Source: Coniferiporia sulphurascens
Lineage: Eukaryota > Basidiomycota > Agaricomycetes > Hymenochaetales > Hymenochaetaceae
NCBI GenBank assembly: GCA_002794785.1
Contig: NBBA01000022.1
Coordinates: 186,001 to 250,000, forward strand
Direction of reading: 5' to 3'
DNA length: 64,000 nt
Shown: positions 1 through 64,000 of the stretch, one piece after another
Position numbering within the stretch: position 1 is the stretch's first letter
How the letters are laid out: every line of letters begins with the position of its first letter
Translations under genes and position numbers: made by a program
The notes under the pieces: generated by a model
What the model was told of the DNA's origin: nothing
Database searches by the model: none
What the model saw: the letters and a program-made list of their open reading frames with translations, nothing else

Positions 1-61
1 TGAGTACTGGCTTGCATGACCATGACCGAACGTGCTTTTCAAGGCTGAAAGTCTGCCAGTA

Positions 62-2094
62 ATGCCGATGGACATTGAAGGGTTGGTCTTCCTCTGTTGT
101 TAGCAACCGCTGCTGAGTTCGACGGGTCTAGGTTTCGTAAGGCCGATTACCAGGCCGTAGATCGTATCTGTGACTTGTACTATAACCTCGACAAACGCAA
201 TGTCGTCGCCGAGGTTGAACCTGGTTATCTCAGGAAGATTCTCCCAGGTAGACCAGGGGCGTACTCGCTGCGGCTCATGCTAACAATGTATTTCTCCGCC
301 GAAGACCACGCCCCCGAACATGGGGAGGATTTCCAAGACATTGCAGACGATTATCAGAAGCACATCGTACCGGGTGAGTTAATGGCTTGAATCTCAACCA
401 ACGCGCCTGGCTGAATAATTCCACTGTCCCATCCTTAAGGTCTGACAATCTGGCAGCATCCGTCGTTTTTTGCGTATTTCCCTACGCCGGCCACCTTCGA
501 ATCGATGCTCGGTGACCTGTATGCTAGTAGCACCGCCAACCCCGGGTTCAACGTGCGTACGTTCCCATAAAACACTACTTCAGCAAAAAAACCTGAACGT
601 TTTGTTGCACAGTGGGATTGTAGCCCAGCCTGTACAGAGTTGGAATCAATCGTCATAGATTGGGCGGCAAGACTTTTTGGTCTTGACGGTGCTTTCTATA
701 AAAAGGGAGCCACAGGCGGAGGTGTTATACAGGTTGGGTTCATCTTTCACCTCCCTAACAAAAATTGACGAATTGTATCCACAGACGACTGCATCAGATT
801 CCGTCCTTGTAGCAGTTGTAACTGCCTGCTCGACATATATGCGCGACCACGAAGATGTTGACCTCAGAAAGCTCGTCATCTACACGACAACACAGACGCA
901 CTCGTTAGGAAAGAAAGCAGCCCTAGTTTTGGGACTGCGAGTCAAAGAGATTGAAGTACACATGGAAGATGACCTGTCTTTAAGAGGAAGCGCCCTACAA
1001 GATGCCTTGAGCAAGGACAAGGAGGAAGGACTCCATCCTTTTATATTAAGTGAGTCTTCGCTTTGTAATACTGCAAGTGGAGCCTCCCTGAGTATCCCGT
1101 GTGATAGTCGCAACTGTCGGAACAACGAACTCTGGTGCAGTAGATAATCTCCGAGAAATATTTGAAGTCTGTGAGTCCTGAAGACAGATTCCAATTGAAG
1201 CCACGCTTTCAATAAGCGATACCATATGTAGTGCAGGAGCACCCTTCAATCTGGGTACATGTAGATGCGGCGTGGGCTGGAGCAACCCTTTCATGTCCAG
1301 AATTCAGACAGGCATGTTACTTGGACGAGATCAATCGCTCCGCGCAATCCGTTTGCGTTAATTTTCACAAGGTCGGGAACGAAAATCGGGTCTTCGCAGG
1401 TGCATGGCTGACTTCTCCGGGTTAGTGGGGTCTCGTAAACTTCGACTGTTCCGCTCTTTGGGTGCGGAACCGTGATTCCTTGACTGAATCACTCGACATA
1501 ACGCCGGACTACCTAAGGACAGAGAATGGGGACGAAGGTGAACCTGCTATTCCCTAAGCAGACGTTGATTACTCACGCACTTTTCACGAAGGGACGGTAA
1601 TTGATTACCGCAACTGGCATTTGACCCTTAGCAGACGCTTCCGGTCGCTAAAGCTGTGGTTTGTACTCAGGAGCTATGGGGTAGAAGGTTTCAGAGAGCA
1701 TGTCCGTAAGGTGTGTAAATACACAGGAAGACATACGGAAGATAAGTAAAGTTTTGGTTCACAGGGTATCAGACTCAGCAAGCGCTTCACTTCCCTTGTC
1801 AATTCTTCCGCCGAACTCACGCTCGTGACTACTCCGTCTTTCGCTCTGAGTGTTTTTCGCATGAAGGCGCCCGAGGGAGAAAATTTCAACGCCGTTTCAC
1901 AGGATGACTTGACGCAAAAACTATATGAAAGGCTAAACAGTCGGCATGACATCGCAATAACAAAGACAGTGCTGAACGGCATATTCTGCATCCGATTTGC
2001 CGTCGGTGCAGCGCTAACAGAAGAGAGACATATAGACGGCGCCTTCGAGCACATAGTCGACGAGGCGCGCCGAGTCCTTGCAGATAAAGCATAA
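62..2094 (+). CDS. Aromatic-L-amino-acid decarboxylase, copy 1
   Basis: PLP-dependent group II decarboxylase that would turn an aromatic amino acid (tryptophan, tyrosine or DOPA) into its amine in the cytosol. The spliced product is about 500 residues. It starts MPMDIEG in a 20-nt first exon (62-81), then [19 protein letters not shown] after an intron ending at 131. Family motifs in order: [50 protein letters not shown] (PLP-pyridine Asp) and [17 protein letters not shown]. The PLP lysine codon is 1369-1371, immediately before an intron (1372-1425). The last exon (about 1770-2094) ends RRVLADKA. I see about eight introns and no stop or frameshift in the exons. It is paralogous to the gene at 9007-11142, with the same intron positions. 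Substrate cannot be read from the sequence. The family is clear; exact exon ends are inferred. Confidence 0.88.
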
Positions 2095-2470
2095 CATTAG
2101 GTAGACAGGCTAGTATCCACGAATAATAGATAGTAGTAGCATTGTCCAGGAAGCGGGGACGCCACCCCAAGCAGTTACGACGCGAACAAGAGTTACAAGA
2201 CACAGGATCCTAGTTCTTGGGGAAATAATTCGAGCAGCCGTCCCAGACTCACAGATCGTAATTCCGAGAAAGCCTGGAGCAGACAAGGTTGAAAGAATCA
2301 GGATTACTATCTCAACGCAAGTTAGCCGAGAAAACAAGCACAGCTTTTCACGTGATTCGATCGTGACGCATACCATCACGGACATCGGGTGACCGACGCT
2401 CACTACGTCCCCTTGGATCATTCCTCAGCAACTACTTACAACCGTCCAAAACCCCCGAGCTTCAAGCCGC
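2095..2470. other. Intergenic, no gene seen
   Basis: Spacer between the decarboxylase stop and the CAF1 start. It holds a CACGTG E-box-like hexamer at 2349-2354. Nothing else is recognisable. Confidence 0.5.
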
Positions 2471-3745
2471 ATGGCGGCGCGGATACGAGATGTATGGACG
2501 TCCAACCTCGATGCCGAGATGAGCGCTATCCGCGATGCCATTGAGCGGTACCCTTATGTGGCCATGGTTGGTCTGAGCCTCCCGCAGGTATGGCCGTGCA
2601 CGCTGACGACTTTGACGCGCAGGATACCGAATTTCCCGGTGTAGTCGCCCGGCCAATAGGATCGTTCAGGACCTCGTCGGATTACCACTATCAGACAATG
2701 CGCTGCAACGTTGATCTTCTCAAAATAATACAAATTGGCATTACTCTGTGCAACGAAGATGGAGAACTGCCAGACGACGTATGCACTTGGCAATTCAACT
2801 TCCATTTCAACATGTCAGAAGACATGTATAGTCCAGAATCTATTGAGTTGCTTCATAAGTCCGGAATTGACTTCCAACGGCATCTGGCAGAAGGCATTCA
2901 ACCAAATGACTTTGCGGAGTTGCTCATCACGTCTGGGCTTGTGTTATGCGACGACACCAAATGGATGTCGTTCCATAGGTGGGCCTATTTCTAGCCAGGT
3001 TATTTTGGTTGACTGAAGCCCCGTCAAGCGGTTACGATTTCGGATACCTCGTCAGGCTCTTGTCATGCATAAACTTACCGGCAACAGAGGAGGACTTTTT
3101 CGACTTGTTCTCGTTGTGGTTCCCGACGGTATACGACGTGAAGTTTATGATGCGGGCATGCAAAGGCTTAAAGGGAGGTCTTCAAGAAGTAGCGGATGAT
3201 CTGGGCGTAAGGTCCTTCTTCATTATTTCTTCCACCCTATTCACAATCCACAGGTTATGCGCATTGGACCCTCACATCAGGCGGGGTCTGACTCGCTCCT
3301 CACGGCTGCAACCTTTTTCAAAATGCGCGAGCTCTATTTCAACGACCAAATTGATGACGGCGAATATAATGGCAAACTGTATGGGCTCGGCAAGACTGTG
3401 CTCACGACAAACGGCACGCTCGATACGCAGTCGGCGCTTGGGATCGGAATGGCGCTTGGGTTACGAAGCGGTGCGACGATCGCAGAGCGCGAGCGCACGC
3501 CGCTTTTACGTGAACAGACTGTGGCTCAGGGACAGCAGCAGGGTGCAAACCAGCAGCAAGGGATGGGAATGGGTGGCGGGCCGGGCATGATGGGTGCAGG
3601 AGGCCCGACACCGCTTTCAACGCCCGGTGGTCCAGGCATGGGCGGAGCGTTCCCCAATTCGCTTGGTACGCCGTACGGTACAATGCCCGTGAATGTTAAC
3701 GGTGCATATCACCTGCGGCAGATTGGCGTGGGTGGAGACCGGTGA
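2471..3745 (+). CDS. CAF1: CCR4-NOT deadenylase subunit CAF1/POP2
   Basis: DEDD-family 3'-5' exoribonuclease that shortens mRNA poly(A) tails as part of the CCR4-NOT complex. Four exons (2471-2566, 2623-2978, 3029-3206, 3254-3745) give 373 residues. The N-terminus MAARIRDVWTSNLDAEM is typical of the family. Catalytic residues are visible: D and E in MDTEFPG (joined across intron 1), D in HSGYDFGYL (joined across intron 2), and D in HQAGSDSLLT. The core ends at GLGKTV. A C-terminal tail of about 110 residues is rich in Gln, Gly, Met and Pro and is low-complexity, as is common in fungal homologues. It sits between the two decarboxylase copies on the same strand with its own spacer, so there is no operon logic. 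Confidence 0.95.
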
Positions 3746-4138
3746 CCTATGATTGAAAACTTCTCTGTGTAAGTGTGTTGCTGCTCGCTTTGGGATGTCG
3801 ACTTGCTCTTGTTAAACAACCGTATCGAGTGCCTTACACTCCTGTCGCTTTGTATCGTGTTGATTACTTAATATTTAATCCTTTTTCCCCTCTGCCATCG
3901 AAGTCGAAATTTGGTCATTCACAATAACATTAAATGATAAGAAGTCCGTGTGTAAGGGTACTACGAATACATGGTTTTCGCTTTGGCAACCCAAAAATCC
4001 ATCGTGAGATGTGGTCGTAAACATTCCGTCCGTAAAGGCAATGAGAAGAAGGTCCATGCCGGAACATATCCACCGTTCATGTGTGTGCGCGGATGAAGTC
4101 ATTAAATACGGAAAGGAGCAAGAATCAAAAGGTGGCGC

Positions 4139-5136
4139 TTAGATGAAAAGCCAAAAGGCCAGGAAAGGCACGGCAAACTGCATGAGGCAAGAAGACGATA
4201 CCTCCGCACGTAAGAAACCGGCACTGGTGGTAGAAGTCTGACTCTGAGACGCTGCTGCGGAAGATGAGCCGGAGGATGAAGGTAGGACCGAGGCCGAAGA
4301 CGCGGACGATGTAGCACTGGCTATGAGAACGGCCGAGGTCGAACTAGCCGCCGTTGAACTACCAGGTTCCGAACCGGACGAGATGGCAGTTGGATCGGAC
4401 GGAGCACTTCCGGCGGGAGACGTCGCGGAAGCTGACGATACCACAGAAGTTATGCTAGCTTGCGTCGTCTCCGTGCTCGCAACGTCGGACGTGCTCGACC
4501 CTATTGTCGTGACGGTAGTAGACCCCGGTCCCGCTTGAGACGTACTGGAGCTCGTCTGGTTCTTGATAGTGAACTCGCCAGAGATGTTACCGGAGTCCCC
4601 AAGAACTGGTCATACAGCCGGTCAGGGTTCGCCTAAAATGGGGGAAGAATTAAAGATACACACGAGCTACGATGTAATCCGTTCGGGATTCGACGTCTGG
4701 TACCACAATGTTGACGGAGCCACTCCTAATGTCGAACCCAGTTGCCAAAGGGCTGCCTAAATGACGGTTAGGAGTCTAAGAAGCTAAAACAAGTCAACAA
4801 AATGGAGCATACCAGTCATCAGGTGCTCGCCGCTAGTCGTGTCGTTGATGAACCCCAGCAGCACAGTACCGTTCGTATTTGTGATCTGAGAGGGCAAGTT
4901 TGAAGTATCCCTATACCAGGGTTAGTGGCTATGAATCCATCAAGGAGCTGAAGTGCCAACCAAACAACTGTCTGCGTCTCGCCCACGACCCATACTGTCG
5001 TTGAATTAGGGGCAGTCACCGGCGGGTCCGCAACATCCCGTCGAACGTTTTCTGTCGTCAGCGGAACTGCACTAGCGAGGCGCAAGAGACAGCCGCAGGA
5101 AATGACGAAGAGCGTCGTAAGCTGGGACGTGAACAT
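4139..5136 (-). CDS. Kre9/Knh1-like Ser/Thr-rich GPI-anchored cell-surface protein
   Basis: Predicted secreted, wall- or membrane-attached protein. The start at 5136 gives a signal peptide (MFTSQLTTLFVISCGCLLRL, ending ASA). A short Ig-like Kre9/Knh1 N-terminal domain follows, seen as PPVTAPNSTTVWVVGETQTV, then VWDTSNLP, GTVLLGFIND, PLATGFDIRSGSVNIVVP, DYIV and LLGDSGNISGEFTI after splicing. From about 4550 down to 4190 the protein is almost only Ser, Thr, Ala and Gly, a likely O-glycosylated stalk. It ends in a short hydrophobic tail (LMQFAVPFLAFWLFI), which fits a GPI-attachment signal. Such proteins are abundant in Agaricomycetes; the biochemical role is unknown. Three short introns are inferred from GT-AG ends and frame. 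Confidence 0.85.
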
Positions 5137-5206
5137 CGTGGTCTGTCGTCGACGGATGAACGAGGAACGTCGATAGAACGATAGCCGTCTGTCCTCGAGT
5201 GCTCTA

Positions 5207-5213
5207 TTATATA
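5207..5213 (-). promoter_or_regulatory. TATA box of the Kre9-like gene
   Basis: TATATAA on the minus strand, about 71-77 nt upstream of the ATG at 5136. The spacing fits a fungal core promoter with a short 5' leader. Confidence 0.55.
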
Positions 5214-5354
5214 CGGACCAGCTTCTCGAGCCGGCACTTTCCCACGGACATTACGCGGCGTGCTTACGCTACACTGGCTATCCGCGGCTCCAATCCTCGC
5301 GCCTGGCGGCTGCTGGCTGCCGCACTAGGTACTACTTACTACCTTCACAGCACT

Positions 5355-8300
5355 ATGGCAGAAGCAAAGTCGTTTGGTGAAGCGCTTCCGGTATGATACG
5401 AGCTGACGGTGTTTGATGGCTCTCTCATGAATTCATACTAGGACCAAGTGGACCGGATTGCAGCGTTAACAGACGCGCAGCTTGGACTACTCGGTGATGT
5501 GAGCAATTGGTGTCTAGGGCTAGACCTGCTGCTGCTGCTAACCGATCGGCGTGTTACAGGTGAGGGAAATCTATAAGGACATCTCGGCGCTCGAGAAGGA
5601 ATATGCGGGAAAGTTATCTGCCCTGTCCAAAAAGGCCGCGGACAAAAAGAATAAGCGTATCGCGTCCCTCGTCATTGGTGATGATCCGTCAACAGCATGG
5701 GGCGAGGATACGATACAGAGAAGGTACGACTACTGAATTTCATTCCTAAGGCTGAATCGATTCTCTGACATGTTCGTGTTCGTAGCACGTTCGAGAACGC
5801 ATACAGTCAACTCATTGTCTCGCTCGATGATTCGGCCCAAGACCACTCCTTACTTTCCGACATGCTAATCACTCAGGTAGCAGACGCGACGAAGTCATTG
5901 GAGAAGAAGCACGAGGAAATGAAGAACAAAGTAATGCTTTCACACCCTGCCTACGTGCACTTCTAAGCCTATATATCTTGCAGCAATTCCAATTCTACCA
6001 GAAATTGCTCTCCGACAGGGACAAAGTATACGCCGATAGGCTAAAGGTGCGCTATAGTCTACGCCAATGATCATCCTGCTGAAACTACACCGTTCGTAGA
6101 TGAAACAAAAGGTACTTGGCGTGCGATTCCGCCAAACACTCGCTGAAACTTCGGATAGTACGATGAACAGTGCCTCGAGATCGAGTCCTACCGTCGGAAG
6201 CAGGTGAGTATCCTCTTCACGGCACGAGCACCTAATTGAATACGTGAATTAAGTGTGAGCGCACTAGGATCGCTCACATGATGACAAGCATGCGAGCCGG
6301 GCGGCGAAGCAACTTGAAATCCAGGTCGTAGATATGCAAAATAGCAAAAAGTACGCTAGGGGTTATAGCTAAGAATGATGTCACTAATATTCGGCGCAGT
6401 ACCTACATAACCTCTACAGCCATCGCCAACAGAGTGAAGGGTAGGTTCTATATGGAAGATCTTCCACTAGTTGAAGATGTGCGTTCGGCCCTATCAGTCC
6501 CTGGTATTTACTGACTGATTTTAAAGGACTTTCGTGAGATACAGGTTGCAGCTGCACATCTCACATATCCTGACTAGTCTTGCAGAACGTCTTCAGACCA
6601 ACCTCATTACGGGACTCGTGTCCATCCTTTTGCACGCCCAGTCACTGAAGACCACGCATCTTACAACGCTCCAGAATCGGGTTAACAGTATCCAAAAATC
6701 ATTGATGCAAGTTAATCCTGCTCTCGACCAAGACCTTTACATTACGTACAACACACGCGCGTTTAATGTTCCGAATGACTGGGCCTGGGAGCCGTGCGCA
6801 GGATATTATGATACAGGCGAGATGGTGATTGAACCTGCACCGAAGGTCCTCCTTCAAAACAAACTCACACGCTGTCGGGGGAAGCTACAAGAGGTGACAC
6901 AGTTGGTTGATGGGAAAAGTAAGTGGAGCGACTCTTCCCGGATGTTGAATGTTTATCGAAGCTTATGAATGTGATTTGATAGAGAGAGATGTGGACAAAT
7001 TGAAAAATATTATCTCCACTTATACGAATGATCGTAAGTTGGGATCCGTGGATGATGTTATGAATGTTAGTCACCACTTCGCCCGCTCTCATACTTGATG
7101 TTTATGTGTTTATTCCCGAACAAAAGGATTATCTCGGTGCACAGCACCAGCTGACCCCATTAGAGTTCTCCGCGACCATGTTGAGCGTCGAGATCGATAC
7201 GTTAAGCGACGCCTTAGGAGGTCCGTCATTGCTTCCATTACTAGTTGCCCCTTCTAATCGATGAATGTGAACTAGGTGATGAGGGTTCGCAGAGCCCCCA
7301 CAATTTCAAATCTACATCATTCTCTATACCAACGACTTGCGGGTACTGTAAGGTGTGTCTAAACCATTTTCACATACAACCTCGTCTGAAGGAAACAAGG
7401 CGTCCATCTGGGGTTTAAGCAAGCAGGGTAAAACCTGTAAAACCTGTGGTTTATGTGTACATGCGAAGTGTGAATTGAAGGTCTATCCCATTTCTTTTTA
7501 CTTTTTGTTTCGCATTCTGAATGTATCCTCTTACCTACGAAGGTCCCAGCTAATTGCGGCGGCGGCGGCTCGCGCTCTCCAAGAACCCCGAACCCTAGTT
7601 CTGGTACGGCTTTATCCAGAGGGGATTCACGAGGTGAGACACCGATCTCTTCATAGAAACCGACATTAATCGATTTTTATAATATACTTCATCATCCGGA
7701 TATTAAGCGTCAACAATGACATCTAACTCGTTGACACCATCGACCGTATCATCGTTCGCCCGTCCCCACTCTGTGGTTGAAGAGACTTATCCTTCTGCGC
7801 GCGCATTGTACGACTTTACGCCGACGTCTCCGTTTGAGTTAGCAATCACAGGTTGGGAAAGCAGTAACAAGTGACCGATGATAAAAAGACATTTACATCG
7901 CTTTCTCCCTATTCAGAGGGGTCAATAATTCAGGTTATAGAGGACGATGACGGGTCTGGATGGACCAAGGTAGCGGATGGGAAGGGCGGGAAAGGCCTAG
8001 TTCCTGCATCCTATGTCGAATTAATCGACGAAGAGGAGCAATCGCCTCCCAGTATACCCGTCCGCACAAAACCACAGACCTTTGGATCTGGTAAATATGG
8101 TGAGGAGTTAAATCTCTCATCCGTTTTCTCCATCGTTCTGAACTGAATTCGTCTAGTTCGAAGTCTATACACTTACCAGGGTCGCGGTCCTGACGAACTA
8201 AGTCTTGAGGAAGGGGCACTGTATGAGCTCTCCTCTGGTCCGGCTGGCGGTGAAAATTATGCCGATGGCTGGTGGGAAGGTGAGTTAGGCACCCTCGTGA

Positions 8301-8476
8301 AGCCTCACAACATGCTTTGCTGTTTGCGCCTCCTGCTTCCGAACCTGACTTTGCATGTTTCTCACAGGACATGATAAGGCAGGCAGGAAGGGGATTTTCC
8401 CAAGCAATTATGTGAGTTGCCTTTCGGCCAAGCAGACATCGGCGCGCTCATCGCTATGTAGGTTGAGATGGCCTAG
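5355..8476 (+). CDS. BZZ1: F-BAR/C1/SH3 actin-regulatory protein BZZ1
   Basis: Membrane-curving adaptor that recruits WASP/Las17 to endocytic sites and promotes actin assembly. Start MAEAKSFGEALPDQVDRIAA after splicing. The F-BAR region runs to about 6960 through many small exons (VREIYKDISALEKEYAGKL, STFENAYSQLIVSLDDSAQD, LLHAQSLKTTHL, NVPNDWAWEPCAGYYDTGEM). A C1 zinc finger follows at 7300-7480, starting HNFKSTSFSIPTTCGYCK and going on to CKTCGLCVHAKCELKV. A Ser/Thr linker leads to SH3-1 (ARALYDFTPTSPFELAIT, then EGSIIQVIEDDD) and SH3-2 (VRSLYTYQGRGPDELSLEEG, then DGWWEG and KGIFPSNY). The last intron sits in the final SH3 motif: NY is followed by an intron and VEMA-stop at 8476. This domain order is diagnostic for Bzz1. 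Some internal exon borders are uncertain. Confidence 0.93.
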
Positions 8477-8932
8477 TAGATGTATCTACAGCTAACAATT
8501 CATGCGACTTCAACTCACCACACGAATGGTCGGAGAACTCAATGCTGAAATAATGTTTGACTTATCGCGGAGACATGGGTCCGTGAGTGCCCTCTAAGCC
8601 ACGAGCCATTAGTAACAGGAGGGGAAGAGTGGCCTGAACTTGCTCTGTAAGACGGAATTTCCGGCATCTTTTACGGTCTGGCAAGGCTCTTTCGCTCAGG
8701 GTATTCCTCTTCCTGTTACGTTTTCGTCGCATTAATTTCTCGGACTTTTACAAAGGTCCCTTTTCGATCGGAGCCACATTTCCTTGAATATTTCCATAAG
8801 TGCTTATTAAGCCCTGAGAAAACCTCCGGAAATCACCGATTTTGCCGAACAAGCCCGAGTGTGTATGTAATCAACAGTAAGCATGAGGGCCAGAGGCCGA
8901 TCTCTTTTACACATGGGCAGGTGATGGGGACC
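8477..8932. other. Intergenic, no gene seen
   Basis: Spacer between BZZ1 and decarboxylase copy 2. No coding segment was recognised on either strand. It leads into the TATA box at 8933. Confidence 0.5.
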
Positions 8933-8939
8933 TATAAAA
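8933..8939 (+). promoter_or_regulatory. TATA box of decarboxylase copy 2
   Basis: TATAAAA lies 74 nt upstream of the ATG at 9007, a normal core-promoter position. The matching region of copy 1 is cut by the window edge, so promoter conservation cannot be compared. Confidence 0.65.
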
Positions 8940-9006
8940 AGGACCAGGCTAAGGGGGAAAGCACTGACTTAGACCTGTGAAGAACTTAGTGATAGTACGT
9001 CCCAGG

Positions 9007-11142
9007 ATGCCAATGGATATCGAGGAGTGAGATACCTCCCAGTTTGCTCGTTCCTGTCGATCGGTTCGGGTACTGACAAACCGCAAAGATTTCGCAGGGC
9101 CGGCTACCAGGCCGTAGATCGCATATGCGATTTATACTATAATCTCGAAAAACGCAACGTTGCTTCTGAGGTCGAGCCGGGCTATCTGAGAGAAGCTCTT
9201 CCAGGTAATCAGCAAAACTTTCGCTCCGATGGAAGCTAGGAGATTTGATAACGGCCCCCGTAGATGAAGCACCGGAACTTGGAGAAGATTTCCAGGTCAT
9301 CGCGGACGATTATCAGAAGCTTATTGTCCCAGGTATGTGTTTAGATTGTTATTGAATGGCAGGCTCCGAGGGCGCTGATTTCACACCTCCAATTTATAGG
9401 TCTGACAATCTGGCAGCACCCTTCCTTTTTTGCTTACTTCCCCACGGCGGCCACATTTGAGGGCATGCTGGGGGATTTATATTCAAGCAGTGTTGCCAAT
9501 CCTGGATTCAACGTGAGTCTTGTTTAGGAAAAGAATGCTAAAGGACCCCCAAGGGAATACTCAATACGGACTTTACTATCATATTTATTTATTTATTTAT
9601 GAACCTCTGAAGTGGGAGTGCAGTCCGGCCTGCACAGAATTAGAGGCTGTTGTCATGGACTGGGCGGCCAAACTTCTCGGACTCGACAAGGCATTTTATA
9701 ATGAAAACACGAGGGGGGGAGGTGTCATACAAGTAAGTTTATCACATTCCTCTTTTGCAGCAGATATTTAGATCTCCTCCCCAATTCTGTCGCAGACGAC
9801 TGCGTCAGATTCTGCCCTCGTGACGGTAGTAGCGGCTCGGTCGCTATATACCCGCACCCACCCGGGTGTCGACCTCAGCAAACTGATTATCTATACGACC
9901 ACCCAAACACACTCACTTGGCAAGAAGGCCGCGCTTATCTTGGGGCTGCAAACTAGGGCCTTTGAGGTATGTATGGAAGATGGGCTGTCCCTCAGGGGAA
10001 ATGTCCTGAGTAATGCACTGGAAGAGGACAAGAAGGCTGGACTTCACCCTTTTATCTTGAGTCTGTGATTTCTTGAAGAAAAAAACCCCCTTTTTTGCCT
10101 GACACACTATGCCCAGTCGCAACTGTCGGTACAACCTCTTCCGGTGCAATCGACAACCTTCCTGAAATATCCGAAGTCGGTAAGTTCATGCTGCGGATTC
10201 TCCGTTTGGGTAGATCGTTCTCAAGCACAAGGCGTCATTTTCAGCTCGGAAGCACCCGTCATTATGGTTACACGTTGATGCAGCATGGGCAGGAGTAGCC
10301 CTTGCGTGTCAAGAATACAGGAAGACATGCTATCTTGACGAGATCAATCGTTTCGCACATTCGTTTTGCACTAACTTCCACAAGGTCATACATCCAGGTT
10401 GAAACCGGAAAAACCGCTGACATTTTACTTTTAGTGGGGACTAGTGAATTTTGATTGTTCCGCCCTCTGGGTAAGGGATCGCAAGTGTCTCACTGATGCG
10501 CTGGACATCACACCAGAATTCTTGAAGACAAAGCATGGTGAAGAAGGTGAGAACCACACCGGGCGGAATCTCAAGAAACCCCGATTGGCGACTAACATCG
10601 CAACTCTCCACATTCTCATTCATTAGGAACGGTGATAGATTATCGCAATTGGCACCTGAGCCTTGGGCGGCGGTTCCGGTCCTTAAAGCTCTGGTTTGTT
10701 TTGCGAAGCTATGGAGCAGAAGGTTTCCGGCAGCATATCCGGAGGGTACGCATCATTTCCTCAAAGTGATTCAGAAGAAACACGCATCTGAAAGTACATA
10801 TTGCAGGGTATCAAACTCAATGACCACTTCGCCGCGCTTGTCAGGTCCTCTGACGAATTATTCCTCGTGACCGACCCTTCTTTCGCCCTAAGCGTGTTCT
10901 CAGTGCGAGCCCCCAAGACGGCGGTGGACAAAGCCGCCGCCCAGAATGACCTAACGTACAAACTTTACAACAAATTGTCTGAGCGGAAGGACATCACGAT
11001 TACGAAGACGGCGTTGAACGGTATGCTCTGCATCCGATTCGCGGTAGGTGCTACGCGGACGGAAGAGAGGCATATAGACACCGCGTTCGAGCTCATACTG
11101 GATGAGACCCGTCGAGTCGTCTCCAGGTCCTCATCGAATTGA
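9007..11142 (+). CDS. Aromatic-L-amino-acid decarboxylase, copy 2
   Basis: Full paralogue of the gene at 62-2094 with the same exon plan. The first exon is 20 nt (9007-9026, MPMDIEE), then [19 protein letters not shown] from 9089. Motifs: [75 protein letters not shown], and [17 protein letters not shown] with PLP lysine codon 10382-10384 just before an intron. The C-terminus ends [10 protein letters not shown]. All exons stay open. One donor, after PFIL near 10060, is the weak form GTCTGT where copy 1 has GTGAGT. An intron near 9590 carries a short TTTA repeat. The two copies likely share chemistry; divergence is strongest near both termini and in the stretch [12 protein letters not shown] versus [12 protein letters not shown]. 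Confidence 0.9.
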
Positions 11143-13443
11143 ATTATATAAACGCGAACCGTGTATCTGCAATGTGGAAAAATCACACACTAGAATTTCG
11201 CATCCAAGAGAGACAGAAACTCACGAGAATACTATGCGTCCAGCAGAATAAATCAGCATCAGGGGAGGCTCAAGCAACTTTAGAGAAGCCAAGCCGTCTG
11301 TCAAGGGTCACTTTGAAATGAGCAAGCCCTTTAATATGTACTTGTACGCGCGAAAGAAAAAAGAAGGACAGGAGGGGAAAAGTACGGGCGTCAGACAAGG
11401 CGAGGGGGTGCAAACACATAAAGGAGGGTGCAACATTGAAGCAACAAGTCGCTCATCAACTTTGGGCAAGGGTCGAGCTCGATCGCCTAATCCGTCTACT
11501 GAGGCACATGAAATGTTTCAGACAGCGCGGTGTCTTTAGCCCCAGAGCGACGAAATAACAGATAGAAGGCGAGTGAGTTGGCCCTATGCAAAGCTGAGAA
11601 TTCCTTGTTTGCTTGCGCCGTTGCAATAGAAAGGGGGGATATTTAGGGGGGTGTTTGTGGACATTGAAAAACTACTAGCACTACACCAGCGCAGCACCGT
11701 TGATGGGCAGCTAGGACTCTTTTTTAGCTGTCTGAGCTGCTGATGGAGTGACTGAATTGATTTTCTTACCTGACGAACAGCTGGAAAAAAGGCAAGGAGG
11801 TAATCTTGAGACTCGGAGAGAGGGGAAAAATGAGAGGAGGGAAGGGGGGTGATGAGAGACAAGAGGCAAGAGGGACGACCTCTGTTTAAATGATATCACT
11901 GGATCGGAGACGAAACGGAGACTAAAATATCTGGTTGCGGTCTGATCGCTGGTGGGGGCAGTTCTGTAACTTCTGTTCGACTGGTGGTGCTTTGAAATAA
12001 ACGGTTGGGATTTAATCGTGTTGTACCAAGACCGGCCGGCATCCTACGCCCAACCCGTTCTTGGTCTAGGGGCAGGCCGCATCGGAGAGTGAATCTCGGC
12101 CAGTTGATGCTCTTCCTCGGTGTCTCCGCTCTCCCTTGCGCCTGCTGCCTGGAATCACACCTCGGACCTTTTTCAGCCCTTCCCTTTGCAAGTGTCGTTA
12201 GCAGTCCCTCATCCCGGAGCTATCCTGTCTCCTTTACGTGCGCTGGGGCTGCATCAAGGAAGACCCTCGACGGTCGCCGTCTTTTCAAGGTTGCCTATTC
12301 GTCGCCCCTTAAGCTCGCTTTCCACTGCGGTCGGACAATCGCAAAGCCACCCCGCGCGCTAACCTACGACTAGGGCGCGTTAGATAGAACCTGCGTATAC
12401 AACTCAAGGTGACTTGAACAAACCCGCGGGTATCGGGCTATGGCTTTTACCGCTGCTTCCGATATTCTATCCATAATCCAACAACTCTAACCAAAGAGAT
12501 ACCCCCTCTGTAACTTGCTAGGATAGCCACGGCTGCAATAAGCAAATTCCCTCCGGCGGAGCCTGAATACTTGGCGCCGGAATTATATGTAGCATGCACG
12601 GCATCCATCAGGAGACTTTCGCTGTGCAAAATTTATGACTGATCATTGAATTCGGAGCCCGGGCGCTTAGCTTTCCTGGACATTCATTGTGTGCATCATA
12701 TTGTCCCAGAATTAGATTTTCCGAAAGCTTGATTGACGACGTCGATGCCATGCCTCAAACAAACACAGTGCGTTCCTATTACCAATTACCGGTGGGCGAA
12801 GGTGGTTCCGAAAAGGACACAGTGCCCGATCTGCGGCGGGTATTGCAAATTGCGACCCAATTGACTTTGAAGTCAAATACCGCTTGCCTATTTGGCTGCG
12901 TCCTTTGTGCGCAAATAATAAGCTCCAATCATCTCTTGTTGGATAAGATGGCCGTAAGCACATACCATTATGATGCATCCGTGGATGGACCGCCGGATTA
13001 GAACTATAACTTCTGTTTACCCGACCCTTAAGGTTTATCCATGAGGCAGTTCGATCGACGCCTAAGTTCACTCAATTCGTGTCTAAAGTGTAATTCAATA
13101 TTTCTAATTGACATGGCAGTTACAAAGACATAATTCTAGTGCCGTACCCAGACGGCCAAGAAGGGTTAAAGTGAGGAAAGCGAATAAGGAGTACAAAAGC
13201 TATTAGTTTTTTTTGAAACTTCTTCAGTACACAGGGTCATCCCCGTCATCTATGCTGTTTGTCGAATATAATCAGCAATACATATAGTCGTGCAGTTGTG
13301 CGGCCGTAAAAAACGTAAAGGGAAACTTCGCGGAAAAAACCCAAAAGACAAAAGAAATTAAAAAAGATTAGTGAAGAGTAAACCGTGAAGCGACCGACTG
13401 CGCATCAAAGGACAATGGAGAGACGTCTCCTCAAGAGACGTAT
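11143..13443. other. 2.3 kb without a recognisable gene
   Basis: Several open frames of 60-122 codons occur here, but none shows a known motif, a signal peptide with sensible continuation, or intron-joined coding pattern. There is a purine-rich tract on the plus strand at about 11787-11880. The rest looks like ordinary spacer or decayed sequence. Confidence 0.45.
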
Positions 13444-14045
13444 CTAAGGAGACCAGCCCTGCGCCATAAAATGCCAGGATATCGTGATCTCGCCCACGCT
13501 AAGGTCTGCCAGACCCTCAAAGAGGCTCGGTGACATGTCTGGTGCGAAAGGTAAGTATCACAAAGCATCTTACTCAGTGAAGCATTATATACCAAGGTCG
13601 GAGTCCGAGCAACTCTGGCAACTGTCACGGGTTTTGCCGTATACTACTTTGCCGTTCGATGTGTCCTCAATTTGAATCCACTAGAGCGATATCAACAATA
13701 GGTAAGTCGGTTGCACGGAAATGTGTAATACACAGGGGCGCTCACTTGATTGCAGTTGCCGCCGTCTCCGTAGCGACCGATGCCGATGGCTACGACGGGA
13801 TCAGATGAAGAATCCGTCTCTCCGCAGTTACCGAGACCCGGGTAGTACCAGGTACCCTGGACGAGGAGGCAGGAACATTAGTCAAAATAGTCTAAGCAGT
13901 ACCGAGACACAAGACGCACCCTGCCAGTGTGTGTGACGCGCTTCTGGACGTCAACCGTGCTAGTCCCATTCAACGGGAGCGGCGTCGCAAGGACGCGAAG
14001 GACAAATGCGAAGAACGCGACGAGGAAGAGAGTTACGCGCGACAT
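13444..14045 (-). CDS. Small secreted RlpA-like double-psi beta-barrel protein
   Basis: Predicted secreted protein of about 130 residues with a barwin/expansin-like DPBB fold. Start at 14045: MSRVTLFLVAFFAFVLRVLA is a clear signal peptide. After splicing the mature domain reads TGRGTWYYPGLGNCGETDSS, then DPVVAIGIGRYGDGGNCNQ, WIQIEDTSNGKVVYGKTRDS, CQSCSDSDLDMSPSLFEGLA and ISWHFM. GTWYYPGLGNCG, the paired Cys and DLDMSPSLFEGL are hallmarks of the basidiomycete RlpA-like family. Three introns of about 50-65 nt with GT-AG ends restore the frame. Family members act at cell walls, but no enzymatic activity can be claimed. It stands alone in a gene-poor stretch. Confidence 0.88.
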
Positions 14046-15138
14046 CTTTGTCAGTGGTTGGTAAGGATGTAGGAGACTTTCGGAGCGGCGGTACAGAGGC
14101 GCGGAGGAGGGACTGGACTTTGTCTGAACGCGACGAGGAGTGGGTAGTCGGCGCCTTTCATGTCCAGGGGGTACTATCCTTTATACCTGCGAGGCAAGCT
14201 GTGCTGAAGTAAGCCGAAAATGAGGCATGAACCGAGTTTCTCATGGCTGGGCCGCAGCGGGAAGGCAAGGATCGCGACCGGCGTCCCTGGGGAGACGAAA
14301 ATTTCGTTTTAGTTATGAATCCGGGGTGGTTGACGCGTGTACAGACTGAAGGCTCTAGTGTGGGTGTTCGCCACCGCCACCTGCAAATATTACGCTATCA
14401 CCATATACGGAAGTTGAAATTTTACCTTTTGTTCTATCTTGGGAAGTTGGCTCAGTCTTTTCCCTTCTTTCCTCCGTCGTCCCACGCGCGGCGCCGTAAA
14501 ATCAGGGGTTTTGTTTACATATTTCTACGTATTTTCACATATATACTAACGGAGCTGTGATTTCCCTATTCTCTGGGCGCAGTTAACGACGTTATGCACA
14601 GTACCCCTGGACTCCGACCAAGAATAGTGTATCCCCGCTCGTCCAAAAATTTCAGCCACTACTATTACGAGGTCCGCGGGACCAGACTCGTCCAAAAAAA
14701 ATCGGAGGTGCGGAGCGCAAAAGGGCTAGAGTCAGGTCGGGCCGAAGTACTGCACATCACCGCTCTCAATTCGCCTGGGAGCCGGAACCTTTGAGCAATG
14801 AGGGTACCGGCGAAGGACGATGTGGCCCATTCGCCGTCCGTTCCTAGCTTGCCAGGTGCAACGTCCACCCCAAAAATACAATGCGTGCGTCAGACATCCG
14901 GCTTCATTTACATCGAGCCGAGCTTTTGCGACCAATCAGCTGCTCCGGTGTTGGAACAAGCTGCTGTGCATGGCAACCGCGCGTTCTCCCCGGGCGTCCG
15001 TTTCGGACCGTGGTAAGCTCAAATGCCCCGGATTTATTTTTTCCAGTCTGCTTGAACTGGGGGGGAAAGTGCGACTTGGCCGCCTTAATTCCTGCCTCCT
15101 CCCACACCCGCCTTTCCGTTTGACTGTTAACTGAATTC
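14046..15138. other. Upstream region of the DPBB gene, no gene seen
   Basis: No coding region was recognised. A TATAAAG on the minus strand at 14179-14185, about 135-140 nt upstream of the DPBB start, is a plausible core promoter for that gene. Confidence 0.45.
14179..14185 (-). promoter_or_regulatory. Candidate TATA box of the DPBB gene
   Basis: TATAAAG on the minus strand, 134-140 nt upstream of the ATG at 14045. The distance is longer than for the other TATA boxes in the window, so this is tentative. Confidence 0.4.
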
Positions 15139-15715
15139 ATGAAGCAGGTGACCTTTTTGTCTCGCCAAGAGCAGCCTGACCTCGTCAACGTCCTTCTCAA
15201 AGCTTTCGGCCGACATATTAACGACCCTTTTATGAGATATTTCCGCGCCCCATTGCACTCTGACTATACGTCAGGGAAATCATACGCCGCGAATGTATTG
15301 ATGATCTGATTCAGGCCATCCTCGAGTCATATGTCAACAGCGGGCGCAAAGTAATGTTTGAGGAAAATTTGAACAGCTTGCAAATTGCGAGCTTGGGGAC
15401 GCGTTCCCCCCGGGCCAATTTATGAACTCATTACTTTGAGCCTTCTTTGTCCAGATTTTCGTCATGAATGTGTGCCAGATGCCACGCCGGTGCACACGAG
15501 GGGACTGCCCTGATTTACATGCACTTTAGAATCCGATAATGAAGGCCACTATTGATAAACATCGGCTGGGGTTGAAAATGCGGCGCTCCGCAGGCGATGC
15601 GTTCCTTGCGGGCAGCCAAGATCTTTCATTAATTAAGTCAATTTAAGCTATGTACTACTTGGCGAACATGGGCACGGTGTTTGCTTCCGCGCTTAAGTTT
15701 AAGGGACGTGATTGA
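15139..15715 (+). pseudogene. Possible decayed GNAT-type acetyltransferase
   Basis: An open frame from ATG 15139 reads MKQVTFLSRQEQPDLVNVLL, then KAFGRHINDPFMRYF, which resembles the start of fungal GNAT proteins. It runs to a stop near 15309. In the +1 frame from about 15278 coding-like sequence resumes (EIIRRECIDDLIQAILESYV, then NSGRKVMFEENLNSL). Further down, 15650-15715 reads MYYLANMGTVFASALKFKGR, similar to the acetyl-CoA-binding YYLxNxGT segment of the family. The order of pieces is right but the frame is broken and the middle is not recognisable, so this looks like a relic. The similarity is judged by eye and could be chance. Confidence 0.33.
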
Positions 15716-16198
15716 GCAGCCCGTCATGTAGGCGTCTTGAATGCAGCTTTAATTGACGTTTGTATTGCTGCGCGGTGCCTGCGAGTTCTGAAAACAAGCG
15801 TGTATTCTGGGATAGCACGACGGAATGAACAAGGTGTCATAGTTTCAGGCCATTCTTGTACAGTTTGCAGCAGAGCCGAGAAATTTTTTTGGTTCGGCCG
15901 TAAATGAACACAGGTAGGTTTGCTGTGTTAAGGCCACCCCGGAGGCACGTTGTAGGATATGTACGTACATGTATTTTGATGGATCCGGGCGGCCGGAAAA
16001 CACGTTATCCGCGCGCCTTGATGGTTTTACGACAGTCAAGGCACGCGACGGTTCTACAGGTAAACAAAGGCTACAAAGCAACACCAGATCATCCACGTAA
16101 CCACTGATGAAAGGAAGGCAACCGTATTGTCTCCGCACAAATAATTGAAATTAATAAGGATAAAGTGAACTATACACAGTCGATCATGTGCCCTTCAC
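15716..16198. other. Spacer, no gene seen
   Basis: Downstream of the possible relic and of the minus-strand nuclease gene. No feature was recognised. Confidence 0.45.
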
Positions 16199-19067
16199 CT
16201 ATACCATTGCATAGAGTTGTTCCCAAACGAACCTCATCGCTGGCAGAGTGGGCTTCCTGCCGCTCCGCAGGTCTTCCAATATCTGCTTTTGGAGAGCTCG
16301 ACTCCTTTCCCAGTCCATGCTTTGCTCGTTACTCGCGACCGCATTCACCGCCTGTTGCGCGCTAGAATCGCTTGTAACACTCAATTCGGTCTCGTCCGTG
16401 ATCATGGGCCCGGGTGCTGAACCGTATTTCTGCGCCTTGCTCGGTTTGGGACTTTGCTTCCGAGTCGCGAGGTCGGGCCTGGCAAGAGACAGCCGTCTTG
16501 AGAGGTTGCGCCGCTCTTCTCTCTTCAGCCTCCTCTCCTTGTAAACTTGCTGCAAATCATCAGTCACAGGCGGGCATTTGAAGTCAGACTGCATATATTG
16601 AGGATCTGACACGCAAGCAATAGCTGAGCCGGAGGAGGATGGATGCAAAGGTGGAATGAAAATATCTTCGCGCGAAAAATGTGTTACAGCGGCGGAACAA
16701 GTCAGCTCCGTGATATCACAATCTTCCCGTTTACTTGAAGACTTCCCCTGGACGGGAGACTTGATGCTGTCAGTTACTGATGGTCCTTGGCACCATGACG
16801 AGCCCCATTGTTCTGGCAGGTTACGAACGTTGATCAACGGTGTCTTTTTCGGGCTAAACTTCCCAAGGGACCTGGATTCTTCGCAGATCGTCTTGACTTC
16901 CGTAGTTCCGACTTGGAGTGGAGAGACAAACAGAAAATCCTGGGAGACAACTGTTGACGGCTTGCTGATATGTTTCCCTGTAGGCGAAGCACGGACACAT
17001 TTTTGGTCATTCTTGTTCACTCTCTGACCTTCACGACTGGCATGGTTTGGGCTTGGAGGCGTGATTGGGATTTGCACGGACCGTTCAGAGTTTCTAATCT
17101 TCGAGTCATACTTGACAGACACTGAGCATGATAATACCGGACCAGTCAAGAACTCTTCGTCCTTCGCACTCAAGGGGGAGGAAATGGGCGACGCGTTCGA
17201 TTGAGGGAAGTTGTGGTGTCCCCCGAAGAGCAAGTCAGCCGTCCTTCCGGGTCCCTCTTCGTCACTCGAACTATCAACGTCATCGACGCTCTCCGCGTAT
17301 CTCCGTGGTAACTTTTTTCGCCTCGCATCTCGCAAAGCACGCTCCACAAGAAGTGAAAGTCCCTTGGGCATGAATTTCTGCATTCTGTGGATTACCCCTC
17401 CGGTGCTTGGGAGTCCGCCTTCGGCACCTGGAGCGGCAGTCCACATACTCACAAGTGTGCCCAATTCCCTGGCTCCATTGCCGGGGTTTAGATTTGATAT
17501 CTCGGAATCCTCGATCGAATTGTCGCCGTCAAGCTCGGAAATACCGTCCAATGTCAGGGCGACGCTCATTTCCTCTCTAATTCGTGCAGCACCACCTTCG
17601 GCCATAAATGGGCCAAACATCGCTGGCATACACGCCCAGTCAAGGCCATGAAGCTTCGGTTCAAGGAAGTTTGGCACGACCCTTCTGGGCCTAAAGAGTC
17701 CCACGAAAGTTTGAAGCTCGGGCAATGGCGAATGCCGGTGCAAAGGGACAAGCTGTCTATAGGTTAAAATCAAGATTACGGGAAGTCTTCACCAAAGCAC
17801 TTACCAAATGCGTTGGCAGGTCCCCACGCTTGAGCTGAGCTTTGGTCTTCGCGAGATATAGGCTCCAATTTTCACAGCTGATATTAACCGGATTGATGTA
17901 TACAACCCCTTTGTCGTCGGTGCGCACACTGTGGCATCGATCAAAGCGCTCGCAGGAATGAAACCGCGTAGTTTTCGTATTATGGGTTACGAGCTCGCGA
18001 AGGACGGGATCGTTAAGATTCGTGTAAATTTCGTATTTATAACGGTCAACATGAATCTGGGCGAGGGTAAACCCGAAGTCTCTGCATTAAGCATTGGACT
18101 AGGCTCACCTTTGAATTAAATGAGCGTGAGATGGCCTTAAGAATATCCTCATATCCCCACGTCCAAGCATTGATGTAAAAACGAACGTAAGAGGGGAAGG
18201 CCGTCATCAGCTGAAGCAAGCCAGTCGTAGCATCCTCCTAAACGTTTCTTTCAGCCTAGAAAGGAGAAGAAGTGAAGTCATAACAGACCTTCGAAGGTAC
18301 GGCAAAGGTTCGATGCATACACGCAGTATCCAAATATATGGCTTCTAGCGTCTGGGACATGAAGCCGCCTCCAGGTTTTGCAAACGCACAGACGCTGGCA
18401 GGAGAAAAGTAGCGCTTTAGAAATGGATTCTTCATAATGGTGTTAATGAAAATTGGCTCCGCGCGAAAGTCGCCTGTATGAAGAACGGCCCCCCTGGAAC
18501 CTTCAATTAAGAACCTTTAATTACTGTCGGAAACAGGTCCGCCTGAGAACACCGAAAGTACACACATGACAGAGCCCGGACAATGGTTGGCGTCGATCAG
18601 TGTAATCGTAACCCAGTCGTCATTGGATATCTCAAACCTCGTGGGGTCGCCGAGGGGAAGGGCACGCTGGACCCGCAATTTATGCAATGTTCAATAGAAG
18701 AGGTTATTGTACTCACAAGGAGATCGTAAGAGCTGGGATCATTGGTCTGCACTTTATCCGATGACGGCGGAGAGGCTTTCAAGTGTGAAAACGTTCGGTC
18801 TCTTTCCGCTCTGTACTCCTGCTCCTTGAGAACCCTTGCTCGGTACGTTTCGTGTCTCAGCAGCATCTGCTTTGCATCAGCAGAGCAAATGACCACCGAG
18901 CCAAAGGATTTGGCGTCAAGTCCAATGATGTGGTCAGAGTGCGTATGAGTCAGAAGGTGAAGAGCTGCCACGGTCTGGAACGGAGGGACATTTCGAGACA
19001 CAGAGAACTCGTCGACGCGAATTGGATAAGGGACAATGAAAGAATTGTAGGGGGTCCCCGGCGGCAT
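16199..19067 (-). CDS. DNA-repair metallo-beta-lactamase nuclease, Artemis/SNM1 (DCLRE1) family
   Basis: Metallo-beta-lactamase/beta-CASP (DRMBL) nuclease for end-processing or crosslink repair, about 850 residues. I start at ATG 19067 (MPPGTPYNSFIVPYPIRVDE); the frame stays open a little further upstream but only to a GTG. Motif 2 is HTHSDHIIGLD. After an intron come ITLIDANHCPGSVM (motif 3) and GAVLHTGDFRAEP (motif 4). The DRMBL part shows YLDTACMHRTFAVPSK, YINAWTWGYEDILKAI, IHVDRYKYEIYTNL and VPLHRHSPLPELQTFVGLFR. Beyond VVPNFLEPKLHGLDW lies a tail of more than 400 residues, Ser/Pro-rich, in the last exon (16199-17760). It ends with a short charged, helical-looking segment. The short N-terminus resembles Artemis more than Pso2. 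At least five introns. Confidence 0.88.
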
Positions 19068-19457
19068 CACAAAGAGAGCTGCGTCGATGCCAGCCTTTCG
19101 AGCCACAGGCTACAGAACCAGTTGGGAGGGCTTTGCTATCGTAAATGGATGTCCACTTCTGAAAAACAAGACCAGCAGTTTTTGCCGCGATGCCAAAACG
19201 CGACCTTGTAACAAGAACACTGTGGCGCACGTGATTTGTGACAGTTGCGTGCCAAGCGCATATAACGACCGGAGTTGTTTTTTCGATAAAAAAACCCCCG
19301 ATTTAAGTGAATGGGATTATCTCAGTTTTAATCAAATAATTATCCTAGACGATTCGTAGATAAAAACCACACATGGCCAGGCCTAAAATATAACTTCACT
19401 GTTGACCTCCACGACCAATAGACTGATTTTTTCACCTAGGCAGCCAATGAACATTCA
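19068..19457. other. Spacer between two minus-strand genes
   Basis: Lies upstream of the nuclease start and downstream of the DAHP synthase stop. AT-rich in its right half. No coding signal was recognised. Confidence 0.45.
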
Positions 19458-21858
19458 TCATTTTGTACGGCCTCCTAGCTCCGACAGGAAGGTGTCGACC
19501 CGTCCCGAGCCAATTCCTGAACCAGAGCGCTGCTTTTTGAAGTGGTCCGTGATGAGGAATGCCACATCTTAATGAAAACAGAGTCAGCCCTTCTCCCTGC
19601 CAGTGCAGACGGATATGAGACAGAACGCACCAAGACTCTGCTCAAAGTTAAGTCTAGGATCACAAAAAGACTAACAAAGTCGAATTAGTCTTTTAAAAGA
19701 GCGGACGAACATGGACTCGACAGTTTACCTGATATCTCAGTCCGAGCTCCTCTTCTGTCAACTCCATGCTCCCTCCTAGGCATTCAGTGACACTGAATCC
19801 CTCATCGTTAAATTCTCCAGTGAACTCAAGGCTGACTCCGCCGAGTTTCGAGCCGCATTCTGTATGGATCCGTAAGCATGCAGTGAGCTCGCTGATAATC
19901 GTCCCGAAATGTCGAGTTTTCAGCCCGCTGGAGGACGTCAGTGTACTGTAAAACATGCCAGTCAGCCTTTTCACTGTAACCGAAGGCATGACAATATGCA
20001 TACTTTCCGTGCATGGGATCACATATCCAAACCACTGGGTGTCCCGACTTCTGAACAGCAGCGATGTGTCCTGAAAGGTGCTCATCGATTTTGCCTGCAC
20101 CGTAGCGCGTGATAAGTGTGATGCGCCCGCTCTCGTGGTCGGGATTCACAACTACGCGCGCAATAGGTAAAGGAAGGAAATACCGGAACGAGAGTCAGTC
20201 ATTTTCTAAACGAGAAATGGAAGGAATTAAAAAACAGATTCCACGTACTATTCAAGAGATTCACTAGCTCTTCCCCACGCATCGTAGGCCCAACCTTGAT
20301 TCCGATCGGGTTGCGGATACCGCGGAAATACTCTACATGTGCGCCGTCGATTTGACGTGTGCGATCTCCAATCCAGATGAAGTGGGCCGAAGTATTGTAA
20401 TGCGCGTGTGGCGTAGTCTCACTGCTTACGCCGCCTCGGGCATTGCGGAGCGAAGATGGGACAGGAAGTGAGCGAGTGAGCGCCTCTTCGTATCCAAGCA
20501 TTAGGCCCTCATGACTAAAAACAGCGGCGTGAATCCTCTCGCAAAATACGGTTAAGTACTCCATGATTACCTGGTATAAAAATCGACTTCTCCTAGAACG
20601 CCGCGCCCACCGCCTTGTTCGAAGCCAAGCGCCTCACGTCCGGAGTTCGCACCGATAGTATTGCTGAAGTCCAGTGCATCGGAAAGCCCTTCAGTTATGC
20701 GTTCAAACTCGGCCCTAGAAGTATATCAAAACTTCAAGATCAAGTATTCAGTATATACAAGGAAGGTCAAACCTCAACGTCGGCGAGCGCACATGAGACA
20801 GAGACCAATCGCGAGGATGGTGCAATGATGCGAATCCGGATGTCAACAACGAACGGAGGTGATTGAGCGTTGCCGTCGAATGAAAATACGCGCTACAATA
20901 AGGATGAATATGAATGGTGGGAATGGGTGTGAGGCCAAGGATTGTACCTTAACAGCCGCTCAGGATCTGGCGTCCGAGCGTTTGGATCAAGACTGCATTT
21001 ATGACAGGTAAAAGATTATGATTTCAAAGTCAAAACATATACTAACCTATTCACATTGTCCCCTCTTCGTGGGTGATTATAATGAGTAAGTATATTTCTT
21101 CTCCGGGCGAGATTCAACCGTACTCACCTGAAGCTGAACACCTGTTTGCCATCGATAATTTCAGTACCGCTGCTCCTTGGCTTGGCATACTGGCCTGCGA
21201 TCCGGCCTATCCGGACCTGAAGGGTTGAGTGATACGAAACAAAATGCATTTAGGAACATTGAAGAAGATTTAAAGATTCGTAGCACGCACGACGGGCACC
21301 CGGGCACCCCAAATAAGGATGAGAGAGAAGGAGAGGATGAGGCCAAGCTTAGCGGAGATGTTTTCCTGTGAGATTATTCAGGGAAACAAAATTCGTAAAA
21401 CTTGCGGGAAAAAGAGCGTCATACATGGGTGCATGCATCAAAACTCTCTGCGCAGTCCCCGGCGTGCAAGAGAAAGGCTTCATTGCGCTGGACTGCGGCC
21501 AGTTGAAACCTCAAGCGCTCGATCTGTCGATTTCGAGATTTGGATTTGAATTAAATACGAGAAAGTGGACAGTTGCGGATGTCTGTGGAGATAATACTGA
21601 CCTCCCCGGGAGAGACAAGCGGTGGGAGAGTCTCAACGCGCTTCAGCACTCTGTGATGGTTTGCACAAGTTCAGAGATCAGCATACAGTCGGACTATGAA
21701 GATACGGACCTCTTCAAATGGTCTTCGTCGGGGTATTGAACACCCTAATCGAGGTAGATCCATTAGCTACCATTATGCACAACGGACGGCAGAACGGAAC
21801 GGCCCACCTGTGCTGCAGGTTTGGACCTCCAGGAGGAAGGGGTCCATTGGTCACTCAT
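19458..21858 (-). CDS. Class II (AroA type) DAHP synthase
   Basis: 3-deoxy-D-arabino-heptulosonate-7-phosphate synthase: condenses phosphoenolpyruvate and erythrose 4-phosphate, the first step of the shikimate pathway. Exon 1 (21808-21858) reads [17 protein letters not shown]. After introns: [165 protein letters not shown]. The metal-site residues known for the class are present (Cys in GDCAES, His in DPMHG, Glu in LEFTGE, Asp in CDPRLN). The C-terminus is [10 protein letters not shown]. Length fits the class (about 470 residues). No lesion seen. Confidence 0.95.
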
Positions 21859-22538
21859 AGTCGGGTTGTGAGAGATCTGCGATCGGCAATATCCGCACGC
21901 TTATTTTATCTTGGTGACTCGAGTTGATGACTGCCAGTGGGTAATGGACCAAATTTGCTTGAGCCCAAGGACCAAAGTTATTTGACAAAGTGGAGAGGAC
22001 AACAAATAGACAGAGGGACCGATCAGATCAAAGAATAAAATCAAACTTGAGCAGGAGAAATGGGGTTCGCGTCCAAAATATTTTCGTTCATGTGCACTCT
22101 TTAAGGTCCGGCTAAACACGTCATCATCGTTGATCACAACTAAATTGGAAATTGCTTCAAACCATTCAAAGTGTTTATTTTTATATTTGAATTTAGTTAG
22201 CGATTACCCGTGCAACAAAATGCTTTACTCTCCTAAATTCAACCCTCTTGCGGCGAAGTTCCACATTGCAAATTGCTATATTTGTTTGCGATGCAATCGC
22301 GGCTAGGAGTATATACATGTAAGAAAGATGGACGGCAATATTGGCTACGGAATTGTTCAAAATGTACACTAAAAACTACAAAAGTGCGACATCAAGTCAT
22401 AGCGTGACGACGTCAAGCCGTGATTATATATCGACATGCGTAAATGGGAGGAATCAATCCCCGGAGAAAGCGATTGTGAGCATTACAAATAAAGTAAAAG
22501 AACGGAAGAAAATCGGATGGGCAGGTAGAAGCGTGCGC
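21859..22538. other. Intergenic, no gene seen
   Basis: AT-rich spacer between the DAHP synthase start and the AA9 stop. It holds the promoter of the synthase. No coding segment was recognised. Confidence 0.45.
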
Positions 22539-23759
22539 TTAATACAGTGACTCAGAGAAACGGCGCTTATGGTGCAGGCTAATCGCTCGTCGTTTCTTCT
22601 TCTCTGAAACGTAGTCACGGCTTTCAGCTTCCTTCGAGAGGAGGGTGTTGCGTCGGCGAAGCTTCCGTTTCTTCGATACTTTGCATTGAACCGTAGCAGC
22701 CGAAGTTGAAGCGGCAGGGCTAGAGGTGCCTGTACCTGTCGCAGATGCCTGACTGCCTTCAGATGAACCCGAGGGAGTGCTAGAACCCGAGTCCGACGAT
22801 TGCCCGTTGTCCGCGATGCTAACCACGTCACCACCAGGGAAGACATAGACGACACCGGGATTATAGAACTAGTAATAACATAAGCGTCAACATCGAATTA
22901 GCTTGACCGGGGAAAACGTGGATACCCACATTGCCCATGATACCCGGGTCCGTCGCGGAATATGCACCAGGAAAGTGTACCGTTGTGTTTGGCGTACCGG
23001 TTCCGTCGCCAGAGACCGTCAGCTGCAAGCAGCTCGGATAGAACTCGGCGCCTCCTTCGCTCTGTGCATTCTGAAGGGCAATAATTTCATGTCGAACGAG
23101 ATAATTGCCTGCAGCGAGACTTGAGGGTATGGTGACATTGGCGGGAGCACCTGAGTTTAGGTTTGCCTGTACCCAAGTGCCCGAAACGCCGTTCTCTTCC
23201 TCGCCTTGCTCCTCGATCTTGAAACCACGCGGTTGAAGAGTCTGGCGTAAACGAAGTGCAGTCACCAGAACACTCGGCCATGTATGTTATGATAGGACCT
23301 GGCCATAAGTTCAGTACGCGAACTTTGGACGTAGTGGATTTATTGCACGTGGTTGTACGGAATGATCCGACGTGCGCGTATGTACGGAGGCAAAACGCTC
23401 ACCGGTATTGTGTACCCAGTTGCCATTTCCTTCGTTCACCCAATTGAACTGTAAAAGACTCCCGGGCTTTGCCGTCGCAACACTGGATGCCACCTGCGCA
23501 TTCTGACCGCAGACGATGTTGTTCGAAGTAACGTCCGTCACGGGATCCCCGGAGCTGACCTAGGATGAAGTCAGCAACCTGCATGTAGCTGCTTAGGAGA
23601 GATGAGATTTGCCTTGCGGATGGGGGAATTTGCGGACACGTCAGGTCCATTGGCGCCATCGTAGAGTGTACCGTCTATCAAGACGGATGCAGGATAGCCA
23701 TGCGCGGAGACACAAAGGGCGAACACTAAGGCTGCAGCAACGGAGAAGGAGAAATGCAT
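22539..23759 (-). CDS. AA9 (former GH61) lytic polysaccharide monooxygenase
   Basis: Secreted copper enzyme that oxidatively cleaves cellulose or related glucans. The start at 23759 gives signal peptide MHFSFSVAAALVFALCVSA; the mature protein begins with His (HGYPASVLIDGTLYDG), the first ligand of the copper histidine brace. Later motifs: DVTSNNIVCGQNAQ, LLQFNWVNEGNGNWVHNTGP (second brace His), PIITYMAECSGDC, NYLVRHEIIALQ, GGAEFYPSCLQLTVSG (axial Tyr and disulfide Cys). Instead of a CBM1, the catalytic domain is followed by a Ser/Thr/Gly linker and a strongly basic tail of about 50 residues (KVSKKRKLRRRN, SEKKKRRA, HHKRRFSESLY). Introns fall after SPIRK, HNTG, FKIEEQG-side junctions and before VYVFPGGDV. 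Confidence 0.93.
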
Positions 23760-24223
23760 CGTTGAAGGGTTTCAAGCCAGATAGAAGATATAAAACAGGC
23801 GCGGCCTGGTAGATGGGAAAAGAGAACGTCTGCGAAGGAACGTGCGTGTCTGCAACCCACGGCGAGGATGGGGCGAGGGGGAGGGGACGGGAAATGAGGT
23901 GTTCGGAGGGCAGACCACCGCGTGTCTTTATATGCGCGACAAACCCGATTTGGGGCGATATCCGTTCCATTGTTCTCCGTCGGACGGCAGTCAGCCCCGG
24001 CCAGGACAGCCTCCGACTAGTCTCTTATGTATTAGTCCATTTTCTTGTTTTTTTTGTTCAAGAGGTCCGCGAGGTAAAGTTAGTAAGAAATGTCGCGGAC
24101 TATTATGACGTAAGCGTATACTAGCCGGACCGGCGTCAGATTGGCACGGATGATCCCAGCAAGTGCTTGCGTATACGGCACTGCACCATACCTCGTCGAC
24201 CGACATCTTCGTCAGCGACCACC
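23760..24223. other. Divergent promoter region of the AA9 and HECT genes
   Basis: Shared upstream region of the minus-strand AA9 gene and the plus-strand HECT ligase gene. A minus-strand TATAAAG near 23926-23932 lies about 170 nt upstream of the AA9 start and may be its core promoter. Confidence 0.45.
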
Positions 24224-27200
24224 ATGTTCCCGCTTTTCAATGGTGACGAAAGACAGCGGCGACGAATTAATCTCGGCGGCGCCTCCGCAGTCGCAACCCA
24301 CGAAGAGGTCATGCAGCAGGCCAAGGCAGTTCGCAACGAGCGCCTTCAGCAACGTCGCCGTCATGACGCAGCCGTGTCCTTGCAGACTATGTGGCGAGCT
24401 GAACTCGCCAAGAGGAAAGTTCGGGCTGAAATGCGGAGAATATTTGACGATAACTCGTTCGGAATAGACGCGATGAGATGCTTGGTGTTACTAGGGGATG
24501 ACGAAGACAGATTGAGAACCTGGTCGGAGCGCGTGGCTAGTTCAGGTCGGTCTATGGTCGCATGTATCAATGTCTTGGTCCCGCCTACTGATTAACCATC
24601 TAGCGACTTTCTTAGGAGACGTATCCGACTCGCAGCGGGAAAGCTGGGTTGTACTCTTACGCCAATTAGCAGTTCAGCTCTTGCGATCCGTATCTCGACA
24701 TCCGGAGTGAGTTTTGGAAATAACACGAATGAATACATTAAATTTTACATCTTTCCAGCTCACAGGATGCGTTTCTCCATCTAAAAGTCTTGAATATGCT
24801 CCTGGTTCCGCCGCTACGGATGCCACACTTGGTCAGAAGATTACAATGTACCTGCTGCAGCATGGTTATTACCCGCTTTTGAAGGAATCCATCGAGAAAA
24901 TAGTAAGTGCGGTGCAAACTGCTTATGTACTCTGTGAACTCTCATGGTTAACCTTAACAGCCGTTAGAAGCAAAATCTACTTCTTCTACACTCCCTCTTT
25001 TAATCCCGCTGTTAACTACGCCATTGTCAATATTCTCGGACGACCTCGAGTGCTACTCGTTGTGCTTTGTACAGACGGCTCAATACATACTCACGATCCC
25101 GCTTTTGCCAAATCGTCTCCCACTCCTACTGCTTCCCCAGTTCTCTGCGCGCCTCCCTCTTCATATGTTTCACCTACTCCTTCCAGCTTCTCAGCGGTTT
25201 ACTGAACTACCTATTCAAGAGAAGGTACACCTTCTAGCGAACCTTGCCATGTTTATGCCGCCTCGATACAAGACGTTCACCACTTCGTTGCCGATAAGTG
25301 CTTACTTGAAGCTCCTTAGTCTTCTTCTCGCAGACCTCCCTGCATCTGTGTTTGAAGCGCCATTATCCCCTGGACTGAACACACTGCAAGCAACTTGGAC
25401 CAATGATGATGACTCCGGGGACGAGGAGACGCAGTCCACTGCCGGACCGTCATCTCTTGTAGTACCCGTGCATCCCATTGTCAATGTTGATGTAAAGACA
25501 CGCACTCGTTTACGGATGCTGGCGACCTCCAAACATGCTGGCACTCTTATCGCAGCAAGCATTACATATCCATCGACACGGATGAGCTTATACGCTTTCT
25601 TCATGGCGCTATATACTGCGTGGCCCGCATGCCGTGCCGAGGTACTCACGAGTGTGCTCGCAAGCTCAGGGAGCGGTCTAGTGCGCGAATTGTATCGTAG
25701 CCACGTGAGAAGTGGTCCCCTTGGTAAAGACGATGACCCACAGACGCTCGCAAAGCCCGAGCATTCCGAGGCGTGGTTACCGCTCCTCTTTCTCACGGAC
25801 CTCTATACGCAAGCATTGCTCACTATGGGTGACGATGAATTTTTCGCTTCTCGATCAACCGCGGCGACTACAACGTCTAACGTACATCGAAACCCGCTGA
25901 CGGTCGACGAAGTTGTATCCTTTTCGCGGCAGCTAATGAACATCGCGTTTACATTGTATTGGAACGAATCCAAATTTACAAAGGATAACGTGCCGGGATT
26001 GCCTACTTCTTGGGAAGGAATTAGGGATAAGGCAACGAAACTTTTGCAAGCCATACATGCAAGAGAGTAAGGGTGCTTTCTAATTCAAACTGACGGAGGA
26101 GGCTGACGTCTATAATCCAGTTCGCGACGTCCTTTTACACCTCCTGGTCATTGGCTATTCTCTCCTCAGTTAGACATGGGTTCGTTCATTGAAGCAGCCA
26201 TGTGAGCTTTTGGGAGCCTTTTATTATGATAATTTATGTGCTCATTCAAATTCCGTAGTTTCGACGAGCAGTCCTTGCCATCTAACCATACCGCCCCCTC
26301 CCTCCGGGCCGTGGCGGACGTATGCTTTCCAAACGTCTTGCCCTCCTTTCTCCCCGCCTTGGCGTGCTCAATAATATCCCATTTGCAATTCCATTTGAGA
26401 CACGCGTACAAATATTCCGACAGTTTATTGTAAACGACATGATCGCTTCCACAGGCAGTGTAGACCGATTCACCCGGGCACACGCATCCCGAACGAGCGT
26501 GACTGTGCGACGCGGAAGTGTTGCGGCGGACGGTTTTGACAAACTTGGGGGCGCGAATTTGAAAGGTCTTATAGAGATCAAATTTATTGATCAATTTGGG
26601 AATGAAGAGTGAGCGAACAGATTTTTGGTTTGGTCTATGGACGGTGCTGACATTTAACGCTGCTTTCAGGGCGGGCATAGATGGAGGCGGCGTCTTCAAG
26701 GAATTCTTTACGTCATTATGCAAGGAAGTTTTCGATACCGACCGCGGTCTTTGGCTTGCAACAAAGCAGAATGAGCTATATCCTAATCCCATTTCGTATG
26801 CGAAAGAAGGTACGTTTATATGATATGTTCAGAAATTTATTTAAGTTATTGATGGTACTGTGAAAAAGCCCATAGCTTGGACTGGTACCGTTTCATTGGG
26901 AGGATATTGGGCAAGGCTCTGTACGAGGGCATTCTCGTCGACGTTGCATTTGCTGGATTTTTCTTAACAAAGGTTGGTGAATCTTAATTGCAGACTGGCT
27001 ACACAACGAATATTGAAAACCCCCACTTGCATTAGTGGCTACAAAAGCAAAGCTACCTAGATGATCTCGCGTCTCTCGACCCCGAACTGTACAATGGGCT
27101 TTTGTTCTTGAAGAACTTCGACGGGAATCCAGAGGACCTATCATTAACTTTTGCGGTAGTCGAAGATGGTAAACATACCTCCAATAGTCCGATCATCATA

Positions 27201-28029
27201 GAATGTACTAACATGAATCTACTTAAAGACCTTGGGGAGGCAAAAACGATTGACTTGATCCCGAATGGTAGCAACATACCAGTAACGCGCGAAAATCGCC
27301 TACGATATATAAATCTTGTGTGCCATTACCGCCTAACCAAGCAGATACGACCTCAGAGCGACGCATTTTTCGACGGGTTATCGGAAATGATAGATCTTAA
27401 ATGGATTCGGTATGTCACTGTATGCAATGTTTCGCGGATCATGAATTAACTTCGTGCGATATGACAGTATGTTCAATCAACAAGAGCTACAAATTCTAAT
27501 CGGAGGCATCAATGCTCCAATCGATCTGGACGATCTGCGGAGGAATACAAGTTATGGCGGGTTGTTCAGTGACGAGGACGAAACGATTAATATGTTTTGG
27601 AGGGTATGCCTTACTATCTTCAGAATAGCCTATTCCCGCATTAAATTTGACCCTAATTTAAATAGGTCGTTAATACCTTTGACCACGAGCAACGCCGGGC
27701 ATTACTCCGCTTTGTCTCTAGTTGTAGCCGACCTCCGCTTCTGTATGTCCTATCCCTCCTTCATTTGACAAATAAATGTGCTGACTTCTCCCAAGTGGAT
27801 TCAAAGAACTGCAGCCTCACTTCTGCATCCGTGACTCCGGAGTTGATCAAACTCGTCTTCCTTCGGCAAGTACGTGCGTCAACCTCTTAAAAGCAAGTCC
27901 TTCGGTTTATCGGCTCGGAAATCTCCCGCTAAATTTTCCGAATAGCTGCCGAAGTATACGAACGAGCGGGTTTTGAGGGGAAAACTGCTGCAAGCTATCA
28001 CGTCTAATGCTGGGTTCGATCTTTCTTAA
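24224..28029 (+). CDS. HECT-type E3 ubiquitin ligase, UBE3C/Hul5 family
   Basis: Proteasome-associated ubiquitin ligase, about 1,050 residues. The N-terminus MFPLFNGDERQRRRINLGG and the IQ-like AAVSLQTMWRAELAKRKVRA are the family signature; I start at ATG 24224. A long helical middle (to about 26070, including the exon ending LLQAIHARE) precedes the HECT domain. There it reads GIDGGGVFKEFFTSLCKEVF, LYPNPISYA, WYRFIGRILGKALYEGILVD, FAGFFLTK, ENRLRYINLVCHYRL, FNQQELQILIGG, and the thioester site LPSASTCVNLLKLP with Cys codon 27875-27877. It ends TSNAGFDLS. The intron three codons after that region (27893-27945) starts with GC, not GT. I count at least nine introns; no lesion seen. Confidence 0.92.
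27893..27945 (+). other. GC-AG intron in the HECT gene
   Basis: A 53-nt intron whose donor is AAA|GCAAGT and acceptor AATAG. Splicing here joins CVNLLK to LPKYTNERVLRG in frame and gives the conserved C-lobe end. No GT donor nearby keeps both the active-site segment and the frame. Confidence 0.8.
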
Positions 28030-28186
28030 AAGGCTAATTGTTGTAATCAATGTCTGCATAAAAGACTGTATCAATACCGAATACATGTGCTACCAAAGAA
28101 TCAAATTGCAAAGCGTGTATGCCAATCGGGGTAGAGTAGGGGGCAGAACCACAATCCTCTGCCCTCCTTTTCGGAGCCAGCACCTT

Positions 28187-30824
28187 TTAAGCATGCCCAA
28201 CAAATATGCCCCTTCCGTTAGTCCCTACAAAGACCTGAGAGTAGACGTTTGGATCCGCGGCGAGAACCATGTTTGACGCGGAGGATAGTGCTGTCGCCTC
28301 GGTCGGGAGCTTCACCCAGTTTGTACCGAGGTCGTCCGTCCTGTACAGTGAGTTCAAACCGCTGACCGTTGCCGCTGCAAATAGTGCCGGTGGGCCTCCC
28401 GACGTCGCGCCCTTCCCTACTGCGATGCTCCACGATTGTGTCGGTCCCCCAAGACCCGTGAAATGCGCGCCGAAATCCGTCGAGTGCCAGACACCGTGGT
28501 CGGTCGACACGAAAAATTCACCCGCCGTGAATGGGCTGGCGGCGATTTGCGATGTGCTTGTAGCGCTTCCCAACGTTGAAGCCTGGGTGAAGGTGGATCC
28601 ACCGTCAACCGAGATAAAGAAGCGCGCGCCAGAGGCAGCGTAGAACACGGTGTTGTTGAGCTTATCGGAAGCAATAGCTGCGCCGCTTGGCAGACCAGAC
28701 ACTGCGGAGAACGGGGCGCCGTCTTTCGACACCATAACACCAGAAAACCCAGAAGCTTGCGTCCAGAGAATTGTGTCGCCATTAGCTGACAGAGCTACTT
28801 TGCCACCATACACGTTCTCAGAAGTAGAGGGGGCTCCAGGGTACGGCGTCCACGTAGCGCCTCCGTCGGACGAGTTAGCAATTGTAGCAACAGAGGAGCC
28901 AGAGATCCCGCTAATGCGAACAATGTGCAAAGGGCTTGCGCCTGCATGGTCAACGTCGCTCGCCGTCTGTGTCAAAGAAATTCAACCCAAAGTCTTATAA
29001 ACAAAAAGGTATCAACTCACACCGGGCCAAATGGGGTTCGAAAAAGTCGGCGGGGGCACCGTTAAATCCGTGTGGACAAAGCCGCCGACATCGCCGACGG
29101 CAGATACCAGCTTAGGACCCGTGAGAGGTGCAGTCAGACCTTGGACGGCCGTTTCTTCAACACCGTCTGCCAGACTCGCAACGGTAACATTTTTGCGGGG
29201 GACGGCATCCCAGTTCGTGAGATCGTGTCCACCATAGATGGTCAGACCAGTCCCGTACAGCCAGTGGTCCGAGTCGAACGGATCAATGGCCAGACCCTGA
29301 ACATCTCTGCTTCAGAGACAAGACCGGAAATTGTAAAACCCCGTCTACCTACCTGGATTCCCCAGCCAATGTGCTTCGTATCGCCAGTAGCGAAAGTCGT
29401 AATCCATGGAGCCTTCGAGACATCGTAGTTGTAGTCGGGGTAGACAGCCAGCTGGTAATCAGGTGGTGGATAACCGTAAGTGTATATTTGCGTCCAAGAG
29501 AAACCGCCGTCCGTCGAGCGCATGATGCTGAAAATGATGAAAGGACACATCAGGCGTGTGATAAAATCAAAGAAACGTAACGTACTTGGCGTCAGGGTAA
29601 TATTCGTTGAATGGAGCGAGAAGCAAAGTTCCAGGCTTCTGAAGGTCAACCGACATGCCGCTATACCCGTAACTATTGTCCGCGATTCCTTGCGCGGGAG
29701 TAATGTCTATCCAGGTACTATTCGCAACGAAGTATTTCATGACATATCCGGCGGTACCGTCCCAAGGCCCAATACCATTTGCATACGGAATGTAAAGTAC
29801 GTTGTCGGCGGGAGAGAAAATGCCTGCATTTAAACCATAAATGCAAGTCGCAGATTACTCTGTTAATACGTACCGTGGTGAGGGATAAATTCGTTATTCT
29901 GACCCTCAACCGCATTCCATGTTGCACCGCCATCTTCCGTCACAAATACGTTGTCAGAACCCATGTTAGCAACCCCAACAAAGATCCTGCTCGAGCCGCT
30001 GGAAGTCCCTGAGTTCGAATCGAATGTCACCCAAGCGATGCCCATGAGGTCGTCGCCAATTCCAGACGTATCGGACGGGTCTTGGGCATAAGTGCCGACC
30101 GATGGGAAGTCGGAAATTTGCGACCAAGTAGCACCGGCATCCGTTGATCTCCACAAACCATGTCCAGAACGGGCACCAAAGTAAATAATATTGTTCTGAA
30201 ATGTTTCTAAGAAGTGTGTCGTTTAATAATGACAAGGTAAAACATACATTGTTTGGGTCTACCGCAAGACGCTCGCCCAGCCCACGCCCAGGCATATTTC
30301 CACCGACTTTAAATGGAAGCTGCACAGTAGTGAAGCTATCTCCACGATCGTGAGAGATCAGTATCGTGCCGTTGTTGGGGTCATAGGAATTTGTATACAT
30401 CCCAGTAGCGATGTAGAGGTTATCGGGGTTGACCGGGTCAGTCGCCAATGCATCTAAGAACAGTACCCTGTTAGATTATGTGCCAGCGGCTAAGACAATA
30501 TCAAACCTGTTCCCCAATAATCCCAGTGCTCATCGTCGGCGAAGTCCGTGAGAGGAGTCCAGGAATCATCCGCGTTCAAACGGTATACCCCCCCAATATC
30601 CGTCCTGGAGGAAGTGATCAACCTCTCCGCATGTAGAACAGGTCGAAAAGCATGTTCTCTTGCCTGCTATACGCGAGCCCCTTTTCGCTAGGATTGAACA
30701 CGATGTCCGGAACGAAGCCGCCACCACCACCAATTTTTACGTTTTCCCAGACATATGATCCAGAAGTCACAGCAGCGCGAGCGATAGCCGCAGATACGAG
30801 AGCAGCAGTGATACCGACGTACAT
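28187..30824 (-). CDS. GH74 xyloglucanase
   Basis: Secreted glycoside hydrolase family 74 enzyme that cleaves xyloglucan; two seven-bladed beta-propellers, about 750 residues. Start at ATG 30824 (MYVGITAALVSAAIARAA, a signal peptide); the frame extends to an upstream GTG, which I reject. Motifs: SYVWENVKIGGGGGFVPDIV, GLAYSRTDIGGVYRL (joined across a GC-AG intron), DSWTPLTDFADDEHWDYWG, LYIATGMYTNSYDPNNGTIL, KVGGNMPGRGLGERLAVDPN, FGARSGHGLWRSTDAGATW and FVTEDGGATWNAVEG. Several Asp-box repeats (SxDGGxTW, as in SVDGGSTFTQA) follow. It ends FVGTNGRGIFVGHA with no CBM1. The neighbouring AA9 enzyme suggests, but does not prove, a shared role in plant-wall attack. Confidence 0.93.
30605..30663 (-). 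other. GC-AG intron in the GH74 gene
   Basis: 59-nt first intron with donor AG|GCAAGA and acceptor TCCAG. It joins AYSR to TDIGGVYRL, a segment strongly conserved in GH74, in frame. No GT donor gives this junction. Confidence 0.8.
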
Positions 30825-33460
30825 TTTGAGCACTTTCCGCACCCTAAATGGTGAGTCCAGATATCAACGAGTTCCGGATCGCAAGTGAGGGCCTAGTGGA
30901 GCACAGCAGCGACCAGCGGGTCCCTAAGTACCAGAGTTGACTTGGGGTACGTAGCATCAGGTCAAGTGATGTGTCGGAGGATAGTTAGCTGCTCAACATG
31001 GGACGACCAGACCAACGCTCGCATTTCGGAAAAACTGCATCCGAAAATAATTAAGCAGCTATCGACACTTAAGACGTGGCGAGGCATGAAAGGTAGCTAA
31101 AGCCCGGTGCGCAAGGACAAAGAAAATAGACGACGGGAGGTTGAAGCAGAGAGGCGGGCCGGGACTGTTCAAGATACCAAGTTTAATTCAAAGCTTTTGA
31201 GTGTGACTGACTTGTATGCGCCTAAAAAAGGCACTGAAGAGTGTTTCCGACGACTTTTTTGTGTTGAAGAAACAGCGAAGTCATTCCGTTTGGAGGGAAA
31301 CCTTATGGAGTATATATCGGAGAACACAAGCTTGTGTGCTGGCGGGTTCTGTGCCGTGCTATGCTATGCCGTGACTATTCGGAGACATGACTCCGATAAC
31401 TACGCGAGGATCGTTCGTCCGCTTCTTCGCGCCATCTTGACAATTGTCACCGGTGTCAATAATAGCTAGTCGGTCCAGCAGAAAGATTATTGCTGATAGA
31501 CATGCGTGAAGCGGGTTTTCTCAGGAGCTTATAAGCGTCCTGTAGTACGTGAGTCCGGTATATTAATTATGTTTACTCGGTCTCGTTTTCGGATATCCAC
31601 AGAAGGACTCACGCGCGATCTATCGGATCAGACTACTACAGAGGCGGTTTTGTAAATCCGCGGCTGATCTTGTAATATACTATCGATGAATCTTCGGTTG
31701 AGACAGCGAGGTAAAGCTCAGATGGTTGGCCCAAGTCTTTGAACGCCTCCTTTATCCTACATATGTAATAAAGGAGTAATTAATGTCAAAATCTGAGATC
31801 GAAGATGTTGTTTAAGTTCAAGTCAAATAGCATACCACGTTAATGACAGTCTTTCTGCCATGACACACGGGACAACTAAGTTCAAGTCATCCTGGGAGTG
31901 ACTTTCGCATGAGTAAGAGGACATGCTCGGCAAAAAGGGAGAAGCATACGGCGCCTGGCCGACGACCACGAAATGCGCCCCTGGAGCAGCTGGGAACGTC
32001 GAGGATTTCCAGGTCGTTCCAAACTTGTACTGTTGTGGTAAGCAAGAAGATCAGGTCAGAAAAGGGATTGAAGGACATGAGATCGGCACCGCCCACTTCC
32101 CCCGCCCTCACTCTGCAACAGAGAGAGGCCTAGCAGCGGGTCCCTTGTTACCCCCAAGCAGAAAGTATGGCATTACCTAGACATAGGTCGTTGTATGTTG
32201 CGAAGAGTATGCCAGCTGTTTGTGGATACAATTTCATCAGGGCGGAGACCTCTGGATACTAGCAAGCCAAAAAAGCGTCAGCAATGCTCTCTGAAACAAA
32301 GAGAATAGGACATACGGACGCATGCTGCTCCATTGCAGACGGTGAAGAAACCTGGATCAGCAATGGAGGAGTAGCAACTTTAAAGCGTTGGGACTTGGGC
32401 GAAAATGAAATCCAAAAAGGCAATGGGTCACATGATTTATACCGCTTTGGTGTGACTACCAAAATGGGTACGCCCATGGACTCCCCTTGAAAAGATAAAA
32501 GGCGAGGCGACGTAAGTAAGAACGCGGTTGAACCTTAAATATTACTCCATCGCAGGGTCCATAAGCTTTTGATATTGGATGTGACGGCTAGCGAATATAC
32601 TTGATCCATAAAACCTGTTTGGGTGTGAATCAAAGAACTTGCATTACACACGCAGCTTCCCGTGAGACAGTGCGGCTTCCGAAGCAGAGCGGAAAGAGGC
32701 CAGCCTCGGTGGGATGGCGAGCGGAGTTTATGAAAGCAGAAGTTACTGGGTGGAAGACTCGAGGTCTTAGTTACAAGGGTTCCTCCGTAATAAGGCACCC
32801 CTCTGATCTCCCCGTTGTGAGGTGTCAAGATGGGATCTCGACAACCAGAAAGGGCGCCGTGGGTGGGAGACGAACGATAAGCCACGGAGTACTATGTTTT
32901 TTTAGAATGGTAAAGTAGATGATATTCGACGAGTCGACGCTGGACAGCAAGTGCCAGGCAGCGAGAAGGAGCTGCGAGTTGGGTTCGAGAAGAGAAGCGA
33001 CGGTGATCCAATGATCGACCTGTCAACTCGTGAACCTGTGCAAGATTAACCAAGCCCGTTCCTTGCGACCATCCATTTGAAAACAAGAAACAAAACAAGT
33101 AGAATTTCACGTTGCCTGAGCATAGAATAAATGTCCCGTAGCCCGTGATAAGTGTTATGCCTCTTACAGGCAGGCAGAAAGGTTTTGTCTCGACTGAATA
33201 GAAACAAAAAGGGGAGAGACGCTGACAGCAATATCATCGTCTTGGGCGGGAGAGCAGACCGCCGAACGTGACCCCCCAGCTCTCTCACCCATATATATCG
33301 AATAGATGCGAACTTTGCACTGCGACATCTCCCCAACCCCTCGAAATCGCTGTTCCCCTCGATGGTCGTCCTCGAGCACTCCCCTCTGCGTTGATAGGCC
33401 AAACGCGTAACAAAGTTACAGGCACGCTCCGGCCTCGTAGATCTCGATTCGCCCAATAGT
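30825..33460. other. 2.6 kb without a recognisable gene
   Basis: Open frames of up to 136 codons occur (for example 31107-31469 and 33046-33456) but start at non-ATG codons or lack any motif or continuation. I looked for tRNA and transposon signatures and saw none convincing. The right end carries the promoter of the methyltransferase-domain gene. Confidence 0.4.
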
Positions 33461-36400
33461 ATGGCACGCGGAATGTTAAGCTCCCGCCGAGAAAGCCCTA
33501 CCCCGGTTTCAGGGCGCGCCAGCGGGACGTGCGAGTCAAGGGTGGCTACAGGCGTAGCAGAAAAGGCAGCAAAATATCAAGCCCCATCAGTGAAGACGAT
33601 ATCAACGTCCCCGACGACGTCTGGCAGCACCACTAGCAGCCGTGGTCCGACTTCCAAACCCGCGTCATTTCTACTCTGGGCCCGGCTATCAATGTCGCCT
33701 GAACCACCTTCCCGACACAATACATCCCTGGCGAGGGCGGCAGGGAGTGTGGAGGGTTATGTTAGCGAGGGCGGGCGTTCGCGAGGGTATTTGGACTTGA
33801 AACGCAATACAATTCGCGAAGAATCCGACGACGCCAAAGCCCACCAGAATTACGGGCTACGCGCGGAGGAAGGGACGACTGCGGAACGGGAGAGTCTTTT
33901 CCAGACGCCGCTAGCGTCCGCCAAACAGCTATCTGACGAGACGCGGATTTCTATTGACACAGACTGGCGACAGTCTCCGACAAACACGCTGTCTGCAGGC
34001 GCGCATCAACGGCTGTTTTCACCGGCCTCCGAGTCCTCGCTGCTGACACCCACGAGGACGAGGTCGACATACTCCAGCGACCCAGCGAAGCCGCATCGCA
34101 CTCGTCCACCTCGAAACCCAGCACGAGTGAGCGACGGACATCGGGAGATGAGGATTCGACGGCCTTCCACTGCGTCGGGGGTTTTGGAAAGCGGGTACTT
34201 CCGTGATACGACCCCCGGGCCTGCGCATGCCCAGAAGGCATCTCGACAGCCAGGTCCTGATGCCCTTCAGGTACGTTGCGTTTTTCCTATAAGATAGTCA
34301 CATGCAGCGACCGTGTTCCTTATGTCCATCCGATCTCGACGCTCACTCTCGCTCTCGCAGACGACCTTTTCGCGTTTCAAGTCGAAAGCAAAATCACCGT
34401 CGGGGGGAGATAATGCAGACAAGGCACGCTTCTCTACCGCGGACCGGACAATCTTGGCTGAGCTCAAGCATAGTCTGTCCGTTCGTGAGTCGAAATTCGT
34501 CGTCAAGAATGGGAAAAAACACCATCCGTACTCCGGAAAGGAGGTACCATTTCCGAGGAATTACGAGCGGCTGGTCTTAGATCAGTATGTGTTTCCATAA
34601 ATTCTCTTATGTCTAAAGCGCAGACCTTGAACCTGCCTGAAGTGAAGTCTGGGGGACCTTGTTTTACCAACAACTTATAGGGGGCGTTTGTCTTCATTAC
34701 TTCGAAACACCTCCTGCAAAAGTGTGCGCGACTCCTGTACTTATTTGTCCGTTCGGCGTTTTTTCTCATTTGTGTTACCAGTTTAGACCTTGGATGTGGT
34801 ATGGCTCGATTCAATTGGTGTAGATGTACACATGGTGACATTCCTTATAGGGACTGGTTCTTGGATCCTACATACCGCCCGTGTGTGGAAGGTATGCATT
34901 GCGCATGCCACTGTCTTCCAACCCTCATGTACTCACTGCTGATCTTATCCGCGTAAAGCAAACACATTTCGTCGGTGTGTATCTGTAGTGCTCCCGTGTG
35001 CATCCATAGTCTCATAAGCCACTGCCTCGTGTTATAGGCCTCGATATCGTTCCACTGCATCCGGACCTCACGCGCGTGGGCTCGACCGACCTTGCCAACC
35101 GTGTGTCATGGGTCCAGGCGGACTTGTGGGTTCTCCAAGCACGCCTTCACTTGCACAGTGGCCGTTCTAACCGCTCACGCGATCTCCTATTTGTCCAGCC
35201 TGGAGAAATTGCCGTTTCCCGACGATGAATTTGACTTCGTGTATGTTTGCTTAACTGTAACGTTGCCCAAGTGCTGACACAAATGCAGCATGATAAAACG
35301 AATTTCACGTGCGGTCCCAGAAAACAAGGTGCTTCTTCTTCGCTAAAACTAATCAGGATGAACTCACCAAGTATTTATCTGACAGTTTGACGCACTACTC
35401 GAGGTATCATAGGTTTCTTTACTTGGAGATGCGCGATTGTTGAACTCGGATTTTCAGGAGGTCGCGCGAGTAATGAAACCTGGCGGTGCCATCGAGGTAC
35501 GTATGTATCCTGTGCGCCAGGAATCTGCTCCTCACCCTTGACTAGATCATCGAAGAGGATCTGTACTTCCCGGGTAGCGTGTCCGACCCAGTCATACTCG
35601 CATCCAATCCCTCCAGCACCGGCGACGATGGCTCTTTGTCCTCCGTCGACCTCCGACAATCGTCGTCAAGTATCTCTCACCATTCTGGGGAGTCGCATAA
35701 GCAAACAACTTCGTCGCGAACGGCTTTAACGTCGTCTTCCACCCACTCACCCACTGCACAGAGATCGAATTCAATCGACCAGTTTCGAATAAACCTGGAG
35801 CAGACACTGGGTTCTCTAGAGCCCAGCTTGTCGTCGATTGAGTTCGCTATAGGGCGGATTGGGTTGGACAAACCAGGCACGGGATCTAGTCAAAGTATTG
35901 AGGCGCGTCGCTCCGAAGGCGAGCAGTCGAGTGAGGATCAACACTCGAAAACAACACCCCAGCACCTCGACGTGTCGAGTTCTCCGTCTGATTCTACTCA
36001 CTTGTCCCCGTCTCAGACAGGAACGCGCAAACGCAGCCTGTCCAACGCGCGGGTAGGGAAGATACTGGGCGGCCTTGAAGAACCAGCGACGCCTTCGCAA
36101 CCTTCGTATTCACTGTTGCATCGGCAGAAAAGTAAATCCAAACCCCGGGGCAGCGACCCAGTCTCCCGCAGGGACATCCACAAACAAGACTTTGACGCTA
36201 GCCTGCAGGCGGGTCCCAGCCAGGAGTCTTTGGAGAGGCTTGCTGCTGCAGCGCCTGCATCTATGGCCTTGCCCCTCGTCCCTGGCTGGGGCGGTTTCAC
36301 GCTGATCAACATCAGCGGGCCCTCACACGAATCATCGGCAAGCCTTCCGGACGCGGTGAAGGGGAGTGAAGGCGACGGGGATTTCAAGTCTTCGATCAGC

Positions 36401-37819
36401 ACAGGAGAGGAAAAGGCTTATTCGGGTGAAGGTAGCAGCACGAAGGATGAACCGAAGAAGTCTAAAGGGCTTTATCACCCCTCTCAGGGTCAGCCATTAG
36501 ATCCCCGAGACCACTCGCTTCTGGAGAGGATATACCGAGAGATGCACGCCGATAGGTTTATAAATCTGACACCGCTTTCATTGTTGGCAGCTTCACTGGA
36601 TTTGTATTTTTCGCGTGAGTCTACTCGGGTTCACTCTCCTTCCCATTACTCGCTAACGCGCTCGTACTAGGTGTGAAGAGCCATGCCCCGATCTCATTTG
36701 CGTTCCCTCCAAAGCCCCCAAAGCCCGGTCCGCCCGACGGCGCCGACACATGGTCAGACGACGAGGTCGACCCCCTCCTAGGCCTGCCCGACGGCTCCGA
36801 AAGCGAAGATACGTCGATCGTACACTACCAGCACAACGCCATCACACCCGCCAAGCCAGGAAAAAGGCGGCGTAGGTCCTCCTCCCATCGCTCCCTCTCG
36901 CGGGGCGACGACCTAGCGTCGCAGTACGTCCTAGTCGACAAAACGCGTATGCCCGCCGTCCCCACACGCCGTCGCACCAAGACCCGCGTGTATGCCAATT
37001 CCGTGCTCAGTGCCACATCGAGCTCGGAAACAGTCGTGAACCCGGCGCGCAGCACGCAGCCTTCCTCGCTCTTGAGCTCGTTCACCGCGGCGTTCGAGGC
37101 CAACGCGTCAGCACGCGTATTCGCATCCGCAGCGGCTCCCGCGCCTCTGTCACCGTCGTCCCTGCAGCACGCGAAACCGCTAGAGATTGATCTAAAGACC
37201 TTGCACCTGCACCTCGCGACGCGCGTCGCAGAGACGGTAGCATGCGCGGAGGCGATGTGGGAGTGGGTACTCTCGGAGAAGGAGCGGTACGCCGCGGAGC
37301 AGGCACGAGAGGAGGCATTCGGGCGGCGCGCAATACAGCGGCCTGAGGATGCGCAGCTGAAAGCGATCCGGGAGATGACTCGCGCGGACTTTGACGCATG
37401 TCTGTCGCGGTTCGAGATGTACGTGGCCTCCCCTTCTTCTCTTCTTCTTTCTTATACTTCTTTCCCGCGCTATCTTTTCGAACCCCCTCTCGCGCATTCC
37501 GCACAGGGACATGCACGATAATATCGCGCTCGACCACGCGCTGGAGAAGTATCTGGGCATGAAGCCTAGCTTCGCTCCGGGTCGAAGTGCAGAGCGGAAG
37601 AGCTTCAACGCCGCCTGTGCCGCATGGGACGCGGACCACGCTCTCACCCAGGCGGGCGCAGCAGTCGAGCCCTTTCCCGGTCGGATTGTGGGCGGGCGAA
37701 CGCGAACGCAGTCCGATGCAGGCAGGGACGATAAAGGCGCCGTCTCCCTCGACCCGTATGAGAACCAAGTACGGCTCAGCCGGTCCATCCGCATCTTCAT
37801 GGCTTCGAAGGCCAGATGA
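33461..37819 (+). CDS. Long protein with a SAM-dependent methyltransferase domain
   Basis: A multi-exon gene for a protein of roughly 1,150 residues. ATG 33461 (MARGMLSSRRESPTPVSGRA) opens about 270 disordered Ser/Pro/Arg-rich residues. The class I methyltransferase core follows at about 34380-35570: YSGKEVPFPRNYERLVLDQ, FETPPAKVLDLGCGTGSWIL (motif I, pieced together over three exons), THFVGLDIVPLHPDL, RVSWVQADL, LEKLPFPDDEFDFV, RISRAVPENK and VARVMKPGGAIEIIEEDLYF. Then comes a Ser-rich insertion of about 290 residues (35579-36450). A helical region follows (LLERIYREMHADRFINLTPL, LHLHLATRVAETVACAEAMW, DMHDNIALDHALEKYLGMKP), ending RSIRIFMASKAR. The core suggests methyl transfer; substrate is unknown. 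No known name. Confidence 0.82.
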
Positions 37820-39044
37820 AGCGCAGCCTCGTCTTAATGCACCCGCGCTGTCTAGGCCCTGCAGGTGTTCTATATCACCCGGTCCCTGGCGAAGGGACCA
37901 GCCCTTTACCCCTTGGACTTTTGGAAGCGGCCCTCATTTATCACCTAGCATAGATACATAAAACCCTCGCCCAGTTACCCACACCTAGTAAATGCACCGT
38001 TTCGTAGTATACATCCCATTACCCTAATGCGATACTCCCACCCACACTCACCTTCTCCCGCTACCACGAAACCATCCTTCCCCGCATCCCACAACCCCGC
38101 ACGCATCGCTCCCCCCATAACCCCTATTAGGAGGTTTCCGTTCCGGGCCATTATGTACGTATCACAGCCATCTCAGGACAGAAGACAACGAACGCAGCAG
38201 AACCGAGCCTAGGCAAATAGGAAAGTTAGGCTTTTAGCTTTGTCGTGCGGTCACGGACTCACCGAGCCCCGGAGTCGAAAAGGGGAAATCGGACGAGAGA
38301 GGACGGATGGGGGAGGAGGCGTTGATGATTGCCTACTAACGCTGTATGCAGTGGCGAACGAATATGGCTCGGATGCTATGCGATGCCCATAGAGGGCAAA
38401 GCGTACGGGATGGCCCAACGGGGCAACACCAGCTGCTTTCGATTAATCTGCCTGATATGTCAACCATGTCTCCCCTCGCCGTCTTCCCTTTTACGGTGTA
38501 CCCGCCGCGCATACATGTGCATGACGCAAAAGTAGCCTACCCGATCTCTTGTACAAGTATGTACGTGTGTATGCTAGTAGATAATCTAACGATCTCACCA
38601 ACGTACTCGGGAACGCTCTACTAGTTTATTCACACGTACGAACGTCATGAGACAGGTCATATATACAGGGAGCAAGCAATACACGTGAGACAATCGCGAC
38701 GCGGACGAAGAACGAAACAAAGAGAAAGAAAGGGGGGAAAACGAACAGCGTAGACGAGATAACAAAGAACAGACGAGCGTTCATTATTTTACTTTCGTCC
38801 ATTCGAGTACAGCTTCAAAGACGACTGAGAAAGTGGGGAGGGGAGGAACGCTTCGACATAGAGCATAACAGGGGAATAGAGGGAAAGAGATAGAAGAGAA
38901 ACGCTCGAGAGAGTAAGGGATGCAGAAGAGAGCTTAAAGGACTCCTCTTCAACAGAAGCACATACGAAAAATATACTGCATATCCGCACCAGCCAACCGG
39001 GCACACGACCCCTTCATCATTTATCTTATGCTACGCCTGTCCGT
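37820..39044. other. Convergent intergenic region, no gene seen
   Basis: Shared 3' flank of the methyltransferase gene (+) and the MADS-box gene (-). It holds a purine-rich stretch near 38690-38760. No open frame shows coding character. Confidence 0.45.
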
Positions 39045-40251
39045 TCACCTCCTGCCATACGGGCCGCCAGGGGGTCCGCCCTGCGACGGCGGCGGAACCC
39101 AAGCTCCGGCCATTCCAGGCGGTGCATAGTACGCGCCTGGTGGTGCGCCCATCATCGGATGGTACATCTGTCCAGGCGGCGGGCCACCCTGGCCCTCCGG
39201 TTGTCCAGGCGCTGGTCCGCCCGGCTGCGAGTACGCGCCCATAGGCATACCCGGCGCACCTGGAGCTTGAGGCGCCGCGCCGGGCTGCATGTTCAGGTGC
39301 GGGCCGGGCGAGGTCGGGCTGCGCCCGCTTCCACCGGCATTCTTGGACGTGGACGTGCGCCGGCGCGGGCCGCCGCGCTTGTCGCCCTCTGCATCAACGT
39401 CCTCATGGCCACGGTCGCCGTCTCCATCGTCCTCCGCACCGGGTGCGCCCTGACCACCGGGTGAGCCGCCAATAGCGAGTCCCCCGGGGACATTACGTGC
39501 GCCACCGAGGTTGGGCATGCCTGGCATCTGAGCTTGGTTCTGATTCGGGCTGTTGGGACTGCCGGCCTGCGCTTGCTGCGACTGAATCTGCTGGGGGGCA
39601 GAGCGTCCTAGTGGTGGACCGACGGGCATATTGGAAGGGAGCGCGCCATGGGGCGCATTGAGACAGGCCTGGATGAGGTTCTTGCCCTCGGGCTGCGTGA
39701 CGAGCGGCTGGAGCTTGGCGGTGGTGAAGGTGTAGACGAGACCGGTCTCGGAGACGACGAGGAGGAGGACCTGGGTGCCCGTGAGCGTCGAGAGCTCGTA
39801 GGCCTTCTTCATGATGCCTGTTCATGGTTGTGTTGTGGTCAGCGCATATTTTCACACGGTCGAGTAGGAGACGGAAAAAAACAAGAGAAAATAAAATATC
39901 GAGGACGCGAGCGGGCGACGCGTCGGCGACGATGTCGAAAGAGGCAGGCGTCGCAGCCAAAAGCAGCATAGAGAGAGCGCACTCACCAGCCTTCCTCTTC
40001 GAGAACGTTATGTGGCGCCTACTCTTGTCCTGGATGAACTCGATTTTAATTTTGCGACGGCCGGCTTTCTTATCGGAGACCTTTCCACTCTCCTCTTCGT
40101 CCTCGTCGCCGCCCGACTCGGCAGCATCGTTGTCGGCAATGAAGCCGTCATCGGCAGGGGGCTGAGCGGAAGCGGAGGCGTCTTGGGACTGCATAGTTGC
40201 GCGGGTACGTTTGCGAGTGTTAGGAGTGGCGCCTTGGGCGTCGGTGGACAT
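39045..40251 (-). CDS. MADS-box transcription factor, SRF/Mcm1 type
   Basis: Nuclear DNA-binding factor, 345 residues from two exons (39987-40251 and 39045-39817). An acidic N-terminus (GGDEDEEESGKVSDKK) precedes the SRF-type MADS box: GRRKIKIEFIQDKSRRHITF, SKRKAG, then across the intron IMKKAYELSTLTGTQVLLLV and SETGLVYTFTTAKLQPLV. The intron falls inside the MADS box, between KAG and IMKK. The C-terminal 220 residues are rich in Gln, Gly and Pro (PPGQMYHPMMGAPPGAYYAP), a likely activation region. The frame upstream of ATG 40251 stays open to 40587, so a longer N-terminus is possible, but the acidic MSTDAQG start is the usual length. Mcm1-like factors work with cell-type partners, including pheromone-responsive genes in yeasts. 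Confidence 0.93.
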
Positions 40252-41629
40252 GTGCCGGGGGACGTTCTGCGCGGGGAGCGCGTGTGGTGACGACTCGAAG
40301 GGCGTCGAGGCGTCGGGGGACGGGGCGGGACTGGCTGAGGGGACGAGTGGCTCGCGCGTGCCGAGGACGACTTTGGGAGGAGGACTGGCCGGAAAGGGGA
40401 GTAGCTGGAGTTGGAAGGTCGGTCGAGCACGACTCTTTTGAGACGTCTTCAATAAAAATAAATTTATCCCTCTTTCCTTTTCCGCTCGTCGCCTGCACAC
40501 AGGGTCGGCCCTAAAGAAGCACGCTGACAAACATACACCGCATATCGCCGTCCAATCGCATGCCCCCGGCTGCCCACTTGGCATCACGCGCTCCCAATTC
40601 GGTGCCTATCCGCTCCCACGGCGCCCATTCCGGTGTGACGGCATCGCCCCTGCACCCAATAAGGCTTTTTCCTCTTGCGGATTCCCTGACGAAAGCGGCA
40701 AGTGTCCAGCAGACGGTAAACGGAGAAAAGAGGGGGAAATGAAAGGCAGGCAAGGCGGCGCGAGCTTGGGGCCAACACCCGAGGCAGTAGCTGGGCTGGG
40801 AGCAGCCTCGACCTCACGCTTCCATGCGCATCCCCCCTTCCTTCTTTCTGCGGATCTCGCCGATGATGTATAAGGTTCGGGCGCCAGCCGGCAAGGCGGC
40901 CGATGTCCGCCCTCGTTGGCAATTTGCGTTGCTACGGAGTGACGGGCGCGTAATTCGTGACTCATCTGGGATCTCGTCCGACTCCCACAGACGAGGGGGA
41001 TGCAGCGAGCAAGGGGATCGGACAGACCCGCAGACACCGGGTAGCGCCGGGGGCTGGAGGATTGGACGCGCATGACCGTGCACACCGATAAGGCTCTGGA
41101 GCCAGATAGGGCTTGGGGATGCTGCGGAAGGAAGGAGGCCTTCCTATTTCCGCAAGAGCGGCACGTGGGCCGACACGTTCTGCCAGCTAACCGGTGGCTG
41201 AGACCTCGCCCCGGGCGTTCCCACACACGCCCCCCACTTCCACCGGCACATCCCCCGTGCCGAAGCGTCCTTCTCGGCACCGCCTTCCATCCCTGGCGTC
41301 GGACTTTCCTTCCGAGACCGGTGCTGCCTACGTAATACCGGTTGCAGGCCCTCTACGTCCGGAAAAGGGGTGATGGATTGCTCCCGCCTGGCTTCCGAGA
41401 ACTCCTCCCTATATTAACGAACCATCTGCGTCGCTCTAGCCCGCGCACTCCATAAACCAAGAATTTACATTATCTTCTAGATACATCATGCGAGTACGAC
41501 ACGCTACCGGGCTGCTCACACCTAGAATTACATGCCCGACACAAAATGCAAAAAATGCAGTCATCAAGCCCTCTTGCCGTAATGCACGAAACGATCCAAG
41601 CTTGACAAATAAAAAGGAAACGAACGCAT
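40252..41629. other. Upstream region of the MADS-box gene, no gene seen
   Basis: About 1.4 kb, GC-rich, between the MADS-box start and the 3' end of the zinc-finger gene; both are on the minus strand. Open frames here are GC-driven and lack motifs. Confidence 0.45.
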
Positions 41630-44600
41630 CTAAAACGAATCTTTGGCCTTCTTAGGGCTCGCGATCTTTTTTAGAACTTTCTGAAGGCCATAGGCCTTCA
41701 GGTGGCGCATCATGGCGCTCTTCACCTCCACCTCGCTCTCTCTCCACTCCGCGAGTCTACTGGAAAGCTCTCGGCGCGCCGCGCAAGCTAATTTGCCATA
41801 GCCCCGGCGCGCACAATAACCGAGTAGATATTGCTGTATATTCAGTCTTCAGCGTCCCACCCCCACGAGAGCCGCAATAGCCTCGGCCACGGTTGCCTCC
41901 AGTGAGCAAGGTGTTGCTGGTGTTTCTGTGCCTTGAACCGAAGTCTTGCTAATAGCGGCTTTCTTCTGGCGCGCTTGCAGAAGCTGATCCACGACTTCGG
42001 ATTCGTCATATGTTTGAAGAATGTCGGGCATCGTTTCGATTAGATATCGAGCGGTCTCATGATCTAATGCAACAAGCACGGTACATTCGGCGAGACGACG
42101 AAAAATCGAGTGGTGAGTAAACCAATGATAGATCCGAAAAGGGAGCGTACCATCGGGTTCAAGGTCGCCCAAATGGACATCTGCACAAGTCTGATCTCGA
42201 CACATCCCGCCACCGGGCACCTCATACTGGCAGATTCGGCGATCAAGGTCGCCTCCTACCTCGCGCAGTATAACAGCTACCCTTAGTGGACGAAGGTCCG
42301 GGATCGCCGTCTTTTGAGTCGCATCCACTACCTCAACTGCAGAAGACAAGGCCGAGGGTAGAGATGAAAAAGAAACGCTGGAAAGTGAGTGTGCTTCTGA
42401 GGCAAGGTCTGCGACAACCCGTGAGCGGGATCGCAGGAGAGGATAGGAATGGAAAGGGGAACTATAATCAGTGAACATTGACAGGCCTGAGGACCTTGCG
42501 TCTATGTCCTAAATTGAAAATTTCAAACCCCAAAGCTGTAAGTAACAAGGAGGTTGCACAGCAATTTGATCTTCAGAGAACGTACATTGGCCGATGACGT
42601 ATGGAAGTTGACGTCTACCGGCGTCGCAGCAACATCCTCTTCCAAAATCGTCTGATCTTGTACTGCCGAAAGTCCCTGTTGGGGCAAAAAGGTGAACGGA
42701 AAGGAAACAAAATCACCAACCGGAATAACGGAGCGAAACGGTGGCGCGTAGTACGTTGAAAAGAAATCCGAAAACAAAGAACCTCAGTCAGGATTGAGCC
42801 TAAATTGACCCGAACTTGGGGAAAAGAATAAGGAACGACTATCTTGCCACATGTTCTTCTTTTGCTTCAGCCGTAAGCACTATACGAGGTATTTAGTTGA
42901 TAGAGATGATATATACGCATTTAAGATGTGAACTCGCCACGTTCACCAGTATCATTGTGCTCGACGACGCTTTTTTTGATGTCTAGATAAGAATTCGACT
43001 TAGCCAACAGAGAGCTGAATGAAAAATCAATTGATATGACCAATGGGCGTTGACGATGACGAATCGCTTATCAGTCCTGCCCAAAAGTTTCAGGAAGTTA
43101 CTGGTCCGTTAGAAAAACAATCACAACATACCGGGCTCCGTCAAATCCTGCATCACAGCATCCTCATCTGCTTGTTCGCAACTAGACTCGGATTCGGTCC
43201 ACGTATGTGCCACTCTGCCGGTACTATCCGAGACGGCAGAAGCAGGCTCTGGCGCACCGTCAGCATCCTCGACTTTCATAGCGATAACCGGCTCAGTCGA
43301 TGTCGTCAGTGTTCCTTCTGCTCGAGCAGCAATGCAACCAGAGGACGGCGGAGGTGATCCTCCAGGCGTCCGTGTTTTCTGTATTATGGTCCGTTGAGTC
43401 TTAGGGAGCCTCTAAACCAACGACGCCAATGAAACAAGGGTCGACAAAGAGACTTACCTCAGCAAGCTTTCTTAAGCGCACCGACTCTCTCCGCGCTATG
43501 AGCTCCCTCATACGTTTAATCTCCCTCTCTTTCTCCATCAACGTTTCCGGCGTTGGCAAGCTCGGTGATGCCGGCTTCGCAGGTATGTTATTGATGCGAC
43601 TAGGCGGACGGCTAGGCTCAAGATGCGAACTGAACGTGCTGAAGTTTGATCGTAACCCGTCTTGATTCGAGGAACTTGACGCGTTAGCAAGGCCTTCTTC
43701 ATCATGTCCCCTTCCGCCAGGCTCCTCCTCTTCGCTATCACTTACATCAATGACGCACCGTCGCGATTTGTTGGCGCCCAATCCCGCAAAACTCTCCATT
43801 TTGCGACGCATATAAGGGGGATGAACCGCTGGCGGATACGTTGTTGAACGCGTAATAGTAGGCATATTTTGATCCAAATCAACGAAATCCATGGCCACAG
43901 GTCGCTTCGTTCCGCGCTTGTTGTGCGCCGTATTGGTAGGTGGAATTAAACCATTAGGGATCATCACATGATCAGTGTCTGCTGATACAGCTGGTGTCGG
44001 GGTTGACCGCAGCGATGGAACATTTCCTCCGTTTAATCGCGTTTCCATAATGCTTGAGCTTTCTCCTGCTGATACTACGTTCTGTGGCGAAGGGGGTCTT
44101 GCTGGAAGGGGATTCACAGAGTCGAGATAGTGCTGGCGTCGATGCGATCCTAAACCTGGAATGTCGTCAGTATCGACATCCATAGTATCTGTGGATACTG
44201 GCGAATCTAGGACGGGGAGAATGCCAAGAGCAACCCCACCACTAAGAGCCCTCAGCCTGGAAGGCAGAGTAGGAGCAGATAACGGTGCGGTATCACCAAG
44301 CATGCTATTTAAAAAATCGTCCACCGCCTCCGTAGGAGCAACAGATACGGACGTGCCAAAGTTCGCAGATGTGTTAGCAACAGCCGAGTGAACCGTCTGT
44401 GACGGAGCGACTCCCTGCTCGCCATTCACAGCTGGAACAACCTTCTTCTTACGCGATGCAAGAACGGCCTTGCGTGCCTGGAGCTCTTGTCTTCTCTGAG
44501 CCTCCATATCGCTCAGATTGTGACTGTTAACACTATTCTTGATCATATCTGTGTTTGCAGATGCCACCGGCGATGCTGGTACTCCTGTGTAACCCCCAGG

Positions 44601-45633
44601 TTTCACTGGCAGTGGATGGCCGATAGACTGCCTTCGAATAGGCACTAGTGATCTTTTAGCTCAATGTAGGACAGTTGGAAATAACATAAAATTATTCGTA
44701 CCCGACTGTGATTGTTGCGCACTATTGACAACCGTTAAATCGGGAGGAAACGGTGAAAGGCCGCTAATGTCAAGATTCCTCGGTAGCCTCAGATTAAGTT
44801 CTGTAAATGTATAAAATATCGCCTCCCTAGTCAACCCGCAATCAACAAGATACTCAGGAGAAACACCCCAGCCAAGAAGGTCAAGGACAAGTTCCTTGAC
44901 CAAATTGAACTGGTCCATGCTCACTAAAGATAATCAACATTACAATTTGTTACAATTAAGCGTTTGACGTACTTTTCAATCCCGGACGAACGTGGTCCTC
45001 ATCTGGCACCCAGTTATTCCATTGATCCCGCACAACAGGTAACCCCTGTTCCCTGAAAGCAGACTGTGGAGATGGTTGACTAATAGCAGTAGGTGCTAAA
45101 GTTGATACTGCTGATGTCGGTTGCGGCGAACCGGATTTTTGAGACATGAATTCAGAGAATGTTCTAGCGCCGTTAATAGGAGTGTCTGTAGCAGGACCAG
45201 CAGTGTCTTGCATATCCTCGTCACTGATCTCGCCCTCCTCTCTGAGTTCCGCGTCCACGATGTTCTGTTTTGCACCCTCGTTAATAGATGTATCTACTCT
45301 GGCTTTAGTGAGCGCTTTGGGGGTATCTTGAGTTTCCTCACTTCCATAGTCGAGTAAATCAACGTCGGAAAGGGCAGTGGCAGGTCGGCCGGCGATAGGT
45401 TTGTCGGATATAATTTGTGAGGCCGAAGGCTCTTTCCGACGTTTCGATCGCATCGTCGACAACGCAAGAGCACGCAGTGAAGAGACAGCATCAACGACCG
45501 AGTCTGAAGCAAGCGATGGCTGCGTAGATGACGAAGCGGGTGCTGATATCGACTCATCGGATGTATTCGTTGCCGCCTGGCCTGCAGGGTGAGCAGCCAT
45601 AATGTCCTGGGCCATAGTTTGGATAGCCAACAT
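41630..45633 (-). CDS. Red1-like protein with C-x9-C-x4-C-x3-H zinc finger
   Basis: A large, mostly disordered nuclear-type protein. ATG 45633 gives MLAIQTMAQDIMAAHPAGQA; further exons at about 44956-45633, 44661-44924, 43401-44645, 43100-43380 and 42523-42777. Visible parts: LREEGEISDEDMQD, a helical segment DQFNLVKELVLDLLGWGVSP, a coiled-coil stretch (MEKEREIKRMRELIARRESV), acidic patch DVSDSEEEEPGG, and the zinc finger ICQYEVPGGGMCRDQTCADV followed by HLGDLEPDG. This finger type is known from Red1/ZFC3H1, nuclear RNA-surveillance proteins. The frame stops at TGA 41849, but the same frame stays open for 67 more codons to 41630. A 57-nt intron (41834-41890) would join them, so I extend the gene; 41849 is the alternative end. 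Confidence 0.78.
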
Positions 45634-45736
45634 AAAGCTTAAAGCCGGATGGCTTGAGAATAATAACGCGGGGACAGCGGACTGCGGCCGGTGCCAGTGG
45701 TGAGAGGGTAGCAATTGTCGTGGTGTAGAAGACGAG
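45634..45736. promoter_or_regulatory. Compact divergent promoter
   Basis: The Red1-like gene (-) and the bHLH gene (+) start back to back. Their start codons are about 100 nt apart if the long bHLH start is used, or about 280 nt if the ATG at 45911 is used. No TATA box is obvious. Confidence 0.45.
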
Positions 45737-46645
45737 ATGCAGAACAACTCTAACGTCGGAGTGGCACTGCCGGCCCTAAAGAAACTAAGGCCTGCCCTAA
45801 GCACCGGCTATTGTGCTGGAGTCCGGCTAACTCGGGACAATCAACACCCGACAGCGACCGACAGTCAAGGCTCAAGCAATCCCCCTCACCCCCGCACTCC
45901 TTCTCCCTTAATGCCTGTAGCAGACTTCGCGTTCGCGTTCGACCCCGCTCTTATCCCAGAGCCTCCCATGGTCCCCCCATCCTCGGAACTCTTCTCCGCC
46001 TCGGAATCCTCTGATATCTTCGGTTTCCTCGACAACTTCAGCGACTGGGACTTCGACCTCAGTGGATTGCGCCAGCAGAATGCAGCTCCGTCTATGTACG
46101 AGGCTTATCCGCTCGCATATCCGGAGGTAACTCCGAGCTCCGCGAACCGGCCTGCAACGGGTTCATCTTCCTCAACGGGGGCGGAGACTTCGGCGCGGTC
46201 GCATCCATACCCGCGACACCAGCGTCGGTCCGTATCACCACGCGCACGAAGCCCAAGCTCGCCAAACCAGCCCGCACGAGCGTCCCCGGCAGACACCTCC
46301 TCAAGCGGCCCTGGTCCGACGCGTACTAAGCCCCTGCTCTCCGACCCTCAGAAGCGCATGAACCACATTATGTCCGAGCAGAAACGGCGTAATGCGATCC
46401 GCGAAGGCTATGCGCAACTCACCACGCTCCTGGCTCCCGCTGGTGCGCCGCCCGGATCTGGGATGCCTACTCGCGGAAGACCAAAGGGCAGCGGGACGAA
46501 AGGGAAAGGACGCCCTGGGGCGGGCAAAAGCGGGGTATTGCTGAGAGCCGTCGAGTACTGTCGATGGCTTGAAGAAGGGAGGGACGCGCTGCTGGACGAA
46601 GTTAGACGCGTAGAGGCGGCGGCTGGCGTTCGCGTGGAAATTTAA
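45737..46645 (+). CDS. bHLH transcription factor with AT-hook-like loop
   Basis: Single-exon gene. ATG 45737 gives 302 residues; ATG 45911 (MPVADFAFAFDPALIPEPPM) gives 244 and may be the true start, since the first 58 residues look like leader sequence. An acidic/hydrophobic region (FGFLDNFSDWDFDLSGL) could activate transcription. The basic region and helix 1 are RMNHIMSEQKRRNAIREGYA then QLTTLLAP. The loop is unusually long and contains TRGRPKGSGTKGKGRPGAGK, with an AT-hook-like RGRP core. Helix 2 is GVLLRAVEYCRWLEEGRDAL. H, E and R at the usual basic-region positions predict E-box binding. Codon use is GC-rich, like its neighbours. Confidence 0.87.
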   Translation: MQNNSNVGVALPALKKLRPALSTGYCAGVRLTRDNQHPTATDSQGSSNPPHPRTPSPLMPVADFAFAFDPALIPEPPMVPPSSELFSASESSDIFGFLDNFSDWDFDLSGLRQQNAAPSMYEAYPLAYPEVTPSSANRPATGSSSSTGAETSARSHPYPRHQRRSVSPRARSPSSPNQPARASPADTSSSGPGPTRTKPLLSDPQKRMNHIMSEQKRRNAIREGYAQLTTLLAPAGAPPGSGMPTRGRPKGSGTKGKGRPGAGKSGVLLRAVEYCRWLEEGRDALLDEVRRVEAAAGVRVEI

Positions 46646-46978
46646 ATATAACGCTATCCGCTGTGAGTTAACTATTCTTGTCCTACTCTCCTATATGGTA
46701 GGATTCGCATTTACTTACGTACCCACTTTATAGCTCAACGGCATTTATCAATCTTTCTCTCTTGCTTTTTGCATGTTGTTCAAGGCATTGTAGTCATGTA
46801 TACCAAAGCCGACCTCCATCAGGACAAACTGATCTCACAATCTAAACCATTGTTGTATCTGCGACGCGTCCGTGAAAATTGGTCTATGATTTGTAAAATG
46901 AAGGATTAAACAATAAACATGCGAACTGATAAATATACCCAAGTATAACCACGAATGCGCCCTAGACAAACGATTGAA

Positions 46979-48339
46979 TTAAATATCCTTCACCTGCTCC
47001 TCCAGCCAATTCCATAGTTCCTCGCCCGTCTTCGAATCCTCCGTTCCACGGCCTGCAGAGCCGACGCGAGCCCAGGGAACGAGAAATGCTCCGCTAAGGT
47101 CCTTGGCGTCCGGGGACGTACCAGCATAAAGCTGCGTTAGCGCGCCAAAAGAAGGCTCATACATATATATCGTGTCCTGAAAGTAATCTGAACGGGTCAG
47201 CTAAGCGCGAAGCACGGACAAAGAGAAAATATGCTGACAATCATCCGTCTCACGACCGGATTGGAGTGCCGCAAGATGTCTGTCTTCAAGATTCCTGGAT
47301 TTTATGCTTTCAATATATCATCACATCGGAAAACATCATACACGAACGAACCTGGAGCACAGGCAATGGCTACGACGCCTTCTTCACCGTACCTCTTTGC
47401 AATTTCCTTCGACAATATGACGTCGGCCTGCGGGGTGGTTAGAATGAGCATCATTCATATTTTTATGTCCTCACGAATTTGCTCTGTGCGTACAGCCCCT
47501 TCGGCCCAAGTTTATTCCTTTTGGAGCCAGGTTTGAGCGATTCGTATTCGATCTTCTGCGCGAAATGGCGCATGATGGATGAAATGGTGATCACGCGCGC
47601 TTTGCCATCGGGCGACGATTTCGACCCTTCCGCGAGTTTCGGTAGGAGCAGCTTCGTTAAGTAGAAGTGCCCTACGTAAGAGAGCAGAATTCAGTTTCAG
47701 GATTTCTTGTGATTGTGATACATTCAAACCAACCAAGAACATTCGTCCCAAATTGCAAGTCATAACCATCTGCGGTTAGCATGTCCAAAGGTGCCCACAT
47801 AACGCCCCTGTGAGTTCTTAATGAGAAAACAGCAGCATACCAGATTGAGATGTCATTCACTCGTTATTAAAGAGAATATGCAATTCTTTCTCCTGGCTAT
47901 TAGCCGAGCGACTTGCGGTGAGCACAGCTTCCCCGCCGCTTGGACGAGAAACACTTGCCTCGCAAAACTCTCTGCTGCTTGCTTGATCGACTTCAAACTT
48001 GCCAAATCCAACTCTAGGAAGATTGCCTCTTTTCCGGTCTCCTTCTTGAGCTCAGCAATCGCGGTGTCCGCCTTTTCCTTGTTCCGACACGCCATGTAGA
48101 CCTTTGCATTGTTGTTGAGCAGGACCTTTCAGGCACAAAGCTTGTCAGACTGAGTGCATACGAGAGAACAAAAAGAGCTATCTACCACGCACCTTCACTG
48201 TCTCCTTCCCTATGCCGGAATTGCTGCCCGTGACCAAAACAACCTTCTCCGACAAGTCCGGTACATCCTCGGCATTGAATTTGGATGTCGGGGGAAATGC
48301 TTCAAAGCTGAAGCTTCCAACGCTGCGCACAAAGTCCAT
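46979..48339 (-). CDS. Short-chain dehydrogenase/reductase
   Basis: NAD(P)-dependent oxidoreductase of about 330 residues. ATG 48339: [20 protein letters not shown]. The Rossmann motif is [17 protein letters not shown]; then [38 protein letters not shown]. After two introns comes [18 protein letters not shown], where the usual NNAG/NNGG reads NNEG. The region [15 protein letters not shown] and the catalytic GLYAQSKF (YxxxK) follow, then ends with [20 protein letters not shown] and a C-terminus of EQVKDI. It belongs to the WWOX/retinol-dehydrogenase-like group common in fungi; substrate unknown. Six or so introns; one exon end uses GT within GCAAGTG and CAG acceptor to keep frame. Confidence 0.9.
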
Positions 48340-49743
48340 TGTCGAGGACGACGACGTTCAACCTAGGAAAAGAACGCACGTACGCGACCGGCGAGACGAG
48401 TGGTTCGTTCCTATGTTGATTTCTTACCAAACCTAAATTGGCTTCTTCGCAAGCGAGGGGCCTGATTAAGTTACTGAGGACCAACTTTATTATCAATAAA
48501 TTTCTCGTCCAGCCCCCCAGCACGAATTCAAAATATCGTTTGTCTTAATTTCTTCTTCCCGATACATATTACTAATGAACCACCCCCCAAGTTACCGGTC
48601 AGTTTATCTCTTTCAATGATGGATGCAACATGCAGACTGGATAGCTGCTTCAAGCATGACTTCTCTGATGTGAGAAGACCGAACCTATCCGGGGTGTTAG
48701 GTCTGCGCAAGCCAGAGCAGAGGAGCCTGCCAGTGCCTGGCATCAAAGCCAAAACTCTCCTCCGTTATTTTCTATTGGTTATCAGACTGGTTAGCGATGC
48801 TACTCAGCAACCTGAGAAAACGCTGCGATTACGGAGTAAACGGATAACAAGCCGTATGCACAATTGATGGACCTCATGCCGGCCCGGGTGGGCCGCGGAA
48901 TCATATGGCACAGTCTGCCAGAAAAGACAGGTTTTACCACACATATGTATAGCGGAGCAACCATGGAGTTCCAGGCCGTTTAAATAGGCCATGACATTAC
49001 CAGGACAGCCATCGGAACCTAATTAGCCTCAGTATGTACTGTATATCCTCTGAACAGTTGCGGCCTGGAGGACAAAAGGTCAATTTAGCGGCCGAATTTT
49101 TGGTCTCACCACACTATCTGTGCCTAGGCGATACAAATTTACCAGTCGCTTAGTGAGATAGTACTGTAACAACCACAAAAAGATCTACACGATCTCTACA
49201 GGGCCCGTTCGGCTCCGTAGGACTTGTGCCCCTTGTTTCATCTATGGAGAGCCACCGCGGAAGCAAGTAGAATAGAAAAGTCCTTCCTGGAACTTGTCCT
49301 CCCCGTGTCTGGCAAGGCACAGACTCCCAGGGTGAGGTATGGAAAAGAGAACGCTGATGTAATTACTGCGATCGGCGTGCTACTGCCGGTCTAGGACACG
49401 CATATGCCTCACTCCTTCCGCACCCTTATTGTCTACCGGCATCTATGGCTGCATAGTCAATAAATTTGGCTATTATCATATCCTACCTCCCTCCTTTTGT
49501 TGCAAGCCGTCTACATCCTTTCCCTCGCTTATTGTCAAGAAGCGATTGATTCAATTTCTTAGTATCAGAACACATGGCTGAGATCCCACCACGGATCTAT
49601 ACAATGGCTCATGAGGACTCAGTAAAGCCGATTCTGCAATGCACGCGGACCATTGTAAGTTATTGTTGGTGCTAAGCGCAGTAACCGACTCCCATAGGGC
49701 AATCAATAGGCAAGGTCAAAGTGCAAAAAAAATAGCCAAAGCC
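48340..49743. other. 1.4 kb without a recognisable gene
   Basis: Between the dehydrogenase start and the pheromone promoter. I looked on both strands for small M-D-x-F...CaaX frames and membrane-receptor segments and found none. A short open frame begins at 49574 (MAEIPPRIYTMAHEDSVKPI) but ends soon without a motif. Confidence 0.45.
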
Positions 49744-49750
49744 TATAAAA
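49744..49750 (+). promoter_or_regulatory. TATA box of the pheromone precursor gene
   Basis: TATAAAA lies 106 nt upstream of the ATG at 49850, followed by a pyrimidine-rich leader. This layout is usual for highly expressed small fungal genes and supports the tiny ORF being real. Confidence 0.6.
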
Positions 49751-49849
49751 TCTACAGGGGGATCTGCAGGTGTCCCCAGACTTTCATCGAAACGTCCCCT
49801 GGGTTCTTCGAGCATCTCAACCGTCCCAACCGTCTCTCTTAACTCGCAA

Positions 49850-49969
49850 ATGGACTCCTTCAACGTTAACTTTTTCTTCTCGACCTCGTCCTCCTCCCAG
49901 GACTCGAGCGTCCCTGAAGATCGAGAGGCCAACAACGGCTCCAGCACCACCTTCTGCGTCATCGCGTAG
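49850..49969 (+). CDS. Lipopeptide mating pheromone precursor (CaaX)
   Basis: Single-exon gene of 39 codons. The product starts MDSFNVNFFFSTSSSSQDSS and ends TTFCVIA followed by TAG. Three marks identify a basidiomycete pheromone precursor: the MD-x-F start, the length near 40 residues, and the C-terminal CaaX box CVIA (Cys codon 49955-49957), which is farnesylated, trimmed and carboxymethylated in this family. An acidic/basic pair DR (in PEDREANNG) sits 12 residues before the Cys, where the N-terminal cut that frees the mature peptide is expected; the mature pheromone would be about 12 residues ending in farnesyl-Cys. The TATA box at 49744 supports expression. No STE3-type receptor is visible in the window. 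A chance ORF is possible but unlikely. Confidence 0.84.
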   Translation: MDSFNVNFFFSTSSSSQDSSVPEDREANNGSSTTFCVIA

Positions 49970-50488
49970 AAATTGCTTGCCCATCTCCTACCTCTTTTCT
50001 ATACACGTCGGTGACACACATGTAAGTAATCTCCTCCGTACTAAATATATATATGGCGCTGAAGAAACTGCCGCCCACAGTTGTAACTCTATCAACTGAC
50101 TCAACTTTCGTTTTGGCCACAATTTTGAGCGTGTCGGACCACGATCTCCACGCGCATATTATTATTTTCGTTCGAATTCGCACCACTTTTCGGGTTTTTG
50201 GGATTATCATGGGATGAAGGGGGGTCAGAATGGCTATCTAGATGGCGGAGATGACTTTGGTGAAACGGGAGGCTCACTTGTATTGACGCACGCTTACGCT
50301 CTTGGACGATTTGGAATGATATAATGATCAACTCTAAGCACCAGATAACAATTGGTACCGAACATGCCTGAGTTTCTTCGCTTCAGAATCTCGCGAAGCC
50401 GATAAAAACGGCTTAGCATAAGTTACAAATAAATTAATAAAAAAAGAAAGAACAAGAGAGTAGCTGTAGCCAACTGTCCATTGTGCGC
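49970..50488. other. Spacer between pheromone gene and arrestin-like gene, no gene seen
   Basis: Convergent 3' flanks, AT-rich in part (TATATATATGG near 50045). No second pheromone frame was found on either strand. Confidence 0.45.
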
Positions 50489-52324
50489 TCAAGAGTTACA
50501 CGCGGAAACACCCGTCGTAAGCTGCATTGGAATAACCTGCCGAAACGCTTGAAGAGGAGACGTTTCTATGCTAGGTTGGTCTAAAGATACCACCAGTAGG
50601 TCCTAATCAACTCAGTCAGACGAAGAAAGAAACACGGAGCCACGACAGGAGACGCACCCGAACAGCCAAACAAGCCGTCTCGAATCCACTGCATGTAATA
50701 CCGAGCCTAGGATCGATACGGATTTCCCCTAACCAAGTCACAGAGTTGCGCGTAGCACGCGTCGTGCACAATACCCCCTCGCCAAGGACGGTGACCTTGT
50801 GCATTTGACTATCAGACCTCCTCCCGTCGAAGTTAAGAGGGTAAAACTGGCCGCTTCGTGCGTCGAGTTCACGCTCATACGGAGACACATTCACAATAAT
50901 CTCGCGAACGAGTGCGACGCGGATTTTCAACCGGCGCGACCCTGTGAATATACCTTCCCTCGACGTGTGCGACGTTCGACCAGATGAACTCGGACGCGGG
51001 CCGTTTGGTGTACACGACGATGAACGTGAACGGCTGAGAGTGGTATGTTGCAGGTGTCCGGCGATGTGTTGATGCAAAGAACTTGCTAGCGAAGCAAGAC
51101 TGTCTGAAGCGGCTTTGGGCAGAAAAGAAGGTGGGAAAGGTCCGTGGAATAAGCTTATGATTTCCTCCGGGCCCGCTATTTTAAACAGAAATTGTATGGG
51201 TGCTGAGAGAGGGGTTATTTGCGAGTTCGGAAGGTAAAGCTAATGAAAGCTCAGGTTAACAGCCGTCTCTCCAAGTATAACTCACTGAACGTACCACGGT
51301 CTTGACCGATTCTGCGAAGGGGGACGTTTGATTGATGGCAGAATGAAATCGCAATGGTAGCGAAGCCAGCCGCCCACTTTTCCTCGTTTCAAAAGGAGGG
51401 GGAAAAGGCGGGCACGTCTGAGGACGGTATGCGAACGGCATCCTCAGAACCACCTTCCTCTTCCATAGTGCAGCTAAGGGCTTAAACTTCATATCGCGTA
51501 CCCTTGTCACGATAACGCTTATCGTGTAGGACACCCTGCTCCTGAATCCTGGAATACCTGGCAACGCCTCGCAGAATGAGGGTGGGAGTGGTGTAGGTTT
51601 ACCATCTGTCTCAGCGTAATGTGTTGGGAGAACGGTTTTGAACGCAAATTTTGCTGGACATGTTCCTGTCGATGGCGGTTTTAACGCGGAGCCTGGCCTG
51701 TCATCATTTTCTACAAAACAGTCGGAACTGTCCCAGTACACAAGCAACTCAGAGAGTACGGCCGTCTGAACGGACCCACAACCGGCGAGCTCATGCACTG
51801 CGACATGACCTTCCATCTGTCGGAAGAAATGAAAAAAAATGATACGAAGAGTAAAACTTCGCGTGAGATCATGGAGGACTTATAAATAGCTATGAATGGA
51901 AAGGACGCATGCGCACTTTAGCCTCAACCTTCGTGACGTTTGCGGGGTTTGCAAGGCTGACTATCCCATCAATTATCCCGCCGCGCCCATAAGCAATCAC
52001 TCTCGCATATTCCTCCTGGCCATTCAACGTGAGAGTTATCCCTGACTCGCGCAAGATCACTTTGTGCGATGGGCGACGTCGAAGTTGCTGGTAGATAACT
52101 TTCCGCTGAGAAAGTGGGTCAGATTTATGTTCGCAAAGTGGAATAAAATGCGGACTTACCACGTCGTCACCGTTGTAATTTATTTGTGGATTTTGGTGGG
52201 CGGTCGGCGCTGGTGACGGAATCTTACCGCTCGGCAAACTTCTTTTAATCCGGGCAGGATCTTGGGAAATGTCGTAAGGAAACGGGGACACGGTGACACT
52301 AGCAAAAGGGTGTCTCTTCTGCAT
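50489..52324 (-). CDS. Arrestin-like (alpha-arrestin N-domain) protein
   Basis: Cytoplasmic adaptor of the arrestin fold, a type that can link membrane proteins to ubiquitin ligases. ATG 52324: MQKRHPFASVTVSPFPYDIS. After an intron come RRPSHKVILRESGITLTLNG, QEEYARVIAYGRGGIIDGIV, then EGHVAVHELAGCGSVQTAVL, LLVYWDSSD, KFAFKTVLPTHYAETDGKPT, PLPPSFCEALPGIPGFRSRV, SYTISVIVTRVRD and the proline-rich FAYRPQTCPPFPPPFETRKS. The C-half has RLKIRVALVREIIVNVSPYE, KVTVLGEGVLCTTR, and VTWLGEIRIDPRLGITCSGF. A last intron joins ETACLAVR to DLLVVSLDQPSIETSPLQAF, ending TGVSACNS at 50489. Pattern matches the large Agaricomycete arrestin-like family; no PY motif was seen. Cargo unknown. Confidence 0.83.
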
Positions 52325-53720
52325 ACTAGCAAGACGACTCCACAGAGTGCAATAGATGGGACGAGATGAAAGAGGTTGAGGGCGAGGGGATACCCCAACT
52401 CCGAGTCTTTAACCAGCCAGATTAAGTTTTTCAGCCTAAGCGGATCGCGAGGTATGGCAAACAGGAGATGGAGGCGTGACAGTACAATTGACGCAGAACC
52501 GGAGGAGGGGAAGAAGAGAAGGGGAAAGGAAAAGAAGCAGCGTAAGCATACACATAGCGGTATTGATTAGCCGGTAGATATTGCTATTCTTGCCGGGGAA
52601 GTATGTATAGCCCGGCAGTTCTCAGACATCCGACGGCGACGGTAAGGTGACACGGGACCAGAGCCAGGCAAGCAAATCACGAACAGTGCCCGTCCATCAG
52701 GGAGGAGAGATCTCGACCATGTTTCCCATACTAGATCAATAGATGCCCATCAAGATAAATATTGAGCCGCTGGCATTGGCAGTGCGGAGGATCAAGCCGT
52801 GATGGAAGTTTGTTCCAGGTCATAATAACGAAAAACGCCACTCAATCTGGACGTCAGACTTGTGCCGGGTACCGAAGAAGAGCTAGAAATAAAACCAATC
52901 AAGCCAGATAGCACGAAGCTTGAACAGCATGTCAGCCACTAATGTCGACACGCTCAGCAGCCGAATCCGAACTGACTTTATACGTATATCACGTACACAT
53001 TAGCGCGGAACAACTGCCGCAGCATCATGATATGTTTGAACGACTCAGCCAAAGTATAATGATCCCGTTTCCTGTGTCGCTGAGAAGTCGCCCAGGACCT
53101 TTAGTTTTTTAGAGTATGGCTGTGCGAGTGCAGGCCCAGGTCCGAGGAGTGAAAATCGGTACGAGCAAGAGTCACAGCACAAGAAGACGCCGAACCTAGC
53201 CAATGTGTAAGTACAATAAGGGCAAACCTTACGATTGTATCACGAAGTTGGGATCCAGATCATGAATGATGACGTTGACGTAGAAGAGTCCGGCCTGATT
53301 CAAGCCATTGATTATCGGTTACCGGTATAGACGCGGCTGTTGTCCGAATTCGCTTTTACTGCGAACCAGTAGACGGAACCTAGTCTCACATAGTGCCATT
53401 ATGAAAGCCTGGTATACATCTTCGAAGAAGCTCTTCAGGGAGAGCAGACGAGATGCCAGGGGTGTCTCACGAAAATGAAGCCGTAGGCGAGTCTACATCT
53501 CCCTTTGTGTCCGTCGAGGTCCCCGGCATTTCTCGGCTGATATCCTTGTCTTCACGCAACTCAATGATCCTGAAGCAACTGTGGTTCTATATCAGCACTG
53601 GCGTATATATCTGTTTGATACAGACAACCCCATCTAGGATAAACTGCACATGCTCGAGAAGCAAAAAGCGCTTGATTCATCCGCATTTCGTGCAAGCCCC
53701 ACTTGTCCGCGTGCCAGGCG
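52325..53720. other. 1.4 kb without a recognisable gene
   Basis: Spacer between glucoamylase and arrestin-like gene. Short open frames only, with no motif, repeat or RNA signature seen. Confidence 0.45.
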
Positions 53721-55801
53721 TTACCGCCAGCTGTCTGTGAGCGTGAGCGCTCCGCTGGCCGGTACTGTGATCTGGTTATTGGGGTCAGACTCCCAAGTAA
53801 CAGATCCACCATCCTCGCGGATGTACTTGTATTGCACGATGCTGTTGATAGGAAGACTGATTGTGACTGAATCGTATCGTCAGACCTTCCAAATCGTGTC
53901 GAAGGGTAATGTGTGTACGTACTGCTCCATGTAGGATAGTTCGCTGATGACAAAAGCAGAGCATCATCCGTGGACCAGTTAGACAGGGCGTCGGCAGACC
54001 CGGTGATATAGATGTTTTCTGGAGAGCAGAAGGTGATATGAGCTTATTGGAGTCAAAGGCGTGAGAGTAAACTGCCAACCTCCAGGCGTGGTCTCAGCAT
54101 CGACATTAAACGTCACCTTCACCGTTTGCCCATTACCTCCCGCCTCGGTCACGCAAGTAGACGGGACAGTCAAACCCTTTGCCCCCCAACTTGCAAATTT
54201 CGCGTTTGTTCCGTTCCGCGCCTCAAATGCTGTGAGGGCGCTTGCGTAACTCCACGTTAGATCAACAGCGCTCAGTGGCGTTCCATCTGTTTTATCATAC
54301 TGCTCCGATAGCCCACCATCTGCGGGAGTATATTGCGCAGCAAGCGCAATATACGAGTCTGCATATGCCTTGATAGCCGTGGTGAGGGTAGTGTAGGTAC
54401 TGCTTGAGGAAGTATAGGTGCCTGGGCTGATCGAGGAATCGAATAGAGCAAAGAAAGGTTGGGATAGAGACGTTACAGTAAGTGTGCCCTCACTTGACCA
54501 CACTTGAAGAGCATCGTAAAGCTGTTCGACAACTGCAAAGGTTGCAATGTACCAGGGCTGAAAAACGATAAGTGATGCGTATCTACACTCTGAGAAACTG
54601 CTTACGTTTCCGCCCATATATACATCCTCAGGGTACCTAGCAAAGGTTGGGTTCAAAGCAAAAATTTACGGGATGAAGAGTGCATACCTCCCAGTTGCAA
54701 GCGCGGCGCCGCTCGATAAACCGGAGTTCAGACCATACACAGTTTTAAAGCTTTCCACATATGTCAATAAGTTAGCCAGAGCCTTGTCTGAGCACGGCTG
54801 GAATGTATTTGCATCGCATCCAGCGTTCGCATCGAAAGTGTGGATAGACGCAAGCATTGCATTTACGTCGATTCCCGAGCGTCCTCCGCCTGTGTTCGCC
54901 GTCATATACGAACTAGAACCGGCAGAGTGCCAGAAAGACTGCATGAAGCAAAGAATGCCATCTGCCTGTGTGGCATACGAACTGATTGAAGAAGATACTC
55001 CAAGGGTAGAGGCAAGGGTTATGCCCTCACGGAGAGCGCGGTGTTGCACGGCTGATGTAAAGAAAGAAGAAGAATCTAATTCTTCCCAAAGATCGAAGCT
55101 AAACGTCGGTCCGTAAAGCGTCAACATTACTACTCATGCACAACATTAACCATAAGGCTCACGTCGAGAGATTCCAATTCAGCGAAACGTAATCAAGGTC
55201 GAGCTTGATCATTGGCCAGAGTGTAGAAGAGACAAACGTCTCATTTGAATTGTCGATTAGCCAGTTTGCATACGTGATCAATGCAGTTGCACGCAATGAA
55301 GGCCCATCTATTGATTATGGGTGAGCAACGGCGGTCAACCAACTTCCTGAAATTCTGACCTCTCTGTGGCCGGCCCCACGCTCCTGTAAACGCGGTAATG
55401 TTGACATTGAACTTTGGCTCGCCTAGACCACCAGTAGAAACGGATCCGCTCGGATTGGCGGTCTGTTGCAGTGTTCCTTCCGCGGCTACAAAAGCGTCGA
55501 TAAGTCCCCGAAGACTTGTGTCAATGCCTGTCGTGAACTGGTCGATGAGCATTTTGAAGACCAGTGACGAGTCACGCGTCCAAGTGTAGACATAATCGGG
55601 GTCTGTCGTCGAGGGTGAGGCTACGACGATTCCAGCATGAGCACCCTGGCTTTTAGCGCCGTCCGGACCGATGTTGGCTAACACGCCAGCCTTTGCGACT
55701 ATGCTCTCTGTCGCAACATAAGAATCGACGGAAACTGCAGCTCCCAGGTGGGAGACGCTTGCAATCCCTAGCAAAGACACAGCAAGAGTAAAGAGACGCA
55801 T
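53721..55801 (-). CDS. Glucoamylase (GH15) with C-terminal CBM20
   Basis: Secreted exo-acting enzyme that releases glucose from starch. ATG 55801: MRLFTLAVSLLGIASVSHLG is a signal peptide. The GH15 (alpha/alpha)6 domain shows VDSYVATESIVAKAGVLANI, VVASPSTTDPDYVYTWTRDS (substrate-binding), VSTGGLGEPKFNVNITAFTG, WGRPQRDGPSLRATALITYA, FDLWEELDSSSFFT (general acid Glu) and LSEQYDKTDGTPLSAVDLTW (catalytic base Glu in LSEQY). A short linker precedes the starch-binding CBM20: VKVTFNVDAETTPGGENIYI, LSNWSTDDALLLSSANYPTW, then VQYKYIREDGGSVTWESDPN and a final SWR. The CBM20 is interrupted by a 50-60 nt intron. Domain order and length (about 570-580 residues) are normal for fungal glucoamylases. Confidence 0.94.
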
Positions 55802-56901
55802 GATGGCCTCGGGAAGAGGAAAAAACTGAGTTAGCATGGCTTCAACCTCAGCCTCTGGTTTTATTGGTGCTCGTCGGCTCGATTAGCGGCAGCGAGTAGG
55901 CGAGATATGTTGCTCGTTCGGGGCCTTTGTTCACGGCGTCGTCAAAGACGCGGTCCTCGCCAATGTGGATGTTGGAGGAGCCGCGGTCCGGTGACTGCTC
56001 GCAGCATGCACCCGAGTAGAAGACCCTGCCCGTCATCATCATGCTTCCCGTCATTTGGTTCCGAGGATTATGGACCTTCCATGCGGGGAGCTCCTCCAGG
56101 ACCCAGGACCGCCCCTTCGTGAGCTGTGAGCAGCGGCAACCAGCATGGGCAAGTAGGACTCGCAAGTACGAGTGCGACTTGCATCTTCGTACGCTGCGCA
56201 AGTGAGTGGTGTGCTGGCGTTCCGCCACGCGACGGATGCAACCGAATTATCGATTACGTAGCCGCTATATTTAGACTGGCACTGGCGACTCCTGCGCCTG
56301 TTCGAAACGACCCGCCAGTACGCGATCCAAGAGTTTTTGTCAATTTATGTTCGCCAACTGACATGCATATTCCTGGCCTCAGACTTACTCAAATCGCAAA
56401 TGCGCCCTGGCCCCAAGCTATTCATGTCCTTTTTACAGAGTTTTCCTAGCCGACATCAACTTCACATGTGCTCTGGCTGGACAGCCTGAGATAAGAACGC
56501 GGTCTCAATCAAACCAGTTCCATCCCTTGTGCTCAAATGACTTCCGAAAAATGCTCCCCTCCCGTGATTGCTCCCGAGCACACACAGCATATACTCGTGC
56601 CTCTGGGCGGGAGTTAGAAAACACGAGATAATTCATGGCTTTTCCGCAAGGGGACACGGTCCGGGGGTTGCGCCGTTTCAAAACAATCCGCGCAAAATTC
56701 AATGTCACGTGTTCCCCATTCAAACCTGCCTTCGACCGCTAGAAGAACGACCGCGGAGGCACCGACTATCGGGAGATAGATAAGATTAGGCCAACCGTAT
56801 GCGGAAGCTGCTTAACCTGATACATCGTCCCGCGCCTTTTCCCCCGGGTTTTGCACAGTTTTGCGCCAGACGTCCACTCCTCCTCCTGAGGTTCCCCCAA
56901 C
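55802..56901. other. Upstream region of oxidase copy 1
   Basis: Divergent region between the glucoamylase and the amine oxidase. Its right 450 nt (from about 56450) align by eye with the region upstream of copy 2, including CATCCCTTGTG and the 14-nt element at 56654. Confidence 0.5.
56654..56667 (+). promoter_or_regulatory. Conserved promoter element, oxidase copy 1
   Basis: ACACGGTCCGGGGG, identical to 59491-59504 upstream of the second copy. It sits 248 nt before the ATG. It may be a binding site (it contains CGG/CCG triplets as zinc-cluster factors like), or just recent duplicate identity. Confidence 0.4.
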
Positions 56902-58837
56902 ATGATGCTCAAGCTTGCCAGTCTCTCCGTGCTCGCCATACACACCTTGCGAATCCATGCGGTAAACGCCGGACACGAAGCACTTAGGTCGCTGGACAAA
57001 GACGCATCTGTGCTCATCCTTGGTGGGGGCGTAACCGGCGTCATCGCTGCGCGAACTCTGCACGAACGTGGGCACGACAATTTCATTCTTGTCGAAGCGA
57101 GGGACGAGCTCGGCGGACGTATGCAGACGAAGACTCTGGGGAAAGGTAATCATAGCTTCACGGTCGAACAAGGTCCAAACTGGGTGCAGGGAACACAAAC
57201 GGGCGACGGCCCGCAAACCCCATCCTCCTTCTCACTGAGAAGCACAACGTGAAAACGCAGTTCAACGACCTCTTCGGAAGCTTGAGTAAGCAAAATGTTG
57301 TATCACCAGAATGCTTCTGATTTTCTCTGTCTTACGGTAGCTTTCTACGACTTTAATGGGCCCGCCAATTTCTCGGATACATTCAATGACGAAGATGATG
57401 CATTCACCGATTTCACTGTGAAGGCAGGTAATGAAATCTCACGATCTCCAATAACTAGGCTCATGTTTGCTGAACACACTGGATTGTTCTCTAGGTGCGA
57501 GGCTTCACAATGGCCTGTTAGACCTTAGCGCGCGTTCTGGATACTCTCTGGTTGACTCAAAGCCCCTGACGCACACGGCCCAAACCTCCGAATATTACCT
57601 TTTTGATTGGGAATATGCCCAGACTCCTGAAGAATCATCATGGATCGCATCTTCGCTCGTGCGTATGCGCGGCCATTATCAAACTCCGGAGTGATTTATA
57701 AGTCTATTCATTTACAGAACAACAATTTCACATTCGACCCTGACATGGGCGGATTCTCCGAAGACAATCTATTGTGCGTTGATCAACGCGGATTTAAAAC
57801 GATTATACAAGCCGAAGCAGCAGAATTCCTTACTCCGGCACAGCTTATGCTCAATGCAACCGTGAAAGAGATCTCGTACTTCGCCTCAGGCGTGAATGTG
57901 ACCTTGACTAATGGCACGCATCTTAGCGCTGACTACGCGCTGGTGACATTTAGCCTCGGCGTCCTGCAAAATGACGACGTGGTGTTTAAGCCGAAACTTC
58001 CGGACTGGAAGCAAGAGGCCATACAGAGCATCACGATGGTACGCATACTACTCTCTACATTGCTTTCTGTATACAAAGCGAAATCTCACTGAAGTCTGTA
58101 CACTCAAGACAACGTACACGAAGATCTTCCTCCAGTTTCCCGAGAACTTCTGGTTTGATACTGAGGTATGTCATGAGCACACATTCACCCGGAGACTCGT
58201 GTCTGAATGAGCCACAGATGGCCCTATACGCAGACAAAGAACGTGGAAAATATCCGGTTTGGCAAAGCCTCGACCACATAAACTTCCTCCCAGGCTCCGG
58301 CATCGTCTTCGTAACGGTTACTGTACGTCCTTGTAAACTGCTCACCATCATCTGACACCGTCTAAAAACAACGACATTCCGTTTTCAGGGAGATTATTCC
58401 AAGCGGGTCGAGGCGCTCTCCGACGCGCAGGTACAATCTGAAGTGCTCGACATCCTCCAGCTCATGTTCCCGAACACGACCATCCCGACCCCGACGGACT
58501 TCTTCTTTCCGCGCTGGCACAGTAACCCCCTCTTCCGTGGCTCGTACTCGAATGTCCCCGCGGCCTACGTCCCGGCGCATCAGGAGAATCTCCGTGCGAC
58601 TGTAGATGACAGACTCTGGTTCGCCGGAGAGGTCTCGAGCATCAAATATTACGGCACGTCCCTGCTCGCTTCCTAAAACTATACGTTTTTCAAATAAACT
58701 AACATAGGTTTTTCGACTACTTAGGCTTCTTACACGGTGCTTACTTCGAAGGGTTAAACGTTACGAATAAACTGGCAGACTGTATCGAGACCGGGGGCTG
58801 CTCCGGACTACCGCATGTTTCGAGCATAAGACAGTAG
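56902..58837 (+). CDS. Secreted FAD-dependent amine oxidase, copy 1 (1-nt frameshift)
   Basis: Flavin-containing amine (polyamine-type) oxidase. ATG 56902: MMLKLASLSVLAIHTLRIHA is a signal peptide, then ASVLILGGGVTGVIAARTLH (FAD GxGxxG), EARDELGGRM, EQGPNWVQGTQ. Compared with copy 2, one G is missing at about 57208-57211, shifting the frame just after TGDG; without correction the frame ends at 57252. All later exons are intact: FYDFNGPANFSDTF, LLDLSARSGYSLVDSKPL, WEYAQTPEESSWIASSL, GGFSEDNLLCVDQRGFKTII, TLTNGTHLSADYALVTFSLG, VWQSLDHINFLPGS, DRLWFAGEVSSIKYYG, FLHGAYFEGLNVTNKLADCI. Splicing 57184-57242 as an intron would restore the frame at the cost of 20 residues. So it is a young pseudogene, an intronised gene or a sequencing error. 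Confidence 0.8.
58654..58724 (+). other. GC-AG intron, oxidase copy 1
   Basis: 71-nt last intron with donor TACG|GCACGT and acceptor CTTAG. It joins KYYG to FLHGAYFEG in frame; copy 2 has the same junction and donor. Confidence 0.65.
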
Positions 58838-59776
58838 ATTCTCCAACACTCACGTACGGGTTTTCTGGCGGTGATGTTTCTGACTAGACAAGCCTTGTAG
58901 ATATACGCACTCGTCTGAACAATTATCAGGGTATATGCACCTTGCAGCCATTTGCCATCATCTGAATGTGATTCCGAGGACTATAGGCCTTCTATGCGGG
59001 GAGGAGAGAAGTGTCTCTTCGCGTGCTGTGGGCGTCATATGGGTAATTGGGACTGACAAATGCTACTTTGATCTCGCCACGCGGCCGAGATCGACCGAAC
59101 TACTGATTACGTACTGTATTTATTTAAAGACTGCTGAAGATCTCGTCGCAGGCCGATCTAGTAAGAGTTTTTTGTCGTTGCCCGCCAACTGACATTGCCC
59201 TTGTTGTTCGGTCTCAGGCTCTCTCATGTCCTGGTATCGACCAACTCGCCTCATTAGACTCCCAAGGCCCTTTCCAGCCTCTGCTAATGCGCAAACTCCC
59301 TTTTGTGGAGTTTCCAGGCTGACATTAAGTCCACGGGCGCTCTCGCTGGACGACGTGAGATAGGAACGCAAACTTACCCAAGCCAACTTCCATCCCTTGT
59401 GTCCTTGCTCCGGCGAAATGCTCTTCTCGTCTTCCCTACTCCCGGACACGCAGTGTATGCTACGAGATTTAATGGCTTTTTCGCATGGAAACACGGTCCG
59501 GGGGGCCGCGTCAGCCGCAGCGATCTCCTGACGATCAGCATCGACCAGCAAACGATGATCGACCACACGAAAGTCGATATCACGTGTCTTTCCCTGGCGG
59601 GTGGATGTCCAAACTTGCCTTCATCCACTGGAAGCACAGACAACGGGAGACACACTGGATTGTAGTCCATTCGTACGCAGAGCTGCCTAACCTGATACTT
59701 GCCCTGCTCAATCTTTCCCCTGGTCTGCGCGCCATCAATGCATTCTCCTCCACCCTCCTCCAAGTCGAGCTTTAAT
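58838..59776. other. Spacer and promoter of oxidase copy 2
   Basis: No gene seen. From about 59310 onward the sequence parallels the region upstream of copy 1 (CATCCCTTGTG, ATGGCTTTT, ACACGGTCCGGGGG), so the duplication unit includes the promoter. Confidence 0.5.
59491..59504 (+). promoter_or_regulatory. Conserved promoter element, oxidase copy 2
   Basis: Exact copy of the 14-mer at 56654-56667, here 286 nt before the ATG. Flanking sequence is less conserved than the element itself. Confidence 0.4.
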
Positions 59777-61713
59777 ATGATGTTCAAGCTTGCCAGCCTC
59801 TCCGTCCTCGCCTTACACACCCTGGGAGTCCGTACAGCAAACGTCGGATACAAAGCACTAAGTTCTCTCAACAAAGACGCGTCTGTACTCATCCTGGGCG
59901 GGGGCGTAACCGGCGTAATCGCCGCGCGAACTCTGCACGAACGTGGGCACAACAATTTCATTCTCGTCGAAGCGAGGGACGAGCTTGGTGGCCGCATGCA
60001 GACGAAGACTTTAGGCAAAGGTAATCATAGCTTCACGATCGAGCAAGGTCCAAATTGGGTGCAGGGGACACAGACAGGTGACGGGCCCGTAAATCCTATC
60101 CTCCTTCTCGCTGAGAAGCACAACGTAAAAACACAACTCAATGATTTCTACGGAAGTCTGGGTAGGCAATCTTTCTGATGCGTCGCCGGGACGCTTCTGA
60201 CTCTCTACGTCTTATGCTAGCTTTCTATGACTTTGATGGGCCCGCCAATTTCTCGGATACATTCCAAGGCGAATACGACGCATTCACCGATTTTACTGTA
60301 AAAGCAGGTAATATAACCTTGCAATTCTCTAATAAACGGGACATGCTACTCAAACATCGGATTGTTCTTTAGGTGAGAGGCTCAACGAAGGCTTACTAGA
60401 CCTCAGCGCACGTTCCGGGTACTCCCTAGTTCACTCAAAGTCCCTGATGCATACGGCTCAAACTTCCGAATATTACCTCTTTGATTGGGAATACGCTCAG
60501 ACTCCCGAAGAAACATCGTGGATCGCATCTTCACTGGTGACTATACACGGCCACTACTGTAATTATCTGGTCTATAACTGTAATCAAATCACAGATTAAC
60601 AATTACACATTCGACCCCAGCATGGGCGGATTCTCCGAAGACAATCTATTGTGCATTGATCAACGTGGATTTAAAACGATTATACAGGCCGAAGCAGCGG
60701 AATTCCTTACTCCGCCACAGCTCATGCTCAATGCAACCGTGAAAGAGATCTCGTACTCCGCCTCAGGCGTGAATGTGACCTTGACTAATGGCACACACCT
60801 CAGCGTGGACTACGCGCTGGTGACATTTAGCCTCGGCGTCCTGCAAAATGATGACGTGGTGTTTAAGCCGACACTGCCTGACTGGAAGCGGGAGGCCATA
60901 CAGAGCATCACGATGGTACGCATAGCACTCTCCACATTCCTTCTTTTACACGAGGCAGAATCTAACCGAAGTCTATATACTCAAGGCAACGTACACGAAG
61001 ATCTTCCTCCAATTTCCCGAGAACTTCTGGTTTGATACGGAGGTGTGTCCTGAGCATACATTCACCTGGTGACTCATGTCTGAATTAGCCACAGATGGCC
61101 CTATACGCAGACAAAGAACGTGGAAAATATCCGGTTTGGCAAAGCCTCGATCACATAAACTTCCTTCCAGGCTCCGGTATCGTCTTCGTAACAGTCACCG
61201 TAAGTCTTTGCAAAGTGATCGCCGCCGCCTGACACTGTCTTAAAACATCAATATTCTATTTTCAGGGGGATTATTCCAAGCGGGTCGAAGCGCTCTCCGA
61301 TGCGCAGGTACAGTTTGAGGTGCTTGACATCCTCCAGCTCATGTTCCCAAACACGACCATCCCAACACCGACGGACTTCTTCTTCCCGCGCTGGCACAGT
61401 AACCCCCTCTTCCGCGGCTCGTACTCGAACGTCCCTGCAGCCTACGTCCCGGCTCACCAGGAGAATCTCCGTGCGACAGTGGATGACAGACTCTGGTTCG
61501 CTGGAGAGGCTTCGAGCATCAAATATTACGGCACGTTTTTGCCTCCGTTTCAACTCATACGCGCTTCTGGTTAGCTAATACGGGTACTCTTAATACTTAG
61601 GCTATTTACATGGTGCTTACTTCGAAGGCTTAAACGTTACGAATACACTGGCAGATTGTATTGAGGCGGGGGGCTGCTCCGGACTACCGCATATCTCAAG
61701 CATAAGACAGTAG
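59777..61713 (+). CDS. Secreted FAD-dependent amine oxidase, copy 2
   Basis: Intact tandem paralogue of the gene at 56902-58837. ATG 59777: MMFKLASLSVLALHTLGVRT (signal peptide), ASVLILGGGVTGVIAARTLH (FAD-binding), EARDELGGRMQTKTLG, EQGPNWVQGTQTGDGPVNPI, LLLAEKHNVKTQLNDFYGSL. Further exons: FYDFDGPANFSDTF, ERLNEGLLDLSARSGYSLVH, WEYAQTPEETSWIASSL, GGFSEDNLLCIDQRGFKTII, THLSVDYALVTFSLGVLQND, TYTKIFLQFPENFWFDTE, PVWQSLDHINFLPGS, DDRLWFAGEASSIKYYG, YLHGAYFEGLNVTN, ending CSGLPHISSIRQ. Several N-glycosylation sites (NFS, NAT, NGT, NVT) fit secretion. The last intron (61531-61600) has a GC donor. Product would oxidise an amine and release hydrogen peroxide; substrate not evident. Confidence 0.9.
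61531..61600 (+). other. GC-AG intron, oxidase copy 2
   Basis: 70-nt last intron, donor TACG|GCACGT and acceptor CTTAG, joining KYYG to YLHGAYFEG. Same position and donor as in copy 1. Confidence 0.65.
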
Positions 61714-62200
61714 GCTCCCGACATCCATGCCCCGGTCTTCTGGCAGTGATGTTTCTGGTTTGACCAGCCTTGTAGCGTTACATACCCGTCTAAAATGATA
61801 TTAGAGTATATGCAGCTTGTATCTATCTCGCTCGTTTGTACACACAGGAGTTCCACTCGAATGCTATCTCAGTACCTATCATTCTCTTTCTAAGTACACG
61901 CATGCATGTATGCTAGTAATTATGCCAGTTTTTGTCGATCGTTCTGTCCGGTTCATACCATCCAAAATGAGGACGAGATTCCGAACAGAGAAAACCTTAT
62001 AGGATATATACTCGTGTTGCACCAGGCTCCCGAGGGAAAACAACGTCAAGGCGAACTGGCAAAAGACCATACCCCAACCACCTCTGTCCAACCGACACCA
62101 ACCACTCTCGTCATGGGAAAATCCTCCAAAAATTACCCAAGTATGCGTCCACACCAAGACTTATCATAATACTAAATCCTTGCACCAATTTTTTCTAAGG
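61714..62200. other. Convergent spacer, no gene seen
   Basis: Between the 3' ends of oxidase copy 2 (+) and AVL9 (-). No feature recognised. Confidence 0.45.
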
Positions 62201-64000
62201 TCATGAGGCTACCCCGTGTTGTACAATAACACTTCCATTTGAACTGGTTGGAGAACCGAACTCTCCAAGATCCCGAAATTGCAATGTGTCCTCCTCGTGC
62301 ACATGATTCGGCCCTTTGTCGGGCATGGACACGGGAGATGTAGAGGTGGCCTTCCCGAATGACCGAGACGAGAGCAAGCTAGACGCCGGCGTTGCTGCTG
62401 GAATAGTTGCAGCATTGGTAGCGACCCCGTCATGGCTACCTACACCACCCGCTCGTTCCGACGCAGTTTCAATAGGCGGAGATCCAACCGGACCGGAGAC
62501 GGAGCCATCGACACTCTGATCACCAGCGATTATTGTGCTTCCGACACGGGGCACGGAAAGGCGAGCAGTGCGCTGAGAAATGAACGACCCAATGCTTGCC
62601 CCCCACGCGTTGATTGTCGCTTTCGCTTCCACAGCCGTTAATTGTGGTTGCGGAGGTGTTGATAACAGGGGCTTTAAGCCCGTCGGCGAGGAAGAGGAGA
62701 GCGTAGAAAAGCGCGCACTCTTCAGACTACTTGTGTCGCTTGCCTTCGCGAGATCCACCTCAGAGCGGGAAATTTCGACAGGCGTACTAGATGTAGTCGA
62801 AGCCGTCCCCTCGGCAATAGACAATGAGCTTGAGGAGCGTTGAGCCCAGCGGTCGCGTACGCCTTCAACCGCTTTGAAAAAGCTCGTCGAACCGGATGCA
62901 ATTGTGCGAGAGATTGCCTCACGTGTCGGCGCGAGCTGTTCTTGAAGGTGCAGTTCCTGGAGGCCCTCTTGCAAGCGCAACCCGATATCTTCAACAACAT
63001 TGGGCTTTCCAGCGCAAGGATGTCTTTGGATGGACAGTAGTCACGGTTAGGTGCAAATTTGTGACGAAAGTACAAGGGATCTTACCGAGCTTCGACTATG
63101 TCGAACAGCATAGGGTCTGTGATACGCTTCCACACATCGTAGGCATTGGTCCGTTTAAACTCGGCGATCCAGGCGGTATTAAAGTCATGAATAGCATTTA
63201 CGTCACCCCCATCTACACGCTCGATCCAGTCAGCATTCCGGCTTACAAACGGACTGTAGTTGAGACTTGCCTGCACCAGTAATAATTACGTCTGAGCGTC
63301 CGCTTTTAGCCAAGAATTCATCGTGTTTGATAGACGCTAGAGCAGCTGTCACGTATTCCTCAAACTGTACTCTGTTGTTAATATGTGGACGGATGGGATC
63401 GCAATGTAGCAGCCGAAAATACCTTTGTCCGAATATAATCGTCGCTCCCTTTGAATCTAGATTGCGCGTCAGTTACTAATTTATTAGAGCGAAAAAGGAC
63501 ACCTCAGTACGCACTGCAGGTTCGCGGTACGACTTGGATCGGAGTCATCCCAGCTTTCGTTGACGTCCTTCACGATGTCGTCCATCCATTTTCTGTCCGC
63601 GGAAGTTAACGAAACCAATCGCTCCAGTTTCGGATCCCGAAACTCGAACGTATTAGTCTCGATCTATTAGATATCTATTAATTCCGTAGCATATGAACGC
63701 TTGGGTAAGTCTCTTACGTTAACTAGAAGGTCAATGTCTGTTTGTTGGGTAACAATAGAGTTGGTGCAGCCGCAGAGATAGCTTCGTGTCTCTTTGATGA
63801 GATCGACCTGTTGCAGCGGGAGGTATGGTTGGAAGAAAGCGTCCTATGCATGCGGTTAGCACGTTCCAACTCTAACAGTATCGGGAAGGCGAGGCAAACA
63901 ATCTCACTTTTCCAAATATGTCGAGAGGAAGCCCTAAGTAAGCCATAAGACTTCGCCTGTCACTTGTCCGCAGAGAAGTTGCGCGTGCGAGAATTTGTGC
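62201..64000 (-). CDS. AVL9: Late secretory pathway protein AVL9 (C-terminal part, gene runs off the window)
   Basis: DENN-related protein needed for Golgi exit of exocytic vesicles. Only the 3' portion is present; the 5' part lies beyond 64000. Reading in the coding direction: DAFFQPYLPLQQVDLIKETR, SYLCGCTNSIVTQQTDIDLL, then FEFRDPKLERLVSLTSADRK, WMDDIVKDVNESWDDSDPSR, SLNYSPFVSRNADWIERVDG, AIHDFNTAWIAEFKRTNAYD and LRLQEGLQELHLQEQLAPTR. The Avl9 domain (PYLPLQQ, GCTNSI and the paired motifs) is clear. A Ser/Thr/Pro-rich tail follows and ends SVIVQHGVAS at 62201. Introns of about 50-60 nt separate the exons. Confidence 0.88.

Follow-up and report, generated by a model that had tools for sequence, protein, structure and literature searches.

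A probable CaaX pheromone-like precursor gene of Coniferiporia sulphurascens and its dispersed relatives

A very short open reading frame ending in a CaaX box in the genome of Coniferiporia sulphurascens (39.35 Mb, 31 contigs, numbered here with the prefix C) raises the question of whether it encodes a lipopeptide pheromone precursor and, if so, whether that pheromone belongs to the B mating-type system or to a dispersed class of precursors that does not determine mating type. The frame lies at positions 49850–49969 (+) of the window, by which we mean the whole stretch of 64,000 nt analysed (C22:186,001–250,000). A first-pass annotation had reported a single-exon gene here, and translation bears this out: MDSFNVNFFFSTSSSSQDSSVPEDREANNGSSTTFCVIA comprises 39 aa followed by a stop codon. 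Such a length fits the class (about 20–100 aa), and the earlier remark that the frame falls below usual ORF cut-offs is fair for 39 codons. Genes of this type are short, divergent and often overlooked by annotation; in excerpts of a Rhizopogon study, about half of the precursors were found by a CaaX pattern script alone (PMC5473757; this and the other papers cited are drawn on in excerpt).

The translated frame opens with MDSF (49850–49861), runs to EDR and continues as EANNGSSTTFCVIA, closing with the CaaX box CVIA (49955–49966), so that both of the ends originally claimed are present. An MDS/AF motif is described for the N terminus of such precursors (PMC8305134), and eight of the nine candidate precursors compared below start with MD.F, the C9 candidate starting with MDIC. 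Predicted N-terminal processing would take place at the charged pair D24-R25 (49919–49924), which belongs to the ER/DR/EH class regarded as processing motifs (PMC8305134) and stands 11–12 residues before Cys36, in line with the charged dipeptide found 10–15 residues ahead of the C terminus or CaaX box in lipopeptide precursors (PMC5473757, PMC5100862). A DR pair 12 residues before the cysteine had been claimed, and this holds for D24 relative to C36. For the same reason the mature peptide, previously put at about 12 residues, has 11 when counted from the residue after R25: the predicted product is EANNGSSTTFC (49925–49957), with its cysteine farnesylated and methylated. That this putative peptide is specific to the species is plausible.

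Could so small a frame have arisen by chance, or be part of another transcript, without any pheromone function? Its size, its low-complexity, Ser-rich middle and its failure to reach the Pfam cut-off by itself (see below) would be compatible with this. However, although seven frames in the window end in a loosely defined CaaX box, an MD start occurs in this one only. When the window was simulated 300 times with a third-order Markov model, 67 ORFs of 30–80 aa ending in C[VILA][VIL][AST] were obtained, of which six started with MD and a single one with MD.F; none of the MD.F frames in the 300 simulated windows also carried a D/E-R/H/K pair 7–12 residues before the cysteine. The window ORF is thus rarer than expected by chance. 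Its codon composition is also distinctive: third positions are 85% G+C and 67% C, values reached by 0.36% and 0.1%, respectively, of 5,000 random stretches from the window. Third-position C amounts to 42–67% in the paralogues (six measured) and to only 24–31% in three neighbouring exons with Pfam matches, and the bias is therefore a mark common to the paralogues rather than one of coding sequence in this region generally. The overlapping ORF on the antisense strand has no Pfam match.

The paralogues themselves provide a further argument. Queried with the window protein, the genome returned, besides the gene itself, C1:3,977,342 (E = 3.2e-4), C19:61,808 (E = 0.008), C5:1,780,027 (E = 0.018) and C11:745,667 (E = 0.6), all of which are short MD.F...CaaX ORFs. 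The C8:288-kb paralogue was not recovered by this search; it belongs with the others by way of C5 (E = 0.0028), which in turn matches the window gene. In local alignments of the window protein with C1, C5, C11, C19 and C8:288 kb, none of 3,000 full shuffles reached the observed scores; with both ends held fixed, the scores were reached by 0 (C1), 0 (C5), 0 (C11), 1 (C19) and 4 (C8:288 kb) shuffles, each out of 3,000. Since end-fixed shuffles so rarely do as well, the likeness goes beyond Ser-richness and a common CaaX box. The same test led us to reject a relationship between C8:1,073,928 and the window gene, since 654 of 3,000 full shuffles reached the observed score. Taken with the low simulated chance rate, the shared third-position bias and the promoter anatomy described below, this paralogy beyond composition makes a chance ORF very unlikely.

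Scores against the Pfam Pheromone profile (PF08015, cut-off 22 bits) place the window protein below the cut-off (14.1 bits), with the C11, C19, C5 and C1 proteins at 17.6–20.1 bits; the C8:288-kb protein, at 30.0 bits, is the only one of the nine candidates to exceed it. The C9, C8:1,074-kb and C8:1,095-kb proteins gave no match to this profile and are for that reason weaker candidates. With the profile as query and E up to 10, the genome gave matches at four places, namely C8:288 kb (22.8 bits, above the cut-off), C1 (19.6 bits), C10:1,409,627 (17.7 bits) and C19 (14.1 bits). The C10 match, in which there is an internal stop, was dropped as a precursor for want of an MD...CaaX frame.

The nine candidates (the C22 window gene, C1, C5, C9, C11, C19, C8:288 kb, C8:1,074 kb and C8:1,095 kb) were completed by pattern scans. 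CV(I/V)A followed by TRR occurs 41 times in the genome, compared with 29 times for the reversed control pattern; removal of 13 matches that end in TGG and hence lack a stop left 28, six of which are precursors (C1, C5, C8:288 kb, C8:1,074 kb, C11 and C22), and in the frames inspected the remaining 22 showed no MD-starting precursor. The pattern (F/Y)C(V/I/M/T/A)(I/V)(A/S/T) plus TRR gave 40 matches (27 for the control), of which 15 ended in TGG and 25 in a stop; the latter comprise six known precursors and 19 others, two of them precursor-like (C8:1,095,044 and C9:1,081,413, the C9 candidate). As these genome-wide scans covered the listed CaaX types only, the set of nine is a lower bound. The two C8 frames C8:1,073,928 and C8:1,095,044 (−) lie 21 kb apart, and both carry DAGR(D/N)DS, either ahead of or within the mature part; they share a contig with the STE3 cluster, at 292–314 kb from it, and have no STE3 match beside them. 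Elsewhere, the same 30-aa ORF ending in CVIA occurs twice, 5 kb apart, at C15:223409 and C15:228376; it has the look of a repeated element, not of a pheromone. Protein databases queried with the C19 and C11 precursors yielded no homologue at E ≤ 1, a result that concerns these two queries and not the window protein, and that does not argue against homologues in other fungi.

Two of the paralogues contain two pheromone modules each. At C19:61808–62005 (+), a 66-aa ORF carries EHSSSGSITYCVIA and EHSNNSSITYCIIA, with 35 of 42 bases identical; the first CaaX box is internal and would need to be exposed by cutting, as has been suggested for rhodotorucin-type precursors (PMC3068285). At C8:288098–288319 (−), a 74-aa ORF carries two different modules, DRPGGGSGTTYCVVA and EERGGDGQTYCVIA. 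In this respect both resemble the precursors of Rhodotorucin A in Rhodosporidium toruloides, which the same source describes as tandem units with CaaX-like spacers, whereas the window gene has a single unit. A literature search for precursors with two CaaX boxes turned up one study, on the ascomycete Verticillium dahliae.

Gene anatomy outside the coding frame is similarly shared. The TATAAAA reported 106 nt upstream of the ATG is found at 49744–49750 (+), TATAAGA occupies the identical −106 position in the C1 paralogue, and CTCGCAA immediately precedes the ATG in both genes. Across seven genes (the C9 and C8:1,095-kb genes being left out of this comparison), a TATA-like box lies 76–154 nt before the ATG in six, C8:1,074 kb being the exception, compared with 13.8% of random positions for a stretch of similar extent. 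A candidate 3′ UTR intron, defined by consensus match only, is present at 50022–50080 (+), and six of the seven genes, all except C5, have such a candidate, compared with 17% of random positions under a similar rule. These frequencies are supportive rather than proof, because the random null includes coding DNA and the intron rule differed slightly. In A. bisporus, 3′ UTR introns were found in three of four precursors from ESTs (PMC8305134). With one paralogue above the PF08015 cut-off and an anatomy common to the set, the originally proposed identity is upheld: that the window gene encodes a CaaX lipopeptide pheromone precursor is well supported by sequence comparison.

The gene could nevertheless be a pheromone-like duplicate that has fallen silent or is decaying, a reading suggested by its divergent mature part and by the 11 residues after DR, compared with 8–10 in the modules of C1, C5, C9, C11, C19 and C8:288 kb (cut sites chosen by us). 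However, frame, start motif, processing pair, CaaX box and promoter-like box are all intact, and decay appears quite unlikely. The 8–10 residues in main-group paralogues make a further trim of the predicted window peptide possible.

Where, then, does the gene lie with respect to the mating-type loci? The first-pass annotation had linked it to the B mating-type or pheromone-receptor system, a link that the searches did not support. Matches to STE3 (PF02076) occur in the genome only at C8:772,662–781,279, comprising nine exons when E up to 10 is allowed and eight at E up to 0.001; we read the nine as three receptor genes. The window gene (C22:235,850) is separated by some 235 kb from the closer end of its 570-kb contig, and so does not sit beside STE3, a separation that is established at the level of contigs and not of chromosomes. 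Two genome STE3 searches and a scan of C8:750,001–800,000 led us to reject B-locus linkage. In the latter interval, CaaX-ended frames included no MD-starting precursor except the start of a receptor exon, with unsplit frames only being considered. Homeobox KN (PF05920) matches fall at C1:3.743–3.748 Mb and C12:1.010 Mb, and the window gene is consequently not linked to these matches either; homeodomain linkage was rejected. The window gene is at neither the receptor nor the homeobox locus of the assembly. Its relatives are dispersed over C1, C5, C8, C11 and C19, with a further candidate on C9; the C1 paralogue is 229 kb from the C1 homeobox group, and the C8:288-kb paralogue is 484 kb from STE3.

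Within the window, Pfam matches identify as neighbours a short-chain dehydrogenase exon (47856–48128, −), GH15 glucoamylase-like exons (53982–55882, −) and an amine-oxidase-like exon (57631–58089, +); of the ten ORFs scanned, the remaining six had no Pfam match. The amine-oxidase-like gene appears in two very similar, seemingly tandem copies (57631–61571, +), with ORFs at 57.6–58.7 and 60.5–61.6 kb, the Pfam match coming from the first copy.

Location bears directly on the possibility that this is a true B (P/R) pheromone that has become separated from its receptor. MDSF, DR and CVIA also occur in B-locus pheromones, and in Hypsizygus marmoreus PHB1 and PHB3 end in CVIA and sit in the receptor region, according to the portion of PMC8686365 consulted. 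In anatomy and inferred processing the window precursor indeed resembles Hypsizygus PHB1–3 and Rhizopogon phb (PMC8686365, PMC5473757), but those genes are near STE3, unlike the window gene. In favour of a separated B pheromone, the 50-kb interval scanned at the STE3 cluster yielded no pheromone ORF, which implies that any B ligand is either elsewhere or intron-split, and the window mature peptide diverges from the consensus for non-mating-type precursors. Against a B pheromone, the window gene is not on the contig bearing STE3, at least four similar genes are dispersed in the manner of the non-mating-type class (PMC4101180, as excerpted), and the two B-like candidates with DAGR are already on the receptor contig. 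We consider a separated B pheromone unlikely.

The peptide itself gives limited guidance. For species related to A. bisporus, the mature consensus is quoted as GGGSGN(G/N)AYC, that is, GGGSGNGAYC or GGGSGNNAYC (PMC8305134). EANNGSSTTFC aligns to these no better than its shuffles do (shuffle fractions 0.35 and 0.33), and its inclusion in this group by its own sequence is not supported; unlike precursors of that type, it is not Gly-rich and ends in TFC. Fractions were 0.027–0.105 for C1, C5, C9, the first C19 module and both C8:288-kb modules, and 0.107–0.217 for C11 and the second C19 module; C1, C5 and the first modules of C19 and C8:288 kb are nearest to the published consensus. The test discriminates poorly: fractions as low as 0.046 and 0.039 were obtained for the B-like C8:1,095-kb peptide as well. 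Thus, with no consensus likeness of its own, the window gene takes its non-mating-type label from family likeness and location. By eye, the window peptide groups with C11 (ERANASSFTFC) and C9 (ERGSISFTFC), all three ending in TFC.

Both lines lead to published counterparts. The window gene shares a short MDS/AF...CaaX frame and a charged dipeptide with the non-mating-type precursors of Agaricus bisporus, C. cinerea and L. bicolor (PMC8305134). In the same excerpts, the A. bisporus precursors are scattered, unlinked to the receptor, at most loosely linked to MAT and processed at charged dipeptides; the set described here is likewise scattered, without receptor or close HD-locus linkage, and has a 3′ UTR intron that is predicted in our case. 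Pycnoporus cinnabarinus has seven precursors of 39–65 aa, four of them non-mating-type-like (PMC4101180), and, compared by description, agrees in length range, MDA/DF start, CaaX end and the presence of a mutually similar group. By analogy, the set resembles these scattered non-mating-type pheromone-like precursors (PMC8305134, PMC4101180, both in excerpt). The window gene therefore probably belongs to this dispersed, pheromone-like class of CaaX lipopeptide pheromone precursors in basidiomycetes.

If the published pathway (PMC8305134, in part) applies, a short transcript would start downstream of the TATA box, and the 39-aa precursor would be farnesylated on Cys36, lose its last three residues (VIA), be carboxymethylated on the cysteine and be cut at D24-R25 to remove the N-terminal part. 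EANNGSSTTFC(farnesyl)-OMe would then be exported and may be sensed by an STE3-type receptor. As the gene is far from the pheromone receptors, mating type is probably not decided by it and it is probably not a mating-type determinant; its role may be that of a general signal in sexual development or between hyphae.

More tentatively, and with considerable doubt, the dispersed set of at least nine pheromone-like genes, including two two-module ORFs and the divergent subgroup ending in TFC (window, C11 and C9), may outnumber a compact STE3 cluster beside which no ligand gene was found; its products might then form a non-mating, possibly self-sensing repertoire in which the window peptide would be one ligand. 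The window gene itself is of an expected kind, and the two-module paralogues are the more interesting by-product and deserve follow-up. With a set of ligands and a receptor cluster now named in one genome, ligand–receptor pairing becomes directly testable.
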